From the NCBI GenBank assembly GCA_016936455.1, contig JAFGXV010000062.1:1-64000 (forward strand): 64,000 nt of DNA, written 5' to 3'. Source of the DNA: Desulfuromonadaceae bacterium. GTDB lineage: Bacteria; Desulfobacterota; Desulfuromonadia; Desulfuromonadales; Desulfuromonadaceae. Of the stretch, positions 1 through 64,000 are shown one piece after another. The translations under genes were made by a program, and so were the position numbers. Below the pieces are notes generated by a model that saw only the letters and a list, made by a program, of their open reading frames with translations, was not told where the DNA came from and did no database searches. The stretch's first letter is position 1; each line of letters opens with the position of its first letter.

Positions 1-51
1 CACGGATGGGAGGCTTTCAGTTTTTTCCCGGAACTGTCAAACTTTGACTGT

Positions 52-70
52 CCCCCGGCATAGCCGGGGG
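52..70. terminator. GC-rich hairpin upstream of MFS gene
   Basis: An 8-bp perfect stem, CCCCCGGC/GCCGGGGG, closes on a three-base ATA loop. It is followed on the + strand by ATTACCTTG rather than a clean T-run. It probably ends a gene lying left of the window or forms part of the leader of the gene at 127. The terminator role is inferred from the stem alone. Confidence 0.4.
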
Positions 71-126
71 ATTACCTTGTTTATTTAGCTTTGTCATCTC
101 CACGTAGTGGGCTAGAATCAGGCCCT

Positions 127-1371
127 ATGAAAGCAGACTCTCCCTCCTCACATCGCGTCCATTACGGCTGGATCATTGTCGCCGTCGGCACCCTGACCAT
201 CGTCGCCTGCCTGGGGCTGGCGCGCTTTGCCTTCGGCATGCTGCTGCCCTCCATGGGCACCGCGCTGCAGCTGTCCTATGACCAGATGGGTCTGCTGGGC
301 ACCGCCAATTTTGCCGGCTACCTGACGGCCGTCGGGCTGACCCCTTTTTTGCTGCGACAACTGACCCCACGAATCCTGATCGCCGCAGGCCTGCTGCTCA
401 TCGCCCTGTGCATGACCGGCATCAGCCTCAGCCAAGGGTTTCTGGCGGTTCTCTCTCTGTACACTCTGGTCGGCATCGGCAGCGGCCTGGCCAACATCCC
501 GCTGATGGTGCTGGTCTCCTACTGGTTCCGCCGCGAACGACGCGGCCGTGCTGCCGGCTTCATTGTTATCGGCAGCGGATTCGCCATCATGCTGTCCGGT
601 TTTCTGATTCCTCGCCTCAACGCGCTCTACGGCGACACCGGCTGGCGTATCAGCTGGGCCGTTCTGGCCGCGCTGGTGCTGGCCATTGCCCTGATCGCCG
701 CCCTGTTCATCCGCAATCATCCGCAGGAAAAAGGGTTGGAGCCCGTGGGCAAGGCGGGCGGTAGTTGCTATGATCCCAGCGAAACTCATGGCCCCTATCG
801 CGCTGGACAGATTCTGGCCCGTCTGGGTGCGCTTTATTTCGCTTTCGGAGCCACCTATGTTATCTACGGCACCTTTATCGTCACCACCCTGATTGAGGAA
901 TACGGCTTTGCCGAGCAGACCGCCGGCCACTTCTGGTCCTGGGTCGGCTTCTTCAGCCTGTTCTCCGGCGTCGTGTTCGGCACCCTGTCGGACCACATCG
1001 GACGCAAAGGCGGGCTGATGGCCGTGTTCAGCGTCCAGACCCTGGCCTACCTGCTGGCCGGGGCGAAACTCGGCACAGCGGCCATGTCTGCATCGGTCGT
1101 CCTCTATGGCGTGGCCGCCTTCGCCATTCCGGCCATCATGGCGGCAGCCATTGGCGACTACCTCGGCCAGGCACGGGCGGCGGCCGGTTTTTCGTTCATC
1201 ACCTTCTGCTTTGCCATCGGCCAGACCTTGGGTCCGGCACTGGCCGGAGTCGTCGCCGAACACAGCGGTTCGTTCAGCAGCAGCTACCTCGGCTCTGCCG
1301 CTCTGACCGCTACCGCCGTCGCTGTCGCCCTTGCCCTTCCGGCCCCGCCAGACGGCAGCCACACACCATAA
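127..1371 (+). CDS. MFS transporter, YbfB/YjiJ-like
   Basis: This is a 414-residue inner-membrane protein with about twelve hydrophobic segments, the usual major facilitator size. The loop after the fourth or fifth helix carries a basic WFRRERRGRAAG stretch, and a second conserved loop reads GTLSDHIGRKGG, the typical MFS DxxGR signature between helices. The overall pattern resembles the YbfB/YjiJ branch, whose substrates are mostly unknown. The ATG at 127 is chosen because the frame upstream (TTG at 91) adds only a polar dozen residues; the ribosome site is weak. A hydrolase gene follows 29 bp downstream on the same strand and may be co-transcribed. The substrate cannot be deduced. Confidence 0.85.
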   Translation: MKADSPSSHRVHYGWIIVAVGTLTIVACLGLARFAFGMLLPSMGTALQLSYDQMGLLGTANFAGYLTAVGLTPFLLRQLTPRILIAAGLLLIALCMTGISLSQGFLAVLSLYTLVGIGSGLANIPLMVLVSYWFRRERRGRAAGFIVIGSGFAIMLSGFLIPRLNALYGDTGWRISWAVLAALVLAIALIAALFIRNHPQEKGLEPVGKAGGSCYDPSETHGPYRAGQILARLGALYFAFGATYVIYGTFIVTTLIEEYGFAEQTAGHFWSWVGFFSLFSGVVFGTLSDHIGRKGGLMAVFSVQTLAYLLAGAKLGTAAMSASVVLYGVAAFAIPAIMAAAIGDYLGQARAAAGFSFITFCFAIGQTLGPALAGVVAEHSGSFSSSYLGSAALTATAVAVALALPAPPDGSHTP

Positions 1372-1400
1372 CCCCATTTCTCCCTCAAGGAGCAGAAGCC

Positions 1401-2315
1401 ATGATCCTGTGGCTATCCATCGCTATTGTCCTCGCCCTGGCAACGATTGCTCTGTCCGTTCTGGCGGGCCGCCATGCCCGTCGCCTGCTGTCCCATTCGC
1501 GAAACAGCCGCCAGCGCCGTTACGCCGAAAATCTGGACAGCCATCCACGCCAGATACTCCAGCAGCACAAACTGGACACGCGACTGATTCTCCTGACCAG
1601 TGTCGACGGCTTTCAGATCCACAGCTGGTGGCAACCCGCGACCAATGGGGCGACGATCCTGCTGCTCCATGGCTACAAGATGGATTGCGGTGAAATGATC
1701 CCGGCCGCGGCCATGCTGACGCGTCACGGCTTCGGCGTCCTGCTGGTCAACATCCGCGCCCATGGCGACAGCGATGGTGAGCAGATCCGTTTTGGCGCGG
1801 TGGAATGGCAGGATATTGCGGCGGGCGTGGAATTCATCCTGGAGCAGTCCCCGCACGAACGGATCGGCCTGCTCGGCAACTCCATGGGTGGGGCCCTGTC
1901 CCTTTGCTATGCCGGACGCGACGAACGCATCGCTGCCGTCGCCGCCCAGTCCCCCTACGCCAGTGTGCGCCACAGCCTCAAGCGTGGGGTCAAGCGCTTC
2001 ACCGGCCTGCCCGCCTTTCCCTTTGTACCGCTCATCCGCCTGCACAGCCGCAAGGTCGTCGACCTGGATGCTCAGGACATCTCACCGCTGGAAATGATCC
2101 GCGCCATTGCGCCGCGCCCCATCCTGCTGATGATGGGTGGCTGCGACAGCGTGGTCGAACCGTCGGGCATCTTCGCTCTGCAGCAGGTAGCGGGAAACAA
2201 CTGCGAACTGTGGTATGAGCCGGAACTGGAACATGTGGCGTTTCAAACGGAGCGGGCGGAGGAATTTGAGCGACGTCTGGTAGCGTTTTTTTCCCACCAC
2301 TTGCTGGAGATGTGA
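1401..2315 (+). CDS. Membrane-anchored alpha/beta hydrolase
   Basis: The protein has 304 residues. An N-terminal hydrophobic helix (about residues 2-22) should anchor it in, or export it across, the inner membrane. The rest is an alpha/beta-hydrolase fold. The nucleophile elbow GNSMGG places the catalytic Ser at 161, and the likely partners are Asp249 (GGCDSVVEP) and His278 (LEHVAF). An oxyanion region LLHGYKMDCGE lies near residue 90. The ATG at 1401 follows AAGGAG at good spacing. It resembles the serine aminopeptidase S33/BAAT-like hydrolases of unknown substrate. Neighbours give no pathway clue beyond the MFS gene just upstream. Confidence 0.85.
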   Translation: MILWLSIAIVLALATIALSVLAGRHARRLLSHSRNSRQRRYAENLDSHPRQILQQHKLDTRLILLTSVDGFQIHSWWQPATNGATILLLHGYKMDCGEMIPAAAMLTRHGFGVLLVNIRAHGDSDGEQIRFGAVEWQDIAAGVEFILEQSPHERIGLLGNSMGGALSLCYAGRDERIAAVAAQSPYASVRHSLKRGVKRFTGLPAFPFVPLIRLHSRKVVDLDAQDISPLEMIRAIAPRPILLMMGGCDSVVEPSGIFALQQVAGNNCELWYEPELEHVAFQTERAEEFERRLVAFFSHHLLEM

Positions 2316-2392
2316 GGTTTCGAGCGGAGGTGCAGAAGTGATCTTTGTCGCGTTACGCAAGGGGATACCCACATGACGTGGGCTGGACCTCC

Positions 2393-3820
2393 CTAACAAA
2401 ACTCCTCTTTCCGGATCTGATACTTCTTCAGCTTGCGGTAAACCGTGGCCATGTTCATGCCGGCCAGGCGGGCGGCTTCCTCGACGTTTCCACCGGTCTT
2501 CTGCAGCAACTGGCGCAGGTAGGCGGTTTCAAAATCGGTCAGGGCCTGGGAATAGTCCGCGCTGTCGCCGGGCGGCAGGTCACTGGCCGGGGAAGCAGGT
2601 GGCGGGGCCACCGCAGCGACACGAATGAACTGGGACAGCACCGGCAGCCCGATCTGCTCGCCACTCTCCAGCGTCATGCAGGCTTCGATGACATTTTCCA
2701 TCTGCCGGATATTGCCCGGCCAGTCATACGACGTCAGCAGGGCCAGCGCCTCCGGGGTCAGGCCTTGCACCGAGGTGCCGAATTTGCCGTTGTTGTTGCG
2801 GATAAAATGGGCCGCCAGCAGCGAGAGATCCGTGCGCCGCTCGCGCAGCGGCGGCAGGTGGATGTTCACCACATTAAGGCGATAGTAGAGATCCTCGCGG
2901 TAGCTGCCGTCTTCGATTTCCTGCAGCAGATCGGCATTGGTCGCCGAGACGATGCGGACATCCACCTTGATCGGCCGTGTGTCGCCGATGCGCATGAACT
3001 CCTGCTCCTGCAGAAAGCGCAGCAGGGTTTTCTGGACGTTCAGGGGCAGGTTCCCCACTTCATCGAGAAACAGCGTCCCGCCGTCAGCCGCTTCGAGCAG
3101 GCCCTTGCGATCCGCGCTGGCCCCGGTAAAGGCGCCCTTTTTGTAGCCGAACAATTCACTTTCCAGCACCGACTCGGGCAGGGCGCCACAGTTGATGGCC
3201 ATGAAGCGTTTGTCCTTGCGCGGCGAGTTATGGTGAATGGCCTGGGCAATCAGCTCCTTGCCGGTTCCCGATTCGCCGGTGATCAGCACCGAGGTATCCC
3301 GCACCGCCACCTTCTTGACCAGCTCCAATACCGCCTTGAGCCCGGATGAAGCGCCGATGATGTGATCGAAGGAGAATTTCTGTGCCAACTCCCGTTTCAG
3401 CTCGCGGTTTTCCGCCGCCAGCTGATTGGCCTGCAGGGCATTCTTGACCCGGTAGAGCAGTTCCTCGGGCTCGAAGGGCTTAGTCAGCATATCGTACGCG
3501 CCCTTACGCAGCGCCTGGATCGAGGTCTCCACCGTAGCATGGGCGGTAATCATGATCACGGGCACCCGTTCATCCTTGTCGCGGATTTTCTGCAGCACCT
3601 CCAGCCCGTCCATGCCCGGCATCTTGATGTCACTGATCACCAGGTCATAGCTACCCGACTGAAAGGCTTCCACCGCCTCAAAAGAGCGATTGAAGATGGT
3701 GACCTGATAGCCGCTGTCGCCGAGCACCGCTTCCATCATGCGGCTCAGGGCCACCTCATCGTCGATCAGCAGAATCCGCGCAGACGCTGCGCCGTCGCCG
3801 TGTTTCGGTGCTGTTGCCAT
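2393..3820 (-). CDS. Sigma-54-dependent NtrC-family response regulator
   Basis: This 475-residue protein has a receiver domain (about 14-130, phospho-acceptor Asp64 in VISDIKMPGMDG). A sigma-54 AAA+ domain (about 155-390) has Walker A GESGTGKE at 182-189 and an intact GAFTGA loop at 229-234. A C-terminal Fis-type helix-turn-helix ends the protein (VEEAARLAGMNMATVYRKLK). It should therefore activate sigma-54 promoters after phosphorylation. Its ATG lies 2 bp after the stop of the histidine kinase gene, so the two form a cognate pair. It is the last gene of a four-gene leftward operon. Target genes are not identifiable; no convincing -24/-12 promoter was found nearby. Confidence 0.95.
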   Translation of the reverse strand: MATAPKHGDGAASARILLIDDEVALSRMMEAVLGDSGYQVTIFNRSFEAVEAFQSGSYDLVISDIKMPGMDGLEVLQKIRDKDERVPVIMITAHATVETSIQALRKGAYDMLTKPFEPEELLYRVKNALQANQLAAENRELKRELAQKFSFDHIIGASSGLKAVLELVKKVAVRDTSVLITGESGTGKELIAQAIHHNSPRKDKRFMAINCGALPESVLESELFGYKKGAFTGASADRKGLLEAADGGTLFLDEVGNLPLNVQKTLLRFLQEQEFMRIGDTRPIKVDVRIVSATNADLLQEIEDGSYREDLYYRLNVVNIHLPPLRERRTDLSLLAAHFIRNNNGKFGTSVQGLTPEALALLTSYDWPGNIRQMENVIEACMTLESGEQIGLPVLSQFIRVAAVAPPPASPASDLPPGDSADYSQALTDFETAYLRQLLQKTGGNVEEAARLAGMNMATVYRKLKKYQIRKEEFC

Positions 3821-3822
3821 GA

Positions 3823-5784
3823 TCAGTCCTTTTCCCGCTGCAGCGGCAGCCGTACCGTTACCGTCGTGCCCTCGCCGAGGGTACTGTCAATCTGAATCCG
3901 GCCCTGATGCTGCTCGACAATCTGGCGTGAAATCGCCATCCCCAGTCCGGTGCCCTTTTCCTTGGTCGTATAAAAAGGCTCGAAGATCTTCTCCAGCGTC
4001 TGCGCATCCATGCCGCAGCCGTTGTCGCGAAAATGAATCAGCACATCGCTGCCCTCGCGCCGGGTCTCCACATCGAGTCGGCCGCTGCCCTGAATGGCGC
4101 CGCCGGCATTGAGAATCAGATTGATGGCCACCTGGCGGATCTGGTCGCCATCGAGTTCGACCGACGGCAGATCCGCCTCGAAATCCGTATGGATATCCAC
4201 ATGGTGCATATCGGTATGATTGGCGGCAAAATCGACGATCTGCTGCAGCAGGACGTTCAGATCGGTTTCCGTCATCACCGATTTCGGGGTCCGCGCATAG
4301 CTGAGAAGATCCTGGACGATCTTCTTACAGCGTTTGCTTTCGCGTTTGATCTCATGGATAAACTGATAATTCGGATCGTCTTCGCCGATCTTGCCCTCCA
4401 GATAGGCGGCATAGCCAAGGATCACCCCCAGGGGGTTATTGATCTCGTGCGCGACGCCCGAGGACAGCACCCCCAAGGAGGCCATCTTGCCCTGCTGCGC
4501 CAGACTGGCCTCCATTTCCTTGTTCTTCTGGATCATCTGCGTCATGCGATTGAAGGTACGCGCCAGTTCGCCCAGTTCGTCCCGACTGTCGAGCTGCATG
4601 CGTGCATTGAGGTGTCCGGCCTTGATGCGATGGATAATGGTCATCATGTGCTGGATCGGATCGGTGAGGATCTTCGCCGCCCAGCCCACCAGCAACATGG
4701 AAAACAGGCAGGCGATCAGAGTGACAAACAGGGTAATCTTGGCCGTGTTCCAGCTGATGGAATTGGCCGCCTGGTAGAATTCATCCTCGTAACAGCCGAC
4801 GGCGACAATCCAGTCCCAGGGTTCAAAATACTCGTAGCGCACGATTTTGTAGCGCGCCTCCGGTTCACCGGCGTTATGCCAGGGATAACGGATCCAGCCG
4901 TGTTTCTGCTCGCACATTTCACGGATAAAGGCATTGCCGTTACTGTCACGCACGTCAATGAAATTCTGGCCCTCTCCCTCCGGATGAACGGTAAAGGTGC
5001 CATGACTGTCCATGCAGAAGATGTAACCGGTCTGGCCGACCCGCTTCTGCTTGATCTTTTCTTTGAGTTCCTCGAACGCCTTGCGTTCAAACATCAGATC
5101 GGAGTAGCTCTCCTCGATATATCCGGCGGCGGCAATGATCCAATCCCACTGGGGCACGTAGAGATAGAGCGCCAGCTTCTCACGATAACGGGTATCCCCC
5201 AGCGCCTTATTGCGCCAGGGATAGCGGATCTGATGGATACTGCCCGGTTCCGAGGACAAGGCCGTCTGGCACATCTCACGGATAAAGAAGCGTCCGTCAC
5301 CATCCTGCTGGTCGAAGATATTTTCCCCTTCCCGCGCCACATGGACCTGGAGCTGGCCGGCGCTGGTCAGGGTGTAGACATAACCGCTCTCACCGATGCT
5401 GATGCTGTTGAGAAGCTTGCGCGCCCGTTGCTTGGCCACCACCGGGCTGATTTCACCCTTCTCCACCAGCCGCTGCTCTTCCATCACCATATCCTCGGCG
5501 ATGCGCAGCAGATTTTTCAGCTCCTTCTCGAAGTCGTTCTTGCGCTCCTGCTGGTAAACCTGGAACTGCTGGTAATGAGACTCCAGCAGATGGCGGGTAA
5601 AGACCGCCATATGCTGCAGATCGCCACGGCTGACCTGATTGATACTCTGGCGCGCCAGATCGGAGGACGAATAGCCGACAATAACGCCCACCACCACCAG
5701 CGGCACCATCACCAATGGCAGCACCACCACCATCAGCTTCCAGCGCAGTTTCAGATCATTGAGAAAAGCGGGAAAAATCGACAT
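3823..5784 (-). CDS. Sensor histidine kinase with tandem Cache domains
   Basis: The protein has 653 residues. After TM1 (about 15-38) come two related Cache-type sensor repeats. They share GxxGYxY/GxTGYIF, a FIREMC motif and an IRYPW(R/H)N motif, and each ends in a WDWIIA- or WDWIVA-type strand. This indicates internal duplication of the periplasmic sensor. TM2 (about 350-372), HAMP, HisKA with phospho-acceptor His446 (GVAHEINNPLG) and HATPase_c (DNGCGM, FEPFYTT, GTGLGMA) follow. The start at 5784 is preferred because a longer frame would overlap the permease gene ending at 5801. The receiver partner starts 2 bp downstream. Cache domains commonly bind small organic acids or amino acids; the ligand is unknown here. 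Confidence 0.93.
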   Translation of the reverse strand: MSIFPAFLNDLKLRWKLMVVVLPLVMVPLVVVGVIVGYSSSDLARQSINQVSRGDLQHMAVFTRHLLESHYQQFQVYQQERKNDFEKELKNLLRIAEDMVMEEQRLVEKGEISPVVAKQRARKLLNSISIGESGYVYTLTSAGQLQVHVAREGENIFDQQDGDGRFFIREMCQTALSSEPGSIHQIRYPWRNKALGDTRYREKLALYLYVPQWDWIIAAAGYIEESYSDLMFERKAFEELKEKIKQKRVGQTGYIFCMDSHGTFTVHPEGEGQNFIDVRDSNGNAFIREMCEQKHGWIRYPWHNAGEPEARYKIVRYEYFEPWDWIVAVGCYEDEFYQAANSISWNTAKITLFVTLIACLFSMLLVGWAAKILTDPIQHMMTIIHRIKAGHLNARMQLDSRDELGELARTFNRMTQMIQKNKEMEASLAQQGKMASLGVLSSGVAHEINNPLGVILGYAAYLEGKIGEDDPNYQFIHEIKRESKRCKKIVQDLLSYARTPKSVMTETDLNVLLQQIVDFAANHTDMHHVDIHTDFEADLPSVELDGDQIRQVAINLILNAGGAIQGSGRLDVETRREGSDVLIHFRDNGCGMDAQTLEKIFEPFYTTKEKGTGLGMAISRQIVEQHQGRIQIDSTLGEGTTVTVRLPLQREKD

Positions 5785-5800
5785 AACACACGCGTTCCGG

Positions 5801-6907
5801 TCAGGAGGAGGGATCGGAGCCTGTCTCCGGCAGGGCAAAGGCCCGGCGATAGTGCCGCACCTCGACAAAAGCGATCTTGCAGGCACTGGCGATGGGCACC
5901 CCGATAATCATACCGAGTACGCCGTAAAGCTTGCCGCCCATGACGATGGCGAGGATCACCAGTACCGGATGCAGGTTGGCAAAACGCGAAATCAGCACCG
6001 GAATCAGGATAAAATTATCCACCAGCACCTGGGCAATGAGAAAATAGAGGATCACGATCCACCAGAACTGACCGCCGAGACCGAGGTCGACCAGAGCGAT
6101 CAGGATACCGGGTACCATGCCAATCAGCGGCCCGATATAGGGGATCAGATTGGTCACGCCGGCAAACAGGCCAAGTAACGGCGCATAACGGATATCAGTG
6201 AAGCTCAGCCCCACCATGACCACCAGACCGACGATGGCCGCCTCGATAATCCGCCCGCGCACGAACTGGGCTGTCTGGCAGCTGATCAGGTAGGACAGGT
6301 CGTGGGCCATCTCAAAGTAACGGTTGGGGGCCAGCGCCACCAGCTTGCGGCGCATGGTATGACCATCGCGCAGAAAAAAGAAGGAAAACAGCGGCACCAG
6401 CAGCATCAGACTGCCCAGACGCAGGGCCGACTTGGGCGTGGCCAGCAGCAGAAAAGAGAAGAACCGCTCGGCCGCTCCCCGCACCCATTCCGTCAGATCA
6501 TACTGCGCCAACAGCGGCAGGCGCCGCTGCCACACCGCCTGCAGTTCCTGCAGATAGGTGATGACGCCCGAGGTGTAGCGAGGAAAATCGTTGAGCAGCG
6601 AATCCCACATCTGCTGGCTGTAGGCAATCAGCCAGCTGCCCGTCAGCCACAGCAGCACCGTCAGCAGCAGAAACACCACCACAATCGCCGCGCTGCGACC
6701 GACATAGTACTTCTCCAGTCGCCCCACCAATGGATCGAGCAGAAAAGCGGTGACCAGCGCCAGCAGCAGGGGCACAAACAGGCCGGACGCGGCCGACTGC
6801 AGCATCAGGGTGATATTGGAGGCCGAGGAAAAGATCGCCAGACCGCTGGCGATGGCCGCCGTCATGGCAAGATAGAACAGCAGAAAATGGGACCTGTTGA
6901 GATTCAT
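5801..6907 (-). CDS. AI-2E family transporter (PerM/YdiK-type)
   Basis: This 368-residue polytopic membrane protein has about eight helices and the family-typical central extramembrane region. Its C-terminal half contains GLFAGVTNLIPYIGPLIG, the most conserved segment of the PerM family. Members include Na+/H+ antiporter-like proteins and the AI-2 exporter TqsA, so the name does not fix the substrate. The ATG overlaps the stop of the upstream cyclic-nucleotide-binding gene as ATGA, implying translational coupling. The kinase gene begins 16 bp downstream. The arrangement suggests that transport, signal sensing and regulation form one unit. Confidence 0.9.
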   Translation of the reverse strand: MNLNRSHFLLFYLAMTAAIASGLAIFSSASNITLMLQSAASGLFVPLLLALVTAFLLDPLVGRLEKYYVGRSAAIVVVFLLLTVLLWLTGSWLIAYSQQMWDSLLNDFPRYTSGVITYLQELQAVWQRRLPLLAQYDLTEWVRGAAERFFSFLLLATPKSALRLGSLMLLVPLFSFFFLRDGHTMRRKLVALAPNRYFEMAHDLSYLISCQTAQFVRGRIIEAAIVGLVVMVGLSFTDIRYAPLLGLFAGVTNLIPYIGPLIGMVPGILIALVDLGLGGQFWWIVILYFLIAQVLVDNFILIPVLISRFANLHPVLVILAIVMGGKLYGVLGMIIGVPIASACKIAFVEVRHYRRAFALPETGSDPSS

Positions 6908-7428
6908 GCACCGTCCCCGGCTGAGCCCGGAGACTCAAAGTGCAGGCGCCGCAATTCAAGGGTGGCGGCCTGTAGCCGCTCGCTGACCACCATGGTCAGG
7001 CCGAGCAGAATACGGTTGGCGATTTCCGGATGTTTGTCGGCCGTAGCCAGCAGGTCGGAGCGAAACAGGCCAATCAGTTCGCAGTTTTCCAGGGCGCTGG
7101 CCGACACCATGCGCGCCGCCGGGGCCGCCAGAGTGGTTTCGCCGAAGAAATCGCCTGGGCCGAGCAGAATCAGCTCCTCTTTGCGGTCCTGGGCATCACG
7201 GGTAAACAGGCTGACCCGGCCGCTGCGGATGATATAGAGCCCCGAGCCGGGATCGCCCTGTTCATAGACAATCTCCTGCGGATGATAGGTGCGAACATGC
7301 ACCAGCTTTTCCAGATAAGCCAGATCGCGGTTTTTCAATGAGGAGAAGATCGGCACTTTGGCCAGGAATCCCCCCAGGGTTTCCTCCTCGCTTTTATGGC
7401 GAAAAATTCGGCTCCACGGCTGCGGCAT
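6904..7428 (-). CDS. Cyclic nucleotide-binding domain protein
   Basis: The 174-residue protein is essentially a single cNMP-binding (CAP effector-like) domain, residues about 25-150, with no helix-turn-helix. The phosphate-binding cassette retains Gly-Glu and a later Arg (GDFFGETTLAAPAARMVSAS), so nucleotide binding is plausible. The ATG at 7428 is chosen because residues upstream of it are not domain-like. It is the first gene of a leftward operon and ends in an ATGA overlap with the PerM gene. A role in gating or regulating that permease is inferred from coupling, not shown. It is divergent from uvrC across 161 bp. Confidence 0.85.
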   Translation of the reverse strand: MPQPWSRIFRHKSEEETLGGFLAKVPIFSSLKNRDLAYLEKLVHVRTYHPQEIVYEQGDPGSGLYIIRSGRVSLFTRDAQDRKEELILLGPGDFFGETTLAAPAARMVSASALENCELIGLFRSDLLATADKHPEIANRILLGLTMVVSERLQAATLELRRLHFESPGSAGDGA

Positions 7429-7496
7429 TATCGGCTCCGGCGTAAAAGGGCTCGCATCAGGCAAAAAAACTAAGCCGCGGCAACCGGTTTGGCCTG

Positions 7497-7505
7497 TGCT
7501 ATGAT
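7497..7505 (+). promoter_or_regulatory. Extended -10 promoter for uvrC
   Basis: TGCTATGAT matches the extended -10 pattern (TG-N-TATGAT) and lies about 85 bp before the uvrC start. No good -35 hexamer is seen 17 bp upstream, which is usual for extended -10 promoters. The assignment is from sequence only. Confidence 0.4.
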
Positions 7506-7589
7506 ACGCGGTGCGGCGGTCTGGCCAACAAGAATAAGAGCTGATTATAACAGGACGGACCGTCAAAAACAGCAGGAAAAGGATCAAGG

Positions 7590-9443
7590 ATGACCATGGC
7601 AGGACTGGAGCAGCTGGATCTCAACACCATCCCCACAGGCAGCGGCGTCTATCTGATGCAGGATTCCAGCGGCCGCGTGCTCTACGTCGGCAAGGCCCGC
7701 AACCTGCGCAGCCGCATCCGCCAGTACCTGCGCGGCGACGACAGCCGCGCCCACATCCAGTTTGTGCTGCGCCGTGTGACACAGCTCGAAACCCTGGTCA
7801 CGGACACGGAAAAAGAGGCGCTGATCCTCGAAAACACCCTGATCAAGAAGCACAAGCCGCGCTACAACATCACCCTGCGCGATGACAAAACCTATGTGTC
7901 CCTGCGCATCGACCTGCGCGAGGACTTCCCCGCCGTGCAGATCGTGCGGCGCGTCAAACAGGATGCCCACTCGGGCAAGGTCCTGTACTTCGGCCCCTAC
8001 GCCTCGGCCGGCGACCTGAAGGAAACGCTCAGACAGCTGCAGCGCCTGTTCCCCCTGCGCCGCCATCCCTGGAGCGAATGCCGCCGGCGCAAACGGCCCT
8101 GCCTGTTCTTCCAGATCGGCCAGTGCCGCGGCCCCTGCCACGGCCACATCAGCCGCGAGGACTACCACGCCCTGGTCAACGGTGTCATCGCCTTTCTCTC
8201 CGGACGCCGCGACGAGGTGCTGAATCAGCTGCGCCAGGCCATGACCGATGCCGCCAGCCAGATGCGCTACGAGGACGCCGCCCGCCTGCGCGACCAGATC
8301 ACCGCCATGGAGCGCACCCGTGAACAGCAAAAGATGGTCAGCAGCGACGCTGCCGACCTCGACGTGGTGGGCCTGCATCCGGGCGAGGGGGAAATCGAAC
8401 TCTGCCTGCTGTTCATCCGCGGCGGCGAACTGGTCAGCCGCCGCACGGACAACGTGCGCTGGGACGTGGCCGACGACGAGCTGCTGGCGGCCTTTCTTCA
8501 GCAGTATTACAGCCGCGATACGGTGATTCCGCCCACGGTGCTGCTGCCGTTTGCCCCGGCCGGTCAGGAGGTGCTCGAGCAGTGGCTGTCGGAGCGCCGT
8601 GGCCGCAAGGTGGAGCTGAAGGTGCCCCAACGCGGGGCGCGGCAGGAGCTGGTGGCACTGGCCACCAAGAACGCCGCCGAGAGCGCTCGCGAGCGCGGCA
8701 GCAAACGCGAAGCGCGCCACGCCGTGCTCGAACAGATCCGCGATACCCTCGGCCTGCAGCGCCTGCCGCGGCGCATGGAATGTTACGACATCTCCAACAT
8801 TCAGGGCCGCCACAGCGTCGGCAGCATGGTCGTGGTCACGGATGGCGAACCCGACAAGCCGGCTTACCGTCACTACCGCATCAAGACCATCGACGGCGCC
8901 GATGATTTCGCCTCCCTGGCCGAGGTGCTCACCCGGCGCCTCAAACGCGGGGTCGACGAGGACGAGCTGCCGGACATGATCCTCATCGACGGCGGCAAGG
9001 GCCAGCTCGGCGGGGTGGAGGCTGTGATCGCACAACTCGGTCTGAAGGAGCGGCTCGACCTGGTGTCCATTGCCAAAAGCCGGGTCAAGCGGAACGTGCG
9101 CGGCAAGGCCGTGGAACGCAGCGAGGAGCGCTTCTTCCGCCCCGGCCGCAAAAACCCCGTCATCCTGCGTCAGGGCTCGCCGGCGCTGTTCATGCTCGAA
9201 CGGCTGCGCGACGAGGCCCACCGCTTCGCCATTACCCATCACCGCAAGCTGCGCCACAAAGCGGCGCTGGAATCGGAACTGGAGCAGATCCCCGGCGTCG
9301 GCCCGGAACGGCGGCGCACCCTGCTGGGCCACTGCGGCAGCGTCGCCCGGATCAAGCAGGCGACGCTGGAAGAACTGGAACAGGTGCCGGGCCTGCCGCA
9401 GGCCGTGGCCCGGGCGGTGTACGATCATTTTCGTGGGGAATAG
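7590..9443 (+). CDS. uvrC: UvrABC excinuclease subunit C
   Basis: UvrC makes both incisions around bulky DNA lesions during nucleotide excision repair. The 617-residue protein has the complete domain order. A GIY-YIG nuclease (about 14-95, GSGVYLMQ and YVGKARNLRSR) comes first. A Cys-rich segment follows (about 160-185). Then come a UVR/UvrB-binding helix pair (about 205-240), the RNase H-like nuclease (MECYDISNIQG and LIDGGKGQL) and a C-terminal helix-hairpin-helix pair (IPGVGPERRRTLL and VPGLPQAVA). Length matches the family. The start follows AAGGATCAAGG. It stands alone on the + strand, divergent from the permease/kinase operon. Confidence 0.98.
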   Translation: MTMAGLEQLDLNTIPTGSGVYLMQDSSGRVLYVGKARNLRSRIRQYLRGDDSRAHIQFVLRRVTQLETLVTDTEKEALILENTLIKKHKPRYNITLRDDKTYVSLRIDLREDFPAVQIVRRVKQDAHSGKVLYFGPYASAGDLKETLRQLQRLFPLRRHPWSECRRRKRPCLFFQIGQCRGPCHGHISREDYHALVNGVIAFLSGRRDEVLNQLRQAMTDAASQMRYEDAARLRDQITAMERTREQQKMVSSDAADLDVVGLHPGEGEIELCLLFIRGGELVSRRTDNVRWDVADDELLAAFLQQYYSRDTVIPPTVLLPFAPAGQEVLEQWLSERRGRKVELKVPQRGARQELVALATKNAAESARERGSKREARHAVLEQIRDTLGLQRLPRRMECYDISNIQGRHSVGSMVVVTDGEPDKPAYRHYRIKTIDGADDFASLAEVLTRRLKRGVDEDELPDMILIDGGKGQLGGVEAVIAQLGLKERLDLVSIAKSRVKRNVRGKAVERSEERFFRPGRKNPVILRQGSPALFMLERLRDEAHRFAITHHRKLRHKAALESELEQIPGVGPERRRTLLGHCGSVARIKQATLEELEQVPGLPQAVARAVYDHFRGE

Positions 9444-9482
9444 CCGAACCGGCCCCGAGTGGCAATGTCAATCAGGAAGGCA

Positions 9483-9845
9483 TCAGGTCAGACGTTCGAG
9501 GTAGAGTGCTGTCCAGCGCGCGGTTCGGACATCATCGCCCCGGGCAGCCGCGCGAACAATATCCTCCAGCAGCCGTCGCTGTTCAGAGCGCTGACGCAGC
9601 CGGGTCGCCAACCAGAAAGCATCGACAAACTTGCCCCGCTGCAGACAACGATCAGCCAGCAGCAAAAGCTCCGCTTGAAACAGATCCCGCTGCAACCGGT
9701 CCAGAGTCTTGCGGACCTGGCGCAGGCAGCCCCGGGCAATATCAGCTTCCAGCCGGGCCTCAAGCTCAAATCGGGAAAGGTTTTCCGTGTCGGCCTGAGA
9801 GTGGAACGCTTGCAGCCAGGAAAACTTCGGGAGAAAAAAATTCAT
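9483..9845 (-). CDS. Hypothetical protein, helical, Leu/Arg-rich
   Basis: This 120-residue frame is convergent with uvrC and ends 39 bp from it. The product is almost all predicted helix with Leu/Arg/Ala-rich amphipathic stretches and is rich in charged residues, consistent with a small soluble helical protein. No family is recognised. The start shown is the first ATG; a downstream start cannot be excluded. The opposite frame is also open for much of the length, so this call relies on residue composition and the coding-size gap. Confidence 0.5.
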   Translation of the reverse strand: MNFFLPKFSWLQAFHSQADTENLSRFELEARLEADIARGCLRQVRKTLDRLQRDLFQAELLLLADRCLQRGKFVDAFWLATRLRQRSEQRRLLEDIVRAAARGDDVRTARWTALYLERLT

Positions 9846-9899
9846 TCCATCACATTCTGCAGACAGTGGATCATTTCAATCAGCATTTAACAGAACAAA

Positions 9900-9928
9900 A
9901 GCCGCAGTGCACCAACGAAGCTGCGGCT
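9900..9928 (-). terminator. Hairpin downstream of leftward MFS gene
   Basis: AGCCGCAG/CTGCGGCT form an 8-bp stem with a 13-base loop. On the - strand it is followed by TTTTGTTCTG, a short U-tract. It would terminate transcripts from the MFS gene at 10011-11228 about 80 bp past its stop. The stem is modest, so the call is tentative. Confidence 0.45.
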
Positions 9929-10010
9929 GTACCTTTACCACCTTTTCCGCTGATGAGGGCAGAAAAAATCAGGGACGAAAAAACCCGCCCCCCGGAAAAT
10001 GATCACCAGA

Positions 10011-11228
10011 TCAGTGTTTATCGCAGCGTGTCGGGTCATTTACCCCCGACGTTTCAGCGGTTTTTGCCAACAGTGCAAACCCGGCCAGCGCGACGCCACA
10101 CAGCAGGGCAAAAACGGAGGCAGCCACCAGCAGGGCGTGGCTCCAGCCCAGAGAATCTCCCACCTGTCCCATCAGCGGAAACAGTGCGGCAAACAGAAGG
10201 TAGACCAGAAACATCCGGACCGAAAGGACCGTAGCTCGCACCGGAGAGGGCGTCTGTTCGTTGATGTAGTTTTTCAGAATCGGCGTCGCCAGACCGCGTC
10301 CGCAATAGAACAGGAGCAGTACCGCCATCGCCGGATACATGGGCAGGCTGGCAAGACCGACAAAGCCGGCAACAACCACCGCGGCAATCGCCGGCATAAA
10401 AACTGAACGCCGCACCAGCGGTTCGACCCGGTAGGCCTGCCCCGACAGCAACGCCGCACTCAGGTTCAACAGGCTCCAGAACAGCCCGAGCTCTACCGCT
10501 GAGGCCTGAACCACCTCGCTGTACCAGTAGGGCACCGCCTTTGCCATCGTGTAGGTGGCGGCGCCAATCAGGGCCGAATAAACCACCAGCAGGAGCAACC
10601 GGCGATCAGCCAGCAGCGACTGCCTCAGCGCTGGCAGCAGATTAAGGGAGCGGGCAAAGCCGGGCCCGGGCTGCTGCGGCTCGACCAGAGTCAGAGCTGC
10701 CGGCAGAGCAATCAGCGCCACGACCGCCTGGGCGACAAACGGGGTGCGCAGGCTGATCAACGCCAGCATCCCGCCCAGCGGTGCTCCGATCGTCTCCATC
10801 AGACTGCCGAGGGCGATCACGCGACCCTCATACCGGGCGTACTGTCCCTGCCGTTTCAGCGCCAGCAGAGTTTCGTACAGCAGGGCCGAATCGGAGCCGG
10901 AAATCAGGCTCTGGCCGACCCCGAGTGCCACCATGGCGGGCAGAAAGCCCAAATAAGATGTCGACAGCGCATACAGACCATAGCCGATCACACCGAGCAG
11001 CGAGCCAAGCACCAGTGTTTTCTTGCGACCGATCAAGTCCCCCAGATAGCCGGAAGGAATTTCCATCACAATGATCGCCAGCGCCTGAATGGCCGCCAAC
11101 TGGCTGTAACCACTCTTGTCGATGCCATTTTCAGCCATGAACAACGGCACATAGGGCGTCGTCAGCATCAGCCAGCGTGCCGTCTTGATCAGATAAATCC
11201 GGTACACATTCAATTCGACACGCTTCAT
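10011..11228 (-). CDS. MFS transporter
   Basis: This is a 405-residue major facilitator protein with about twelve membrane helices. The helix 2-3 loop reads GYLGDLIGRKKTL, the classic DxxGRK signature. The N terminus, MKRVELNVYRIYLIKTARW, resembles a group of small MFS proteins of unknown substrate. The ATG at 11228 is chosen because the upstream in-frame extension is polar and unlike a transporter N terminus. The gene is divergent from the EAL-HDOD gene across about 207 bp, so the two may share a control region. No substrate can be inferred. Confidence 0.85.
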   Translation of the reverse strand: MKRVELNVYRIYLIKTARWLMLTTPYVPLFMAENGIDKSGYSQLAAIQALAIIVMEIPSGYLGDLIGRKKTLVLGSLLGVIGYGLYALSTSYLGFLPAMVALGVGQSLISGSDSALLYETLLALKRQGQYARYEGRVIALGSLMETIGAPLGGMLALISLRTPFVAQAVVALIALPAALTLVEPQQPGPGFARSLNLLPALRQSLLADRRLLLLVVYSALIGAATYTMAKAVPYWYSEVVQASAVELGLFWSLLNLSAALLSGQAYRVEPLVRRSVFMPAIAAVVVAGFVGLASLPMYPAMAVLLLFYCGRGLATPILKNYINEQTPSPVRATVLSVRMFLVYLLFAALFPLMGQVGDSLGWSHALLVAASVFALLCGVALAGFALLAKTAETSGVNDPTRCDKH

Positions 11229-11435
11229 GGAGACTCTCTGTCGGTAGTCGCCCTGCGGACTCCCGTCCGCTGGATCGAATGAGCCGTTATAAGTCAATTT
11301 CCCCGATCCGACAAGAGGCTGCGGCCAAACCGGGCTGTCGCGCCCCACTGGCTCTTTGGCACAAGGTGTGGTAGACTCCGCCCACGCTTTCTGCTTCGCT
11401 CATGAAAAATCCACCGCACTGCATCGAGGGGCCCC

Positions 11436-12644
11436 ATGCGTGATATTTTTGTCGGTCGCCAGCCCATTTTTGATCGCACGATCCAGGTATACGGCTACGA
11501 ACTGCTCTACCGTGACAGCTACGTCGACCGGGCCAACATCACCGATGCCGACCAGGCCTCGTGCGATGTGGTCGCCAATGCGCTGCTGGAAATCGGCCTG
11601 GAGAACATTGTCGGGCCGCACAAAGCGTTCTGCAATTTCTCCCGCGGCTTCCTGCTGCGCAACAGTGACTTCTCTTTTGCCGCTGAAAAACTGGTCATTG
11701 AAATTCTCGAAGACATTGTCCCCGACGCCAAGGTGGTGCAGGCCATCCAGAAGTTCTCGGCCGCCGGTCACCTGATTGCTTTGGACGACTTCGTCTACCG
11801 TGAGGATCTCCGCCCGCTGGTGGAACAGGCCGACCTCATCAAAGTAGAAGTCATGGGACTGGCGGCAGAACAGATTCAGCATCAGCTCAAAACGCTGAAG
11901 GCCATCAAGCCAACCCTGAAATTTCTGGCTGAAAAGGTCGAAAGTAATGACGTGTTCCAGGTCTGTCGCGATCTTGGCTTTGATTACTTCCAGGGATTCT
12001 TCTTCAGCAAACCCAAGATCGTCATTGGCAAGAAACTGCCCCCGGCCCGGGTGGCGTTACTGAATCTGGTCGCGGAGCTGCAACAGCCTGACGTCTCGCT
12101 GGAGCGGGTGGAAAAAATCATCGAAGCTGATGTCTACCTCAGCGTCAAGCTACTGCGCCAGATTAATTCCAGTTACTACTCTCTGGTTCATCCGGTCACC
12201 TCCATCCATCAGGCCATTGTCCGCTTCGGGCTGCAGCACATCCGCACCTGGACCTGCGTATTACTGCTCGGCAGCGTCAGCGAAAAAACCGAAGAGCTGA
12301 TAACCATGGCTCTGATCCGGGCAAAAATGTGTGAGCTACTGACAGAACCCTCCAGATCCGGCCACGCAGGCATGCACTTCACGGTCGGCCTTTTTTCCCT
12401 GCTCGACAGCCTGCTCGATGCCCCGATGGAACACATCCTCTCCAGCCTGCCCCTGAGCGACGAAATAAAAAGTGCGCTCCTCAGCCATGAGGGGCCGGTC
12501 GGCAAAACACTGGAGACGGTACAGGCCTACGAGCAGAATCGGCTGGAGGACCTGACAGCGGACGCAGAAAATCTGGACCGCTTGCGTGACGCCTACTGGC
12601 AGGCTGTCCGATGGACCGACCAGGTGCGCAACAACCTGTCCTGA
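11436..12644 (+). CDS. EAL and HDOD domain signalling protein (YuxH-type)
   Basis: The 402-residue protein has an N-terminal EAL domain (about 1-200) and a C-terminal HDOD domain (about 205-395). The EAL part keeps GYELLYR in place of EALLR, an Asn in FCNFSRG, Glu in IEILED, the DD pair in ALDDF, a Lys in LIKVEV, Glu in LAEKVES and Gln in YFQGFFF. Many phosphodiesterase ligands therefore seem present, though the KID-type Asp is replaced by Glu. HDOD domains are HD-like but lack the metal-binding histidines and act in signalling. Proteins of this layout link c-di-GMP to motility or chemotaxis in several proteobacteria. The gene stands alone. Confidence 0.9.
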   Translation: MRDIFVGRQPIFDRTIQVYGYELLYRDSYVDRANITDADQASCDVVANALLEIGLENIVGPHKAFCNFSRGFLLRNSDFSFAAEKLVIEILEDIVPDAKVVQAIQKFSAAGHLIALDDFVYREDLRPLVEQADLIKVEVMGLAAEQIQHQLKTLKAIKPTLKFLAEKVESNDVFQVCRDLGFDYFQGFFFSKPKIVIGKKLPPARVALLNLVAELQQPDVSLERVEKIIEADVYLSVKLLRQINSSYYSLVHPVTSIHQAIVRFGLQHIRTWTCVLLLGSVSEKTEELITMALIRAKMCELLTEPSRSGHAGMHFTVGLFSLLDSLLDAPMEHILSSLPLSDEIKSALLSHEGPVGKTLETVQAYEQNRLEDLTADAENLDRLRDAYWQAVRWTDQVRNNLS

Positions 12645-12870
12645 CCGAGGCGCAGCACATCCGATGCGCCCCTTTCTCCGGCAACCAGCCAACCATCTCC
12701 AGCCTCGCCCAGCAATCAATAAAAACGCTTGACAAGCTCTTCCTGACAGCACAAAGTTCGCGCAACAAATGGACAATCCACAGCCTGGCGTAGCACCGTG
12801 CCCTTTGAATATACCAGCTGGCGCGCACCTCTTTTTTCTGGAGAATCGGCCCAACAAGGGCGATAAATAC

Positions 12871-13272
12871 GTGACTGTCTTGAGCTGTCCGCGACCCGCA
12901 TACCACCTGACACGGCTCAACAGAGTGACGGCCATCGGCCTGGTCTTTTTTCTGCTGACGGCCGCCGGGCCGACAGCAAGCTGCAACTGGCTGTGCAACT
13001 TTTTCTCCGCCACGACACTCACCGTGCCGGATCAACCAAACAGCCAGACAACCACACCGCTGAAGCCTTCCGAAGCGGAATCTGATTTCGATTTCAGCAA
13101 GAACCTGCTCTTCTTTTCACCCGAACTATCTCCGCTCTCCCTGGCACCGCTATCGGTCCGTGTCGCAGCATCGTATTTCCATCCCGCCACTCAACACGAC
13201 CACCTGTGGCGAACGCCTGCCTGCCCGCGACCGCCACCCCATCCCCTCGTACGGTTCCGCTGCAACCACTGA
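12871..13272 (+). CDS. Possible small exported protein, unrecognised
   Basis: A GTG-started frame would encode 133 residues with one hydrophobic segment near residues 18-35 followed by Cys-containing SCNWLCNFF. A Ser/Pro/Thr-rich tail then ends in a His/Pro/Arg-rich sequence. This could be a signal peptide or anchor plus a disordered tail. An AAGGG lies about 12 bases upstream, a long spacing. Codon choice looks ordinary for the region. It ends 32 bp before nhaD and could be its leader gene. No family is recognised, and it may be non-coding; otherwise 12645-13304 holds nothing identified. Confidence 0.3.
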   Translation: MTVLSCPRPAYHLTRLNRVTAIGLVFFLLTAAGPTASCNWLCNFFSATTLTVPDQPNSQTTTPLKPSEAESDFDFSKNLLFFSPELSPLSLAPLSVRVAASYFHPATQHDHLWRTPACPRPPPHPLVRFRCNH

Positions 13273-13304
13273 ATCAATGATTTTTTTACGACTACGAGGG
13301 AAAA

Positions 13305-14720
13305 ATGAAAACCTTACTGACCCTGTTACTGAGCCTGGTCGCCCTGCCGGCCCTGGCCAATGAAGGCGGCGGTGCCGTCCGCAACCTGACGGCCTCCCCC
13401 CTGGGCATCGTCGCCCTGCTGCTGTTTGTCGGTGCCTATGCACTGGTCATCATGGAAGAGAAACTGCACCTGCGCAAAAGCAAGCCGGTTCTGATGGCTT
13501 CCGGTATCATCTGGGTGCTGGTCGCCATCACGTTCAATCACCTGGGCGAGCCGGATCTGGCTCATGAAGCGATTGCCCACAACCTGCTTGAGTATGGCGA
13601 GCTGTTCCTGTTCCTGCTCGTCGCCATGACCTATATCAATGCCATGGATGAGCGCAACGTGTTCCAGGCCTTGCGCTCCTGGCTGGTGTCGCGTGGCTTT
13701 TCCCTGCGCGTGGTGTTCTGGCTCACCGGTCTGCTGGCGTTCTTTATTTCGCCGATTGCCGACAACCTGACCACGGCGTTGCTGATGGGAGCGGTGGTCA
13801 TGGCGGTCGGCGGCTCGAACCAGCGTTTCGTGGTCATGGCCTGTGTCAACGTGGTCGTCGGGGCCAATGCCGGTGGGGCTTTCTCCCCCTTTGGCGACAT
13901 CACCACCCTGATGGTGTGGCAAAAGGGGATGGTTCAGTTCTGGGATTTCTTTGCCCTATTTGTACCGGCCGCCGTCAACTGGCTGATTCCGGCTCTGATC
14001 ATGAACTTCATGATCAGCAAGGATAAGCCGCAGGCGTCGGATGAGGCCGTGGTGATGAAGTACGGGGCCAAGCGCATCATGGTGCTGTTTCTGCTGACCA
14101 TTGTCACCGCTGTTTCGTTTCATAATTTTCTCGATCTGCCGCCCGCGGCCGGTATGATGCTGGGCCTGGGCTATCTAGGGCTGTTCGCATACTTCATCAA
14201 ACTGCATGAGCACGGCAACCAGAGCATCGATCCGGCACTGAGCCTCAACATTATCAGCGAGGAAGAGCCCCAGGGTGGATTTGACCTGTTTCAGAAAATC
14301 GCCCGCGCCGAGTGGGATACGCTGCTGTTCTTCTACGGCGTCATCATGTGTGTCGGTGGACTGAGCCAGTTTGGCTATCTCGCCATGGCCTCCCGGTTCA
14401 TGTATCAGGATCTCGGCGCCTTCAACGCTAACGTGCTGATCGGCGTATTGTCTGCCATTGTCGACAACATCCCGGTCATGTTCGCGGTTCTGACCATGGA
14501 GCCACACATGTCGCTGGGCCAGTGGCTGCTGGTCACCATGACCGCCGGTGTCGGGGGCAGCCTGCTGTCCATCGGCTCAGCCGCCGGCGTCGGTCTGATG
14601 GGCACCGCGCGCGGCATCTACACCTTCGGCCGCCATCTGGTCTACACTCCGATCATCGCCCTGGGCTACGCCGCCAGCATCGCCGTTCACATGCTGATCA
14701 ACGCCAGCTATTTCCACTAG
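13305..14720 (+). CDS. nhaD: NhaD-type Na+/H+ antiporter
   Basis: The 471-residue protein starts with a hydrophobic segment (MKTLLTLLLSLVALPALA), either a signal peptide or the first helix, followed by about twelve membrane helices. Conserved NhaD/ArsB-superfamily features are visible. These include an ISPIADNLTTALLMGA segment containing the SPIADN motif, NVVVGANAGGAFSPFGDITTLMVW, and the C-terminal VDNIPVMFAVL and GVGGSLLSIGSAAGVGLMG. Such proteins exchange cytoplasmic Na+ or Li+ for H+. Length matches the family. It is transcribed rightward toward the leftward rhlE gene, with a terminator hairpin between. Confidence 0.94.
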   Translation: MKTLLTLLLSLVALPALANEGGGAVRNLTASPLGIVALLLFVGAYALVIMEEKLHLRKSKPVLMASGIIWVLVAITFNHLGEPDLAHEAIAHNLLEYGELFLFLLVAMTYINAMDERNVFQALRSWLVSRGFSLRVVFWLTGLLAFFISPIADNLTTALLMGAVVMAVGGSNQRFVVMACVNVVVGANAGGAFSPFGDITTLMVWQKGMVQFWDFFALFVPAAVNWLIPALIMNFMISKDKPQASDEAVVMKYGAKRIMVLFLLTIVTAVSFHNFLDLPPAAGMMLGLGYLGLFAYFIKLHEHGNQSIDPALSLNIISEEEPQGGFDLFQKIARAEWDTLLFFYGVIMCVGGLSQFGYLAMASRFMYQDLGAFNANVLIGVLSAIVDNIPVMFAVLTMEPHMSLGQWLLVTMTAGVGGSLLSIGSAAGVGLMGTARGIYTFGRHLVYTPIIALGYAASIAVHMLINASYFH

Positions 14721-14735
14721 TTCTTCCGAACAGCG

Positions 14736-14773
14736 CAAAAAAAGGGCGGATATCGACATGTCGATATCCGCCC
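14736..14773 (-). terminator. Strong intrinsic terminator of rhlE
   Basis: GGGCGGATATCGA/TCGATATCCGCCC is a 13-bp perfect stem on a CATG loop (14744-14773). A run of seven A just left of it gives a U-tract on the - strand. It therefore terminates leftward rhlE transcripts. It may also slow rightward transcripts from nhaD, although no T-run follows on that side. Confidence 0.85.
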
Positions 14774-14811
14774 TGCAGTAACGGTTCACCGTTTTCAGTC
14801 AGCGACCGTGA

Positions 14812-16101
14812 TCAGCGTGCACAACGCGCCACGTGGGCACCCTGTTTGCCGTTTCCGCTGCGAGAGCAGCGTTGCCGAGTTGCACTGGGCTTGTTCGCCG
14901 GTGCTGTCCGCTCCCGGCGCGGCGCATCGGCCTGCGGCTTGCGCTCGCTATCCTTCCTGACCGGGACAGCCGGCTGATAGCCATCCACCACCGTTCGTTC
15001 CAGCTTGCGCTGCAGCAGTTTCTCGATATCCGCCAGCAGTTTCTGCTCCTCGCCCGAAACCAGAGACACGGCGCGACCCTGGTGCCCGGCACGCCCGGTA
15101 CGCCCGATGCGATGGACATAGTCTTCCGACACGTTCGGCAACTCGTAGTTCACCACATAGGGCAGTTGGTCGATGTCCAGTCCGCGGGCAGCGATATCCG
15201 TCGCCACCAGCACCCGCACCGATCCTTTCTTGAAATCAGCCAGCGCCTTGGTTCTTGCGCCCTGGCTCTTGTTGCCATGGATCGCGGCCGAGCGCAGGCC
15301 ATCTTTTTCCAGCTGTTCGCTCAGGCGGTTGGCCCCATGCTTGGTGCGGGTAAACACCAGCACCTGCTTCCAGTTCTGCGAACCGATCAGATAGGAGAGC
15401 AGTTCCCGCTTGCGGCTTTTTTCCACCGGGTGGATGACCTGCGCCACCCCTTCGGCGGCACTGTTGCTGCGAGCCACTTCAATCCGTTGCGGCGCATTCA
15501 ACAGTCCGTTGGCCAGACGTTTGATCTCGTCGGAAAAAGTCGCCGAAAACAGCAGATTCTGACGTTTCTGCGGCAGCAGCGCCAGAATGCGGCGGATATC
15601 ATGAATAAATCCCATATCCAGCATCCGATCCGCCTCGTCGAGCACCAGCATCTCCACCTGAGAGAGGTCCAGCGACTTCTGGCCGACGTGGTCAAGCAGT
15701 CGCCCCGGCGTGGCAACGAGAATATCGACACCGCGGCGCAACGCTGCAAACTGCGGCTGAATGCTGACACCGCCATAAATAACCGCGCTGCGCAGCGGCA
15801 GATATTTGCCATAACTGCTGACACTTTCCGCCACCTGTGCTGCCAGCTCACGCGTCGGGGTCAGAATCAGGGCGCGCACCGGGCGCCGGGCCGCCTCTGA
15901 CGGAGAACCGTTTAGTTGTTGGAGCAACGGCAGAGTAAAAGCGGCGGTTTTACCGGTACCGGTCTGGGCGGCGGCTAAAATATCCGCACCCTTGAGAATG
16001 GCCGGAATGGCTTGAGCCTGAACCGGCGTGGCTTCGCTGTAGCCCTGTTCGGACACAGCACGAAGCAGTTCGGTCGCAAGACCGAGTTGGTGGAACGTCA
16101 T
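14812..16101 (-). CDS. rhlE: DEAD-box ATP-dependent RNA helicase RhlE
   Basis: This 429-residue helicase has a Q motif region (FHQLGL to TPVQAQAIP), motif [12 protein letters not shown], Ia PTRELAAQ, the DEAD box [15 protein letters not shown] in [17 protein letters not shown] and [11 protein letters not shown] basic, low-complexity C-terminal tail (about 380-429) is typical of RhlE-like proteins that bind structured RNA in ribosome assembly or decay. An AGGAGT about 11 bases upstream supports the start at 16101. It is monocistronic, ending in a strong hairpin. Confidence 0.95.
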
Positions 16102-16334
16102 AAAAAAGGTGTACTCCTGGTTGGAACCGGCCCATCCCTGCCACAGGGCAAAGAACGGTCTTTAGGCTGGAACAAATCTGATTGAGGTGTCTGGGGGAAT
16201 ATCTGAAGAAGCTTCTGATGAGACGACCGAGGCACTGCTGATGTGCCGACCGAGGGCACAAGGAATGTGGAAGATATCAGACTGACGCTACATTGTCCAG
16301 CATTTTGTGCACACTGGTCCTATAGACGGGACAA

Positions 16335-16522
16335 TTTTCCACTTATTGGCATATTGAACGGTAAACATGGAAAACAACTTTCCATGTTTGGCTTTTTCGA
16401 TATTTTCCATCTATCACGATATTCAGTGCAAAAGATGGAAAACACCCCTTCGCCCGTTCCGCCCATCCCCAAACAGGCCGGAATAATCAAGCGCCACTTC
16501 ATTATTCATACTTCATGGAAAA
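16335..16522. repeat. Six-copy TTTTCCAT-like motif cluster in AT-rich gap
   Basis: Within the 514-bp gap between rhlE and the Ehr operon, six motif copies occur: TTTTCCA at 16335, ATGGAAAA at 16367, TTTCCAT at 16379, TTTTCCAT at 16403, ATGGAAAA at 16435 and ATGGAAAA at 16515. Two pairs form inverted repeats. One has 11-bp perfect arms (16363-16373 and 16379-16389) around a 5-base spacer, and the other has 10-bp arms (16403-16412 and 16433-16442) with a 20-base spacer. No convincing gene lies here. The region is far upstream of rhlE and downstream of the Ehr operon. It may be an operator array or a structured RNA. Confidence 0.55.
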
Positions 16523-16615
16523 AATCTACTATCAATAAAGGATTCAGGCAGTCAGGGGCTGGCAGGCCATTGCGGCACAGGTCTCCAGCCTTGAGGGCTC
16601 TGCCCGAAAAACGGT

Positions 16616-17368
16616 TCAGCGCCGGCCGAGCAGGCGCAGCAGTCCGTCGAGGGCGGTGATGGGATGGGGGGGACAGCCGGGGATGTAGAGGTCGACGGGC
16701 AGGAGGTCGCCGACGCCGTTGCACACTTCTTCGCTGCCGCGGAACGGGCCGCCGGCAATGGCGCAGGCGCCGGAGGCGATGACCAGCTTGGGTTCGGGCA
16801 CGGCGGCGTAGGTTTCAAGCAGGGCGCTGCGCATGTTTTCGCTCACCGGGCCGGTGATCATCAGGCCATCGGCGTGGCGCGGCGAGGCCACGAACTGGAT
16901 GCCGAAACGGGCAAGATCGAAGAACAGGGTATTGAGAACGTTGAGGTCGGCTTCGCAGGCGTTGCAGCCGGCGGCGGACACCTGGCGCAGTTTAAGGGAG
17001 CGGCCGAACAGCTTGAGCATCCGTTCGTTGAGGGCATCGGCCAGGCGGTAAACCTCATCGCTGTAGCACAGATCCTCGGCGCGGCGCGTGGCCAGCCGGT
17101 AGTTGCCGCTGAAGCTCAGGGCGCCCTGCTCGGCGGCCGGGCAGTCGGCACAGAACAGGCAGCGGCCGAGGTCGATGCGTAAGCCCTGCTCGCCCTGGCT
17201 CAAAGCGCCGAAGGGACAGGCCGCCACGGCCTGCTCACGCTGCTGCGGGCTTAATCCACTGTGCAGCTGGGGCCGGCCGCGAAAGCGGTCCGACAGGGTC
17301 GGCTCGACCTTGGGGAACTTGCCGGTGCGGTGGCCCTGGCGCAGGCGTTCACGGACGATACTGAGCAT
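16616..17368 (-). CDS. ehrS: Ehr complex small subunit (NuoB/HyfI-like) with ferredoxin half
   Basis: The 250-residue product joins a ferredoxin-like N-terminal part to a NuoB/HyfI-type small subunit. The ferredoxin part keeps only one cluster set, Cys51 (AACPFGAL) plus Cys70, Cys73 and Cys76 (CLFCADC). The other cluster's cysteines are gone, so a single [4Fe-4S] is expected. The NuoB-like part has Cys135 and Cys138 (GCNACEAD), Cys202 (GACAIAGG) and Cys232 (GCPPHP), the four N2-type ligands. A GGGAGG sequence precedes the ATG at 17368. It is the last gene of the operon, 11 bp after the large subunit. It should pass electrons within a peripheral arm; the electron donor is unknown. Confidence 0.9.
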   Translation of the reverse strand: MLSIVRERLRQGHRTGKFPKVEPTLSDRFRGRPQLHSGLSPQQREQAVAACPFGALSQGEQGLRIDLGRCLFCADCPAAEQGALSFSGNYRLATRRAEDLCYSDEVYRLADALNERMLKLFGRSLKLRQVSAAGCNACEADLNVLNTLFFDLARFGIQFVASPRHADGLMITGPVSENMRSALLETYAAVPEPKLVIASGACAIAGGPFRGSEEVCNGVGDLLPVDLYIPGCPPHPITALDGLLRLLGRR

Positions 17369-17379
17369 GGTGGGCCTCC

Positions 17380-18900
17380 CTACAAATCGAATCCGCAGTA
17401 CGACAGGTTGAAACTCTTGTTGCACAGCGGAAAATCGGAAATCTGCTGGCCGCGCAGGGCCAGCGCCAGACCGCTCCAGTTGTGAAAGGAGGGGTCGACG
17501 ATCTTGTAGCGATCGATGCGGCCGTCGCGATCGGTGATGGCGGCATGCACCACCTCACCGCGCCAGCCCTCGCAGCAGGACACGGCCAGACTGTCGGCGG
17601 CCAGTTCCCGGACCGGCACGCGGGTGTCACCGGCAGGCAGCTGGTCCAGGAAATAGCCGAGCAGCGCCAGGGAGGCGACAATCTCGCGGCGGCGCACATT
17701 GCCCCGGGCATAGACATCGCCATCCTCTTCGAGCACCGGCTGGGCAAACGCCGCAGTCCAAACAGCCGGCACCAGATGTTGCCGCAGGTCGCGCGCCAGA
17801 CCGCAGGCCCGCGCCGCCACGCCGACCAGTCCCAGCGCCGTGGCATCCTGCGCGCTCACCGTGCCGATGCCCTCAAACCGCGCCAGCACCGAGGGGCTGT
17901 CGAAACACAGGTCAATGGCGCCGCAGGTCTCCGGCTCCAGCACTTTGAGCCGCTGCTGCAGGGTGGCGATGCGCGCGTCTTCGAGATCGAAACTGACCCC
18001 GCCCGGCCGCACCAGCCCGCGACCGAAGCGGCTGCCGCAGATCTCCGCGCTCAGGTTGAGGTAATCACCGCGCAGCCGGCCGCAGAACGAGGACGTGGGC
18101 AGAAAGCCGACATCGCCGGCCAGGGCGCCGACATCCCCGACATGGTTGGCCAGCCGCTCCAGCTCCAGGCCGATGGCGCGAATCACCTGCGCCCGTTGCG
18201 GCACCTGCACCCCGGCCAGGCTCTCCAGCAGCTGGGCATAGGCCCAAGTATGACCGATGGTGGTGTCGCCGGCCGCCGTCTCCATCTGGTAGACCGTCGC
18301 CGGATGGGGGCCGCCGCGCAGAATCTTTTCAATGGCGCGATGCTGGTAGCCGAGGGAGATCTCCAGGTGCAGCACCTCCTCGCCATGACACTGGAAGCGG
18401 AAATGGCCGGGCTCGATCACCCCGGCATGCACCGGTCCCACGGCCACCTCGTGAATCTCATCGCCCGCGACGCGGTAGTACGCCATGTCGCCGACCAGGG
18501 GATGACGCCCCGCTTCACGTTGCCAGACGTCCGGAGCCCCGGTCCAGCCAGCATGGAAACGCACCGGCTTGAGCCACGGATGACCCTCGGGCCGCACGCC
18601 GTACTGTTCCGCGATCTCGCGCTCGAACAGTTGCAGCTGGGGCAGCTCCGGGCTCAGGGAGGAGAAGCTCTCCCCCAGGGTAGTACGCAACAGGGCAATG
18701 CGGCCGTCGCCATCGGCCAGCAGCACCGCATACAGGGTGAGGCCGTCGGTTTCCGGGCGAGCGAAATAGCTGACGACGCGCGCGCCACCCTGTACCGCTT
18801 CGCGCAGCAGCCGGGAAAAGCGCTCATAGTCGAGCCGCGGCAATTCAGCCAGGGGCAGACAGCCCCCGACAGGCAGACAAACGGGCTGTGCGCCACTCAT
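17380..18900 (-). CDS. ehrL: Ehr complex large subunit (NuoCD/HyfG-like, no NiFe ligands)
   Basis: This 506-residue protein has a NuoC-like N-terminal part (about 1-155) and a NuoD/[NiFe]-large-subunit-like remainder, with GYQHRAIEKILRGG typical of the family. The positions that hold Ni ligands in group 4 hydrogenases are changed. The first CxxC region reads ETAAGDTTIGH (about 207-217), and the second, normally DPCxxC, reads DPSFHNW (469-475). All four Cys are absent. A tail beyond this motif shows no sign of the proteolytic processing seen in hydrogenases. This matches energy-converting-hydrogenase-related (Ehr) proteins described in Geobacter. ATG overlaps the upstream stop as ATGA. It cannot be a conventional hydrogenase. 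Confidence 0.93.
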   Translation of the reverse strand: MSGAQPVCLPVGGCLPLAELPRLDYERFSRLLREAVQGGARVVSYFARPETDGLTLYAVLLADGDGRIALLRTTLGESFSSLSPELPQLQLFEREIAEQYGVRPEGHPWLKPVRFHAGWTGAPDVWQREAGRHPLVGDMAYYRVAGDEIHEVAVGPVHAGVIEPGHFRFQCHGEEVLHLEISLGYQHRAIEKILRGGPHPATVYQMETAAGDTTIGHTWAYAQLLESLAGVQVPQRAQVIRAIGLELERLANHVGDVGALAGDVGFLPTSSFCGRLRGDYLNLSAEICGSRFGRGLVRPGGVSFDLEDARIATLQQRLKVLEPETCGAIDLCFDSPSVLARFEGIGTVSAQDATALGLVGVAARACGLARDLRQHLVPAVWTAAFAQPVLEEDGDVYARGNVRRREIVASLALLGYFLDQLPAGDTRVPVRELAADSLAVSCCEGWRGEVVHAAITDRDGRIDRYKIVDPSFHNWSGLALALRGQQISDFPLCNKSFNLSYCGFDL

Positions 18901-20324
18901 GAGGTCACCTCCAGTAACGCGCTGGCCTCGCGGATCAGACTGACCAGCGGTTCGGGCAACCACAGGCCCAGCACCAGCACCAACAGCACGAAACCCAGCG
19001 GCGGCAGCACCACCAGCAGTTTGTCCTGATATGGCGTGTCCAGCTGAACCGCCGGCCCCTGGGTCGCCGTCAGCACCGTGGCCCCCATGCCGACGAACAC
19101 CACGGCCAGCAGCACCAACATCCCCAGCCCGACCGCGGTGGCGCCCTGGCCGAACACGCCACGCAGAATGGTAAACAGACTCATGAACGGGCCGAAGGGG
19201 GGCGAACCGGTGATGGCGAGAAAGCCGGCCAGAAACAGCGTGCCGGACACGGGCAGGGTGGCGATGGCGCCGCGCACCTCCCACAGCTTCTTGCTGGCGT
19301 AGCCGCGCTGGAGATTGGCCACGGACAGAAACAGGCCGCCCTTGGTCAGGGCGTTGTTGACCAGATGCAGCAAGGCGCCGAAAGTCGCCAGCTTGCCCAT
19401 GCCGACGCCGATGGCGAGGATGCCCATGTGCTCAACGGAGGAATAGGCCAGCAGGCGCTTGATGTCAGGCTGGCGCACCATGGAGATGGCGGCTACGGTC
19501 ATGGACAGCAGGCCCATGATCAGCAACGCCTGGCGCGCCAGAGGGCCGTCCCCGGCGGCGTTCATCAGCTGTAGCGCCCGCAGGATGGCGAGAAAGGCCA
19601 CGCTGGTCAGGCCACCGGCCAGCAGCGCCCCCACCAGTCCCGGCGCTTCGCCGTAGGCATCGGGCTTCCAGCAGTGCAGCGGGGCCAGCCCCATCTTGGT
19701 GCCAAAGCCGACCAGGATGAACACGAAACCGGCATGCAGCCACGGCCGCGACAGATCCGGCGCCGCCGCCAGCAGCGCATCCAGCTGCAGATCCACGGGA
19801 TGAACACCGCCGACCAGAGCCCCATAGCCGATAAAAAAGATGCCAAGCAGCGCCAGGGCGATGCCGATGGAACACAGCAGCAGGTATTTCCAGGTCGCCT
19901 CGATGGAGAGGCGGTTGCGGTTGTAGTAGATCAGCGGGGCGCTGGCCAGGGTGGTGGTTTCCACCGCCAGCCACAGCAGACCGAAGTGGCGCGCCAGCAC
20001 CGCCAGGGTCATGGCGGACAGGAACACCAGCAGGCACGGCACCATCACCCGGTTGCCACGCACCCGGTGATACTCCAGATAGCCGACGGCGTAGAAGGCA
20101 CAGCCAAAAAAGAGCAGGCTGGTCACCAGCAGCACCAGCCGCGACAGGGCATCCAGTCCGAGCCAGGGCGTCCCGACCACGGCGGGTTGGGCCAGCAGTA
20201 CCCCGGTCATCAGCAGATGTCCGGCGCTGCCCACCACCAGCAGCAGGGAACGCGCCTGATGCCAGGGGGCCACCACGGCCAGCAGCGCCGCCACCAGGGG
20301 CAGCAGGATCAGAGGAATCAGCAT
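18897..20324 (-). CDS. Ehr antiporter-like membrane subunit (HyfF/NuoN-like)
   Basis: The 475-residue polytopic protein belongs to the complex I antiporter-like (proton_antipo_M) family. Fourteen or so helices are expected, and conserved pieces include GFGTKMGLAPLHCWKPDAYGEAP and RLLAYSSVEHMGI, which carries the lysine/histidine motifs of the half-channels. It is the shorter of two such subunits in the operon and would translocate H+ or Na+. It begins 3 bp after the HyfE-like gene stop and overlaps the large subunit start as ATGA. The name HyfF/MrpD-like reflects family only. Confidence 0.92.
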   Translation of the reverse strand: MLIPLILLPLVAALLAVVAPWHQARSLLLVVGSAGHLLMTGVLLAQPAVVGTPWLGLDALSRLVLLVTSLLFFGCAFYAVGYLEYHRVRGNRVMVPCLLVFLSAMTLAVLARHFGLLWLAVETTTLASAPLIYYNRNRLSIEATWKYLLLCSIGIALALLGIFFIGYGALVGGVHPVDLQLDALLAAAPDLSRPWLHAGFVFILVGFGTKMGLAPLHCWKPDAYGEAPGLVGALLAGGLTSVAFLAILRALQLMNAAGDGPLARQALLIMGLLSMTVAAISMVRQPDIKRLLAYSSVEHMGILAIGVGMGKLATFGALLHLVNNALTKGGLFLSVANLQRGYASKKLWEVRGAIATLPVSGTLFLAGFLAITGSPPFGPFMSLFTILRGVFGQGATAVGLGMLVLLAVVFVGMGATVLTATQGPAVQLDTPYQDKLLVVLPPLGFVLLVLVLGLWLPEPLVSLIREASALLEVTS

Positions 20325-20327
20325 GGT

Positions 20328-20972
20328 TTATTCCTTCAGCGCCGTCAGCTGTTCGGTGCTGATGGTCGAGAATTCACGGCGGATCTGGTTGATGACAATG
20401 CCCATGATGAAGATACCGACCAGCAGGTCGAGCAGCATGCCGGCTTCCACCATCAGCGGCAGCGCCTCGGACAGCAGCACGGCAAAGATGAAGATGCCGT
20501 TCTCCAGCATCAGATAGCCCAGCACCTGGGTCAGGGCCTTGCGCCGGGTCATCAGCAGCAAGAAGCCGCTGAAGATGGTGGTCAGGGCCACGGGCACCAG
20601 CAGCCCCTCGTGATGGGCGGCGGCCAGGGGCAACCAATCGGCACACAGAAAGGCACAGGCCGCGATCAGGGTACCGAGAAACAGCGTGGTGGCAAAGCCG
20701 ACAAACGGCTCCATCTCGCGGCGGATGCGCACCTCGCGGATGGCCCGCAGCAGCAGGCCGGGGATGAGCACACCCTTGAAGCACAGGGTGCCGAGACCCA
20801 GCACCAGGCTATGGGCGCACAGCCCGTGCACAGCAACGGGCAGCAGCGCCAGCACCACCCCCTGCACGGCAATGGCGCGGATGCAGGCGACAAGGCGGGC
20901 ACTGCCAAGGCAGAAAAAATTGATCAGGATGACGCTCAACAGCAGCAGGTTGGCCAGCAGACTTTCGCTCAT
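20328..20972 (-). CDS. Ehr membrane subunit (HyfE-like)
   Basis: This 214-residue membrane protein has about seven helices and resembles HyfE, the hydrogenase-4 component whose C-terminal part resembles NuoK. Recognisable segments include LENGIFIFAVLL with the membrane-buried Glu and the RREMEPFVGFATTLFLG loop. An AAGGAGAGATC precedes the ATG. It lies between the NuoH-like and HyfF-like genes, which is the same order as in hyf operons. It probably links the antiporter-like subunits and supplies a NuoK-like ion channel. Confidence 0.88.
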   Translation of the reverse strand: MSESLLANLLLLSVILINFFCLGSARLVACIRAIAVQGVVLALLPVAVHGLCAHSLVLGLGTLCFKGVLIPGLLLRAIREVRIRREMEPFVGFATTLFLGTLIAACAFLCADWLPLAAAHHEGLLVPVALTTIFSGFLLLMTRRKALTQVLGYLMLENGIFIFAVLLSEALPLMVEAGMLLDLLVGIFIMGIVINQIRREFSTISTEQLTALKE

Positions 20973-20996
20973 CGGCTTGATCTCTCCTTCATTTTC

Positions 20997-21911
20997 CTAT
21001 CGCAGCACCAGCACCAGGGCAAAGGCCGACAGCAGGGTGGTGCCGACCAGCACCTGCGGCACCCGCGGCAGACGCAGCCGCGCCATGGTCGACTCGACCA
21101 CGCCGATCAGCACCGCCAGCCCCACCAGCCCTGCCACGAGCAGCAGCAGATCGAGCAGCACATGGCCGGTCTGCAGCGGCAGCACCAGCCGCACCAGCAG
21201 CGCGCCGAGCACCAGCAGCTTCATGGCTGCGCCGTAGAGCACCAGCCCGAAAGCGGGGCCGCTGTGATCCAGCACCATCACCTCGTGGATCATGGTCAGT
21301 TCCAGATGGGTGTTGGGATCGTCGAACGGGATGCGCGAATTCTCCACCAGCACCACCACGAACAGACAGACCGCGATCAGGGCCAGAGAGGCCGCCTGCC
21401 CGCTGTGCCAGCGGCCGGCCAGGGCCGGACCGAGCAGGTCGTTCAGGGTCAGGCTGTCGGCGCCGCAGGCCAGCACCAGCAAGGCAAACAGCAGCGTCGG
21501 CTCGGCCAGGCACGAGAAGGTCACCTCGCGCACCGCGCCCATGCCCTCGAAGCTCGAACCGGTATCAAGGGCGGAAGCGGCGGTAAAAAAGCGCGCCAGC
21601 CCGAACAGGTAGACAAACAGCACCAGATCGCCGCGAAATGACAGTGACGCCCCCAGCCCGCCGAAGGGCATCAGCTGGGCCGCCAGCAGCGGCACCACGA
21701 GTCCGACCACCGGCCCGGCGAGAAACACCCAGGTGGTGGTGCGGCTGAAGATGAACTCTTTGCGCATCAGCCGGGCCAGATCGTAATAGGGCTGCAGCAA
21801 CGGCGCGCCGATTCGGCCGGCGAACAGCGCTTTGGTCTTGGCGATCACCCCTGGCAGCAGGGGCGACAGAATCAGCAGAACAAGAAGGTGCAGGACGATC
21901 CGACCAAGCAT
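20997..21911 (-). CDS. Ehr membrane subunit (HyfC/HycD, NuoH-like)
   Basis: The 304-residue protein has about eight helices and belongs to the NuoH/HycD family. NuoH-like motifs include GPLLQPYYDLARLMRKE-type sequence near residues 36-53 (seen as IGAPLLQPYYDLARLMRK) and ENSRIPFDDPNTHLELTMIHE, with the acidic residues that line the quinone/E-channel in complex I. It joins the peripheral arm to the antiporter-like subunits. It starts 14 bp after the HyfB-like gene and is followed 24 bp on by the HyfE-like gene. Confidence 0.92.
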   Translation of the reverse strand: MLGRIVLHLLVLLILSPLLPGVIAKTKALFAGRIGAPLLQPYYDLARLMRKEFIFSRTTTWVFLAGPVVGLVVPLLAAQLMPFGGLGASLSFRGDLVLFVYLFGLARFFTAASALDTGSSFEGMGAVREVTFSCLAEPTLLFALLVLACGADSLTLNDLLGPALAGRWHSGQAASLALIAVCLFVVVLVENSRIPFDDPNTHLELTMIHEVMVLDHSGPAFGLVLYGAAMKLLVLGALLVRLVLPLQTGHVLLDLLLLVAGLVGLAVLIGVVESTMARLRLPRVPQVLVGTTLLSAFALVLVLR

Positions 21912-21924
21912 CAGCGCACTCCTT

Positions 21925-23889
21925 TCACAGCCGCACCAGAACCAGCAGTCCGGTCAGGGTCAACACCACGTAGAACAGATAGCAGGCCACGATCCCGTTC
22001 TGCAGCCGCCGCCGCAGCCGTCCCAGAAAGGCCGCTATCGCGCTGAACAGGGGGTGCAGGCCGCGGTCGAGCACCAGATCCGGCGTATGGCTGGAAAATT
22101 CCTGCTTATCGGGGAACAGGCCCTCAACCCGGTCACCGTGGCGCTCGCAGCGCAGGGCGAACTGGAACAGCCGCACCAGGCTGTCGCCGAAGGAACTGGC
22201 CGTGTACTGCATGCGCGGGGCCGGAAACAGGTAACCGCAGCCCCAGGTGCCGACCTCGCGCGGAGCGGTCGCGCTCTTGCGGTGCAGCCAAGCGCCCAGC
22301 AACAGCACGCCCACCACCAGCACCCAGCCGATGGCCGCCACCAGACCCAGGGGAGCGAGATCGGCGCTCAGGGTCGCCACGGCTGGGGCACCGGTCCAGT
22401 CGCTGACGGCCCGCTCCAGCAACGCCCGCAGGCTGAGGGGGAACAGGCCGATCCAGCCACAAGCCAGCAACAACAGCGCCATGGGCCACAGCATGGACGG
22501 CGGCGATTCGTGAGCCCGGGCCGCTGCATCCGTGCGCGGCTCACCGAGAAAGACCACGCCGAACACCTTGACGAAACAGGCCAGGGCCAAGCCGCCGATC
22601 AGGGCCAGGGCCGGTACGCTCAGCATGGCGAAGGCCAGGGGCGAAGACGGGGTTTCCAGCACGCCAAAGCCGCCGAGATAGATCAGCCACTCGCTGATGA
22701 AACCGTTGAAGGGGGGCAGGCCGCTGATGGCGATGGCGCCGCCCAGGAAGAACAGCCCGGTCCAGCGCTGGCGCTTGAGCAGGCCGCCGCCATGGTCGAT
22801 ATCGCGGCTGCCCACGCTATGGATGACGGAGCCGGCACTCAAAAACAGCAGGGATTTGAACAGGCCGTGGTTGGCGACGTGCAGCAGGCAACCGCTCAAC
22901 CCCAGCACCACCAGGGCCGGCTGTCCCGCGCTACGGCCGAGCAGGGCCAGCCCGAGGCCCATGGCGATAATGCCGATGTTTTCAACACTGTGGTAGGCCA
23001 GCAGGCGCTTGATGTCGTGCTGGGCAATGGCCAGCGCCACGCCGAGCACGCCCGACACCGCGCCCAGAGCCAGCAGGGTCCAGCCCCACCAGGCCGGGAT
23101 ATGGGCAAAAAAGGAGGTGAAGCGCACCAGACCGTAGATACCGGTTTTGATCATGACCCCGGACAGCAGCGCCGAGGCGTGGCTCGGCGCCGCGGCATGG
23201 GCACCGGGCAGCCAGATGTGCAGCGGCATCAACCCGGCCTTCATGCCGAAGCCGAGCAGCGCCAGCCCAAACAGCAGCCCGCTGCCGGCAGCGGGCAGGC
23301 TGGCGGTCAGAGGGAAGTCGCTGCTGCCGCAGTGCTGACCCAGCAGGGCGAACAGGCCGAACAAAGACAGGGTGCCGATATGGGTGGCGATGAGGTAGAT
23401 GAAACCGGCCTGGCGGACGTCGCTTTTGTCGTCCTCGGTGGTGATGAGAAAGTACCCCGAAAGAGCCATGATCTCCCAGGCGGTGAGAAACAGAAGGGCA
23501 TTGCGTGCCAGCAGCAGCACCAGCATCGCGCCGCTGATCAGGCCGTAGAACAACCGCAGCTTGCGGCCATTGGCCGCATGTTCGGCCTGGGGCCAGTAGC
23601 GCAGGCCGTAGAGGGCGCCGCAGGCCACCACCAGCAGCAGCGGGGCGATGAAGGTCGCGGACAGGGCATCGAGCTCCAGCACCAGCCAACCAGCCGGCAC
23701 CGCCCACGGCAGCTCCAGGCGCAGCCCGCCGGACACGGCCGTGGCCGCCAGCGGCACCAGGCAGCCGAGGACACCGGCGAGAACCTGCCCGCAAAACAGA
23801 CGTTCCCCGCTATCACCGCGGCGCCATGCCAGCCCCGGCACACCTGAGGTGGCGATCAGAACAAGGCCAAACACCAGAAGCCCCACCAT
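21925..23889 (-). CDS. Ehr antiporter-like membrane subunit (HyfB/NuoL-like)
   Basis: The first operon gene encodes a 654-residue proton-antiporter-family protein. It contains KAGLMPLHIWLPGAHAAAPS and RLLAYHSVENIGII, the central motifs of NuoL/NuoM/HyfB, and a long C-terminal region similar to HyfB. The ATG at 23889 sits behind GGAGGAGCCGT, a very good ribosome site, and the longer frame is not membrane-like. With the HyfF-like protein it gives the complex two ion-pumping modules. The gene order HyfB-C-E-F-G-I matches hydrogenase-4 operons except that HyfA and HyfD homologues are missing here. Confidence 0.92.
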   Translation of the reverse strand: MVGLLVFGLVLIATSGVPGLAWRRGDSGERLFCGQVLAGVLGCLVPLAATAVSGGLRLELPWAVPAGWLVLELDALSATFIAPLLLVVACGALYGLRYWPQAEHAANGRKLRLFYGLISGAMLVLLLARNALLFLTAWEIMALSGYFLITTEDDKSDVRQAGFIYLIATHIGTLSLFGLFALLGQHCGSSDFPLTASLPAAGSGLLFGLALLGFGMKAGLMPLHIWLPGAHAAAPSHASALLSGVMIKTGIYGLVRFTSFFAHIPAWWGWTLLALGAVSGVLGVALAIAQHDIKRLLAYHSVENIGIIAMGLGLALLGRSAGQPALVVLGLSGCLLHVANHGLFKSLLFLSAGSVIHSVGSRDIDHGGGLLKRQRWTGLFFLGGAIAISGLPPFNGFISEWLIYLGGFGVLETPSSPLAFAMLSVPALALIGGLALACFVKVFGVVFLGEPRTDAAARAHESPPSMLWPMALLLLACGWIGLFPLSLRALLERAVSDWTGAPAVATLSADLAPLGLVAAIGWVLVVGVLLLGAWLHRKSATAPREVGTWGCGYLFPAPRMQYTASSFGDSLVRLFQFALRCERHGDRVEGLFPDKQEFSSHTPDLVLDRGLHPLFSAIAAFLGRLRRRLQNGIVACYLFYVVLTLTGLLVLVRL

Positions 23890-24222
23890 ACGGCTCCTCC
23901 TTGTGCCGGATGGACCTGCGGTCCTACCCGGCCAGCACAACATGAAAACAATGTTCTATTTCACATCAATCCCCTTGGACACTACTCCCCGCGAAAAGAC
24001 CTTGTCAAGATCGAAACAAAATAACAGCGGAAAAATAAAGCAGATCTGAACAGACCCCAAAGCATCCTGCTGTTAGAACAGGGGGGCTTCCTCTTCCGCC
24101 ACGGGCCGATCCGGATCCACCCTGGCTCAGACAGCAAAGCGGCCCTTTTTTGCTTGTTGACCGGGCAGCGGCGGGGTACTCTGGCCTCTTTCAGCGTCAA
24201 TCACCCCTGACAGGAATAAACG
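23890..24222. other. Divergent gap between Ehr operon and lrgA
   Basis: This 333-bp gap holds the upstream region of both the Ehr operon (leftward) and lrgA (rightward), and no gene is seen. GGGCCG (24103-24108) and CGGCCC (24140-24145) could pair around a palindrome ATCCGGAT, and six T follow at 24146. That looks like a terminator or attenuator on the + strand ahead of lrgA. The left half is AT-richer, with no clear sigma-54 promoter found. Regulation of either operon remains unassigned. Confidence 0.35.
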
Positions 24223-24576
24223 ATGATCCGTGGATGGGCCATACTCCTGCTGCTGCAAGGACTCGGCGAACTGCTGGCGCAGGCACTGCACCTGCCCCTG
24301 CCCGGCAGTGTGATCGGCATGATCCTGCTGTTGCTGGGATTGCGCGCCGGACTGATCCGCGTGGAGTGGGTCAAGGACGCCGCGGAACTGCTGCTCAGTC
24401 ACCTGTCGCTGCTGTTCGTGCCGGCCGGCGTCGGCGTCATGCTCTATTTCGACCTCATCGCCGGCCAGTGGTGGCCGCTGACCATTGCCACCGTCGGCAG
24501 CACCTTTGTCGTACTGGCTGTCACCGGCTGGACGACCAAGCTCCTGAGTCCTCCGGAGAACAACGATGTCTGCTGA
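24223..24576 (+). CDS. lrgA: LrgA/CidA family holin-like membrane protein
   Basis: The 117-residue protein has four predicted membrane helices and the LrgA-family pattern, with LLLQGLGELLAQ at the start and PLPGSVIGMILLLLGL near residues 25-42. CidA/LrgA proteins are holin-like; more recent work links them to export of pyruvate or other by-products. An AGGAA precedes the start. Its end overlaps the lrgB start by 11 bp, indicating coupling. No LytR/LytS-type regulator is next to it. Confidence 0.88.
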   Translation: MIRGWAILLLLQGLGELLAQALHLPLPGSVIGMILLLLGLRAGLIRVEWVKDAAELLLSHLSLLFVPAGVGVMLYFDLIAGQWWPLTIATVGSTFVVLAVTGWTTKLLSPPENNDVC

Positions 24577-25261
24577 GCTGACCGCCTCGCCGCTGTTCGG
24601 CATCGGTGCCACGCTGCTGATCTACGAGCTGGCCACCCTGCTCTATCGCCGCTGGCCGCTTGCCCTGCTCAATCCCGTGCTTGTCACCATTGTCGGCCTG
24701 ATCGGATTATTGCAGGCGGTGCACATCCCCTATGACAGCTACCGGCGCGGCGGCGACATGATCCTGTTTCTGCTCGGCCCGGCCGTGGTGGCGCTCGGCC
24801 TGCCGCTGTACCAGCGCCGCCAGGAAGTACTGGCGCGACTGGTCCCGATTCTGTGCGGAGTGAGCGCCGGGGCCGTGGCCTCCATCGTCTCGGCCTGCGG
24901 GCTGGTGCTGCTGTTCGGCGGCGGCACGGAACTGGCGCTGAGTCTGGCGCCCAAATCTGTCACCACGCCCATCGCCATCGGCATTGCCCAGAAAACCGGC
25001 GGCATTCCGGCCCTGACCGCCTCGGTGGTGGTCATGACGGGCTGCCTCGGCGCCATCATCGGCCCGGAATTCTGCCGCCTGATCGGCGTACGCGATCCCG
25101 TCTCCATGGGGCTGGCCATGGGCACCGCCTCCCATGGCCTGGGAACCGGACGCATGCTGGAAATCCACCTGCTCGGCGGTGCCATCGCCGGTCTGGCCAT
25201 CGGCCTCAACGGTATTATCACGGCCCTGCTGGTTCCGCTTTTTGATTGGCTGTTTTTCTAG
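24566..25261 (+). CDS. lrgB: LrgB/CidB family membrane protein
   Basis: This 231-residue integral membrane protein has LrgB signatures: LGPAVVALGLPLYQRR near residue 70, the SLAPKSVTTPIA segment and GTASHGLGTGR. The length matches the family. Overlapping start with lrgA shows they are one operon, as in other bacteria where the two act together. A PaaI-like thioesterase follows 107 bp later and is probably separate. Confidence 0.9.
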   Translation: MSAELTASPLFGIGATLLIYELATLLYRRWPLALLNPVLVTIVGLIGLLQAVHIPYDSYRRGGDMILFLLGPAVVALGLPLYQRRQEVLARLVPILCGVSAGAVASIVSACGLVLLFGGGTELALSLAPKSVTTPIAIGIAQKTGGIPALTASVVVMTGCLGAIIGPEFCRLIGVRDPVSMGLAMGTASHGLGTGRMLEIHLLGGAIAGLAIGLNGIITALLVPLFDWLFF

Positions 25262-25368
25262 CGGGATGTTAAAAACAACGCTCCTGCCTTACTCCGATTC
25301 ATCGTTCCACCGCGACACCTGTGAGCAGGCAACCGAGCTTCCATATTTTCCCGAAAGGATGATTTTTG

Positions 25369-25863
25369 ATGACCACCTTGGTACCTCCTGCTGCCCCCGA
25401 ACCACCTCGCTCACCTGTTGATCTCAGCGGTGAAGCGGACTGGACACCCTTCGATGCGCCCGCACTGGTCGGAGCATCGCTGCGCTTTGTCTCCGGCGAA
25501 CCGACCGGCAACCGTTACCGCATCCGCTACTATGTCAACCCGGCCCATGAACTGCGTGCCCGCGTCTGGTTCGGCCCGGAAACTGAAGGCCCGCCCGGCC
25601 ATGCCCACGGCGGTTCCATGGCGGCCGTCATGGACGAGGTGCTGGGGCTGGCCGCCTGGACGGCGGGCTATGGCATCGTCGTCGGCAATCTCAATGTCAG
25701 CTTCCGTACCCTGCTGCCCCTGGAGCAGGTAGTGACGGTGGAAAGCACCATCGTTTCGGCTCAGGGCCGCAAGGTGGTGGTTCAAGGACGAATCCGCAAC
25801 GGGGACACGGTGTATGTCGAAGCCGAATGCCTGTGCATCACCCTTCCGGAGAAAAAAGAGTAA
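25369..25863 (+). CDS. PaaI-family hotdog-fold thioesterase
   Basis: The 164-residue product is a hotdog-fold protein. The segment HAHGGSMAAVMDEVLGLAAW contains the conserved HGG and Asp/Glu of acyl-CoA thioesterase families, placed on the central helix. The ATG at 25369 follows an AAAGGA site about 9 bases upstream. Substrate acyl-CoA is unknown. A bidirectional hairpin ends the gene. The neighbours do not suggest a pathway. Confidence 0.85.
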   Translation: MTTLVPPAAPEPPRSPVDLSGEADWTPFDAPALVGASLRFVSGEPTGNRYRIRYYVNPAHELRARVWFGPETEGPPGHAHGGSMAAVMDEVLGLAAWTAGYGIVVGNLNVSFRTLLPLEQVVTVESTIVSAQGRKVVVQGRIRNGDTVYVEAECLCITLPEKKE

Positions 25864-25893
25864 CACCGGCGTCATAGATCACGTTCGAAATAA

Positions 25894-25929
25894 AAGAAGA
25901 GGGGGAACCTTACGGCGCCCCCTCTTCTT
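25894..25929. terminator. Bidirectional terminator between thioesterase and fsa
   Basis: AAGAAGAGGGGG/CCCCCTCTTCTT is a 12-bp perfect stem with a 12-base loop. It lies between convergent genes, 30 bp past the thioesterase stop and 24 bp past the leftward fsa stop. On the - strand it runs into TTATTTCG, so it fits fsa best, but it could serve both. Confidence 0.8.
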
Positions 25930-25953
25930 GATTCCAGCCCATGTGGCCGTTTC

Positions 25954-26598
25954 TCAGGCCTTGGTTTTTTCCCAGTCGGCAAGGAATTTCTCAATGCCGA
26001 TATCCGTCAGCGGATGCTTGGCCAGCTGTTTGATCACCGAAAACGGAATGGTGCAGATATCCGCCGCCATCAGGGCCGAGTTGAGCACGTGCAACGGATG
26101 GCGGATCGACGCCACGATGATCTTGGTAGCGTAGCCGTAATTGTCAAAAATCGTCCGGATCTGCTCGACGCCTTCCAGACCATCGTGGGCCACATCGTCG
26201 AGACGGCCGACAAAGGGCGAAACATAGGTCGCCCCGGCCTTGGCCGCCAGCAACGCCTGCAGCGGCGAAAAGATCAGGGTGACATTGGTGCGGATGCCTT
26301 CGCTGCTGAACACGCGCACCGCCTTGAGTCCTTCCTCGGTCATCGGCACCTTGATGACGATGTTGGGATGAATCTTTGCCAGTTCGCGGCCCTCGGCCAC
26401 CATGCCCGGGGCATCCAGGGCAATCACCTCGGCAGAGATGGGACCGTCGACAATCTGGGTAATTTCCGTGATGACTTCCCTGAAGTCGCGGCCGCTCTTG
26501 GCAATCAGTGACGGATTGGTCGTCACGCCATCCACCAGGCCCAGTTCGTTGGCCTGACGGATATCCTCAACAATGGCCGTATCGATAAAAAATTCCAT
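25954..26598 (-). CDS. fsa: Fructose-6-phosphate aldolase/short transaldolase
   Basis: The 214-residue enzyme matches the TalC/FSA/MipB subfamily length. It shows FFIDTA at the N terminus, [14 protein letters not shown], the Schiff-base Lys in [12 protein letters not shown] (about residue 83) and [11 protein letters not shown]. The family includes both fructose-6-phosphate aldolases and small transaldolases, so the exact reaction cannot be fixed from sequence. The ATG follows AAGGAGGAGAAC, an excellent ribosome site. It likely serves the non-oxidative pentose phosphate pathway in an organism without a long transaldolase. It is downstream of the PP0621-like gene on the same strand. Confidence 0.9.
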
Positions 26599-26629
26599 GT
26601 TCTCCTCCTTTTAAGGCGCAGCGGAAAAA

Positions 26630-26875
26630 TCATTTCCCCGCTTTTTTGAAGTCTCGTAAACAGTCCCGGCTACAGAAATAATGGCGCTGACCCCGGATTT
26701 TCTTCGTCAGCGCATCGCTCTGCGGCACATAGGTTCCACACTGGCTGCAGGGCACCATGCGATCCGGCTCCTTGCTGGCCGCCGAAGAGCCGCCGCCGAA
26801 CAGACGCAAAACCGCGTTCAGGGCGGTATAAAACAGAAAAAACAGCAGAATCAGTAAAACCAGCCGCACCAGCAT
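26630..26875 (-). CDS. PP0621-family small zinc-finger membrane protein
   Basis: The 81-residue protein begins with a hydrophobic segment (about 2-24), then a polar linker, then a zinc-binding-like motif CSQCGTYVP...FCSRDC with CxxC and a CxxxC pair. This matches the PP0621 family, which has no assigned function. It sits 32 bp upstream of fsa in the same direction, and possibly they form an operon. The start is the first ATG after a purine-rich site. Confidence 0.8.
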   Translation of the reverse strand: MLVRLVLLILLFFLFYTALNAVLRLFGGGSSAASKEPDRMVPCSQCGTYVPQSDALTKKIRGQRHYFCSRDCLRDFKKAGK

Positions 26876-26954
26876 GATCGATCACACTCCTTTTTGTCCA
26901 TCCGAATCGTGCCCTGGTCTTCCCCATCATGAGCGGCTGCAACCACTCCGCTCG

Positions 26955-27443
26955 TTACCACTGCGATTGCAGTCGGCGCACCCAGGGCGTATCAGGCAGC
27001 TCCACCAGCAGCTCGCTCAGGGCACGACCCAGCCGCGGATAAATAAGCTGCGGCGCCAGATCGCACAGGGGTTGCAACACAAAGCGCCGCTGGTGCATTC
27101 GCGGATGGGGGACCTCCAGCTGCGGCAGCGCCAGCTCAAGATCCGCATACAGCAGAAGGTCAAGGTCCAGCGTTCGCGCCCCCCAGCGTTGCTGCCGTTC
27201 GCGCCCGGCCAGCATTTCAACGCTCTGGCAGTGGGCCAGCAGGTCCAGCGGTGACAGGCGGGTGGTCACGGCCACGACGGCATTGTAGTAGTCGTCCTGC
27301 ACCGGGCCGCCGACCGGTTCGCTGGCATAGAGCGCGGAACTGGCCGTGACGCGCAGCGCCTGACCGGTGAGGGCAAAACGGGCCTGCCGCAAAAAAGCCA
27401 GCCGGTCTCCAAGATTGCTGCCCAGGCCGATGTAGGCGGTCAC
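26955..27443 (-). CDS. folK: 2-amino-4-hydroxy-6-hydroxymethyldihydropteridine pyrophosphokinase
   Basis: FolK transfers pyrophosphate from ATP to the pterin in folate synthesis. Visible motifs are YIGLGSNLGDR at the start, YYNAVVAVTT, and the RxxRWGARTLDLDLLLY catalytic stretch followed by PHPRMHQRRFVLQPL. From the GTG at 27443 the protein is 162 residues, the usual size. An ATG at 27491 or upstream ones would add a polar leader with no good ribosome site. The start choice is uncertain. It is divergent from the VOC gene. Confidence 0.88.
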   Translation of the reverse strand: MTAYIGLGSNLGDRLAFLRQARFALTGQALRVTASSALYASEPVGGPVQDDYYNAVVAVTTRLSPLDLLAHCQSVEMLAGRERQQRWGARTLDLDLLLYADLELALPQLEVPHPRMHQRRFVLQPLCDLAPQLIYPRLGRALSELLVELPDTPWVRRLQSQW

Positions 27444-27549
27444 CCAAGCTGCAAGCTGCCCCCCGCGGCCAGAACTCTCAGCCATTTTCATCTGGCCGGC
27501 TGAAGCCGTCTCTGCTAAGGTTGCCGCCATCTTACTGAGGGAGTTCTGC

Positions 27550-27951
27550 ATGTCGTTTCTGTTGACCCTTGCCGTCGAAAACATCAACCGCAGCGAATAT
27601 TTCTACCGCCAGATCCTCGGCCTGTCCCTGGAGCGCCTGCCCGGACGAGACGCGGGTGGCGACAGTCTGCTGCTGCGGCAGGGCGACGCCGCGATCCTGC
27701 TGCGCGCCGCCGAGGTGCTGGAGGCGCGCCATCCGGTGGCCTTTCAGCACCTGTCCCGCCAGAACCGTGGCGTCGGCGTGTCCCTTGATTTCAGCGTCGC
27801 CGACCTCAAATCCATCCATCGCGCTCTGGAGCGTCACCAGCATACCATCCTGTACGAGCTGGAGGATGAAGAGCACGATTTTCGCGAACTCTGGTGCTAC
27901 GATCCGGACCACTATCTGATCATTCTCAGCCAGACTCAGACCCGTTCCTGA
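27550..27951 (+). CDS. VOC/glyoxalase-fold protein
   Basis: This 133-residue protein has the beta-alpha-beta-beta-beta repeats of the vicinal oxygen chelate superfamily, beginning FLLTLAVENINRSEYFYRQILGLSL and ending WCYDPDHYLIILSQ. A Glu-rich segment ELEDEEHDFREL lies before the last strand. The metal ligands cannot be placed with confidence, so the substrate is unknown. The start follows GAGGGAGTTCTGC. It is an isolated short gene between folK and pcnB. Confidence 0.8.
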   Translation: MSFLLTLAVENINRSEYFYRQILGLSLERLPGRDAGGDSLLLRQGDAAILLRAAEVLEARHPVAFQHLSRQNRGVGVSLDFSVADLKSIHRALERHQHTILYELEDEEHDFRELWCYDPDHYLIILSQTQTRS

Positions 27952-27988
27952 CGGCGGCAGCCACAGCCGGGCCGCAGGGGGTGCTTGG

Positions 27989-29239
27989 CTACGACGCCGG
28001 AGCGGGCTTGGGCCGCGGGGGGCGCCGCCGCGGACGCCGACGGCGTTTAGGGCGCTTAAGCCCGCCGCTGCCCTCAGGCTCCTCGCCCTTCACCGCCGCT
28101 TCCCAGCATTGCCATAATTCGGCAGGCTGACCGGAAGCCTCGCACCAGAGCCGGTAAAAATCAAACGATTGCACCGTGAACGGATGGCGCAAAAAGCGCT
28201 GCTCCCCCCGTCGGCCGCGACCGCGCTGAAAACGGAAAAACGCCACGAACAGCTCGCGGGCGAGATGACGCAACCCCGCTGCCATGCCGAAACGTTGACA
28301 GTGGCCGACAAGATAGCGGTTCGCGAGCTTGTGGACCTCCGCCACATTCAGGTCATCCGGACAGCCTTCGCAGGCCTCGCGAAACGGTACCAGATAGAGC
28401 GCCGCCAACGCGACATGCTCCTCGATGGGCGTCCCGGCGGCGGTGCGCAGATCCAGCTGGCGCAGAAAGTTGAAGCTCTCGCGCTGCGACGTAAATTCGG
28501 GAAGCAGCCAGGGCAACAGCCCGACCTTTTCGGCCCGCTGCAGCACCTTGCCCGCCACCTTGTGGCGGAACAGCTCCATCAGCTCCTCGCGAATGCGCGC
28601 CGGCGGCACGGCCATCAGTCGCTCGGCATTGCGCACAATCGCCGGCGCAATCGTCTCGTCCATCTCGAAACCCAGGCGCGCGGAAAACTCGAGGGCTCGC
28701 AGCATCCGCACCGGGTCCTCGGCAAAGCGCTCATCCGCATCACCGATGACGCGAATGCGCCCCGCACGCAGATCGTCGAGGCCGCCGACATAGTCGATGA
28801 TGGAAAAATCCTCAATGTTGTAAAACAGAGCGTTGATGGTGAAATCACGGCGGAAAGCATCCTGTTGCGGGGTGCCGAACACGTTTTCGCTGAAGAACGG
28901 ATCGTCCTGCGGACATTCGTCCGCCTCGGGCTTGCGCCGAAAGGTCGCCACCTCGACCCGCTCATCGCGGCCGAACAGGATGTGAGCCAGACGGAAGCGC
29001 CGCCCAACCAGACGGCAGTTGCGAAACAGCTTGCGCACCTGATCCGGTGTCGCATTGGTCCCGACATCGAAATCCTTGGGATGGCGGCCCAGCAGCAGGT
29101 CGCGCACGCCGCCGCCGACCAGATAGGCGGTGTAGCCATGCTGGCGCAGGCGATAGAGGACTTTCAGGCTATTCTCGTCAATCAGCTGGCGGGACAGTTC
29201 GTGTTGCTCGCGCGGAAGAATAAACGGCTCATCAGACAT
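27989..29239 (-). CDS. pcnB: Poly(A) polymerase I
   Basis: The 416-residue protein is a class II nucleotidyltransferase. It shows LVGGGVRDLLLGRHPKDFDVGT (catalytic Gly-Gly and Asp pair) and RRDFTINALFYN, followed by DDLRAGRIRVIGD and the RMLRALEFSARLGF region typical of PcnB/CCA enzymes. A highly basic tail (PKRRRRPRRRPPRPKP, last 25 residues) is the kind found in poly(A) polymerases rather than CCA enzymes. It would add 3-prime A tails to RNAs to promote decay. A tRNA nucleotidyltransferase role is the alternative. Confidence 0.88.
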   Translation of the reverse strand: MSDEPFILPREQHELSRQLIDENSLKVLYRLRQHGYTAYLVGGGVRDLLLGRHPKDFDVGTNATPDQVRKLFRNCRLVGRRFRLAHILFGRDERVEVATFRRKPEADECPQDDPFFSENVFGTPQQDAFRRDFTINALFYNIEDFSIIDYVGGLDDLRAGRIRVIGDADERFAEDPVRMLRALEFSARLGFEMDETIAPAIVRNAERLMAVPPARIREELMELFRHKVAGKVLQRAEKVGLLPWLLPEFTSQRESFNFLRQLDLRTAAGTPIEEHVALAALYLVPFREACEGCPDDLNVAEVHKLANRYLVGHCQRFGMAAGLRHLARELFVAFFRFQRGRGRRGEQRFLRHPFTVQSFDFYRLWCEASGQPAELWQCWEAAVKGEEPEGSGGLKRPKRRRRPRRRPPRPKPAPAS

Positions 29240-29429
29240 AGGATTCAGATCACTTTTTGCGGCACGCCACCCAACTGCGCCGAAGAGGAATGGAAATTCT
29301 GTCGGAAACTTAGCAGATCATGGCCGCCTTGAAAAGAAGCAACGCTCAGGTGTTGTTGAGTTTTTCCGTTGCGGCGGCTATAGTGCGCAGTAATTTCTCC
29401 AGCGCCCTGGCCCGGAAAGGACTCTGTAC

Positions 29430-30356
29430 ATGGCCCCGTCTTCCGCAATTCCCAACCTGCTCGTGGTTCTCGGGCCGACCGCTTCGGGCAAAACAGCACT
29501 GGCCGTCGAGGCCGCAAAACTGCTCAACGGCGAAATCATTTCCGCCGATTCGCGCCAGGTTTACCGCGGCATGGACCTGGGAACCGGCAAGGATCTGCAG
29601 GAATACGGCCACGTTCCCTACCACCTGATCGACATTGTCGATCCGGGCCATGAATTCAACCTCTTCGCGTTCCAGCACCATTTCGACAGCGCCTTTCACC
29701 AGATCCGACAGCGCGGATGCCTTCCCATTCTGTGCGGCGGCAGTGGACTGTATCTCGATGCCGTCCTGAGCGGTTATGTCCTGACTGAAGCCCCACCCGA
29801 TCCCGCACTGCGTGCCGAACTCGAACAGGAGAATCTCGACGTGCTGCGCCGCCGGCTGCTGGCTTTGCAACCACAGCAACACAACCGCACCGATCTGGAG
29901 GATCGCGAGCGCCTGATCCGGGCCATCGAAATCGCCCGCGCCCAGAACAGCGCGCCGCCACCCGCGCCACGTCCGGAACTGGTTCCGCTGATCTTCGGCA
30001 TCCACTGGCCACGTCCGCAACTGCGGCAGCGCATCGTCAAACGATTACGCCAGCGCCTGGATCAGGGCATGGTGGCCGAGGTCGAGCAATTACACACCCA
30101 GGGCGTCTCTTGGACAACACTGGAATTTTACGGCCTGGAATACCGCTTCATTGCCCAGTACCTGCAACAGCAGCTGAACTACAACGACATGGTGCAGAAG
30201 CTGGCCAGCGCCATCCAGCAATTTGCTAAACGCCAGGACACCTGGTTCCGCCGCATGGAACGCCAGGGAACCTGCATTCACTGGCTCGACGGCACTCAGC
30301 AGCCTCTGCAGCAGATGATGGCCCTCATCCGGCAGCAGCCCGGTGTCGACGGATAA
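29430..30356 (+). CDS. miaA: tRNA dimethylallyltransferase
   Basis: MiaA adds the dimethylallyl group to A37 of tRNAs reading UNN codons. The 308-residue protein starts with LVVLGPTASGKTALAVEA (P-loop) and continues with ADSRQVYRGMDLGTGK, LCGGSGLYLDAVLSGY and DLEDRERLIRAIEI. All are diagnostic, and the length is as expected. The last 14 bases overlap the frame of the downstream glycosyltransferase (GTG at 30343), suggesting translational coupling. The gene upstream (pcnB) is divergent. Confidence 0.96.
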   Translation: MAPSSAIPNLLVVLGPTASGKTALAVEAAKLLNGEIISADSRQVYRGMDLGTGKDLQEYGHVPYHLIDIVDPGHEFNLFAFQHHFDSAFHQIRQRGCLPILCGGSGLYLDAVLSGYVLTEAPPDPALRAELEQENLDVLRRRLLALQPQQHNRTDLEDRERLIRAIEIARAQNSAPPPAPRPELVPLIFGIHWPRPQLRQRIVKRLRQRLDQGMVAEVEQLHTQGVSWTTLEFYGLEYRFIAQYLQQQLNYNDMVQKLASAIQQFAKRQDTWFRRMERQGTCIHWLDGTQQPLQQMMALIRQQPGVDG

Positions 30357-32034
30357 AGCCACATCGCGCTATCTGCGCCGCCAGCACCCGGCAAGACCCT
30401 GGCAACTGGAGGGGCTGGTGTCGACCGCCCATGAGATGGTGGGAGCGATCGTCATTCCCGCTCTGGCCGAAGGCGCAGACCTACAGCGCACCCTTGAGTC
30501 CCTGGCCGCCTGCGACAGCGCTGCGAAGCTGCGTTTTCTGGTCACGGTGATCGTCAACAACCGTGAAGATGCCCCTCCCGGGCACCAGCGCCAGAACCAG
30601 CAGGATCTGGCCTGGCTGCGCCAGCTCAAAAACAACAGCCCGCTCCAGCTGAGCTGGATTGATGCCGCCAGCGAAGGGCTGACCCTGTCCCGGCGCCAGG
30701 GAGGCGTCGGTCTGGCGCGCAAAATCGCCTGTGACCTGCTGCTGCCGGTGCTGTCGTCCGACGCCCTGCTGGTCCATTTGGACGCCGACTGTCTGGTCGC
30801 TGCTGATTATCTTTGCGCCCTGTTTGACGCTTGGTCCGATCCGAGCTTTGACGCCGGCGTGATCGCCTATGCTCACCAGCCGGCAGCAACCCCTGCGCTT
30901 GAGAACGCCATCTGCCGATACGAACTCTACCTGCGCTGCCATATGGCTGGGCTACAGCTGGCGGGTTCTCCCTATGCCTATCACAGCATCGGCAGCACCA
31001 TGGTCAGCCGCTGTCGCAGCTATGTCGCTGCCGGCGGCATGCCCGTGCGCCAGGCCGGGGAGGATTTCTATTTCCTGCAGCAACTGGCGAAAACCACGAC
31101 GATCCGCCGCCTCTGCACCACCCGCGTCTACCCCTCCGCCCGCCTCTCCTGCCGCACCCCCTTTGGCACCGGCCAGTCTCTCCGGCGCGATCTTGACGCT
31201 GAACACACCATCGCTTTTCATCCTGTGGAGAGCTACGACCTGCTCGGCCAATGGCTCACATGCGTCCAGCAGCACCTCGATGAGGATGCTTCCATGCTGC
31301 TGACACACGCCAGGAAGTTGCACCCGAAGCTGGAACACTTTCTGCATCAGGAAAAATTTGCCGCCATCTGGCCGAATCTACAGCGCACCCATCAAGGCCG
31401 CGAACGGCGCTGGCGGGCCTTCCATGAATGGTTTGATGCATTAAAAACCTGGAAACTGATCCACTGTCTTGAACGGAAGCCGGCCCCTGGCCTGTCAGAA
31501 CATTCACAGGATCCTTGTGGCGGGCACACCGCAGACGTGATTTTTCCGACGCTGTTTGAACGGCTGAGTTTGACTTTTAATGGGAGCTTGTCACATGCCC
31601 TGGAGCAATTACGGCTGCTGCAGGACAGCACAACTCGCTCCCCTGCCTGCAATAAAGGACCTGACATGAGTTCGGATACCCCTCAACAACCGGCAGCGGA
31701 ACAGCGCTTGGCGCTACGCAGCGTGATCATCATCCAGAAAATCCGCTTGGACGATGGCAGACGAACCTTTTTTGGTTACTCGACCAATATCAGTTGCAGT
31801 GGTCTGTTTGTCTCGACTGTCAGTCCGGCAAACCCCGGCAGCCGCTTTCATCTGGAATTTACCCTGCCAACACCGCTGAATGAGATGGTTCGATGCGACT
31901 GTGAAGTCGTCTGGAACCGCCATTTTTCCGAAAACTCACCATTCGAGCCGGGAATGGGGTTGCGCTTTATCGATTTGGAGGAGGAGATACGGATAAGAAT
32001 CGACGACTGGATCAGGCAGGCAACAGCAGAGTGA
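30343..32034 (+). CDS. Family 2 glycosyltransferase fused to a C-terminal PilZ domain
   Basis: The 563-residue frame has a GT2 domain (about 30-290), with VIPALAEGADLQRTLES, the Asp triad HLDADC, and GEDFYFLQ acceptor-side residues. A less conserved middle part follows. A PilZ domain (about 455-560) has RLALR and NISCSG, a variant of the c-di-GMP motif in which Asp is Asn. The GTG at 30343 overlaps miaA; a second in-frame GTG at 30418 behind GGAGGGG is a credible alternative start. The PilZ part has its own ATG and ribosome site at 31666. A c-di-GMP-responsive glycan synthesis enzyme is the simplest view. Confidence 0.75.
   Translation: MSTDKATSRYLRRQHPARPWQLEGLVSTAHEMVGAIVIPALAEGADLQRTLESLAACDSAAKLRFLVTVIVNNREDAPPGHQRQNQQDLAWLRQLKNNSPLQLSWIDAASEGLTLSRRQGGVGLARKIACDLLLPVLSSDALLVHLDADCLVAADYLCALFDAWSDPSFDAGVIAYAHQPAATPALENAICRYELYLRCHMAGLQLAGSPYAYHSIGSTMVSRCRSYVAAGGMPVRQAGEDFYFLQQLAKTTTIRRLCTTRVYPSARLSCRTPFGTGQSLRRDLDAEHTIAFHPVESYDLLGQWLTCVQQHLDEDASMLLTHARKLHPKLEHFLHQEKFAAIWPNLQRTHQGRERRWRAFHEWFDALKTWKLIHCLERKPAPGLSEHSQDPCGGHTADVIFPTLFERLSLTFNGSLSHALEQLRLLQDSTTRSPACNKGPDMSSDTPQQPAAEQRLALRSVIIIQKIRLDDGRRTFFGYSTNISCSGLFVSTVSPANPGSRFHLEFTLPTPLNEMVRCDCEVVWNRHFSENSPFEPGMGLRFIDLEEEIRIRIDDWIRQATAE
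31654..31668 (+). promoter_or_regulatory. Internal ribosome site before the PilZ part
   Basis: AAAGGA, six bases and ATG occur in the same frame as the fusion at residue 442, just before the PilZ domain. This is as good as the sites of stand-alone genes here. It would allow a separate PilZ protein of about 122 residues as well as the full fusion. Confidence 0.5.
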
Positions 32035-32072
32035 TCGCCGGTCTGCCCTTCCGGCAATAAAGACCACAGCCG

Positions 32073-32390
32073 CTACAGTGCTTCCATCAGCGCTTCCCAG
32101 AAACGGCTCAGAGCAGCCTGAACGGTTTTACGGCACAGCCCGTCATCAAGATCGCTGTCCTGCGCACAGAGATAATCGCAGTAGCGCTTCTGAAGGTTTT
32201 CAAGTTGACCATCCAGCGCCTTGTCGCTGATGCCGGAACGAATCCACTCTACCGCGACCTCGCGCAGGGTTTCTCGCTCGCTTTCCATCAACTGCGTCAT
32301 GGCCGTCTCAATCAGATTCCAATCATCATCGGCTGCCATAGCCGCGGCTTCAAGCATATCCTTGAACGTCTGCCCACTGTTAAAAGCCAC
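32073..32390 (-). CDS. Small all-helical hypothetical protein
   Basis: The product has 105 residues and is predicted almost wholly helical, with acidic stretches (MAADDDWNLIETAM and AQDSDLDDGLC) and two Cys. A GTG start at 32390 lies behind an AGGAGG site with four bases of spacing, which strongly supports translation. It is convergent with the fusion gene and divergent from the M23 gene. No family is recognised. Confidence 0.6.
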   Translation of the reverse strand: MAFNSGQTFKDMLEAAAMAADDDWNLIETAMTQLMESERETLREVAVEWIRSGISDKALDGQLENLQKRYCDYLCAQDSDLDDGLCRKTVQAALSRFWEALMEAL

Positions 32391-32668
32391 TGCGCCTCCT
32401 GACGTGCGTCCTTTGTTTGTTCATATCCGACCTTGCAGCCGCACCATGTCAACCGGGTCTGAAGTATACTGCAAATTCTTCGATTGTCCAATTCCTCGCG
32501 TGACGTGACCGGGCGCGACAATTGCCGTTTCACATCGCAACCAGATTCTGGTAGCATTAATTTGCTTTATGGGCAACACCAGCATCCAACCAGCCGATAC
32601 TCAGCGTGGTGCGCCCCCCTGTTCGCTTGCCACCGCCAACGATTGACCCCCTGCCTGAGGATTCCGAC

Positions 32669-33976
32669 GTGAAAGCTATCCGTAAACTGCTGACACTGTT
32701 CATTTTTATCGCCATTGCCGGCACACTTTATCTCTATTTCCGCGACACCAGCGGCCCCGACATCCAACTGACACCGCAAGCTGGATTCCTGCGTCACGAC
32801 AGCCCGCTGCAACTGCAGTTGCAGGATCAGTCCAGCCAACTTAAAAGCGTCCAGGTCGTCCTCCACCAGGGAGAGCAACAGATCAGCCTGCTGAAAAAAG
32901 ACTATCCCGAGGGAACGACCGTCGCACTGGAGGATATTATTCTCGACCCGCTGTTGCAGGATGGACCACTAACCATCGAAATCCTCGCCCGCGACCGCGC
33001 TTACTACCACTTTGGCGAAGGCAACCAGAGCTCGGCCCTCTTTACCTTTACCCGCGACTGCCGCCCGCCCATGATCTCGGTTCTGTCCACGGCACACAAT
33101 CTGAATCAGGGTGGAGCCGGGCTGATTACCTATCGCCTGTCGGAACCGGTCACCCGCAGCGGTATCGAAATCGGCAACCACTTTTTTCCCGGCTTTCAGC
33201 AGTCTTCCGGCGACTATGTCTGCCTGTTCGCTTTTCCCTACGATGTTCCTGCAGACAGCGTTCCCCGGCTGGTGGCAACCGATGAAGCGGGCAACCGTGG
33301 CCTGGGAGGTTTTTACTATCATCTCAACCGCCGCGCCTTCCGCCGCGATCGGATTGGCATCAGTGATGGCTTTCTGAATACCAAAATGCCCCAGTTTCAG
33401 CACCTCTATCCCCAAGCCACCACGCCACTGGAGATTTTCCTCAAGGTCAACCGCGAACTAAGGCCCCAGAACCGGGCCCGTCTGCAGGAGATCGGGTTGC
33501 AGACGGCACCTTCCATCCGCTGGGACAGCAGCTTCTTGCGCCAGCCGAATGCGGCAAACCGCGCCCAATTCGGCGACGTGCGCAGCTACGAATATCAGGG
33601 TAAAAAAATTGATGAGCAGACCCATCTGGGCATTGATCTGGCCTCAACGGCGCAGGCTCCCGTACCGGCAAGCAATGAAGGGGCTGTGGTCTTTGCCGGC
33701 TTCATGGGCATCTACGGCAACTGCGTCATGCTCGACCACGGACTCGGCCTGCAAACTCTGTACGCCCATCTCAGCCGTATTGATGTTGCCATGGACGACC
33801 TGGTGCAACGCGGCCAGATCATCGGCACGACGGGCGCCACGGGCATGGCAGGTGGTGACCATCTCCATTTTGGCGTGATTATCTCCGGGGTTCCGGTCAA
33901 TCCCGTCGAGTGGTGGGACAGGAACTGGCTGCAGAACAACATTCTGAGCAAGCTGGACGAACTGAACCAGCGCTAG
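32669..33976 (+). CDS. M23-family metallopeptidase with N-terminal anchor
   Basis: This 435-residue protein has a hydrophobic N terminus (about 8-24) and a C-terminal peptidase_M23 domain. The zinc ligands appear as His319/Asp323 in THLGIDLA and His398-x-His400 in GDHLHFG. The middle part (about 40-290) is beta-rich and of unknown role. Enzymes of this family cut peptidoglycan cross-links or regulate amidases. The GTG at 32669 follows GAGG; upstream in-frame codons are Pro-rich and unlike a signal. It precedes dcd by 30 bp. Confidence 0.85.
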   Translation: MKAIRKLLTLFIFIAIAGTLYLYFRDTSGPDIQLTPQAGFLRHDSPLQLQLQDQSSQLKSVQVVLHQGEQQISLLKKDYPEGTTVALEDIILDPLLQDGPLTIEILARDRAYYHFGEGNQSSALFTFTRDCRPPMISVLSTAHNLNQGGAGLITYRLSEPVTRSGIEIGNHFFPGFQQSSGDYVCLFAFPYDVPADSVPRLVATDEAGNRGLGGFYYHLNRRAFRRDRIGISDGFLNTKMPQFQHLYPQATTPLEIFLKVNRELRPQNRARLQEIGLQTAPSIRWDSSFLRQPNAANRAQFGDVRSYEYQGKKIDEQTHLGIDLASTAQAPVPASNEGAVVFAGFMGIYGNCVMLDHGLGLQTLYAHLSRIDVAMDDLVQRGQIIGTTGATGMAGGDHLHFGVIISGVPVNPVEWWDRNWLQNNILSKLDELNQR

Positions 33977-34006
33977 CATTCAGATTCACAGACGAGGTGC
34001 CGGCAG

Positions 34007-34525
34007 ATGATTCTCTCTGGCAAGGAAATCCATGCCCGCCTGGGCAAAGACATCCGCATTGACCCGTTCAATCCGTCGCAGCTGAACCCAAACAGCTACA
34101 ACCTGCGCCTCCATCACGAGTTGCTGGTCTACACTGAACCGGTTCTCGACATGAAACAGCCGGTTGCCACGGGAAAAAAGATCATCCCGCCTGAAGGGCT
34201 GGTGTTGGAACAGGGCAGACTGTACCTCGGCCGCACCTGTGAGCACACGACCACCCATGGCCTGGTACCAATGCTGGAGGGCCGTTCCTCCATCGGACGG
34301 CTCGGACTGTTCGTTCACGTGACTGCCGGCTTCGGCGATGTCGGATTCAGTGGCTATTGGACGCTTGAGATGTTCTGCGTCCACCCTATCCGCATCTATC
34401 CACAGGTAGAAATCTGCCAGATTTTCTACCACACCATTGAGGGGGCGTACGAAAACTACGCCAGCGGCAAATACCAAAACAACCAGGGCATCCAACCCAG
34501 CCTGCTTTATCAGGACTTTAGATAA
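34007..34525 (+). CDS. dcd: dCTP deaminase
   Basis: Dcd converts dCTP to dUTP for thymidylate synthesis. The 172-residue protein shows the family motifs GRSSIGRLGLFVHVTAG, then FSGYWTLEM with the catalytic Glu, and NPNSYNLRL near the start. The length is in the range of the shorter Dcd proteins. It follows the peptidase gene by 30 bp, probably one transcript. Whether it also has dUTPase activity, as in some archaeal homologues, cannot be judged. Confidence 0.93.
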   Translation: MILSGKEIHARLGKDIRIDPFNPSQLNPNSYNLRLHHELLVYTEPVLDMKQPVATGKKIIPPEGLVLEQGRLYLGRTCEHTTTHGLVPMLEGRSSIGRLGLFVHVTAGFGDVGFSGYWTLEMFCVHPIRIYPQVEICQIFYHTIEGAYENYASGKYQNNQGIQPSLLYQDFR

Positions 34526-34538
34526 AAGATTTTTTTAA

Positions 34539-34566
34539 TTACACACTCGCCCTGATGCGTTATATT
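34539..34566 (+). promoter_or_regulatory. Sigma-70-like promoter for the GGDEF gene
   Basis: TTACAC (34539-34544), a 16-bp spacer and TATATT (34561-34566) form a fair promoter. It lies in an AT-rich stretch right after dcd, and the GGDEF gene starts about 75 bp downstream. Confidence 0.5.
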
Positions 34567-34640
34567 AAGTTTCTCGTTTGGAAGGCGGCCGAAAAACGTC
34601 CATTCGTCCGTTTTGAAATGCTCCGACGGTAAGGAACGCC

Positions 34641-35921
34641 ATGTACACCGACCCGCTTCAGGACATACTGCATCACCAATTCGGGTTCTGGCGCTGGCAC
34701 CCCAGCAATCAGTCATTTGATATTTCCCCTTACTGGCTCAGGCAGTTGCTCGGGGAACCTTCTCTCCCCATCACCACACTCCACGACATGCTGCGACACA
34801 TCCCGGCCGCTGATCGCCGCCGGCTCAAATCCTTTGCCCAGGCGATTCTTAGCGGGGAAAAAGAGCTGTTCGAAACGGACATCCGCCTAAAAAAGCACAA
34901 TGGCGCATCCCACTGGATTCGTATTCGTGGCTGCGGCCAACTCACCGCCGAGGGTCCGACAATCCTCGGTACAGCCATCGACATCAACGATCGCCATCAG
35001 GTGGAGGAGCAGATTGTCGACCTGTGTCAGCAGCTCCAGACATCAGAAGCCCGCTACCGCTCTTTAATGCAACATGCGACAGATGCCATTTTCATTTTCG
35101 ATGCCGACAGCTGGAACGTCGTTGATTTTAATCGACAGGCGCTTGAGCTTTGTGGTTACAGCCCCGAAGCCATCAGCCATTTGACCCGCTCCGACCTGTT
35201 TCGCCAGCCCGAGGGCCGGGGAGAGCCTGGAGACTTCGCCGAAAGTGGTCACCATCATGACCTGCTCCTGCAGCGTGCCCGGCATGAGGCCCTGCCCGTC
35301 GATATTTCCTGCAGTCGGATTCAGGTTGCCGACCGCATCCTGGTCCAATGTCTGGTCCACGACATTTCCGCCCAGAAAGCAACAGAGCAAAAACTCTGGA
35401 CCATGGCCCACCATGATCCCCTGACGCAGTTGCCCAACCGCATTCTGTTCGAAGACCGTTTGCACCAGGCCCTTATCAAAGCAGACCGTAACCACACGCA
35501 GGTGGCGTTGTGTTTTTTCGACCTCAACGATTTCAAGAAAATCAACGACAGCTATGGTCACAAAGTAGGCGACAAGGTTCTGGTCAAGGTTGCGCAGCGC
35601 ATCCGCCAGAGCCTGCGTTCCAGCGACACCGTCGCCCGCATTGGCGGTGATGAATTTGTCGTGGTTCTGGAAGAAATCGACCAGGTTCAATCCGTCCTGC
35701 GCACCCTGGAAAAAGTCCTCAACAATATCCGTCAACCGATGAAGGCTCCGGCCGGCACTCTGTATATTGACTGCAGTGTCGGCATCAGCGTCTATCCTGA
35801 AAACAGCAACGGTATGGATACGCTGCTCAGCAATGCCGATCAGGCCATGTACAACGCCAAACTGAACAAAACAGGCATCAACTTCTTCCAGCCCCCCTCA
35901 AAATTAAAAAAGCCTGTCTGA
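34641..35921 (+). CDS. PAS-PAS-GGDEF diguanylate cyclase
   Basis: The 426-residue protein has a PAS-like domain with a PAC-like end (about 10-118), a second PAS domain (about 130-250) and a GGDEF domain (about 255-420). The active-site motif is intact at 335-339 (GGDEF), and an RxxD inhibitory site (RSSD, 326-329) precedes it. It should make c-di-GMP from GTP with product inhibition. No membrane segments are seen, so it is cytoplasmic. The start at 34641 follows a TAAGGAACGCC site. It is near the PilZ fusion gene but not in its operon. Confidence 0.93.
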   Translation: MYTDPLQDILHHQFGFWRWHPSNQSFDISPYWLRQLLGEPSLPITTLHDMLRHIPAADRRRLKSFAQAILSGEKELFETDIRLKKHNGASHWIRIRGCGQLTAEGPTILGTAIDINDRHQVEEQIVDLCQQLQTSEARYRSLMQHATDAIFIFDADSWNVVDFNRQALELCGYSPEAISHLTRSDLFRQPEGRGEPGDFAESGHHHDLLLQRARHEALPVDISCSRIQVADRILVQCLVHDISAQKATEQKLWTMAHHDPLTQLPNRILFEDRLHQALIKADRNHTQVALCFFDLNDFKKINDSYGHKVGDKVLVKVAQRIRQSLRSSDTVARIGGDEFVVVLEEIDQVQSVLRTLEKVLNNIRQPMKAPAGTLYIDCSVGISVYPENSNGMDTLLSNADQAMYNAKLNKTGINFFQPPSKLKKPV

Positions 35922-35934
35922 ATCCAGACAGGCT
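35911..35934 (-). terminator. Terminator overlapping the GGDEF gene stop
   Basis: AGCCTGTCTG/CAGACAGGCT is a 10-bp perfect stem on an AATC loop. Read leftward it is followed by six U, so it ends the mla operon transcript. It includes the last codons and the stop of the convergent GGDEF gene. Confidence 0.8.
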
Positions 35935-35960
35935 GCGTCCTCATTTAAGCGCTGCGCGCA

Positions 35961-36428
35961 TCAGAAAATTGCCGCCAACCGTTCATAGGACTGCTTCAGG
36001 CGGACCGAGAGGCAGTACAGCATCCCCTTCAACAGGCGATTGCCCAGCTCCGGATACTCCTTGTTCAGCAGATCAAACTGTTTTTTCTCCAGCAGCAAAA
36101 CCTGGGTCGGCTCCAGCGCCGTCGCCGTCACCGGACGGGGTTCACTGGTCAGAATGCTGATAATGCCGATCAGCGACTCCTGGCTGTAAACACCAACAAC
36201 CACCTGCTTGCCGCGAAATTCGGTTTCCTTTTTGGTTTCGATACGCCCCTTGACGATAAAGGCAACAAAATTGGTGTTATCCCCCTCCCGCCAGAGATTT
36301 TCCCCCGCGTCCAGACAACGACAATTAAAAAAGCGGCCAAGGCCTGAAACATCCTGCTCATTGAGAAAATGAAAAAAGCGAAAATCTTTTTTCATCTGCA
36401 GGCACAGATCTTCAGGTGGCTGAATCAT
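35961..36428 (-). CDS. Cyclic nucleotide-binding-like domain protein coupled to mla
   Basis: The 155-residue protein is a single cNMP-type domain (about 15-135) with no DNA-binding part. The phosphate-binding cassette reads SLIGIISILTSEPRPVTATA. The Arg is present, but the conserved Glu of GE(L/I) is missing, so nucleotide binding may be lost. Its ATG overlaps the mlaC stop as ATGA, making it the last cistron of the mla operon. A role in sensing or tuning lipid transport is inferred only from this coupling. Confidence 0.75.
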   Translation of the reverse strand: MIQPPEDLCLQMKKDFRFFHFLNEQDVSGLGRFFNCRCLDAGENLWREGDNTNFVAFIVKGRIETKKETEFRGKQVVVGVYSQESLIGIISILTSEPRPVTATALEPTQVLLLEKKQFDLLNKEYPELGNRLLKGMLYCLSVRLKQSYERLAAIF

Positions 36429-37063
36429 GCGTGGTTCTCTTTGGGGCGGCTCGCCTGCTGCAGTTCAGCCAGCTTTTGCTCCATTTCTTCCAGCAGCCCT
36501 TCCATCCCCTTGCTGCGCAGAATATTGGCATAGCTGCTGCGATAGTTTCGCACCAGACTCACCTCCTCAATCACCACATCGTACACCAGCCACTCGCGGT
36601 CGTTTGGCAGCAGTTTATAGGAAATGGGGATCTCGACACTCGATGTCACAATATAGGTCTCCACCTCGGCACGATTACTGCGCACCTCTTGGCGTCCGTA
36701 ACGAACGGTTTCGTTGGTGTAGGCCTGAATGCGCCCGAGATAGGTTTCCTCCAGTAAGCGGGAAAACAGGGAGACAAACCGCTGCTGTTCCAGGGCCGTC
36801 GCCGAGCGCCAGTAGGGACCAAGGGCACCCTGGGCCATCAGCTCAAAATTAAACTTGCCACGGATCAGCTGACTGATGGCTTCCTTTCGAACCGGAGAGT
36901 CCGGTTCCGTCCGCAACTGCTGCAATATCTGGTCAACCGTCTCCTGTACCTGAACCAATGGGCTGTTATGGGAAGACTCTTGGGCCTGCGCCGGTAAAGC
37001 CAATGGCAGCAGAAGCAGAACCGTCATCAGCCATCCGGACAGCAGATTACGTAGCGTGTTCAT
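36425..37063 (-). CDS. mlaC: MlaC phospholipid-binding periplasmic protein
   Basis: The 212-residue protein has a clear signal peptide (about 1-28, ending ALPAQAQ) and the MlaC/Ttg2D family pattern, with RGKFNFELMAQGALGPYWRSA and VYDVVIEEVSLVRNYRSSYANIL. MlaC carries phospholipids across the periplasm from MlaA to MlaFEDB. It follows mlaA by 112 bp and runs into the cyclic-nucleotide-binding-like gene by ATGA. Confidence 0.92.
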   Translation of the reverse strand: MNTLRNLLSGWLMTVLLLLPLALPAQAQESSHNSPLVQVQETVDQILQQLRTEPDSPVRKEAISQLIRGKFNFELMAQGALGPYWRSATALEQQRFVSLFSRLLEETYLGRIQAYTNETVRYGRQEVRSNRAEVETYIVTSSVEIPISYKLLPNDREWLVYDVVIEEVSLVRNYRSSYANILRSKGMEGLLEEMEQKLAELQQASRPKENHA

Positions 37064-37175
37064 GAAAGGACCTCCAGGATAAATACCAGAACATACCGCA
37101 GCACCGGAGCGCGCACGTCAATGGTGACAGTGTAACAAAAAGAATTGATGCCGGGAGCAGAAAAAACGCGCCGGC

Positions 37176-37958
37176 TCAGTCGTCAACCTTACCCGCCCGA
37201 TTCTGCAGATAGGCATCGCGAATAAACAGGTAAGGATCCAGCTGCTCGCGAATAATACTCTCGTAGGTGTCGCGATCAAGGGATACCCCATTGACCACCT
37301 CAGTGGTTTTCGTAATCAACATGGCTTCGCTGTTCAGGGTCCAGTGGAGGGGATCGGTATACATCTGGGGCAGCAAAGCCACGCCATCACGCAGACTTGA
37401 GGAACCGAGCACGGGCAGAACCAGATAGCAGCCATAGCCGACACCGTAAGCACCCAGCACCTGACCAAGGTCCTCATCCTGCTTGCGCAGCTCCCACCAG
37501 CTCTGGGCCGGATCGTAAAACCCGGCCAATCCCAAGGTCGAGTTGACAACCAGGCGGGTCAGCTCAATGCCAGACTGCTTGACCTTCCACTGCAACAGAC
37601 AACTGACCGAACGCAAAGGGGACTTCAGATTATCAAACATGCGCGCCAAACCGCTACGCACCGGCTCCGGCACGACGCGGAAACCCCGGGCGACAGGTTT
37701 GAGCAGATAGACATAGCACTTGTCGTTCAGCCAGAACACCGCCCGGTTGACAGACTGCAGAGGATCGGCAATCCCATCAAACCCCGGCTCGTCGGCGTAG
37801 AGATCGACATACAGATCGTCATCCGACGCCGACACAGCACCATCTGCACACCACCCCCTGCCGACAATCAGCACCAGCGACAACAAGGACAGCAGCAACA
37901 GGGGGATAAAACGACGAAACATCCGACGAACAGCAGGACAGAGGGAACAGCTCAACAT
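37176..37958 (-). CDS. mlaA: MlaA (VacJ) outer-membrane lipid protein
   Basis: The 260-residue protein has a hydrophobic N-terminal export signal (about 12-34) and the VacJ/MlaA pattern: DPLQSVNRAVFWLNDKCYVYLLKPVARG and WELRKQDEDLGQVLGAYG. A canonical lipobox is not clear; GRGWC has Trp before the Cys, so it may be cleaved by signal peptidase I instead. MlaA removes phospholipids from the outer leaflet. Here it lies inside the mla operon, 7 bp after mlaD. ATG 37958 is used; ATG 37922 is an alternative. Confidence 0.9.
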   Translation of the reverse strand: MLSCSLCPAVRRMFRRFIPLLLLSLLSLVLIVGRGWCADGAVSASDDDLYVDLYADEPGFDGIADPLQSVNRAVFWLNDKCYVYLLKPVARGFRVVPEPVRSGLARMFDNLKSPLRSVSCLLQWKVKQSGIELTRLVVNSTLGLAGFYDPAQSWWELRKQDEDLGQVLGAYGVGYGCYLVLPVLGSSSLRDGVALLPQMYTDPLHWTLNSEAMLITKTTEVVNGVSLDRDTYESIIREQLDPYLFIRDAYLQNRAGKVDD

Positions 37959-37965
37959 GACCAAC

Positions 37966-38409
37966 CTATTTCTCGAAAATGTATTTACTGATCAACTCTT
38001 CCAGATTAATGGCTGACTCGGTTTCAAAAATCTCGCCACCTTTTTCAATCAGGATTGGTGAGCCCCCGGGCAGGATGCTGATATAGCGATCACCGATTAT
38101 CCCGGCCGTCCGGATGGAAGCAATCGAGTCATCCTGCAATTCAATCTGGGGCTGGATCTCCAGTTCAACACAGGCATCATACGTCTTGGGATCGAGATTG
38201 ATTTTCGACACCTTGCCAACCTCCACCCCGGCGATTTCGACGGCGGCACCGAGTTTCAGACCGGACACGGAGCCAAAACGCGCCGTAACATGGTAGGTCC
38301 CGCGATCAAACAAGGCCACGTCGCCCAGCTTGACCGACAGCCAGGCAAAGCAGGCAAAGCCGAGCAACAGGAACAGACCGACAACCAATTCGAGACTAGA
38401 GCGTTTCAT
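37966..38409 (-). CDS. mlaD: MlaD MCE-domain protein
   Basis: MlaD binds lipids as a hexameric ring at the inner membrane. The 147-residue protein has one N-terminal membrane helix (about 7-28) and one MCE domain (about 37-115), with AAVEIAGVEVGKVSKI and RTAGIIGDRYISILPGG. The ATG at 38409 overlaps the end of mlaF by 14 bp, indicating coupling; the longer frame adds a non-membrane leader. The short C-terminal tail agrees with MlaD rather than large Mce proteins. Confidence 0.93.
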   Translation of the reverse strand: MKRSSLELVVGLFLLLGFACFAWLSVKLGDVALFDRGTYHVTARFGSVSGLKLGAAVEIAGVEVGKVSKINLDPKTYDACVELEIQPQIELQDDSIASIRTAGIIGDRYISILPGGSPILIEKGGEIFETESAINLEELISKYIFEK

Positions 38410-39199
38410 ACAGAAGAGACTCCTCCGTTTCACTGCTGTAAATCGGCCCCATGGTCTCGAGAACAAAACCTCGGATCAGGGGATTGTCCGACAGCTGGAA
38501 AGCTTCCGGCGGCATACAGCCCTGCAAGCGCCTGTTGGCCATCAGCGCGACATAATCGGACAGCTTAAAGATTTTCGGCACATCATGACTGACAATGACA
38601 GCCGTATAGTTCAGACGCGCCTGCGTTTCAAAAAAGAGGCGATAGATCTCGTTGCTCTTGCTCACATCAAGCCCGGTTGTCGGCTCATCAAAAAAAACCA
38701 CCTTCGGATTTAGCACCAGCGCCCGTGCCAGACCAACGCGCTTCTGCATTCCTCCACTGACCTGGGCCGGAAACTTTTCACCGTGCCCCTCCAACCCCAT
38801 CATGGCCAGCTTTTCCTCTACCGTCTGCCGGATCTCTTTCTCGCTGTGACGCGTTCGCTCGCGCAGCGGCAAGGCAACATTATCGTAAATGGTCATGGAA
38901 TCAAACAGGGCCACATTCTGGAACAGCACGCCAAACGACTGGCGGATTTCGCGCAGCGTCTGCTTTGAGCAGCGCGCCAGATCATGCCCGAACACCCGCA
39001 CCGTACCGGCATCCGGCAACATCAGTCCCAGCATGTGCTTGAGAATAACGCTCTTGCCCTGGCCGCTGGCACCAACAATCACCGTCGTGGTTCCGGCCCG
39101 CACCTGCAGCGAAACATCCTCTAGAACCTTCTGCGTCCCGAAAGATTTCTCGACACCTTCCAGCTCGATCACAATTTCACGCGGATCGTCCTGCTCCAC
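38396..39199 (-). CDS. mlaF: MlaF ABC transporter ATPase
   Basis: The 267-residue ATP-binding protein has Walker A GASGQGKS, signature VSGGMQKRVGLARAL, Walker B KVVFFDEPTTGLD and the H-loop VSHD. The ATPase sequence matches MlaF-type, driving lipid movement with MlaE. It follows mlaE by 21 bp and overlaps mlaD. No MlaB STAS gene is present in the operon. Confidence 0.95.
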   Translation of the reverse strand: MEQDDPREIVIELEGVEKSFGTQKVLEDVSLQVRAGTTTVIVGASGQGKSVILKHMLGLMLPDAGTVRVFGHDLARCSKQTLREIRQSFGVLFQNVALFDSMTIYDNVALPLRERTRHSEKEIRQTVEEKLAMMGLEGHGEKFPAQVSGGMQKRVGLARALVLNPKVVFFDEPTTGLDVSKSNEIYRLFFETQARLNYTAVIVSHDVPKIFKLSDYVALMANRRLQGCMPPEAFQLSDNPLIRGFVLETMGPIYSSETEESLLYETL

Positions 39200-39220
39200 C
39201 CTGTTCTCCCCAGCCAGATG

Positions 39221-40018
39221 CTACAGCATGATAGCGCTGATCAGATAGTCCCACACCAGCACGGAAACCGAAGCCAGCACCACGGCGCCGGTCGTGGTGC
39301 GGCTGACACCTTCGGCGCCGAACCCGCCACCGCGCTCCCGATGAAGATAAAACCCCTTCGCGGTGCAGATCCACACCAGCAGCAGGCCGAAAACCAGCGA
39401 CTTCACCAACCCCATTTCGACATCCTGCCAGCCGACGCTGCTGTACATCCCCTGAAAATAGGACCCGGCACTGACACCAAACAGCTTGCCGCCAATCAGA
39501 TAGCCTCCGAAAATGCCGATCACATCGAAAATGCTCGTCAGCAGAGGCATAACCAGAATCCCGGCCAGCAGCTTCGGCACGATCAGGTATTCCACCGGGT
39601 CGATGGCCATACACTCCAGAGCATCGATCTGTTCACTGTTGCGCATAATGCCGACTTCGGCACACATGGCGGACCCAGCACGCCCGATCACCATCAGAGC
39701 CGCCAGCACCGGACCCAGTTCGCGCAACAGGCTTAGAGACACAGCCCCTCCGAGAAATCCAACCGACCCAAACTTGCTCAGGGTGTAATACCCCTGGAGG
39801 CCCAGAACCATCCCGGAAAACAGCCCGGTAAACATGATGACAAACAGGGAATGAGCCCCGATAAAGCGGATCTGGCGCACAACCGGCATCAGCTTGTACG
39901 GCGGCTTGACAATGCCCCACAGACTGATCACCAGGAACAGGCCAAAACAGCCAAGGGTTTCCACCGCCCTCAATGCCTCCGCTCCGAGTGTTCTCACCGC
40001 TGTCGCCATCCAGCTCAT
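39221..40018 (-). CDS. mlaE: MlaE ABC transporter permease
   Basis: The 265-residue permease has about five or six helices and the MlaE/YrbE pattern: FTGLFSGMVLGLQGYYTL, LRELGPVLAALMVIGRAGSA and EQIDALECMAIDPVEYLIVP. It is the first gene of a leftward operon mlaE-F-D-A-C. The N-terminal 25 residues are a probable amphipathic helix. The start has no strong ribosome site, but the family length fits. Confidence 0.94.
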   Translation of the reverse strand: MSWMATAVRTLGAEALRAVETLGCFGLFLVISLWGIVKPPYKLMPVVRQIRFIGAHSLFVIMFTGLFSGMVLGLQGYYTLSKFGSVGFLGGAVSLSLLRELGPVLAALMVIGRAGSAMCAEVGIMRNSEQIDALECMAIDPVEYLIVPKLLAGILVMPLLTSIFDVIGIFGGYLIGGKLFGVSAGSYFQGMYSSVGWQDVEMGLVKSLVFGLLLVWICTAKGFYLHRERGGGFGAEGVSRTTTGAVVLASVSVLVWDYLISAIML

Positions 40019-40095
40019 GACCTTATTCGCCCCTGTTTATGAACAGACCCCGTTTTCAACATTCCCGCGCCCTGAACTGCTTCGTTCAAGGCCGG

Positions 40096-40151
40096 CGAGC
40101 AATTAAACGATTTATAATAAACAAAGCCATACGCGTTTGTCGAGCAATTAA
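40096..40151. repeat. Direct repeat CGAGCAATTAA upstream of mlaE
   Basis: CGAGCAATTAA occurs at 40096-40106 and again at 40141-40151, spaced 45 bp, in the AT-rich 437-bp gap upstream of mlaE and the small ORF at 40456. A CCGAC-A7-GTCGG hairpin lies at 40207-40223. These could be regulator sites for the mla operon, but no regulator is identified. The rest of 40019-40455 shows no gene. Confidence 0.4.
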
Positions 40152-40455
40152 TCCGCCTAGCACCATCGAACTGCAAGCGGATCGCCCGCCCCAAAGCGGC
40201 ACAAAACCGACAAAAAAAGTCGGGCTTAAAATAAAGAACAACTCACCAGGAGAAAGGAGTACATAAAAAGAAAATACGATTTAATTTCAACAGCTTGATC
40301 CATAAAAGCCCGATGAGATGAGCGAACAGAATTACCGGCCAAAGCAGACAAAAAATCGCTATCAACAGTTTTATCCACACGATATCGTTGACAAGAACAA
40401 CCTTTCGGGTTATCTTTGCGGACAAAAGTTTATCTGCAAAAAAAGGAGATCCCCC

Positions 40456-40596
40456 ATGTCCATCATCATTCCATTGAAACGGATCATTGGCAAAAGACCG
40501 CAGACCGTTGCCAAAATGCTGAAAGACCTCGGCATTGACACGGCCCGCCCATATATCTACCGCATGAACGCTCAGGAAATCATCATCGAGCAATAG
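40456..40596 (+). CDS. 46-residue conserved-looking small protein
   Basis: This frame begins ATG behind AAAAGGAG at seven-base spacing, a very strong ribosome site. The product has 46 residues with a basic first half (PLKRIIGKRPQTVAKMLKDLGI) and a second half ending RMNAQEIIIEQ. It is neither membrane-like nor repetitive. No family is recognised. It lies 186 bp upstream of the DUF2760 gene and may belong to that unit. Confidence 0.55.
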   Translation: MSIIIPLKRIIGKRPQTVAKMLKDLGIDTARPYIYRMNAQEIIIEQ

Positions 40597-40782
40597 CCCT
40601 TCAGCCCGCCCGCAAACCGATTAAACGGTGGCGGACGGCACAAAGAAAACCCCGCACAACCCAAGCCGAGATTCCCCTTCGAGCCGACGCCCCTTCTCCA
40701 CGGAGAAATCAAGGGCGACATCCCGGGGTGATGGTGCTATAGTAGCGAGCTTGAATTTGATCCTTAAACTCAGGGAGCGCTC

Positions 40783-41427
40783 ATGCCTATCACACTGACA
40801 CTGCTGACGATCGCCGTCCTCAGCACCCTCTTTTACGGCCAGGTCCCCGAGCAGGCATTGCCGCTAATGAAAAATGCGGCTCTCGCTCTGCCCGTTTTAC
40901 TGCTGATGGTTCAGATCCTGCGCCTACTCCGCCTTGGCAAAACACCCTCTGCAACCAGCGCTCCGACATCTCAGCCCGCCCCCCCGCAACAGCCGGAGGC
41001 TGCCGCAGTTTCCGCCGATGAGCAGGCCGCGCAGAAAGCTGCCGTCCTCCAGCTGCTGTCACGACTGCAGGAAAAGGGACGCCTTGTCGATTTCATCATG
41101 GATGACATGACACCCTACGCCGATGAGCAGGTGGGTGCCGCAGCGCGGATCGTTCATCAGGGCTGCCGCGAGGTGCTGGCAGATTTTTTCACCATTGTCC
41201 CCATCCATCCAGGGCTGGAAGAAGAGGGGATCACCTTGGCCGAAAACTTCGACAGCAACAGTTACCGCCTAGTCGGCAAGGTACCGGAACAGCCACCCTA
41301 TGACGGCATCGTCGTCCATCGTGGCTGGAAGACCCGGCGCCTGAATCTGCCGGCACTGGATCCGAAACAACTGCAATCCCTGCGTGACGAAGCCATCATT
41401 GCACCGGCGGAAGTCGAAATCGATTGA
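40783..41427 (+). CDS. DUF2760 domain protein
   Basis: The 214-residue protein has a hydrophobic N-terminal region (about 2-50, two helices likely), an Ala/Pro/Gln-rich linker (about 53-85) and a compact C-terminal domain of the DUF2760 type with AAARIVHQGCREVLADFFTIVP. Its function is unknown. The start follows AGGGAGCGCTC. It lies 18 bp before the first Hsp70-like gene, so a membrane-linked partner or client adaptor for those chaperones is a reasonable inference. Confidence 0.75.
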   Translation: MPITLTLLTIAVLSTLFYGQVPEQALPLMKNAALALPVLLLMVQILRLLRLGKTPSATSAPTSQPAPPQQPEAAAVSADEQAAQKAAVLQLLSRLQEKGRLVDFIMDDMTPYADEQVGAAARIVHQGCREVLADFFTIVPIHPGLEEEGITLAENFDSNSYRLVGKVPEQPPYDGIVVHRGWKTRRLNLPALDPKQLQSLRDEAIIAPAEVEID

Positions 41428-41445
41428 TCAAAGCGGGAGACTGGC

Positions 41446-43281
41446 ATGAACAAACGCTACGCCATCGGCATTGATCTGGGCACCTCGAATTCCGCCTTGG
41501 CCATCGCCTCCCTCGACAATGATGCGGCGGCACAACCCGTTCCCGTTGCACAAATTCTGAACCGCAAAGCCATCGGCAGCCTCAACACCCTGCCTTCGGT
41601 TCTCTACCTGCCGACAGAAGCAGAGCAGAAGAGCCTGCCCCAGCTGCCGTGGCCAGCGGATGCCACCCTGTGCTGCGGTCAGCATGCGCGGGAACAGGGC
41701 GCTCAACTGCCGGAACGCCAGATCAACTCGGCAAAATCCTGGCTGTGTCATGCCCATGCCGACCCCATGCAGGCTCTGCTACCCTGGCAATCGCCCCTTG
41801 AAGAACGCAAGCTGTCCCCGTTCACCGCCCAGAAGCTCTACCTGGAGCATCTGCGTCACAACCTGCTTTATCAGTCCCGCCAGCAAGGCTGGAATCTGCA
41901 GCCGGAAAACTGCCAGATCACCCTGACGGTGCCAGCCTCGTTCGATGAAATGGCTCGCCTGCTGACGGCCGAAGCCGCCGAAGCCGCAGGCTGGGGTGAG
42001 GTTACCCTGCTCGAAGAGCAGCAGGCCGCCTTTTACCACTGGCTCGCTGGCCAGGGCAATGACTGGCGCAACCAGGTTCAGGCCGGCGATATTATCCTGG
42101 TCTGCGACATCGGCGGCGGCACCAGCGATTTCAGCCTGATTGCCGTCACCAGCCAGCAAGGCCAGCTCCATCTCGAACGCATCAGCGTCGGCGACCACCT
42201 GCTGCTCGGCGGCGACAACATGGATCTCGCCCTGGCCTGGACTTTGCGTACCGAGCTGGAGCAGAACGGCAAGAGCCTCGACAATAGCCAGTTCCTGTCC
42301 CTGATTCAAAGCTGTCGACAGGGCAAGGAAGCCCTGCTCAGCGATCCGTCCCTGGGCCACTACCCCATCGCCATTGCCAGCCGCGGTGCCAGCCTGTTCG
42401 CCCGCAGCCTGTCGGTGCAGCTGCACCGGAGCCAGGTGGAGCAGATCCTTTTCGACGGGTTTCTACCCCTGTGCCCCATTACCAGCCAGCCGGAAGACGG
42501 CCCCGTCAGCGGGCTGGAAGAAATCGGCCTGCACTACGCCCGCGATCCGGTACTCAGCCGCCATCTGGCCCAGTTTCTCGTCCACAGCTACCGCAACGCC
42601 CAGAGCAAACCGGAGCTGGCCGCCCAGGTACGTGAGCACTGTTTTGAGCAGGATGGGGTTTCGTTCCTCTTTCCTACTGCCGTGCTGTTCAATGGCGGGC
42701 TGTTCAATGCCGCCGCCATCCGCCGGCGCCTATGCGAGCTGTTGCGCAACTTCGCGCCGCAACAGCCCCTGCGCCTGCTGCAGGAGAGCAGCCCGGATCT
42801 GGCTGTAGCGCAGGGCGCCGCCAGCTACGGCCGCACTCTTGTTCGGGGCGAAGGAATTCGGATCAAGGCCGGCAGCGCCCGCTCCTATTACCTCGGCCTG
42901 CAATCGGCCATGCCCGCCGTTCCCGGACTGAAACCGCAAATGAAAGCTATCTGTGTCGTTCCGCAGGGCATGGAGGAAGGCACGGAACTGCGCCTCGAAG
43001 GGCGTGATTTCGGTCTGGTCACGGGTCAGATGGTGGAATTCCGCTTCTTCTGCTCCTCCCAGCGCGCCGGTGACACCATGGGCACGCAGGTAGACAACAT
43101 GGATGAGCTGGAAGAGTGCGCCCGACTCGAAATCAGCCTGCCGGCACAACAACAGCAGCAGCGGGTTCCGGTCCAGCTGCTCAGCCGCATCACCGAACTG
43201 GGCACCCTTGAACTGTGGATGCAGCACAAAACCAGCGATCAGCGCTGGAAAATCGAATTTAATCTGCGCCAGCAACCCTGA
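41446..43281 (+). CDS. Divergent Hsp70-family protein
   Basis: The 611-residue protein has the actin-like ATPase fold: phosphate-1 AIGIDLGTSNSALA, phosphate-2 VCDIGGGTSDFSL and adenosine-binding FNGGLFN. The C-terminal part is short and beta-like, ending WKIEFNLRQQP, not a normal DnaK lid. Catalytic ATPase residues thus look present while the substrate side is unusual. Its start follows GGGAGACTGGC. It lies between the DUF2760 gene and a longer Hsp70 paralogue 8 bp away. No DnaJ or GrpE gene is nearby. Confidence 0.85.
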   Translation: MNKRYAIGIDLGTSNSALAIASLDNDAAAQPVPVAQILNRKAIGSLNTLPSVLYLPTEAEQKSLPQLPWPADATLCCGQHAREQGAQLPERQINSAKSWLCHAHADPMQALLPWQSPLEERKLSPFTAQKLYLEHLRHNLLYQSRQQGWNLQPENCQITLTVPASFDEMARLLTAEAAEAAGWGEVTLLEEQQAAFYHWLAGQGNDWRNQVQAGDIILVCDIGGGTSDFSLIAVTSQQGQLHLERISVGDHLLLGGDNMDLALAWTLRTELEQNGKSLDNSQFLSLIQSCRQGKEALLSDPSLGHYPIAIASRGASLFARSLSVQLHRSQVEQILFDGFLPLCPITSQPEDGPVSGLEEIGLHYARDPVLSRHLAQFLVHSYRNAQSKPELAAQVREHCFEQDGVSFLFPTAVLFNGGLFNAAAIRRRLCELLRNFAPQQPLRLLQESSPDLAVAQGAASYGRTLVRGEGIRIKAGSARSYYLGLQSAMPAVPGLKPQMKAICVVPQGMEEGTELRLEGRDFGLVTGQMVEFRFFCSSQRAGDTMGTQVDNMDELEECARLEISLPAQQQQQRVPVQLLSRITELGTLELWMQHKTSDQRWKIEFNLRQQP

Positions 43282-43289
43282 ACAGGACC

Positions 43290-46091
43290 ATGTCTTCATT
43301 ACCCGCCCAAACACCCCGTTACGCCATCGGCATCGACCTCGGCACCACCAACTGTGTGCTGTCCTACGTCGATCACCAGCAGCCGGAAAAAGGCTCCCAG
43401 GTGCTGGCCATCCCTCAGCTGGACAGCGCCACCAGTCGACGCGACAAAAACGAGCTGCCATCCTTCGCCTGGTGGCCGACCACTGCCGAGCAGCAGGTCG
43501 GCGAGTCGTTGCTGCCTGACTTCCCCGCCCCCTGGCAGGTCGGGGATTATGCGCGCCAGCAGATGGCGTTCCATCCCAGCCGTGTCATCCACTCGGCCAA
43601 ATCCTGGCTCTGTCATGCCGAAGTCGATCGCACCGCCGCTATCCTGCCGTGGCAGTCGGAAGAAATTGACGAGCAGCACAAATGCTCGCCGGTTGCCGCC
43701 AGCGCCCTCTATCTGCGCTGGCTGCGCGCGGCGTGGAACAGCCGCATGGCCGCTGAGCAGCCGCAACACAGCTTCGACCAACAGGATATCGTCATCACGG
43801 TGCCCGCATCCTTCGATGAAGCCGCCCAGGAACTGACCCTGTTGGCGGCACACGCGGCTGGCTACCCCGAAGGGGTGCGTCTGCTTGAAGAACCCCAGGC
43901 CGCCTTCTACTTCTGGCTCGGACGCGAGCAGCACCTGACCCAGCTCCACGATCTGCTCGAACAGAGCGCCCAAGAAAGCATTCAGGTGCTGGTGTGCGAT
44001 ATCGGCGGCGGAACCACGGACCTGAGCCTCTTCCGGGTGCAGCGCGATAAAACCAGCCGCACCGGTCTGGCTCTCGAACGCGTCGCCGTCAGTGACCACC
44101 TGCTCCTCGGTGGCGACAATATCGACCTGACCCTCGCCCACCTGCTGGAGCAGCAGCTGACCAGCGGCAACCAGCGGCTGCGCGCCCGCCAGTGGCACCA
44201 GCTGCTGGCTCAGGCGTGCGAGCTGAAAGAACGCATCCTCGGCAACGAAACGACACTGCCCAACCGCCAAGAGAGCTTTCCCGTCACCCTGTCCGGCAGC
44301 GGTGCCGGTCTGTTTTCCTCCACCCTGTCGACTCGCGTCAGCGCCGACACCATCCACCAGTGCGTGCTGGAAGGCTTCTTCCCCCTGTGCAACGCGGATG
44401 AACGCCCACAACACAATCCCGCCGGTCTGCGTGAATGGGGCCTGCCCTATGCCGAAGACAGTGCCATCTCGCGGCATCTGGCTGCCTTTGTTGCCGGCAA
44501 CACCATCGACGCCGTGCTGTTCAACGGCGGCAGCGTCACACCGCGGCTGCTGCGCGAGCGACTGCATCAGCTGCTGGGCAGCTGGCAAACCAGGACGCCC
44601 GTTGTCCTGCACAACGAAGCCCTGTCCATGGCTGTCGGCCGCGGCGCGGCCCGCTACGGCTGGATTCTGCGCGAAAGCAACCGCGACCAGCGCATCACCG
44701 GTGGCCACGCCCACAGTCTCTATCTCGAAGTCCTCGGCGGGAAAAGCAAAAAGGAACACTCCCTTGTCTGCATCCTGCCCAAGGGCCTGGAAGCCGGGCA
44801 CCGGGTGCGCATCACGGACCAGCGTTTCGATCTGCTGGTCAACCAGCCGGTGCGCTTCCAGTGCTATTTTGCCCTGCGCCGCCAGCAGGACCGGTCCGGC
44901 AGCGTACTGAGCTGGAACCACGACGAATTCCGTCCGCTGCCGCCATTGCAGACCGCCATCCATCTGCCACCCGACCAGCCGCGGCCAGCCAACAACCGCC
45001 TGCGCGTGGAACTCGAAGCCACCCTCAACGAACTCGGCCTGCTACAGCTCTACTGCGTAGCCTGTGAAGGCGATGGCCGCTGGCGCCTCGATTTTAACCT
45101 GCGCAAAGATGTGGTCGAGGAAGGAAAAAAGAGCGATGACGAAACTGGCCCGCCGCCCCATGTCAACCTGGAGCGGGCCCTTCCACTCATCCAAGCCGTG
45201 TATGCCAAGAAAAAAGACCCCCAGTTGCCCGAAGTGGCAGCCAAGCAGCTGATAAAGTCACTGGAAAAACAGCTCGGCAATCGCAACAACTGGAACTCGG
45301 CGACCCTGCGGCGGCTATGGCCGGAACTAGCCGCCGGCATGACGCGCAAGACGCGCAGTCTGGACCACGAGAATGTCTGGCTTTATCTGGCCGGCTTCGT
45401 GCTGCGTCCCGGCTACGGGGTCGCGCTCGACACGTCACGCATCGAAGAGCTATGGCGACTGCACACGCTGGGCATGGCCTTTCCCAAGGAAAAACGCATC
45501 CAGAACCAGTGGTTTCTGTTGTGGCGACGCGTGGCCGGCGGCCTGAACCGCGAGCGCCAGCAGCTGCTGTTCGACTCCGTCCAGCCGGCCCTGCTCAACC
45601 AAGCCGACCCCGAGGCCGAGATGGTCTATCTCGCCGGGGCACTGGAACACCTGTCTCCGGCTACAAAGCGCGAGCTGGCACAACGCTTTGCCGCCAACCT
45701 GCTCAAGCCGCGCATTCAGCACAAGGCCCCCTACTTCTGGTCCCTGGGCCGTCTGCTCAGCCGCACACCGCTGTACGCCGGCCGTGACACCATCGTCCAT
45801 CCGCGCGAAGTGGAAGCCCTGTACACCAGAGTCGAGAGCCTCGACTGGAGGGAGCAGGAATGGAAAGGTCTGTGCGCACTGTTTGCCCAGGCAGCGCGCT
45901 GCACCGAACAGCGCGACATCGACATCAGCGACAGCTTCCGCCAGCAGCTGGTGGCTAGGCTGCACGCGGCCAAAGCCACGGAGCACCAAATTGCCGTGGT
46001 GGACCACTATGTGCCGATGGACGATGCGGATCGCTCTCTGCAGTTCGGTGAAGCCCTGCCCGCCGGACTGATCCTTGTCAACCGGCCGTAG
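43290..46091 (+). CDS. Hsp70-family protein with DUF3731-type C-terminal extension
   Basis: The 933-residue protein has an Hsp70 ATPase domain like the upstream paralogue: AIGIDLGTTNCVL, VCDIGGGTTDLSL and FNGGSVTPRLLRERL. Both share a C-terminal strand pattern (here WRLDFNLRKD at about 597-606). An extra region of about 330 residues, mainly helical, follows (606-933) and fits the DUF3731 kind. The two paralogues probably arose by tandem duplication. Its role is unknown; the operon with DUF2760 suggests a dedicated chaperone-like device. Start ATG at 43290 follows AGGACC. Confidence 0.85.
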   Translation: MSSLPAQTPRYAIGIDLGTTNCVLSYVDHQQPEKGSQVLAIPQLDSATSRRDKNELPSFAWWPTTAEQQVGESLLPDFPAPWQVGDYARQQMAFHPSRVIHSAKSWLCHAEVDRTAAILPWQSEEIDEQHKCSPVAASALYLRWLRAAWNSRMAAEQPQHSFDQQDIVITVPASFDEAAQELTLLAAHAAGYPEGVRLLEEPQAAFYFWLGREQHLTQLHDLLEQSAQESIQVLVCDIGGGTTDLSLFRVQRDKTSRTGLALERVAVSDHLLLGGDNIDLTLAHLLEQQLTSGNQRLRARQWHQLLAQACELKERILGNETTLPNRQESFPVTLSGSGAGLFSSTLSTRVSADTIHQCVLEGFFPLCNADERPQHNPAGLREWGLPYAEDSAISRHLAAFVAGNTIDAVLFNGGSVTPRLLRERLHQLLGSWQTRTPVVLHNEALSMAVGRGAARYGWILRESNRDQRITGGHAHSLYLEVLGGKSKKEHSLVCILPKGLEAGHRVRITDQRFDLLVNQPVRFQCYFALRRQQDRSGSVLSWNHDEFRPLPPLQTAIHLPPDQPRPANNRLRVELEATLNELGLLQLYCVACEGDGRWRLDFNLRKDVVEEGKKSDDETGPPPHVNLERALPLIQAVYAKKKDPQLPEVAAKQLIKSLEKQLGNRNNWNSATLRRLWPELAAGMTRKTRSLDHENVWLYLAGFVLRPGYGVALDTSRIEELWRLHTLGMAFPKEKRIQNQWFLLWRRVAGGLNRERQQLLFDSVQPALLNQADPEAEMVYLAGALEHLSPATKRELAQRFAANLLKPRIQHKAPYFWSLGRLLSRTPLYAGRDTIVHPREVEALYTRVESLDWREQEWKGLCALFAQAARCTEQRDIDISDSFRQQLVARLHAAKATEHQIAVVDHYVPMDDADRSLQFGEALPAGLILVNRP

Positions 46092-46140
46092 CGGGTAGCC
46101 TCTTCCCGACCAGCGGCCCTTCGCCCCTTTAGGAGGAGCT

Positions 46141-46842
46141 ATGGAACGCCATGTATTGATCACCGGCGGCAACAAAGGTATCGGCCTTGCCTGCAGTCGC
46201 CTCTTTCTCACCTGTGGCGACCGGGTCACCATTGTGGCCCGCCACGCCTCGGACTGCGAACTGGCCGGCCAGGAGCGGGTCAAGCTGGTGGATTTCGATC
46301 TGTGCCGCATCGAGGCCATCCCGGAGCTGATCGCGTCACTGCCACCGGTTGATGTCCTGATCAACAATGCCGGTGTCATGTACTCCCTACCCTACGATCA
46401 GTACCCGGATCAGAAGCGCGAAATCCTGCTCAAACTCAATCTCGAAGCACCGGTCGCCCTAATGACGGCCCTGTTCCCGCAGATGGTTGCGCGCAAGCAG
46501 GGGCGCATCGTCAACATCGCCTCCATTGCCGGCCAGATCGGCCATCCCGACATCTGGTACGGCATCAGCAAGGCCGGCCTGATCAATGTCACCAAAAGCT
46601 TGGCCAAGCAGCTCGGTCCGCACGGCATCCTCATCAACGCCGTGGCGCCCGGCCCCGTCGAAACAGACATGCTCGCCGTCATTCCCGAACCGCGCAAGCA
46701 GGCCATCAAACAGGCCGTCTATACCGGTCGCTTCGCCACAGCCTTTGAAGTGGCGCAAACCGCGTTCTGGCTCGGAAGCGACAGCCCGGAATACCTCAAC
46801 GGCAGCTGTATCGACCTCAATAACGGGGCCTTTCCCCGTTAA
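46141..46842 (+). CDS. SDR-family oxidoreductase
   Basis: The 233-residue short-chain dehydrogenase has the Rossmann motif TGGNKGIGLACS, NNAGVM, catalytic Ser in NIASIAG and YGISK as the Tyr/Lys pair, and the later VAPGPVETDM. The length and motifs match FabG-like enzymes, but the substrate is unknown. The ATG is behind AGGAGGAGCT. It begins 49 bp after the Hsp70 gene and may be in the same transcript. A small S4 gene follows 28 bp later. Confidence 0.9.
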   Translation: MERHVLITGGNKGIGLACSRLFLTCGDRVTIVARHASDCELAGQERVKLVDFDLCRIEAIPELIASLPPVDVLINNAGVMYSLPYDQYPDQKREILLKLNLEAPVALMTALFPQMVARKQGRIVNIASIAGQIGHPDIWYGISKAGLINVTKSLAKQLGPHGILINAVAPGPVETDMLAVIPEPRKQAIKQAVYTGRFATAFEVAQTAFWLGSDSPEYLNGSCIDLNNGAFPR

Positions 46843-46870
46843 CATCCCCTGAAAAACGCAGAGGCAACTT

Positions 46871-47077
46871 ATGATTTTCGACCTTGAAGGCCATGAATTT
46901 GTTGAACTGAACGATCTGCTCAAGATCACCGGCCTGTGCCCCAGCGGCGGGGTCGCCAAACTGGTCATCGCCGACGGCGAGGTGCTGGTCGACGGAGTCG
47001 TAGAGACGCGCAAACGCTGTAAGATTCGCGCCGGTCAGCGGGTGGAGTTTGACGGACAGGACGTGGTGGTGCGCTGA
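46871..47077 (+). CDS. S4-domain RNA-binding protein (YbcJ-like)
   Basis: This 68-residue protein is almost entirely one S4 domain: ELNDLLKITGLC, VAKLVIADGEVLVDGVVETRKRCK and GQRVEFDG. It resembles YbcJ, which binds RNA. Its ribosome site is a modest GAGGCA sequence. It lies downstream of the SDR gene. Confidence 0.85.
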   Translation: MIFDLEGHEFVELNDLLKITGLCPSGGVAKLVIADGEVLVDGVVETRKRCKIRAGQRVEFDGQDVVVR

Positions 47078-47181
47078 ATGGGAGGATTCTCCCCTTTTGT
47101 CATCGCTGGAGTGAAACGACGATTCGCCGAAACAAGCGAAGAATGTCTGAGGGGAAATTTCGTCCGAAGTAACATACCGGG

Positions 47182-47538
47182 CTATCCCCCGGCCCGCTTC
47201 ACCACCCAGCCCTGCGCCGTGAGCAGCGGCATCAACCGCTCAACATGATCGCCCTGAATCTCGATCTGGCCGTTTTTCACCGTTCCGCCACTGCCACAGG
47301 TCTGCTTGAGCCCCTTGGCGAAGTTCTTCAGCTCATCGCCCGTCAGGGGAACCCCCGTAATCACCGTCGCGCCACTGCCCTTGCGTCCCTTGGTCTGACG
47401 CTGAATCCGCACCACACCGTCCGTCGGCAGCGCCGCGCGCTGCTGCGAACAGCGGCACTTTCTTAACGGTCGTCCGCAACGCGAACAGTCACCGTTTCCC
47501 TCATCGGAATAGACCAGCCGACTATGACCATCCTTCAT
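47182..47538 (-). CDS. yciH: SUI1-family translation factor YciH
   Basis: The 118-residue protein has an N-terminal CxxC...CxC zinc-like region (DCSRCGRPLRKCRC) and a SUI1/eIF1-like domain (about 40-115) with TKGRKGSGATVITG. The start at 47538 has AAAGGAG at eight bases; longer frames are arginine-rich and unlikely. The family is thought to influence start-site fidelity. The gene is 19 bp after the LysR gene on the same strand. Confidence 0.9.
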   Translation of the reverse strand: MKDGHSRLVYSDEGNGDCSRCGRPLRKCRCSQQRAALPTDGVVRIQRQTKGRKGSGATVITGVPLTGDELKNFAKGLKQTCGSGGTVKNGQIEIQGDHVERLMPLLTAQGWVVKRAGG

Positions 47539-47557
47539 CAAAAAACTCCTTTCCAAC

Positions 47558-48439
47558 TCAGGTATACGACTCGATGCGATGGATGAGAAAATCGCGAAAC
47601 GCCTGATTGGCGCGCGACAGATAACCGTCGGACTTCCACGCAATGTGCAGATCGAGATACAGCGGTGGCGAAAAGGAAACCGCGGCCACCTGCGGCTCAT
47701 CGGCCACCACCATGCGCAGCAGCGTCGACAGGCCGACCCCTTCGCGGATCAGGGAGCGCACCAGCGAAAAGAGGTTGGTTTCAAACACCACCGTTGGCCG
47801 GCGGGGCAGATCGCGCAACAGGCTGTCGATCCACTCGCGCATGTAGTACCCCTGCTTGAACAAGATCAGGGGCTCAGACCACAGCTCCTCCAGCCGGATG
47901 CTGTCGCGCCGAGCAAAGGGGTGATCGACGGGCACGCAGGCCACGACCTCCTCACGCAAAAAACACCGCGCCTCCAGCCCTTCGGGAATCCGGCTGCCGG
48001 CGATGACACCGAGGTCGATCTCCCCGCCACGGATCAGCTGCTGGATACGGCCTGCGCCCTCGCCCATGACGCTGAGCTGCAGTTTCGGATAAGCCGCACG
48101 AAAGGCATGGATGACACGAGGGAAATAATAGGAACTCATCATCGGCGGGATCCCGACACGCACCTCGCCGCAGGACAATTCCCTCAGTTCACTCATCTCC
48201 CGCTCGGCGTTGGACAGGTCGGCAAAAATGCGCTGCGCATGGCGCAAAAAGGTCTCGCCTTCCGCCGTCAGTGAAACCTGCCGCCCCTGACGATTGAACA
48301 GGGTCAACCCCAGTTCCTCTTCCAGCTTGGCCACCGAGATGCTCACTGCCGGCTGCGCCAGGCACAGGGCTTCGGCAGCCCGGGTAAAATTGCGGCTCTG
48401 TGCTACGGCCATGAACGTCTTGATCTGTCTCAGGTCCAT
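47558..48439 (-). CDS. LysR-family transcriptional regulator
   Basis: This 293-residue regulator begins with the LysR winged helix (MDLRQIKTFMAVAQSRNFTRAA, AQPAVSISVAKLEEELG) and has a periplasmic-binding-like effector domain. It is divergent from an MFS gene across a short AT-rich region and thus probably controls it. The effector is unknown. The start is 19 residues before the first helix of the DNA-binding domain. Confidence 0.93.
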   Translation of the reverse strand: MDLRQIKTFMAVAQSRNFTRAAEALCLAQPAVSISVAKLEEELGLTLFNRQGRQVSLTAEGETFLRHAQRIFADLSNAEREMSELRELSCGEVRVGIPPMMSSYYFPRVIHAFRAAYPKLQLSVMGEGAGRIQQLIRGGEIDLGVIAGSRIPEGLEARCFLREEVVACVPVDHPFARRDSIRLEELWSEPLILFKQGYYMREWIDSLLRDLPRRPTVVFETNLFSLVRSLIREGVGLSTLLRMVVADEPQVAAVSFSPPLYLDLHIAWKSDGYLSRANQAFRDFLIHRIESYT

Positions 48440-48446
48440 ATCGACT

Positions 48447-48500
48447 CAATAAATAAAATTTATTGCATACATAAATTCAATATATTTTACATATATCTAG
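48447..48500. promoter_or_regulatory. AT-rich LysR/MFS control region
   Basis: CAATAAA-TAAAA-TTTATTG (48447-48465) is a perfect 7-bp inverted repeat with a 5-base gap and contains a T-N11-A match, the usual LysR operator. It lies between the divergent LysR and MFS starts, followed by TATATTTTACATATAT. It is the most AT-rich stretch of this part. Confidence 0.6.
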
Positions 48501-48560
48501 CCCGGCGTTAGAGTCCAAGGCAAGGATTTTTTGCCTTTTTCCTTCAGCCGGGATGGACGG

Positions 48561-49823
48561 ATGAATCGAGACAATTACATCGAACGCGGCAGCCGCGATT
48601 ACCAGCGCGCCAACCTGGCTCTGTTTATCGCCGGATTCGTCTCTTTTTCGACGCTCTACGCCTTCCAACCACTGTTCCCGCTGCTGGTGGAGGAATTTTC
48701 CGTCGCCCCGGCTACCGCCAGCCTGTCATTGTCTGTTGCCACCTTTGCCCTGGCCTGGATGCTGCCGATTTCCGGTTCCATCTCCGACAGCACCGGCCGA
48801 AAAAAACTGATGGGCCTGGCCCTTGTCCTGACCTCGTTGCTGTCGCTGGCGTGCGCGGCCAGCACCGTACTGCCCTCCCTGTTGCTGGTGCGCCTGCTCC
48901 AGGGTATCGTACTGGCCGGGGTGCCGGCGGTGGCCATGGCCTACCTCAACGATGAAATGTCAGCCCGCGCTATCGGGCCGGCCATGGGACTCTACATTGC
49001 CGGCAATGCCTGCGGCGGCATGACCGGCCGCATTCTGACCGTACTGCTCGCAGATCTGTTTCCGTGGCGCACGGCCGTCGCCCTGCTGGGTGTGCTAGCC
49101 GTGCTGCTGAGCCTGCTGTTCTGGTGGCTGCTGCCGCCGTCACGCCACTTTCAGAGCCAGCCCTTTCAGCTGAAACCGCTCTCCCTCTCCCTGATCAACC
49201 ACCTGCGCGAGCCGGGGCTGCTGAGCCTGTTCACGCTGGCGTTTCTGTTCATGGGCGGTTTCGTCACGGTATACAACTATGCAACCTTCTATCTGCTGGC
49301 GCCCCCCTACAACCTGAGTCCCTCCCAGGTGGCTCTGATCTTCTTCGCCTACGCCTTCGGCGCTGCCGGATCAAGCCTGATGGGCGGGCTGACACAGCGC
49401 ATGGGGCGGCCGCTCCTGCTCGGCATCGCGCTGGCCATCATGGCCGCCGGCATCCTGATGACCCTTTATGCCACCCTGCCAGCCATCATCGGCGGCATCG
49501 TCCTGTTTACCATTGGCTTCTTCGGCGCCCACGCCTTGGCCTCGGCCTGGGTCGGCGTCCGCACACCGGTTGCCCGCGCCCAGGCCTCATCACTGTATCT
49601 GCTGGCCTATTATCTGGGTTCGAGCATCTCAGGAACCGGTGGCGGCTATGTCTGGAGTTTCTGGGGATGGCCCGGGGTGGTGGGACTGGTGGTGATTCTG
49701 CTGGCGCTCGCGACCGGCGTGACCCTGTTTCTGACGCGGCTTGAAGGGCGCACGCGACAGGTGGAGACGGATCAGCAGCTCTCCTCGGAAAATTTACGCG
49801 CCAGATCGTTATCGATCAGATAA
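48561..49823 (+). CDS. MFS transporter (YnfM-like)
   Basis: The 420-residue protein has about twelve membrane helices and the MFS loops SGSISDSTGRKKLMG and MSARAIGPAMGLYIAGNACGG, a layout like YnfM/arabinose-efflux carriers. The start at 48561 follows GGATGGACGG; the extra upstream frame is non-membrane. Divergence from the LysR gene predicts control by it. Its 3-prime end overlaps that of the second prkA gene by 52 bp on the opposite strand. Confidence 0.87.
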   Translation: MNRDNYIERGSRDYQRANLALFIAGFVSFSTLYAFQPLFPLLVEEFSVAPATASLSLSVATFALAWMLPISGSISDSTGRKKLMGLALVLTSLLSLACAASTVLPSLLLVRLLQGIVLAGVPAVAMAYLNDEMSARAIGPAMGLYIAGNACGGMTGRILTVLLADLFPWRTAVALLGVLAVLLSLLFWWLLPPSRHFQSQPFQLKPLSLSLINHLREPGLLSLFTLAFLFMGGFVTVYNYATFYLLAPPYNLSPSQVALIFFAYAFGAAGSSLMGGLTQRMGRPLLLGIALAIMAAGILMTLYATLPAIIGGIVLFTIGFFGAHALASAWVGVRTPVARAQASSLYLLAYYLGSSISGTGGGYVWSFWGWPGVVGLVVILLALATGVTLFLTRLEGRTRQVETDQQLSSENLRARSLSIR

Positions 49824-52090
49824 ATGCAAACTTCCTTGGCACCGAGCTTGGAATACTTGTACTTCTTGCACAGATTTTCCATCAGAAAGGTCACGTCCGC
49901 GCGGATGCGATTATCATAGGTCTTGAAATCCGCGGTATCATAATCCTTGATACCGCGCCGGAAATTCTTGTTATCCAGAAACGGCTCCAGCACCTTTTCC
50001 TTCAGATGATGCACATAGCGCTCATGGAGGCTGTCGTAGAGATGGGTCTCGATCAGGTCCTTACCCTCCAGCCGCAGCTCCTGGGTCAGGGTCCGGCCGG
50101 CATACTCCTTCTGCACCGTCTGCCGGAATTTCTGTTGTGTCTCCCGGTCACTGGCCTCATCCAGCAGGTGACGTTCGATCGGCGCGAAAAAGGGTTCCGC
50201 AATCTTGAGGCGATCCCCGGTATAGGGGCAGGTGACATCCGTTCCCGACTCGAAGTTGACGGCAAAAATGTAGTTTTTCAGATCCCGCGCGATCTGCTCC
50301 TCGTTGTAGTAGTAGAGCGCCTCTTTGACTTCCTGCAGGATGGTGTAATTGTACATGTGCAGTAACGCATCGAGAAAACCCTCCGGAATCAGCTTCGACC
50401 ACTCCTCGTGCTTGGTAAAGAAACGGCACAGCGTCGCCATGTCGATCATGCTGCCCTCTTTAGCACAACTGGAAAACAGCTCACTGAAAATACGGATGGA
50501 GTCCCGCCCGGAAAATCCGCTCTCACCTTCGTTTTCCGACTCGGAAATAATCCGCCGCCGGCGCTCTGCGGTCAGGCGCTTGCGATCCGCCTGCTGCAGC
50601 CATTCGGGGATGTTGCCGGTATAGATTTCCATCTTCAGCAGCTGCAGTTTTTTGTCGCAGTAACAGCTGTAGCGGCCGGGATGGCCGATCCATTCCGACA
50701 GCGCCGGCGAACTGGGATTGAGGCGGGTCGAAATGATGATGCGGGCAAAGTTGTGCAGCACCCGCGGCAGGAAGAATTCATCGATGTGGCGGCCGAAGGT
50801 ATTGCGATAAATTTCGACCTCGGTACGCAGGTCGAGCACGTACGGCACCTTGATATATTCAATCCGGTCTGAAAGGGACGGCAAATCCCGGATACTGTTT
50901 TCATCCTCCGGGTTCATCAGCGCCAGAAACAGGGAATTGACCCGCTCTTCGATGTATTCGACCTTGTGGATACCTTCACTGATAATATTGTGCAGCTCCA
51001 GCAACCGCTCGACATTGTGACGCTTGATATCCATCAGGGCGTAGACGCCATTATTGGTTTTGGCAAAATTGGAGAACACGTACTGTACCTGGTTGCTGTC
51101 GCGCAGCAGGCCGTTGATGCGCCTCTGCAGCATGTCGTTACCAAGGACGTTCTGCTTGAGCACGCGGTCGCCAGGGTTGTAGACGCTGATGCCTTCACCC
51201 AGCCGTCGGTTGAAGCGGTAATGGCGGGCATAGAGCATCTGCAGCACCTTCATCGGATCTTTGAGCCGGCTGAGCAAGGCTTCGTAAATGGAGGTGCAAA
51301 TGGTGCAGGGGGTCTCACGGAATACCCACTCATACTGCTTTTCGGTAAACAGTTTCCACTTGATTTCATCATTGGTGAACAGGTCATCAAAGAACGAGCG
51401 CCGATACTCACGCGGGATCATCAGGATCGGGCTGTCGTGACTCGGGCAGGGAACCTCGATATAGCCTTCACGATGGAACAGGTTGCGCTGGGCCTCCATC
51501 AGGGCGCTCTCCCGCAGCTCGGACACATTCAACAGTTCTTCCACCAGCAATTCACCGTCCTGCTCCCCAAAGCTGCTGAGCAGATTTTTGTCCAGCCGCC
51601 ACACCGCTTCGAAGGTGTGGCCGCTGGGGCTGTTGACATAGTGCTCGAATTTGCGCAGCAGATTGTCGAGGAAAGTACTCTTGCCGCAACCGTGGGGGCC
51701 CTTGAAGATGTAAATCTTGTTCTGCTGAGCGCCGCGACGGAAATTTTCCGCCAGTTGCACCAGACGGTTGCTAAACAGGCGGTCAGCGAAAAACGGATGG
51801 TCCGCACCCTCGATGAACAACCGGTGTGTGTCATAGTAGGCATAGTTGATCGACTCGGGATCGCCCTGATATTCGTCAACCCCCGCTTCGACATAAGCGT
51901 AGATCATGTCGTGAAACACCTGGAAGATATTGCGCACCATGTGAGTCGGGTCCGCCACCGCCCGTTCCAAATAGGTCCTGAAGGGGATGGCCTGAGCTCC
52001 CGAGCCATCTTGCTGCCCACGGGAAAAACGCTGCATCGCGTTGTCGATATGGCCTCCCCGCTCCGTTACGGGATGCATGCTATGCGGCAT
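49772..52090 (-). CDS. Second, divergent PrkA-type AAA+ protein
   Basis: The 772-residue protein has a P-loop GPHGCGKS near residue 130 and the helical/zinc-like PrkA-type regions, but differs from the classical PrkA at 55154. The N-terminal part (about 1-120) is not shared, and the central Cys-containing RETPCTICTSIYEALL and RYSCYCDKK stretches are distinctive. A predicted Walker-B-like NNGVYALMDIK follows. It is the last gene of the prkA/yeaH/spoVR cluster and overlaps spoVR by 11 bp. Kinase or ATPase-driven remodelling is possible; its role is unassigned. Confidence 0.8.
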   Translation of the reverse strand: MPHSMHPVTERGGHIDNAMQRFSRGQQDGSGAQAIPFRTYLERAVADPTHMVRNIFQVFHDMIYAYVEAGVDEYQGDPESINYAYYDTHRLFIEGADHPFFADRLFSNRLVQLAENFRRGAQQNKIYIFKGPHGCGKSTFLDNLLRKFEHYVNSPSGHTFEAVWRLDKNLLSSFGEQDGELLVEELLNVSELRESALMEAQRNLFHREGYIEVPCPSHDSPILMIPREYRRSFFDDLFTNDEIKWKLFTEKQYEWVFRETPCTICTSIYEALLSRLKDPMKVLQMLYARHYRFNRRLGEGISVYNPGDRVLKQNVLGNDMLQRRINGLLRDSNQVQYVFSNFAKTNNGVYALMDIKRHNVERLLELHNIISEGIHKVEYIEERVNSLFLALMNPEDENSIRDLPSLSDRIEYIKVPYVLDLRTEVEIYRNTFGRHIDEFFLPRVLHNFARIIISTRLNPSSPALSEWIGHPGRYSCYCDKKLQLLKMEIYTGNIPEWLQQADRKRLTAERRRRIISESENEGESGFSGRDSIRIFSELFSSCAKEGSMIDMATLCRFFTKHEEWSKLIPEGFLDALLHMYNYTILQEVKEALYYYNEEQIARDLKNYIFAVNFESGTDVTCPYTGDRLKIAEPFFAPIERHLLDEASDRETQQKFRQTVQKEYAGRTLTQELRLEGKDLIETHLYDSLHERYVHHLKEKVLEPFLDNKNFRRGIKDYDTADFKTYDNRIRADVTFLMENLCKKYKYSKLGAKEVCIYLIDNDLARKFSEESC

Positions 52091-53711
52091 CTGGCGTCAC
52101 CACCTCTCTGCTGAACACGCGCTCGTGCATGGAATAAACAACCCGGGTCCAGCTCACGGCCGGCGTCTCGGCAGGGTCACTTTTTTCACCGCTGGCAGCC
52201 ACCCTGGCTTCACTGGTCTCCAGTTTTACCCCATTCCCCCACAGGTATTCGATGCCAAGCAGGGTATTGGCGATATACTCATTGACCAACGGCTTGCCCT
52301 CGAAGCGATGAGTGAGATAGAGCGCGCCGTTGCGGGATTTTTCCCGGTCCACCTGAATCACCGGCGGATGGTAAAGTGAAGAAAAAATCATGTCGCGATA
52401 ATCGGCCGCCTTACGGCTGCGGACATAGTACTCCCACACCATACGCTCCTTGTTGAGGCGCTCCCCGGCGACAAACAGGCGATGGGCATCGATAAAATCC
52501 TGATCGACAAACTGGCTGATAAAAGTGAAATCGCAGAAATCTTCGCGAATCTTAAAAATCCGCTCATGGCCGAGACCGGTGGCCCGATCGTACCGACGGC
52601 GCTGCTCACGGTCGCGCATCCGGTTGAAGGCGTAATCGTAGCAGCCCCGATCCGCCTGTTGCTCAATATGGTAGAACAGGCGCATCCCCAGGGCATAAGG
52701 ATTGAGACCAACGCGCGGCATGGCTGTCACCCCTGCGTTGACCCGGGCAAACTCCACCTCGTGGCCACGGATGCGATCATCCTGCAAAAAAAGGGTCTCG
52801 TGCCAGTAGCTGGCCCAGCCCTCGTTCATGATCTTGGTCCGGATCTGCGGCTGAAAATAGATGGACGTGGTGCGGATGATCTCCAACACCGACTTCATCC
52901 ACTTGTTTTCGTCACGGTTCAAAAACGGCGACTGGTCCATGAGAAACTGCAGCAGATCAAGGCTCGGCGCCGAGCGCTCGCGCAAAAACTTCTCGAAACA
53001 GGCGTCAAATTCGGGATACCGCTGCTGGACCTCTGCAAAAAAGATCTCTTCCCCCAGCGGTTCCTGCTGAGCGACGCAACGATTAAACCGCTCCAGCTCC
53101 TTTACATACTCGCGGGGCTGAACCTTCTTCACCGACTGCAGAAACACATCAAAATAGTAGTTCAGCCGCGCGGAACAACCGTTATCGATGCGGTTGAAAC
53201 GCGCCAGCTCGGCATGGTAGCCCACCAGATTGTCGATGCCGCGGGCGAACTCAATGACGTAGTCAACCCGGCGGCCATACTCGGAACGCAGACGGGAAAT
53301 CAAGCGTTTGTCGGCCAAAGCCCGGCCGCATAGATCATATTCCCACGTGTGGCGGAAATAGAGATTGTTCTGGAAAAAATCGATGTGCCCCAGCACATGA
53401 TAAAAAATCATGACATTGAGCCAGTCGGGATTATTGTCGTTATAGAAGGAAATCGCCGGCCGGGTATTGATCACCGTTTCGTAGGGATTGGAGGGATAGA
53501 GTTCGTACTTGCCACTCTCGCGCAGCACCTCGACATCATGCACCCAGTAATCGTACAGGGTCGGGATCATGTTCTTCGGCATCAGTTCGATCATGTCGCG
53601 GTTGCTGACAATGTACTCCAGGCTCTCCTTGTCGAAACACAACCCGGCATCGAGCGCCCGCTCCTTGCAGCCTTCCATGATGCGCTTGGTTTTCTGGTCG
53701 ATCAGTTGCAT
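52080..53711 (-). CDS. SpoVR family protein
   Basis: The 543-residue protein matches the SpoVR family, with a characteristic WLNVMIFYHVLGHIDFFQNN section that has His and Asp residues typical of that family, followed by NEGWASYWHE and RVGLNPYALGMRLF. SpoVR has no settled function; it almost always goes with PrkA and YeaH/YhbH. The start follows GGGGAG. It lies 51 bp after the YeaH-like gene and overlaps the second prkA-type gene. Confidence 0.9.
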   Translation of the reverse strand: MQLIDQKTKRIMEGCKERALDAGLCFDKESLEYIVSNRDMIELMPKNMIPTLYDYWVHDVEVLRESGKYELYPSNPYETVINTRPAISFYNDNNPDWLNVMIFYHVLGHIDFFQNNLYFRHTWEYDLCGRALADKRLISRLRSEYGRRVDYVIEFARGIDNLVGYHAELARFNRIDNGCSARLNYYFDVFLQSVKKVQPREYVKELERFNRCVAQQEPLGEEIFFAEVQQRYPEFDACFEKFLRERSAPSLDLLQFLMDQSPFLNRDENKWMKSVLEIIRTTSIYFQPQIRTKIMNEGWASYWHETLFLQDDRIRGHEVEFARVNAGVTAMPRVGLNPYALGMRLFYHIEQQADRGCYDYAFNRMRDREQRRRYDRATGLGHERIFKIREDFCDFTFISQFVDQDFIDAHRLFVAGERLNKERMVWEYYVRSRKAADYRDMIFSSLYHPPVIQVDREKSRNGALYLTHRFEGKPLVNEYIANTLLGIEYLWGNGVKLETSEARVAASGEKSDPAETPAVSWTRVVYSMHERVFSREVVTPDAA

Positions 53712-53762
53712 AACACTCCCCGCTCACGCGATGTCTCAGCAGGCTGGTTCAACGGTCTACCC

Positions 53763-55145
53763 TCAATCAGCCACCAGACGCCGGATGCCCTCGATGAGAC
53801 GCTCTTCCGCCGCATCCTCACTCAGGGTATCAAGACGCAACAGCTCTTTTGCCTGGTCGAGCAAGCCCGATTTTCTCAGGTAGCGTTCCAGTTCGGTCTG
53901 GCCCGATTTCACGTAACCGTGCTCGGCCAACGTGATGCCGACGCGGCTGGCGTAGCTCAACATTTTTTTCAGCTCGGGCAAGGTCTCCTGTCCTTCGCGA
54001 TCCCAGTCGTCACCATCGGTCCCATGGAACACATAGATATTGTACTCGGCGGCCAGTTTATTCTGCTCAACGACACGGTTGATCAGCTGATAACCGGCGG
54101 CGACCTTCGTGCCACCGGCGACGCGCAGATTATAATAGGTGTAAAAGTCCGCCACTTCCGTGGCATCGGTATCATGGAGAATGAAACGGGTCTCCACTTG
54201 GCCGCCGTACTGATAAAGCAGCCAGCTGTAGATCAACACGTGCTGGGTCACCACTAGCTCCGTGGCCTTACCGGCCATGGAGCCGGAATAGTCGCGAACA
54301 AAAAACACCAGAGCCTGGGATTCGTAGTCTTTTTCCGGCGAGAGGATGCGATAGATCTTGTCCTTGGGCGCGATGAGAAACTGGCTGGGATCAATGGCGT
54401 CAGTTGCGGACAGCCGCTCCAGGCCGATGTTGGTATTGAGAATCTGGCGCAGGGTGGCCTTCTTGTCGAGGACCTGGCCAAAACCGCGGTTGCGGTCGGT
54501 CAGGTCATAGGTATAGCGCGTCAGTGAGCGTTTTTTGCCCTTTTCCTTAAGATTGGGCAACTGAAACTTTTCCGTCAGAATGCGCCCGAGCTCATAGGCA
54601 TTGGCCTCCAGCTCATGGGAACCGCCACGTCCCTGACCGGCGCCGCTGCCCTCCCCCTGACCGGCCTCGCGCACCGGCTGCTCACCAATAACCTCGCCTT
54701 CCTCGCCATCGCCCTGACCACCGCTACCGCCACCGGACTCCTGCTCATCCAAAAAACGGTTGTCATGGAGCAGCTTCTCCTCCACCGTCGTCGGCACCAC
54801 CACCACGCGGTTCTCCCGCCCCTTGCGCGGCTTGATCAGCTTACCCACCTTGATCTTGCGCGGAAAGCCATCCTGTTCGCGCAGACGGTCGCGTTCCAGC
54901 AGATCATCAAGCGTCCGCAAAAAACTGATCCGCAGCCCGGCCTCCGGCATCCGGCCCGGCAGCAGGGAAAAGTCGCGGTCGCCGTAGAGCTGTTCCTGTG
55001 CCGAAGCGCCTGGTGCTGCCGTCGGCAGCGGCAGCACATGACGCCTCCCATCCTGCCGTTCCGTTTCTATAGCAGTGCGATCAGGAGCCAGCCTCCCCTG
55101 TTCCTTCAGCAGCTGATAGTACGTCTCACGCCCGGAGTCCGACAT
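53763..55145 (-). CDS. YeaH/YhbH (DUF444) vWA-type protein
   Basis: The 460-residue protein has a Gly/Glu-rich low-complexity stretch (about 136-180) and a C-terminal von Willebrand A-like domain with a MIDAS-type DYSGSM motif and TDATEVADF. It fits DUF444/YeaH. It is 8 bp downstream of prkA and probably is its partner, as in E. coli yeaG-yeaH. Its biochemical role is unknown. Confidence 0.9.
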   Translation of the reverse strand: MSDSGRETYYQLLKEQGRLAPDRTAIETERQDGRRHVLPLPTAAPGASAQEQLYGDRDFSLLPGRMPEAGLRISFLRTLDDLLERDRLREQDGFPRKIKVGKLIKPRKGRENRVVVVPTTVEEKLLHDNRFLDEQESGGGSGGQGDGEEGEVIGEQPVREAGQGEGSGAGQGRGGSHELEANAYELGRILTEKFQLPNLKEKGKKRSLTRYTYDLTDRNRGFGQVLDKKATLRQILNTNIGLERLSATDAIDPSQFLIAPKDKIYRILSPEKDYESQALVFFVRDYSGSMAGKATELVVTQHVLIYSWLLYQYGGQVETRFILHDTDATEVADFYTYYNLRVAGGTKVAAGYQLINRVVEQNKLAAEYNIYVFHGTDGDDWDREGQETLPELKKMLSYASRVGITLAEHGYVKSGQTELERYLRKSGLLDQAKELLRLDTLSEDAAEERLIEGIRRLVAD

Positions 55146-55153
55146 GGCTCACC

Positions 55154-57226
55154 CTAACCCTCGTCATCCTGAGTGCAGAAATACTCGATGGTCTTCTGCG
55201 CGCAAGTGCGGCAGTAACCGAGCTGGTTAAGCATGGTATCGATCATGCGGTCGTAGAGTTTCTGGTTTTCTTCGTTGGTGCGGTTGGCCAGCGCGCCGAC
55301 CAGGGAGCCGGCGCCGGCGATATCGGATTTGAGCCGCACATCGGTCACCGCCTTGACCAGTTCGAGGTTGTCCATGAAGTCGTAACCAGCATCAAGGGAG
55401 ATCTTCTGGCCGTAGATCTTGCGGATGGCAGTGCGGAACGTCTCGCGCTGCTCCTCGGTCTTCAGGCCGAGACGGTCTTCGACACTCTGGATAAAACGCG
55501 GATCAATCTTAAGCGCCTTGAGTTCGTTGGTCTGCGGATCGCGATATTTCCACATCTTGTCGGCGCCGAGATTCTCGGCATCGATGCCGATGATCATGTT
55601 GACATAGTTCATCACATCCTTGCGGATGGCCTGGGGCTCGTCCATGTAGGCGTTGAACATCTCAGTCATGATGCGCTCGCGGTAAAGTCGGCGGGCAAGC
55701 TTGAGATCATCGAGATACTTGGCGCGGTCGTTGTTGTCAGAGACATAGTCGAGAATGACCCGCTCCAGGGCATGGAAGATATCGTAGGCGAACATGCAGC
55801 GGCCTTCGTTGGTCTCGGTACTTTCCACCAGCAACTGCAGAGCGCGGCCGAGATTGCGATGCCCCAGTCCTTTCTGGCCGAAACGCTTGGTGATATCCGG
55901 TTCCTGGTTGAGCAGATCAATCACCTCGGACAAGGTCTTGATGCTTTTTTCGCCAGCCACCTCGCCCGCGGCCAGCTTGAGGGTTTCGATAGGCGTCAGT
56001 TTCTCGCTGCGCGGCAACCGCGTCAGCACCACGCCGACGCTGGCGGCATAGTTGAGGTTGGGATCCTGGTGCAGATCCTGGCCCGTGAGGGTAGTTTTGG
56101 TCTCGCTGCCGATGGCGTAAGCCGTCAGCTCCTTCTGCATCAGGTAATTGGTGTTGTGGGAGAAATAACAGATGCGACAGCGATCGATGATCGGCGCTTC
56201 CTCCTTCTCGGCCAGGAAACGGTTGAACTCGGCGTTATTGCTGGTGGCGATGATCAGGGTGTCGATGGGCCATTTAAAGCCGTCCATCTCAATCAGGCGG
56301 TTCTGAATGACCCCGAGGTAAACCTGCACCAGATCCTTCTTGTTCTTGTAAATCTCGTCGGAAAAATGGATGCCGCCACCGGCCACGCGTGCCAGGGCAC
56401 CGCGGCGCAAATCGAAGCGGTAGGGATTGTTGGTGTCGCTGATGTGCAGCAGGCGCTGGATCGATTCCTCACCGAGCAGATCCACGGCGCTGGAGGTAAT
56501 CTTGTCCTTGGCCGCATATTTTCCGGTGACAGTGCCCAGACTTTCCGTCAGTGGCACCGGAATCACCTCCACGTGTTTGAGCACCTCATTGAGCTTGCCA
56601 TCGCAATGCTGGTACAACTCGTTGAGCATGTAGGCGGTGCAGGCCCCCAGAGGGCGGTAGTCGTCAAAAAAGGTTTCGATCTGCCCATCGCTGAAGCCAT
56701 AGGTTTTGGCCAGCAGTTCCATACTCTGCTCGCGGGTCTCGCCCAGGTTCATGGCCAGGACCAGAGGATCTTCATAGGTCTGGGATTCAATCTGCGCGAT
56801 CTTGCCGTAATGACCGAGCTGATCCATGCCGACAAAGCGGAAGGTGTAACGGCGATTCTGCGCCTGGGCCAAAAAATCGCGGTACTTCGCACACAGATAC
56901 TCGACAAAAAAGGTTTTGCCGTTGCCCGGCTCGCCGACCAGCACGTACGCCATCTCTTTCGACGAGCCGCCTTCGGCCGCATCCTTGACAAAAGAAACAA
57001 AACTGTTGATCTCGTCGTACATGCCGATGGCGTGTTTACGCCCGGTGCGAAAGATGCCGAAGTCGTAGGTTGACTTGCCATTGACCACGACTTTGTCGAT
57101 GGGCTGCGACAGAATCATGCGCGCCACGGACTGAAAGGCATTCTCGAACCGGCGCTCGCCCTGCTTGACGGCTGTTAAATGTGCGGCTAGTGAACCATCC
57201 TCTTTTCTGCTTCTCGCCTGTGCCAT
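55154..57226 (-). CDS. prkA: PrkA serine protein kinase/AAA+ protein
   Basis: PrkA has an AAA+ domain (P-loop GEPGNGKT near residue 85) and a C-terminal kinase-like domain. The 690-residue protein has GGGIHFSDEIYKNKKDL as the Walker-B region and IIATSNNAEFNRF as sensor-1. The end carries CRTCAQKTIEYFC, an unusual Cys-rich tail. GGAGGAAGG precedes the ATG at 57226. Homologues respond to starvation or sporulation. It is the first gene of prkA-yeaH-spoVR-prkA2. Confidence 0.93.
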   Translation of the reverse strand: MAQARSRKEDGSLAAHLTAVKQGERRFENAFQSVARMILSQPIDKVVVNGKSTYDFGIFRTGRKHAIGMYDEINSFVSFVKDAAEGGSSKEMAYVLVGEPGNGKTFFVEYLCAKYRDFLAQAQNRRYTFRFVGMDQLGHYGKIAQIESQTYEDPLVLAMNLGETREQSMELLAKTYGFSDGQIETFFDDYRPLGACTAYMLNELYQHCDGKLNEVLKHVEVIPVPLTESLGTVTGKYAAKDKITSSAVDLLGEESIQRLLHISDTNNPYRFDLRRGALARVAGGGIHFSDEIYKNKKDLVQVYLGVIQNRLIEMDGFKWPIDTLIIATSNNAEFNRFLAEKEEAPIIDRCRICYFSHNTNYLMQKELTAYAIGSETKTTLTGQDLHQDPNLNYAASVGVVLTRLPRSEKLTPIETLKLAAGEVAGEKSIKTLSEVIDLLNQEPDITKRFGQKGLGHRNLGRALQLLVESTETNEGRCMFAYDIFHALERVILDYVSDNNDRAKYLDDLKLARRLYRERIMTEMFNAYMDEPQAIRKDVMNYVNMIIGIDAENLGADKMWKYRDPQTNELKALKIDPRFIQSVEDRLGLKTEEQRETFRTAIRKIYGQKISLDAGYDFMDNLELVKAVTDVRLKSDIAGAGSLVGALANRTNEENQKLYDRMIDTMLNQLGYCRTCAQKTIEYFCTQDDEG

Positions 57227-57397
57227 TGACCTTCCTCCCATGGCTATCACTTCTGCGGTGTACCAATACCAGCTGAACAGGATCGTAATAACAGGATGCT
57301 GAAAAAACCCCATCCGGAAACTTTTTTCAGTATAGCCGCTTTTGAGGGAATTGCAGCGCAGGGGAAAAATCTTGCCTTATGACGGGCGGCCGGACAC

Positions 57398-57435
57398 AAA
57401 AAAAGCCCCTACGGCTGGACCGCAGGGGCTTTTTT
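57398..57435 (-). terminator. Terminator of the DHH phosphoesterase gene
   Basis: AAAAAAGCCCCT/AGGGGCTTTTTT forms a 12-bp stem around a 13-base loop that may itself pair. A run of six or seven A on the left supplies the U-tract for the leftward DHH gene, which ends 22 bp to the right. It can also work in the other direction. Confidence 0.9.
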
Positions 57436-57457
57436 GATCTGAGATGGGGAGGCAATA

Positions 57458-58369
57458 TCAGGCGCTCGCCTTGATCGCCTCAACCAGCTCGGCCAGCACG
57501 CGATCGGCATCAGCATAGGGCACCTGACAGGTCCCGACCGCCTTGTGGCCGCCGCCGCCGTATTTGAGCATCAGGGAACCGACATTGACGTTGGAGGTGC
57601 GGTTGAGCACGCTGTAACCGACGGAGATGGCAACAAACTCCTTGCCACGGCCATCGATGAGGCGAATGGAGATATTGGTGTCGGGAAACAGGGAATAGAT
57701 CAGAAAGCGGTTGCCCGGTGGCAGGTCGGTCAAGCCGCGGGCGTCGGTAATCGCCACCGGACCGTCAACGCGGGTATGCTCTTGCAAAAAGGCTTTACAG
57801 CGGGCATCGTTTTCGTAATAGAGATTCACCCGTTCCTGCACATGGGGATTCGCCAGAATCTCCTCAATGGTCTGGGTGCGCATGGCCTCCATCAGTTCCT
57901 TCATCAGCTGCAGATTGCTGATGGTGAAACTCTTGTGATAGCCGAGGCCGGTACGGGGATCGCAGAGAAAACCGAGCAGTACCCAGCCGGTGGGATTGAG
58001 AATCTCGTCTTCGCTGAGCTGGGCGGAATCGACGCGGTCAACATATTCGAGCATGCTGTCGAATTTCTTCAGCCGCGCATCCTGATAGTAGTTATAGATC
58101 ACGCGAGCCGCGCTGGGGGCGGATTCACTGCGCCCCTGATACTGGCCCTCAAGCTGCAGCCGCTCCTTCTCGCTGGAATGGTGATCGAACCACAGACCGC
58201 AACCCGGAACATAGGGCACGTTGGCCAGCACATCGTCGGCCGAGACCGCAATCTTGCCGTCCTGCAAATCCTTGGGATGGGCGTACTCCATCTCCTCAAT
58301 CACGCCCAGCTCCTTGAGCAGCGCGGCACAGACAATACCATCGAAATCAGAACGGGTCAGCAAACGCAT
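57458..58369 (-). CDS. DHH-family phosphoesterase
   Basis: The 303-residue protein has RSDFDGIVCAALL, a WFDHHSS motif and the DHHA1-type GGGGHKAVGTC end, typical of DHH/DHHA1 phosphoesterases (exopolyphosphatase-related, nanoRNase or c-di-nucleotide-type enzymes). The metal-binding Asp and His appear conserved. No nucleotide-specific cue separates the options. AGGAGG precedes the ATG. It stands between prkA and the radical SAM fusion gene. Confidence 0.88.
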   Translation of the reverse strand: MRLLTRSDFDGIVCAALLKELGVIEEMEYAHPKDLQDGKIAVSADDVLANVPYVPGCGLWFDHHSSEKERLQLEGQYQGRSESAPSAARVIYNYYQDARLKKFDSMLEYVDRVDSAQLSEDEILNPTGWVLLGFLCDPRTGLGYHKSFTISNLQLMKELMEAMRTQTIEEILANPHVQERVNLYYENDARCKAFLQEHTRVDGPVAITDARGLTDLPPGNRFLIYSLFPDTNISIRLIDGRGKEFVAISVGYSVLNRTSNVNVGSLMLKYGGGGHKAVGTCQVPYADADRVLAELVEAIKASA

Positions 58370-58459
58370 GCAGCATCCTCCTCGAGTTAGCAGACTGGAA
58401 AATTCATGAATTCCAATTCTAACAATAGTGCACGGAAAATCAAACCCGTTAATGTGCGA

Positions 58460-61400
58460 TCAGGAGGCCAAACGTTCTGCCAGCCTCTTACTTGCCGAAG
58501 GCGACAGTGGACAGCCCCCGCCCAGGCATTCCTGATTCAGATGTTGCTGACGACAGACCCGCGTGTCGCCAGCGATCAGTGGCCGGGGCAACACACTCAG
58601 CGACAGCTCGGCCGCCGCCTGCAACGCCACCACGCAATCGCGTTGACAGCAGCGCGCGGCCCTGAACTGCGCCAGACGAGCCAGCACTTCCTGCACCAGG
58701 GTCTGCACCTGCTGGCGCTCATCCGCCGTCAGCGGATTGGCCTGCAGAATCAGGCTGAAGGCGATACCGACACCGACGGCAGCACCGCAGACACCGTTGA
58801 AGGCACAGCTGCCACCGGCAATCTTCGCGCCACGCTGTAAGGCCGTCTCCAGGGCAGTGTCGGGCAACTCACCGCCGCTGTTGCGGTAACAGATTAGAAT
58901 CAGTGCCGGCATCAGGGCATGGTACTGGGGACCGTGCAGCGGGATGGCCGGATGGCGACAGATGCGATAGAACAGCGGCAGCAGTTCCGTTTCCCGCGCA
59001 CTGCGACACAGGTGTTCGATGGCAACCAGCGCATCCTCGCTATGGCAGCTATCGCAGACGAAATGGCCCTGCTCGCAGTTCACGGAGCTGATAAAGGTCT
59101 CACCACAGTAACTGCAGACACAGGGTGCGCTCTCGGCCCGATAGTGCAACGGCGCACCACAGACCATGCAGCCGCTGAACTGGCGCGCCGCAGGCGGAGC
59201 TTCGTCGTTCTGGAGGGCAGGAATGGCGCAGTTGCAGCTGTAGATGAAGGCGATGTTCTCGACAAAGCCCTGGGCATCAAGACGATAGAGCTGATCGCCG
59301 GCAGCCAGAGCCTGGGCCAGCGGGATCTCGGTCACCTGCCCCGGCGTTAGAACCAAACCGTCGTCCAGATGGATGGCGGCGAAAGGCCCCGGATACATCA
59401 CGCGCACGCGCTGGTCGTTGCTGGGCAGTTGCGGCTTGCGGGCGGTAAAGGTCAGGGAGAAAAAGGCATGCTGCTGCACCTGGCGGTAGGGCAGCCGCTT
59501 GAGGCTGGCCAGGGCATCAAAGCCGCTCTCATGCAACAGGCCCATCAGGTCTTTCTGGGTCAGGGCACCGGCAATACACTCCCCGCGCAGCACCTCGTCG
59601 TTGCGGATGGCGGCGTCGGGCTCGGTTTCGCACACCACGTCCGCCACCACCAGGCGGCCGCCCGGTTTGAGCACCCGCAGCATCTCGGCAAACAGCCGCC
59701 GCTTGTCAGCGGAAAGATTGAGCACGCAGTTGGACAGGATCAGGTCGATGCTGTTGTCCTCAACGGGCAGGACTTCCAAATAGCCCTGACGGAAATCGAG
59801 GTTGGCATAACCGAGATTCTGCGTAACACCCTGTTGCCCCTCACGCGCCAGATTGAGCATCGGTTCGAGCATGTCGACCCCGATGACCCGACCACTGCGA
59901 CCGGTCAACCGCGCGGCAATAAAACACTCCACGCCACTGCCGCAGCCGAGGTCGAGAATCGTTTCCCCCGGTTGAATCCCGGCATCCAGCACCGGGCTGC
60001 CACAGCCATAACCGCGGAAGCGGTAGGCCGGGGGAATATGGCTGACGATATCAGCCTCGTAGCAGACCGGATTGAGAATCTCCTCCTTGCTGTCGCCCAC
60101 GGCCGCAGCGTAGAAATTCTTCACCACGGAACGGCTGTCTTCGTGAGTCAAAGACAGCAGACAGTTGGAATGCAGGAGTGCCACCTTGCCGTGCGCGCCG
60201 CAGGTTTCCAGCACGTCACCCATCTTCAGGCGCAGCGCCGGTTCATCCAGGTCCGCCTGCTCTGCGGCCTTCTCGACAATCAGATCCAGCGCTAGCTGCT
60301 CATACAGCGGCAGATAGGGATCGGCGCCGACGAAACGCTGACCATGGAGATAGCTGTGGTCGAGGTCGCCGCCACCGAGGATGAAACGCCACGGCGAATC
60401 CAAATCGCGGCAGCTGCCGTGACGAATCTGTTCCAGCACCGCGCTGGAACGCCAGGCCGTCGCCAGTCCATGGGTCAGCGGCGTGGCCAGTTCCGCCACA
60501 TCGACCAGCGCCGCCGAGGGGTAGAGCCGGTCATCGGGACCGATAGCCAGAGAGTCCCAGCCGCTGCCGCTACCGTCATGAATCGTGCCGGGCGGAGCGA
60601 AAATCTGGGTGCGCAGGGCATCCAGATTGTCGAGGGTCATCCCATGCTGTTGGGCACGCCGGCGGGCCTCGGTCAGAGCCGCGGCGATGGCGGGCACAGC
60701 GGCAAACTGCTCCTGCTCGCCGCGGCCACGAATGAAATACCACATGAAATGGACATTGGCGGCGCCCCACTCGGCGGCGAGATCGACAATCGCCGGCATG
60801 TCGGCCACGTTATCGCGTTCCACGCACATGGACAGGGTAAAGGGCCAGCCCTGCTCGCGCAGCCAGCCCAGCTGCTGGCGTAGCCGGGCAAAGCGTCCGG
60901 CACCACGCAGGGCATCATGGCGTTGCTCCAGGCCATCGACACTGATCTGCAGATGAAAACGGCTGCGATCCCAGTCGGCCTGTGCCAGCTGCTGTTGCAA
61001 CGTCATGCCATTGGTCAGCACCGCCACATGGGCGTGGGGTTGAATCAGAATATACTGGACAATGGCATTGAAATCGGGATGGACAAAGGGTTCGCCACCC
61101 GTCAGGGCAAACACGCGGCAACCCAGCACCAGCGCCTCATCCACCCGTCGGCGAATCTGGGCAAATGACAGCTCGGCCCGACTGTGGGCATCGGACGAAA
61201 ACAGGCAGTGCTCACAGCTCAGGTTGCAACGATTGGTAACATGCAGCCACAACTCGTTGAGCTGGCGCGTCTCCAGACAGGCGGACCGCCCGGGATAGTC
61301 CGTCGGCTCCTGAGAAGGAAGGCGTTGAAGAAAACGCTGCTCCGCCATGGTCAGGGAGGACGCCGGGCGCTCGGCCAGTTGCTGCAGCAACCGATCCCCC

Positions 61401-61498
61401 GCCGAGGTCGGTACAAACCAGTGAGGCAGATCGGAACGAAGATAAACAGGCAGGCCCCGGTACTCAAGGCGCTGCCACAGGGAAAGATCAAAAGACAT
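58460..61498 (-). CDS. Radical SAM / ArsM-like methyltransferase / DUF5714-type fusion
   Basis: This 1012-residue protein joins three parts. A radical SAM domain (about 80-330) has Cys91, Cys95 and Cys98 in CNLSCEHC and GGEP at 134-137. An ArsM-like methyltransferase (about 460-680) has motif I ILDLGCGSG at 514-522. The three cysteines typical of arsenite methyltransferase are at Cys499 (GYGCGSP), Cys591 (SNCVLNLS) and Cys641 (GECIAGA). A Cys-rich end (about 775-1000) has zinc-ribbon-like pairs (CMVCGAP, CSYCGE, CDSCHS) and GGSCAFNGVCGAAVGVG, a DUF5714-type sequence. A SPASM cluster is absent. The substrate is unknown; arsenic methylation is only one possibility. Confidence 0.85.
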   Translation of the reverse strand: MSFDLSLWQRLEYRGLPVYLRSDLPHWFVPTSAGDRLLQQLAERPASSLTMAEQRFLQRLPSQEPTDYPGRSACLETRQLNELWLHVTNRCNLSCEHCLFSSDAHSRAELSFAQIRRRVDEALVLGCRVFALTGGEPFVHPDFNAIVQYILIQPHAHVAVLTNGMTLQQQLAQADWDRSRFHLQISVDGLEQRHDALRGAGRFARLRQQLGWLREQGWPFTLSMCVERDNVADMPAIVDLAAEWGAANVHFMWYFIRGRGEQEQFAAVPAIAAALTEARRRAQQHGMTLDNLDALRTQIFAPPGTIHDGSGSGWDSLAIGPDDRLYPSAALVDVAELATPLTHGLATAWRSSAVLEQIRHGSCRDLDSPWRFILGGGDLDHSYLHGQRFVGADPYLPLYEQLALDLIVEKAAEQADLDEPALRLKMGDVLETCGAHGKVALLHSNCLLSLTHEDSRSVVKNFYAAAVGDSKEEILNPVCYEADIVSHIPPAYRFRGYGCGSPVLDAGIQPGETILDLGCGSGVECFIAARLTGRSGRVIGVDMLEPMLNLAREGQQGVTQNLGYANLDFRQGYLEVLPVEDNSIDLILSNCVLNLSADKRRLFAEMLRVLKPGGRLVVADVVCETEPDAAIRNDEVLRGECIAGALTQKDLMGLLHESGFDALASLKRLPYRQVQQHAFFSLTFTARKPQLPSNDQRVRVMYPGPFAAIHLDDGLVLTPGQVTEIPLAQALAAGDQLYRLDAQGFVENIAFIYSCNCAIPALQNDEAPPAARQFSGCMVCGAPLHYRAESAPCVCSYCGETFISSVNCEQGHFVCDSCHSEDALVAIEHLCRSARETELLPLFYRICRHPAIPLHGPQYHALMPALILICYRNSGGELPDTALETALQRGAKIAGGSCAFNGVCGAAVGVGIAFSLILQANPLTADERQQVQTLVQEVLARLAQFRAARCCQRDCVVALQAAAELSLSVLPRPLIAGDTRVCRQQHLNQECLGGGCPLSPSASKRLAERLAS

Positions 61499-61639
61499 GG
61501 GAATAAACTCTCATCACAGTCTGCACCCGCGCAGCAAGGCCGCGCAGGCCAAAACACAGCCATCGGGCATGTCGCAACCAAATCAACAATGCCGATTCGA
61601 CCCATCGGCGCAGACCATAACACTCCCCGACGGCCGGAC

Positions 61640-62002
61640 TCAATCTTTTTTCGCCTGCGCTTTCAGGGCGGCAACCTCGTCATAAACTGCCATCAGGCCC
61701 TCGGCCCGAAAGCAGCAGGAACGGACCCGGCCCTGCTGGTGGGCCACCTGCCAGTCGATCACTTCCACGTCCTTGCGCACCGCGCGGCTGAATCCGGGTT
61801 CGCCCAGGGCCAGCAGCGCCTGCCACATCTGTTCCATATCCAGCAGCTCGAATGAAGTCACCTCTTCCTGCTGCGCACGGCGGTTGATAAAATAGTCCAG
61901 CAGCTCGTACTGCTTCGGGCCGGCGTCCTGCTGCCAGCAGATAAATGCATGCTCCGGTTGGCGCTGCGCCGTGATGGCGCTGACCAGTGTTTCACCTTTC
62001 AT
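61640..62002 (-). CDS. Hypothetical 120-residue protein upstream of the fusion
   Basis: The product is mixed alpha/beta in feel, with a Cys pair (RSCCFRAEG) and no membrane segment. It begins MKGETLVSAIT behind a GGGG-type site. It lies 141 bp upstream of the fusion gene on the same strand, so co-transcription is plausible. No family is recognised. Confidence 0.6.
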   Translation of the reverse strand: MKGETLVSAITAQRQPEHAFICWQQDAGPKQYELLDYFINRRAQQEEVTSFELLDMEQMWQALLALGEPGFSRAVRKDVEVIDWQVAHQQGRVRSCCFRAEGLMAVYDEVAALKAQAKKD

Positions 62003-62030
62003 GACACAACCCCTTTTTGCAAAGCTTGGA

Positions 62031-62059
62031 TTGACATAGCGGACAATTCTTCCTACTCT
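62031..62059 (+). promoter_or_regulatory. Sigma-70-like promoter of the FKBP gene
   Basis: TTGACA (62031-62036), a 17-bp spacer and TACTCT (62054-62059) give a perfect -35 and a partial -10, about 35 bp upstream of the ATG at 62095. Confidence 0.6.
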
Positions 62060-62094
62060 TCATGCCATTACGATGTCAAAAGAAAGGAAGCGTT

Positions 62095-62598
62095 ATGTTT
62101 GTGGCAAAAAAAGGAGATACCGTCAAGATTCATTACACCGGCACCCTCAAGGATGGAACGGTTTTCGATTCCTCACAGGACAAGCAGCCGCTGCATTTTA
62201 TTGTCGGCCAGAAGGAAGTGCTTAAAGGCGTCGACCAAGCGGTCATCGGCATGGTGCCCGGTGAAACCAAGACCGTCGTACTGGCGCCGGAAGTGGCCTA
62301 CGGCGCAGTCAAGCCGGAACTCATCGAAACCATTGCCCGCGAAGACCTGCCTGCCGACCTCAATCCAAAGATCGGCAATCAGATTGAGATCACCCGTGAG
62401 GACGGTTCACTGCTCTATGTCATGGTCACCGCAGCGGATGATACCAGTATCACCCTGGATGCCAACCACCCCCTGGCGGGTCGGGAACTGACCTTTGAAA
62501 TCCACATGCAGGAAGTGATTCCTGAGGCCGAGCAAAAAAAGAACGGCATGACCAACATGATGGTGGAGCAACTCAAAAACCAGCGCCGCCCGAACTAG
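62095..62598 (+). CDS. FKBP/SlyD-type peptidyl-prolyl isomerase
   Basis: The 167-residue protein has an FKBP fold of the SlyD type: VKIHYTGTLKDGTVFDSS and a flap insert near residues 70-130, then VLKGVDQAVIGMVPGE. There is no signal peptide, so it acts in the cytoplasm as a prolyl isomerase/chaperone. It lacks the His-rich C terminus of E. coli SlyD. AAGGAAG precedes the ATG at 62095. It is monocistronic with a strong terminator. Confidence 0.9.
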   Translation: MFVAKKGDTVKIHYTGTLKDGTVFDSSQDKQPLHFIVGQKEVLKGVDQAVIGMVPGETKTVVLAPEVAYGAVKPELIETIAREDLPADLNPKIGNQIEITREDGSLLYVMVTAADDTSITLDANHPLAGRELTFEIHMQEVIPEAEQKKNGMTNMMVEQLKNQRRPN

Positions 62599-62645
62599 CC
62601 TGCAACCATCCCAAGAAAATTCGTTACGGTACCAGGCTCCCAACG

Positions 62646-62682
62646 CAACGGGGCGCGCAGAGTAATTCTGCGCGCCCCGTTG
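62646..62682. terminator. Strong bidirectional terminator
   Basis: CAACGGGGCGCGCAGA/TCTGCGCGCCCCGTTG is a 16-bp perfect stem with a GTAAT loop. It separates the convergent FKBP and symporter genes. There is little T-run on either side, but the stem is very stable. Confidence 0.8.
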
Positions 62683-62714
62683 TCATTTCTAACCCGGCAA
62701 CCAGCAACAACCGA

Positions 62715-64000
62715 TCAGTCTCTTTTCAGTCCGTGGAAACAGATCTGCACATGCTGTTCGTCGAGCGGCCGCCCCAGTCGGCAACAGAGGAGCGTCACCA
62801 GCAACGAGACCGGCAGCGCCACCACCAGCGGATCGACAAACACCCATTTGGTCCCCTCCGCCAGAGAGTCGACCCCAAACAGGGCATGACACAGCAGCAA
62901 CGGCTTCGATTCCTTGACATGGACAAAAAACAGCCAGAAGAAGCTGACCAGGGTGCCGCTGGCGAAGCCGGCATAGGCCGCCAGTTTGGTCATACCTCTG
63001 GAATAGATCGCGCCGAAGAAAATGGGTAGAAAGGCCGCGGCACAGAGGCCGAAGAAAATGGCCGTGCCGCGGGCGATGATCGCGGTGCCGCCCTCAAAGA
63101 AGTTCGGCAGCCCCCAGGCCAGAAAGTAGCTGAGCAGAATCGCGAACAGGATTCCCACCCGGGTCAGCAGGACCGGATTGCCTTCGCGGCCCAGGGCCTT
63201 CTCATACAGATCGCGCCCCAGCGAAGTGCCCATGGCATGGAACTGTGAACTCAGGGTACTCATGGCCGCCGACAGCAACGTCACCATGAACAGGGCGGTA
63301 AACCACTGCGGCATGGCTGCCTTGATGTACATGGGAATAATCTGGGCCACGTTTTTATCCGCCGCGAGCAGGGCAATCTTGCCGGCGGTCTCCGGATAGT
63401 CGTAATAGAAGAACACATTGGTCAGCGGACCGACGATAAAGGGCACGCCGACGGCCATGAGGATGAAGATGCCGCCGATCAGCACGGCACGATTGAGCTC
63501 ACGGTCGCTTTTTACCGTCATAAAGCGGACGATCAGCTGCGGCTGCGACAGCACGCCGATGCCGACCCCAAGAATAATCGTCGTCACCACAATCAGCCAG
63601 TACTCGGAACCAAGGTCTGGAAAGGCCGTCCATCCCGTATGCCCCTTGGCACCAAAAATCTTCACCGCGATCTCTTTCATGTCGCTTAGACGCTGATGCG
63701 CCACGACCACGCCACCCAGTTTGTAGTAGGTCACCACCAGCAGGGTCAGCAGGCCGGTAAACATGATGCTGCCCTGAAAGGCGTCGGTATACATCACCGC
63801 TTTCAGTCCGCCCATGATCACGTAGATGGCAATGATGACGGTGAGGAAAAACAGGGCGGCATCGTAGTCAATGGCCAGGACCTCGGCAATAAACTTGCCG
63901 CCGCCCATCAGCACCACGCTGGTGTAGAGCGGCATGGCGGCAAAGATCAGCAGGGCAGCCAGCCCCTGCAGCCCCTTCGAGTTGAAACGGCGGCCGAGAA
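62715..64000 (-). CDS. Sodium:solute symporter, truncated by window end
   Basis: This leftward gene enters from beyond the right edge; the frame stays open to 64000, so its N terminus is missing. The visible 428 residues contain about nine to ten helices and family-typical motifs such as GVGIGVLSQPQLIVRFM and QFHAMGTSLGRDLYEK. It belongs to the SSS family (proline/acetate/pantothenate-type carriers); the substrate is unknown. The stop at 62715 is 33 bp past the shared terminator. Confidence 0.88.
   Translation of the reverse strand, partial: LGRRFNSKGLQGLAALLIFAAMPLYTSVVLMGGGKFIAEVLAIDYDAALFFLTVIIAIYVIMGGLKAVMYTDAFQGSIMFTGLLTLLVVTYYKLGGVVVAHQRLSDMKEIAVKIFGAKGHTGWTAFPDLGSEYWLIVVTTIILGVGIGVLSQPQLIVRFMTVKSDRELNRAVLIGGIFILMAVGVPFIVGPLTNVFFYYDYPETAGKIALLAADKNVAQIIPMYIKAAMPQWFTALFMVTLLSAAMSTLSSQFHAMGTSLGRDLYEKALGREGNPVLLTRVGILFAILLSYFLAWGLPNFFEGGTAIIARGTAIFFGLCAAAFLPIFFGAIYSRGMTKLAAYAGFASGTLVSFFWLFFVHVKESKPLLLCHALFGVDSLAEGTKWVFVDPLVVALPVSLLVTLLCCRLGRPLDEQHVQICFHGLKRD

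Follow-up and report, generated by a model that had tools for sequence, protein, structure and literature searches.

Domain architecture of the fusion protein

The window is a stretch of 64,000 nucleotides (positions 1 to 64,000 of contig JAFGXV010000062.1) from a Desulfuromonadaceae bacterium. Its reverse strand carries a single intact gene with a frame open over 1012 codons, encoding a protein of 1012 amino acids whose start is kept, with homologues aligning from Met1. A Pfam scan placed Radical_SAM at residues 87-240 (71 bits), a class I methyltransferase at 509-659 (118 bits) and DUF5714 (PF18978) at 827-998, the last with 171 bits against a gathering cut-off of 26.2 (Table 1). The original prediction of one polypeptide combining radical SAM, ArsM-like methyltransferase and DUF5714-type parts was borne out by Pfam and NCBIfam, and its coordinates and cysteine numbers were correct. 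The complete CxxxCxxC site that it had described consists of C91, C95 and C98, and these cysteines, together with C499, C591 and C641 of the methyltransferase, were all invariant in 23 homologues. The zinc-ribbon pairs read in the Cys-rich tail were found as the CxxC pairs 777/780, 795/798 and 815/818, which were invariant in the same 23 homologues, as was C808. For structural comparisons the fusion was modeled with AlphaFold2 (mean pLDDT 77).

Two features of the surrounding DNA were recorded. A DHHA1-type gene (57458-58369, reverse strand) flanks the fusion and is common to close relatives only. An operon at 49772-57313 on the same strand was recognised from sequence alone; its genes are one of VWA type, one that is SpoVR-like and two large ones that resemble ATPases, by eye of the PrkA type.

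Table 1. Features of the fusion gene, in window coordinates
Feature	Position	Strand	Basis
Whole gene, radical SAM-ArsM-DUF5714 fusion	58460..61498	-	ORF, Pfam, NCBIfam, homologue alignment
PqqD/RRE-like N-terminal domain, aa 1-75	61274..61498	-	Fold alignment to CteB 5wgg and TigE 8vpo; PqqD score of relative G073
Radical SAM core, aa 76-260	60719..61273	-	PF04055, 71 bits; fold matches
CxxxCxxC [4Fe-4S]/SAM site, C91, C95, C98	61205..61228	-	Sequence; invariant in 23 homologues
Cys-less SPASM-like region, aa 305-420	60239..60586	-	YPS and GGGDxD where G073 has YPC and CGGGC
Linker with invariant C433, H436, H443, C446	60134..60211	-	Homologue alignment; low model confidence here
ArsM-type methyltransferase, aa 456-690	59429..60133	-	NF008823, 213.6 bits; 5evj, E 3e-36; CrArsM, Z 26.6
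Cys499, equivalent of ArsM Cys72	60002..60004	-	Alignment; invariant
Cys591, equivalent of ArsM Cys174	59726..59728	-	Alignment; invariant
Cys641, equivalent of ArsM Cys224	59576..59578	-	Alignment; invariant
ArsM-like C-terminal subdomain, aa 690-745	59264..59431	-	Structure alignment to 5evj and 4kw7 reaches residues 742-743
Cys-rich ribbon-like segment, aa 755-831	59006..59236	-	Invariant CxxC pairs; NF045648 MbdU match 770-997
DUF5714, aa 827-998, C-x5-CGAAxG and CC motifs	58505..59020	-	PF18978, 171-176 bits

Relationship of the radical SAM half

The CxxxCxxC motif lies in a partial TIM barrel, which places the first half of the protein in the radical SAM superfamily, and many core residues besides the motif were invariant in the 23 homologues. 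Among NCBIfam models, this half scored best with those for Rv1681, mycofactocin MftC, NirJ and PqqE-like proteins. In the model, the segment from residue 1 or 6 up to 419 aligned with CteB (5wgg; Z 26.6, 390 residues aligned), and TigE (8vpo) likewise matched up to residue 419, the N-terminal domain being included for both. The fusion therefore shares the fold of CteB/PqqE-type radical SAM-SPASM enzymes over residues 1-419, but despite this alignment the cysteines for the SPASM auxiliary clusters were absent from all 23 homologues, each being replaced (YPS, GGGDxD).

With the ArsS model TIGR04167, the fusion domains reached about 57-62 bits at most among the matches listed, against a cut-off of 300 bits. 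This score is generic, at the level of unrelated radical SAM proteins. The Pfam scan also found no DUF3641 in the fusion, the domain in which real ArsS ends, and orthology of the radical SAM half to ArsS was rejected on these two grounds. ArsS and the fusion are alike in their CxxxCxxC motif and in their gene partners, and in distribution they almost exclude each other. They share no significant full-length similarity, and in place of DUF3641 the fusion has a PqqD-like N-terminus and a SPASM remnant. A TrsS/DVU_1556-type system was likewise rejected, the fusion gene scoring about 53 bits against the 490-bit TrsS cut-off.

Relationship of the methyltransferase half

The top NCBIfam model for the second half was the arsenite methyltransferase NF008823, which matched residues 471-672 with 213.6 bits, below a cut-off of 263 bits that is set for the whole protein. 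The best sequence matches in the PDB were CrArsM, CmArsM and AS3MT, and C499, C591 and C641 aligned with the cysteines of the ArsM GCG, SNCV and GEC motifs. The methyltransferase model superposed on ArsM crystal structures (CrArsM: Z 26.6, 261 residues, 6.3 Å rmsd), whereas the best non-ArsM methyltransferase structures gave only about Z 20. A further cysteine, C479, was present in 21 of the 23 homologues and is a candidate for the counterpart of the fourth, N-terminal conserved cysteine of ArsM (Cys44 in the algal protein); it borders a stretch of low model confidence (468-478). Fold, SAM motif, the three cysteines and the C-terminal subdomain are thus common to ArsM/AS3MT and the window protein, which differs from them in being fused and in scoring under the NF008823 cut-off. 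Judged by profile, cysteines and modeled fold, the methyltransferase part is ArsM, as had been proposed, and the first part of the outcome named beforehand as contrary evidence, a clearly better score with non-ArsM methyltransferases, was seen neither by profile nor by fold.

In a phylogenetic tree, the fused methyltransferases formed one clade (100/97) outside the clade of detoxification-type ArsM (split 99/99). They fell on the side of the ArsMs from genomes with ArsS, with a weak joining branch (65/90).

Distribution of the fusion family and co-occurrence with ArsS

Dozens of full-length homologues, about 43-71% identical, were found across Desulfobacterota-type anaerobes. A scan of named bacterial genomes gave 26 loci of the family, nearly all full length and 50-71% identical, and almost all of these came from Desulfuromonadales and other Desulfobacterota-type MAGs. 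The fusion was present in about two dozen of the genomes of 58 relatives and in 31 of 395 genomes in an evenly drawn sample of the phylum, a count that includes one gene split over two frames. Because full-length homologues occur in many genomes, the fusion represents a real family, and a gene-calling artefact, against which the original prediction had warned, is excluded. In two draft genomes the gene was spread over two or three frames by breaks or stops (G006:C20:7837-10721 and G008:C74:1269-4233). Two other genomes had a second full-length copy, 43% identical (G007:C3:205227-208268 and G009:C1:3130273-3133296), each with a TIGR04282-like gene at a distance of about 3 kb. A selenoprotein reading was rejected, as the placeable TGAs reported inside homologues were the genes' own terminal stops near residue 1000.

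Canonical ArsS was found in 119 of the 395 genomes, and only a single genome had both ArsS and the fusion (Fisher p = 1.8e-4). The glycosyltransferase family TIGR04282 scored over its cut-off in 30 of the 31 genomes with the fusion and in 113 of the 119 with ArsS, compared to 44 of the 246 with neither. Since species are not independent, the association was evaluated by permutation within families and gave P = 6e-5. Among the 44 exceptions, at least four (G264, G273, G315 and G333) were fusion genes interrupted by a contig end or a frame break. Of 32 fusion genomes, 10 had TIGR04282 no more than about 5 kb from the fusion; for ArsS, a hand count gave a distance of about 10 kb or less in at least 35 of 113.

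The neighbourhoods of full-length homologues, a survey of which had been suggested as a check on the fusion, were found to contain the partner genes of ArsS. Genes for TIGR04282, TIGR04283, TVP38, a MerA-like FAD oxidoreductase (FADox) and DUF3047 recurred beside both the fusion and ArsS. For example, the fusion in G271 is divergent from TVP38-FADox-DUF3047-TIGR04282-TIGR04283, and the gene order in G428 is ArsM-ArsS-FADox-TVP38. The context of the fusion is accordingly of the ArsS type, with TIGR04282/TIGR04283 glycosyltransferases, for which 'arsenosugar glycosyltransferase' is an annotation name. Raw neighbour counts over the 36 fusion loci that were compared overstate the rate, because some of these loci were chosen for a nearby glycosyltransferase; the coordinates from the 395 genomes are free of this bias. 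In the genome to which the window belongs, the glycosyltransferases sit on other contigs.

Single proteins in which the TIGR04282 and TIGR04283 glycosyltransferases are fused were observed at G065:C14, G248:C102, G103:C36, L206 and L208. Genes of a taurine/sulfonate-type ABC transporter adjoin the fusion at L105:10761-13492 and L098:6656-12303, with a permease weakly like SaoP and a binding protein weakly like SaoX.

Other fusions of radical SAM and ArsM domains

The original prediction had assumed that families known for arsenic use separate radical SAM and ArsM proteins. Fusions of the two have precedent, and therefore this premise fails. PMC12124457 cites a paper (Yang et al. 2024, Environ Sci Technol 58:19266) whose title presents an 'ArsSM fusion protein' as an arsenic methylation enzyme. 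Going by that title, the ArsSM protein resembles the window protein in that one chain of a sulfate-reducing bacterium holds both a radical SAM part and ArsM, and differs in that the window protein has the extra Cys-rich/DUF5714 tail. In our own sample, canonical ArsS and ArsM were fused in proteins of 676, 685 and 692 aa (L199, L200 and L201, in G147:C7, G419:C60 and G184:C1, respectively). The order was ArsS-ArsM in G147 and G419 and ArsM-ArsS in G184, and these are apparently separate fusion events. Like the window protein they join ArsM to a radical SAM partner, but that partner is a true ArsS, the chains are shorter (676-692 aa) and DUF5714 is missing.

A distant relative was found in G073, where an open frame of 849 aa encodes an rSAM/SPASM-ArsM protein that aligned to residues 12-690 of the fusion with 28% identity (E 2e-84). 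The region aligned to the N-terminus of the fusion scored as Pfam PqqD, and the methyltransferase was 64% identical to an ArsM adjoining ArsS. In contrast to the window protein, the G073 protein keeps the SPASM cysteines and a PqqD domain and is without DUF5714, and it seems to represent an earlier step in the formation of this fusion. The family described here is new in its non-ArsS radical SAM module, its SPASM region without cysteines, its DUF5714 tail, its breadth and its pattern of replacement relative to ArsS.

The Cys-rich and DUF5714 tail

Nearly all DUF5714 domains in the order to which the window belongs were part of the fusion, and elsewhere DUF5714 was found also as a protein of ~250 aa. 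The tail overlapped the model NF045648, 'metal-binding double selenoprotein MbdU', with 100.9 bits against a cut-off of 600. When the isolated DUF5714 model (pLDDT 83) was compared to the PDB, there was no convincing match (best Z 3.9), and a literature search for DUF5714 yielded nothing. Relatives of 801-865 aa without DUF5714, about 51-52% identical, were found in a single genus of the Desulfovibrio family, and some of them end in a short CCCG tail instead. This genus has genomes of 4.2-4.7 Mb with 64-69% GC in the stretches read, and its family also includes a MAG named Desulfovibrio sp.; the G511 fusion was 100% identical to L023. The genus would fit the Solidesulfovibrio that reportedly features in the ArsSM work. 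The DUF5714 tail is dispensable in relatives, being absent from these shorter proteins and from the G073 protein.

Proposed function and alternatives

We consider it reasonably probable that the fusion is a one-chain enzyme for the biosynthesis of an organoarsenical of the arsenosugar type, replacing ArsM and ArsS by first methylating arsenic and then using radical chemistry to form a C-As bond. The mutual exclusion with ArsS, the shared TIGR04282 and the shared neighbourhood point the same way, and ArsM has become fused to radical SAM partners more than once (ArsS-ArsM twice, ArsM-ArsS once). What the data show is the architecture, the ArsM relationship, the shared context and the mutual exclusion; both reactions, their order and the product we infer. 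The ArsM domain would bind As(III) via Cys499, Cys591 and Cys641 and methylate it with SAM, probably to dimethylarsenite by homology to ArsM. The radical SAM domain would reductively cleave a second SAM at the [4Fe-4S] cluster of C91/C95/C98, and the 5'-deoxyadenosyl radical could then be joined to the methylated arsenic in the manner of ArsS, which adenosylates arsenic (PMC12159101); this step is suggested by gene context rather than by sequence. The TIGR04282 and TIGR04283 glycosyltransferases would finish the product. The role of the Cys-rich/DUF5714 tail is the weakest step: this optional accessory would likely provide a site, thiol or metal in nature, to hold arsenic or give reducing equivalents, a guess based on its invariant cysteines.

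Several observations count against such a one-chain enzyme. Its radical SAM module is not ArsS, with DUF3641 missing and a generic ArsS score, 44 genomes have TIGR04282 and neither enzyme, and the glycosyltransferases of the window's genome are on other contigs. In addition, a PqqD-like N-terminus is typical of peptide-modifying enzymes, and the arsenosugar role of TIGR04282 and TIGR04283 is taken from their annotation.

The complete ArsM domain, the lost SPASM cysteines and the naming of the published ArsSM, in its title, as an arsenic methylation enzyme would all be in keeping with a plain arsenic methyltransferase that makes only mono- or dimethylarsenite and in which the radical SAM half is regulatory, structural or leftover. 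A dead radical SAM domain, however, does not fit with the invariance of CxxxCxxC and many core residues in 23 homologues, nor with a co-occurrence that tracks the arsenosugar glycosyltransferase, and we regard this explanation as unlikely. The radical SAM domain could instead add a group other than deoxyadenosyl to arsenic, such as 3-amino-3-carboxypropyl as in ArsL, a sugar or a lipid part. Its module belongs to the PqqE/CteB/MftC/NirJ-like group and not to ArsS, and ArsL is a non-ArsS radical SAM enzyme that alkylates arsenic (PMC8552651), but the glycosyltransferases shared with ArsS suggest the same intermediate, which makes a different C-As chemistry rather improbable.

A sulfur-rich small molecule or peptide, considered beside a metalloid in the original prediction, found little support as a substrate, whereas a metalloid-related role was supported. 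The PqqD-like fold raised the idea of a RiPP-type maturase, in which this domain would bind a peptide and the radical SAM and methyltransferase parts would modify it, and the closest folds to residues 1-419 are indeed the RiPP maturases CteB and TigE, N-terminal domain included. The methyltransferase nevertheless retains the arsenic-binding cysteines, and among the loci inspected no conserved small precursor-like gene was found beside the fusion; the sole small upstream gene in the window (61640-62002, reverse strand, 120 aa) had no Pfam or NCBIfam match and is common to close relatives only. RiPP maturation was therefore rejected as highly improbable. Equally remote is the handling of another metalloid or metal (Se, Te, Sb, Hg) by a similar thiol-based mechanism, to which the sub-cut-off MbdU overlap of DUF5714 and the two loci with transporter genes of weak SaoP and SaoX score might point, against the ArsM-specific cysteines and the association with the arsenosugar glycosyltransferase.

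If the fusion does replace ArsM and ArsS, its radical SAM half may be, as we suggest with some hesitation, an arsenic-adenosylating enzyme independent of ArsS that arose from a PqqD-radical SAM-SPASM ancestor by loss of the auxiliary clusters. Methylarsenite would then pass directly between the sites from ArsM in the same chain, guarded by the Cys-rich DUF5714 module. Many anaerobes that seem to be without ArsS (31 of the 395 sampled genomes of the phylum) would in that case start the arsenosugar pathway with another enzyme, one that standard annotation would overlook. It would mean that radical formation of C-As bonds with methylated arsenic has originated twice, would offer a case of toxic-intermediate channelling within a single protein, would bear on the makers of organoarsenicals in anoxic sediments and paddy soils, and would give DUF5714 its first functional setting. 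Stand-alone DUF5714 proteins were also observed (L122-L134), some of them next to recurrent proteins of 80-120 aa (clusters c30, c31 and c87).
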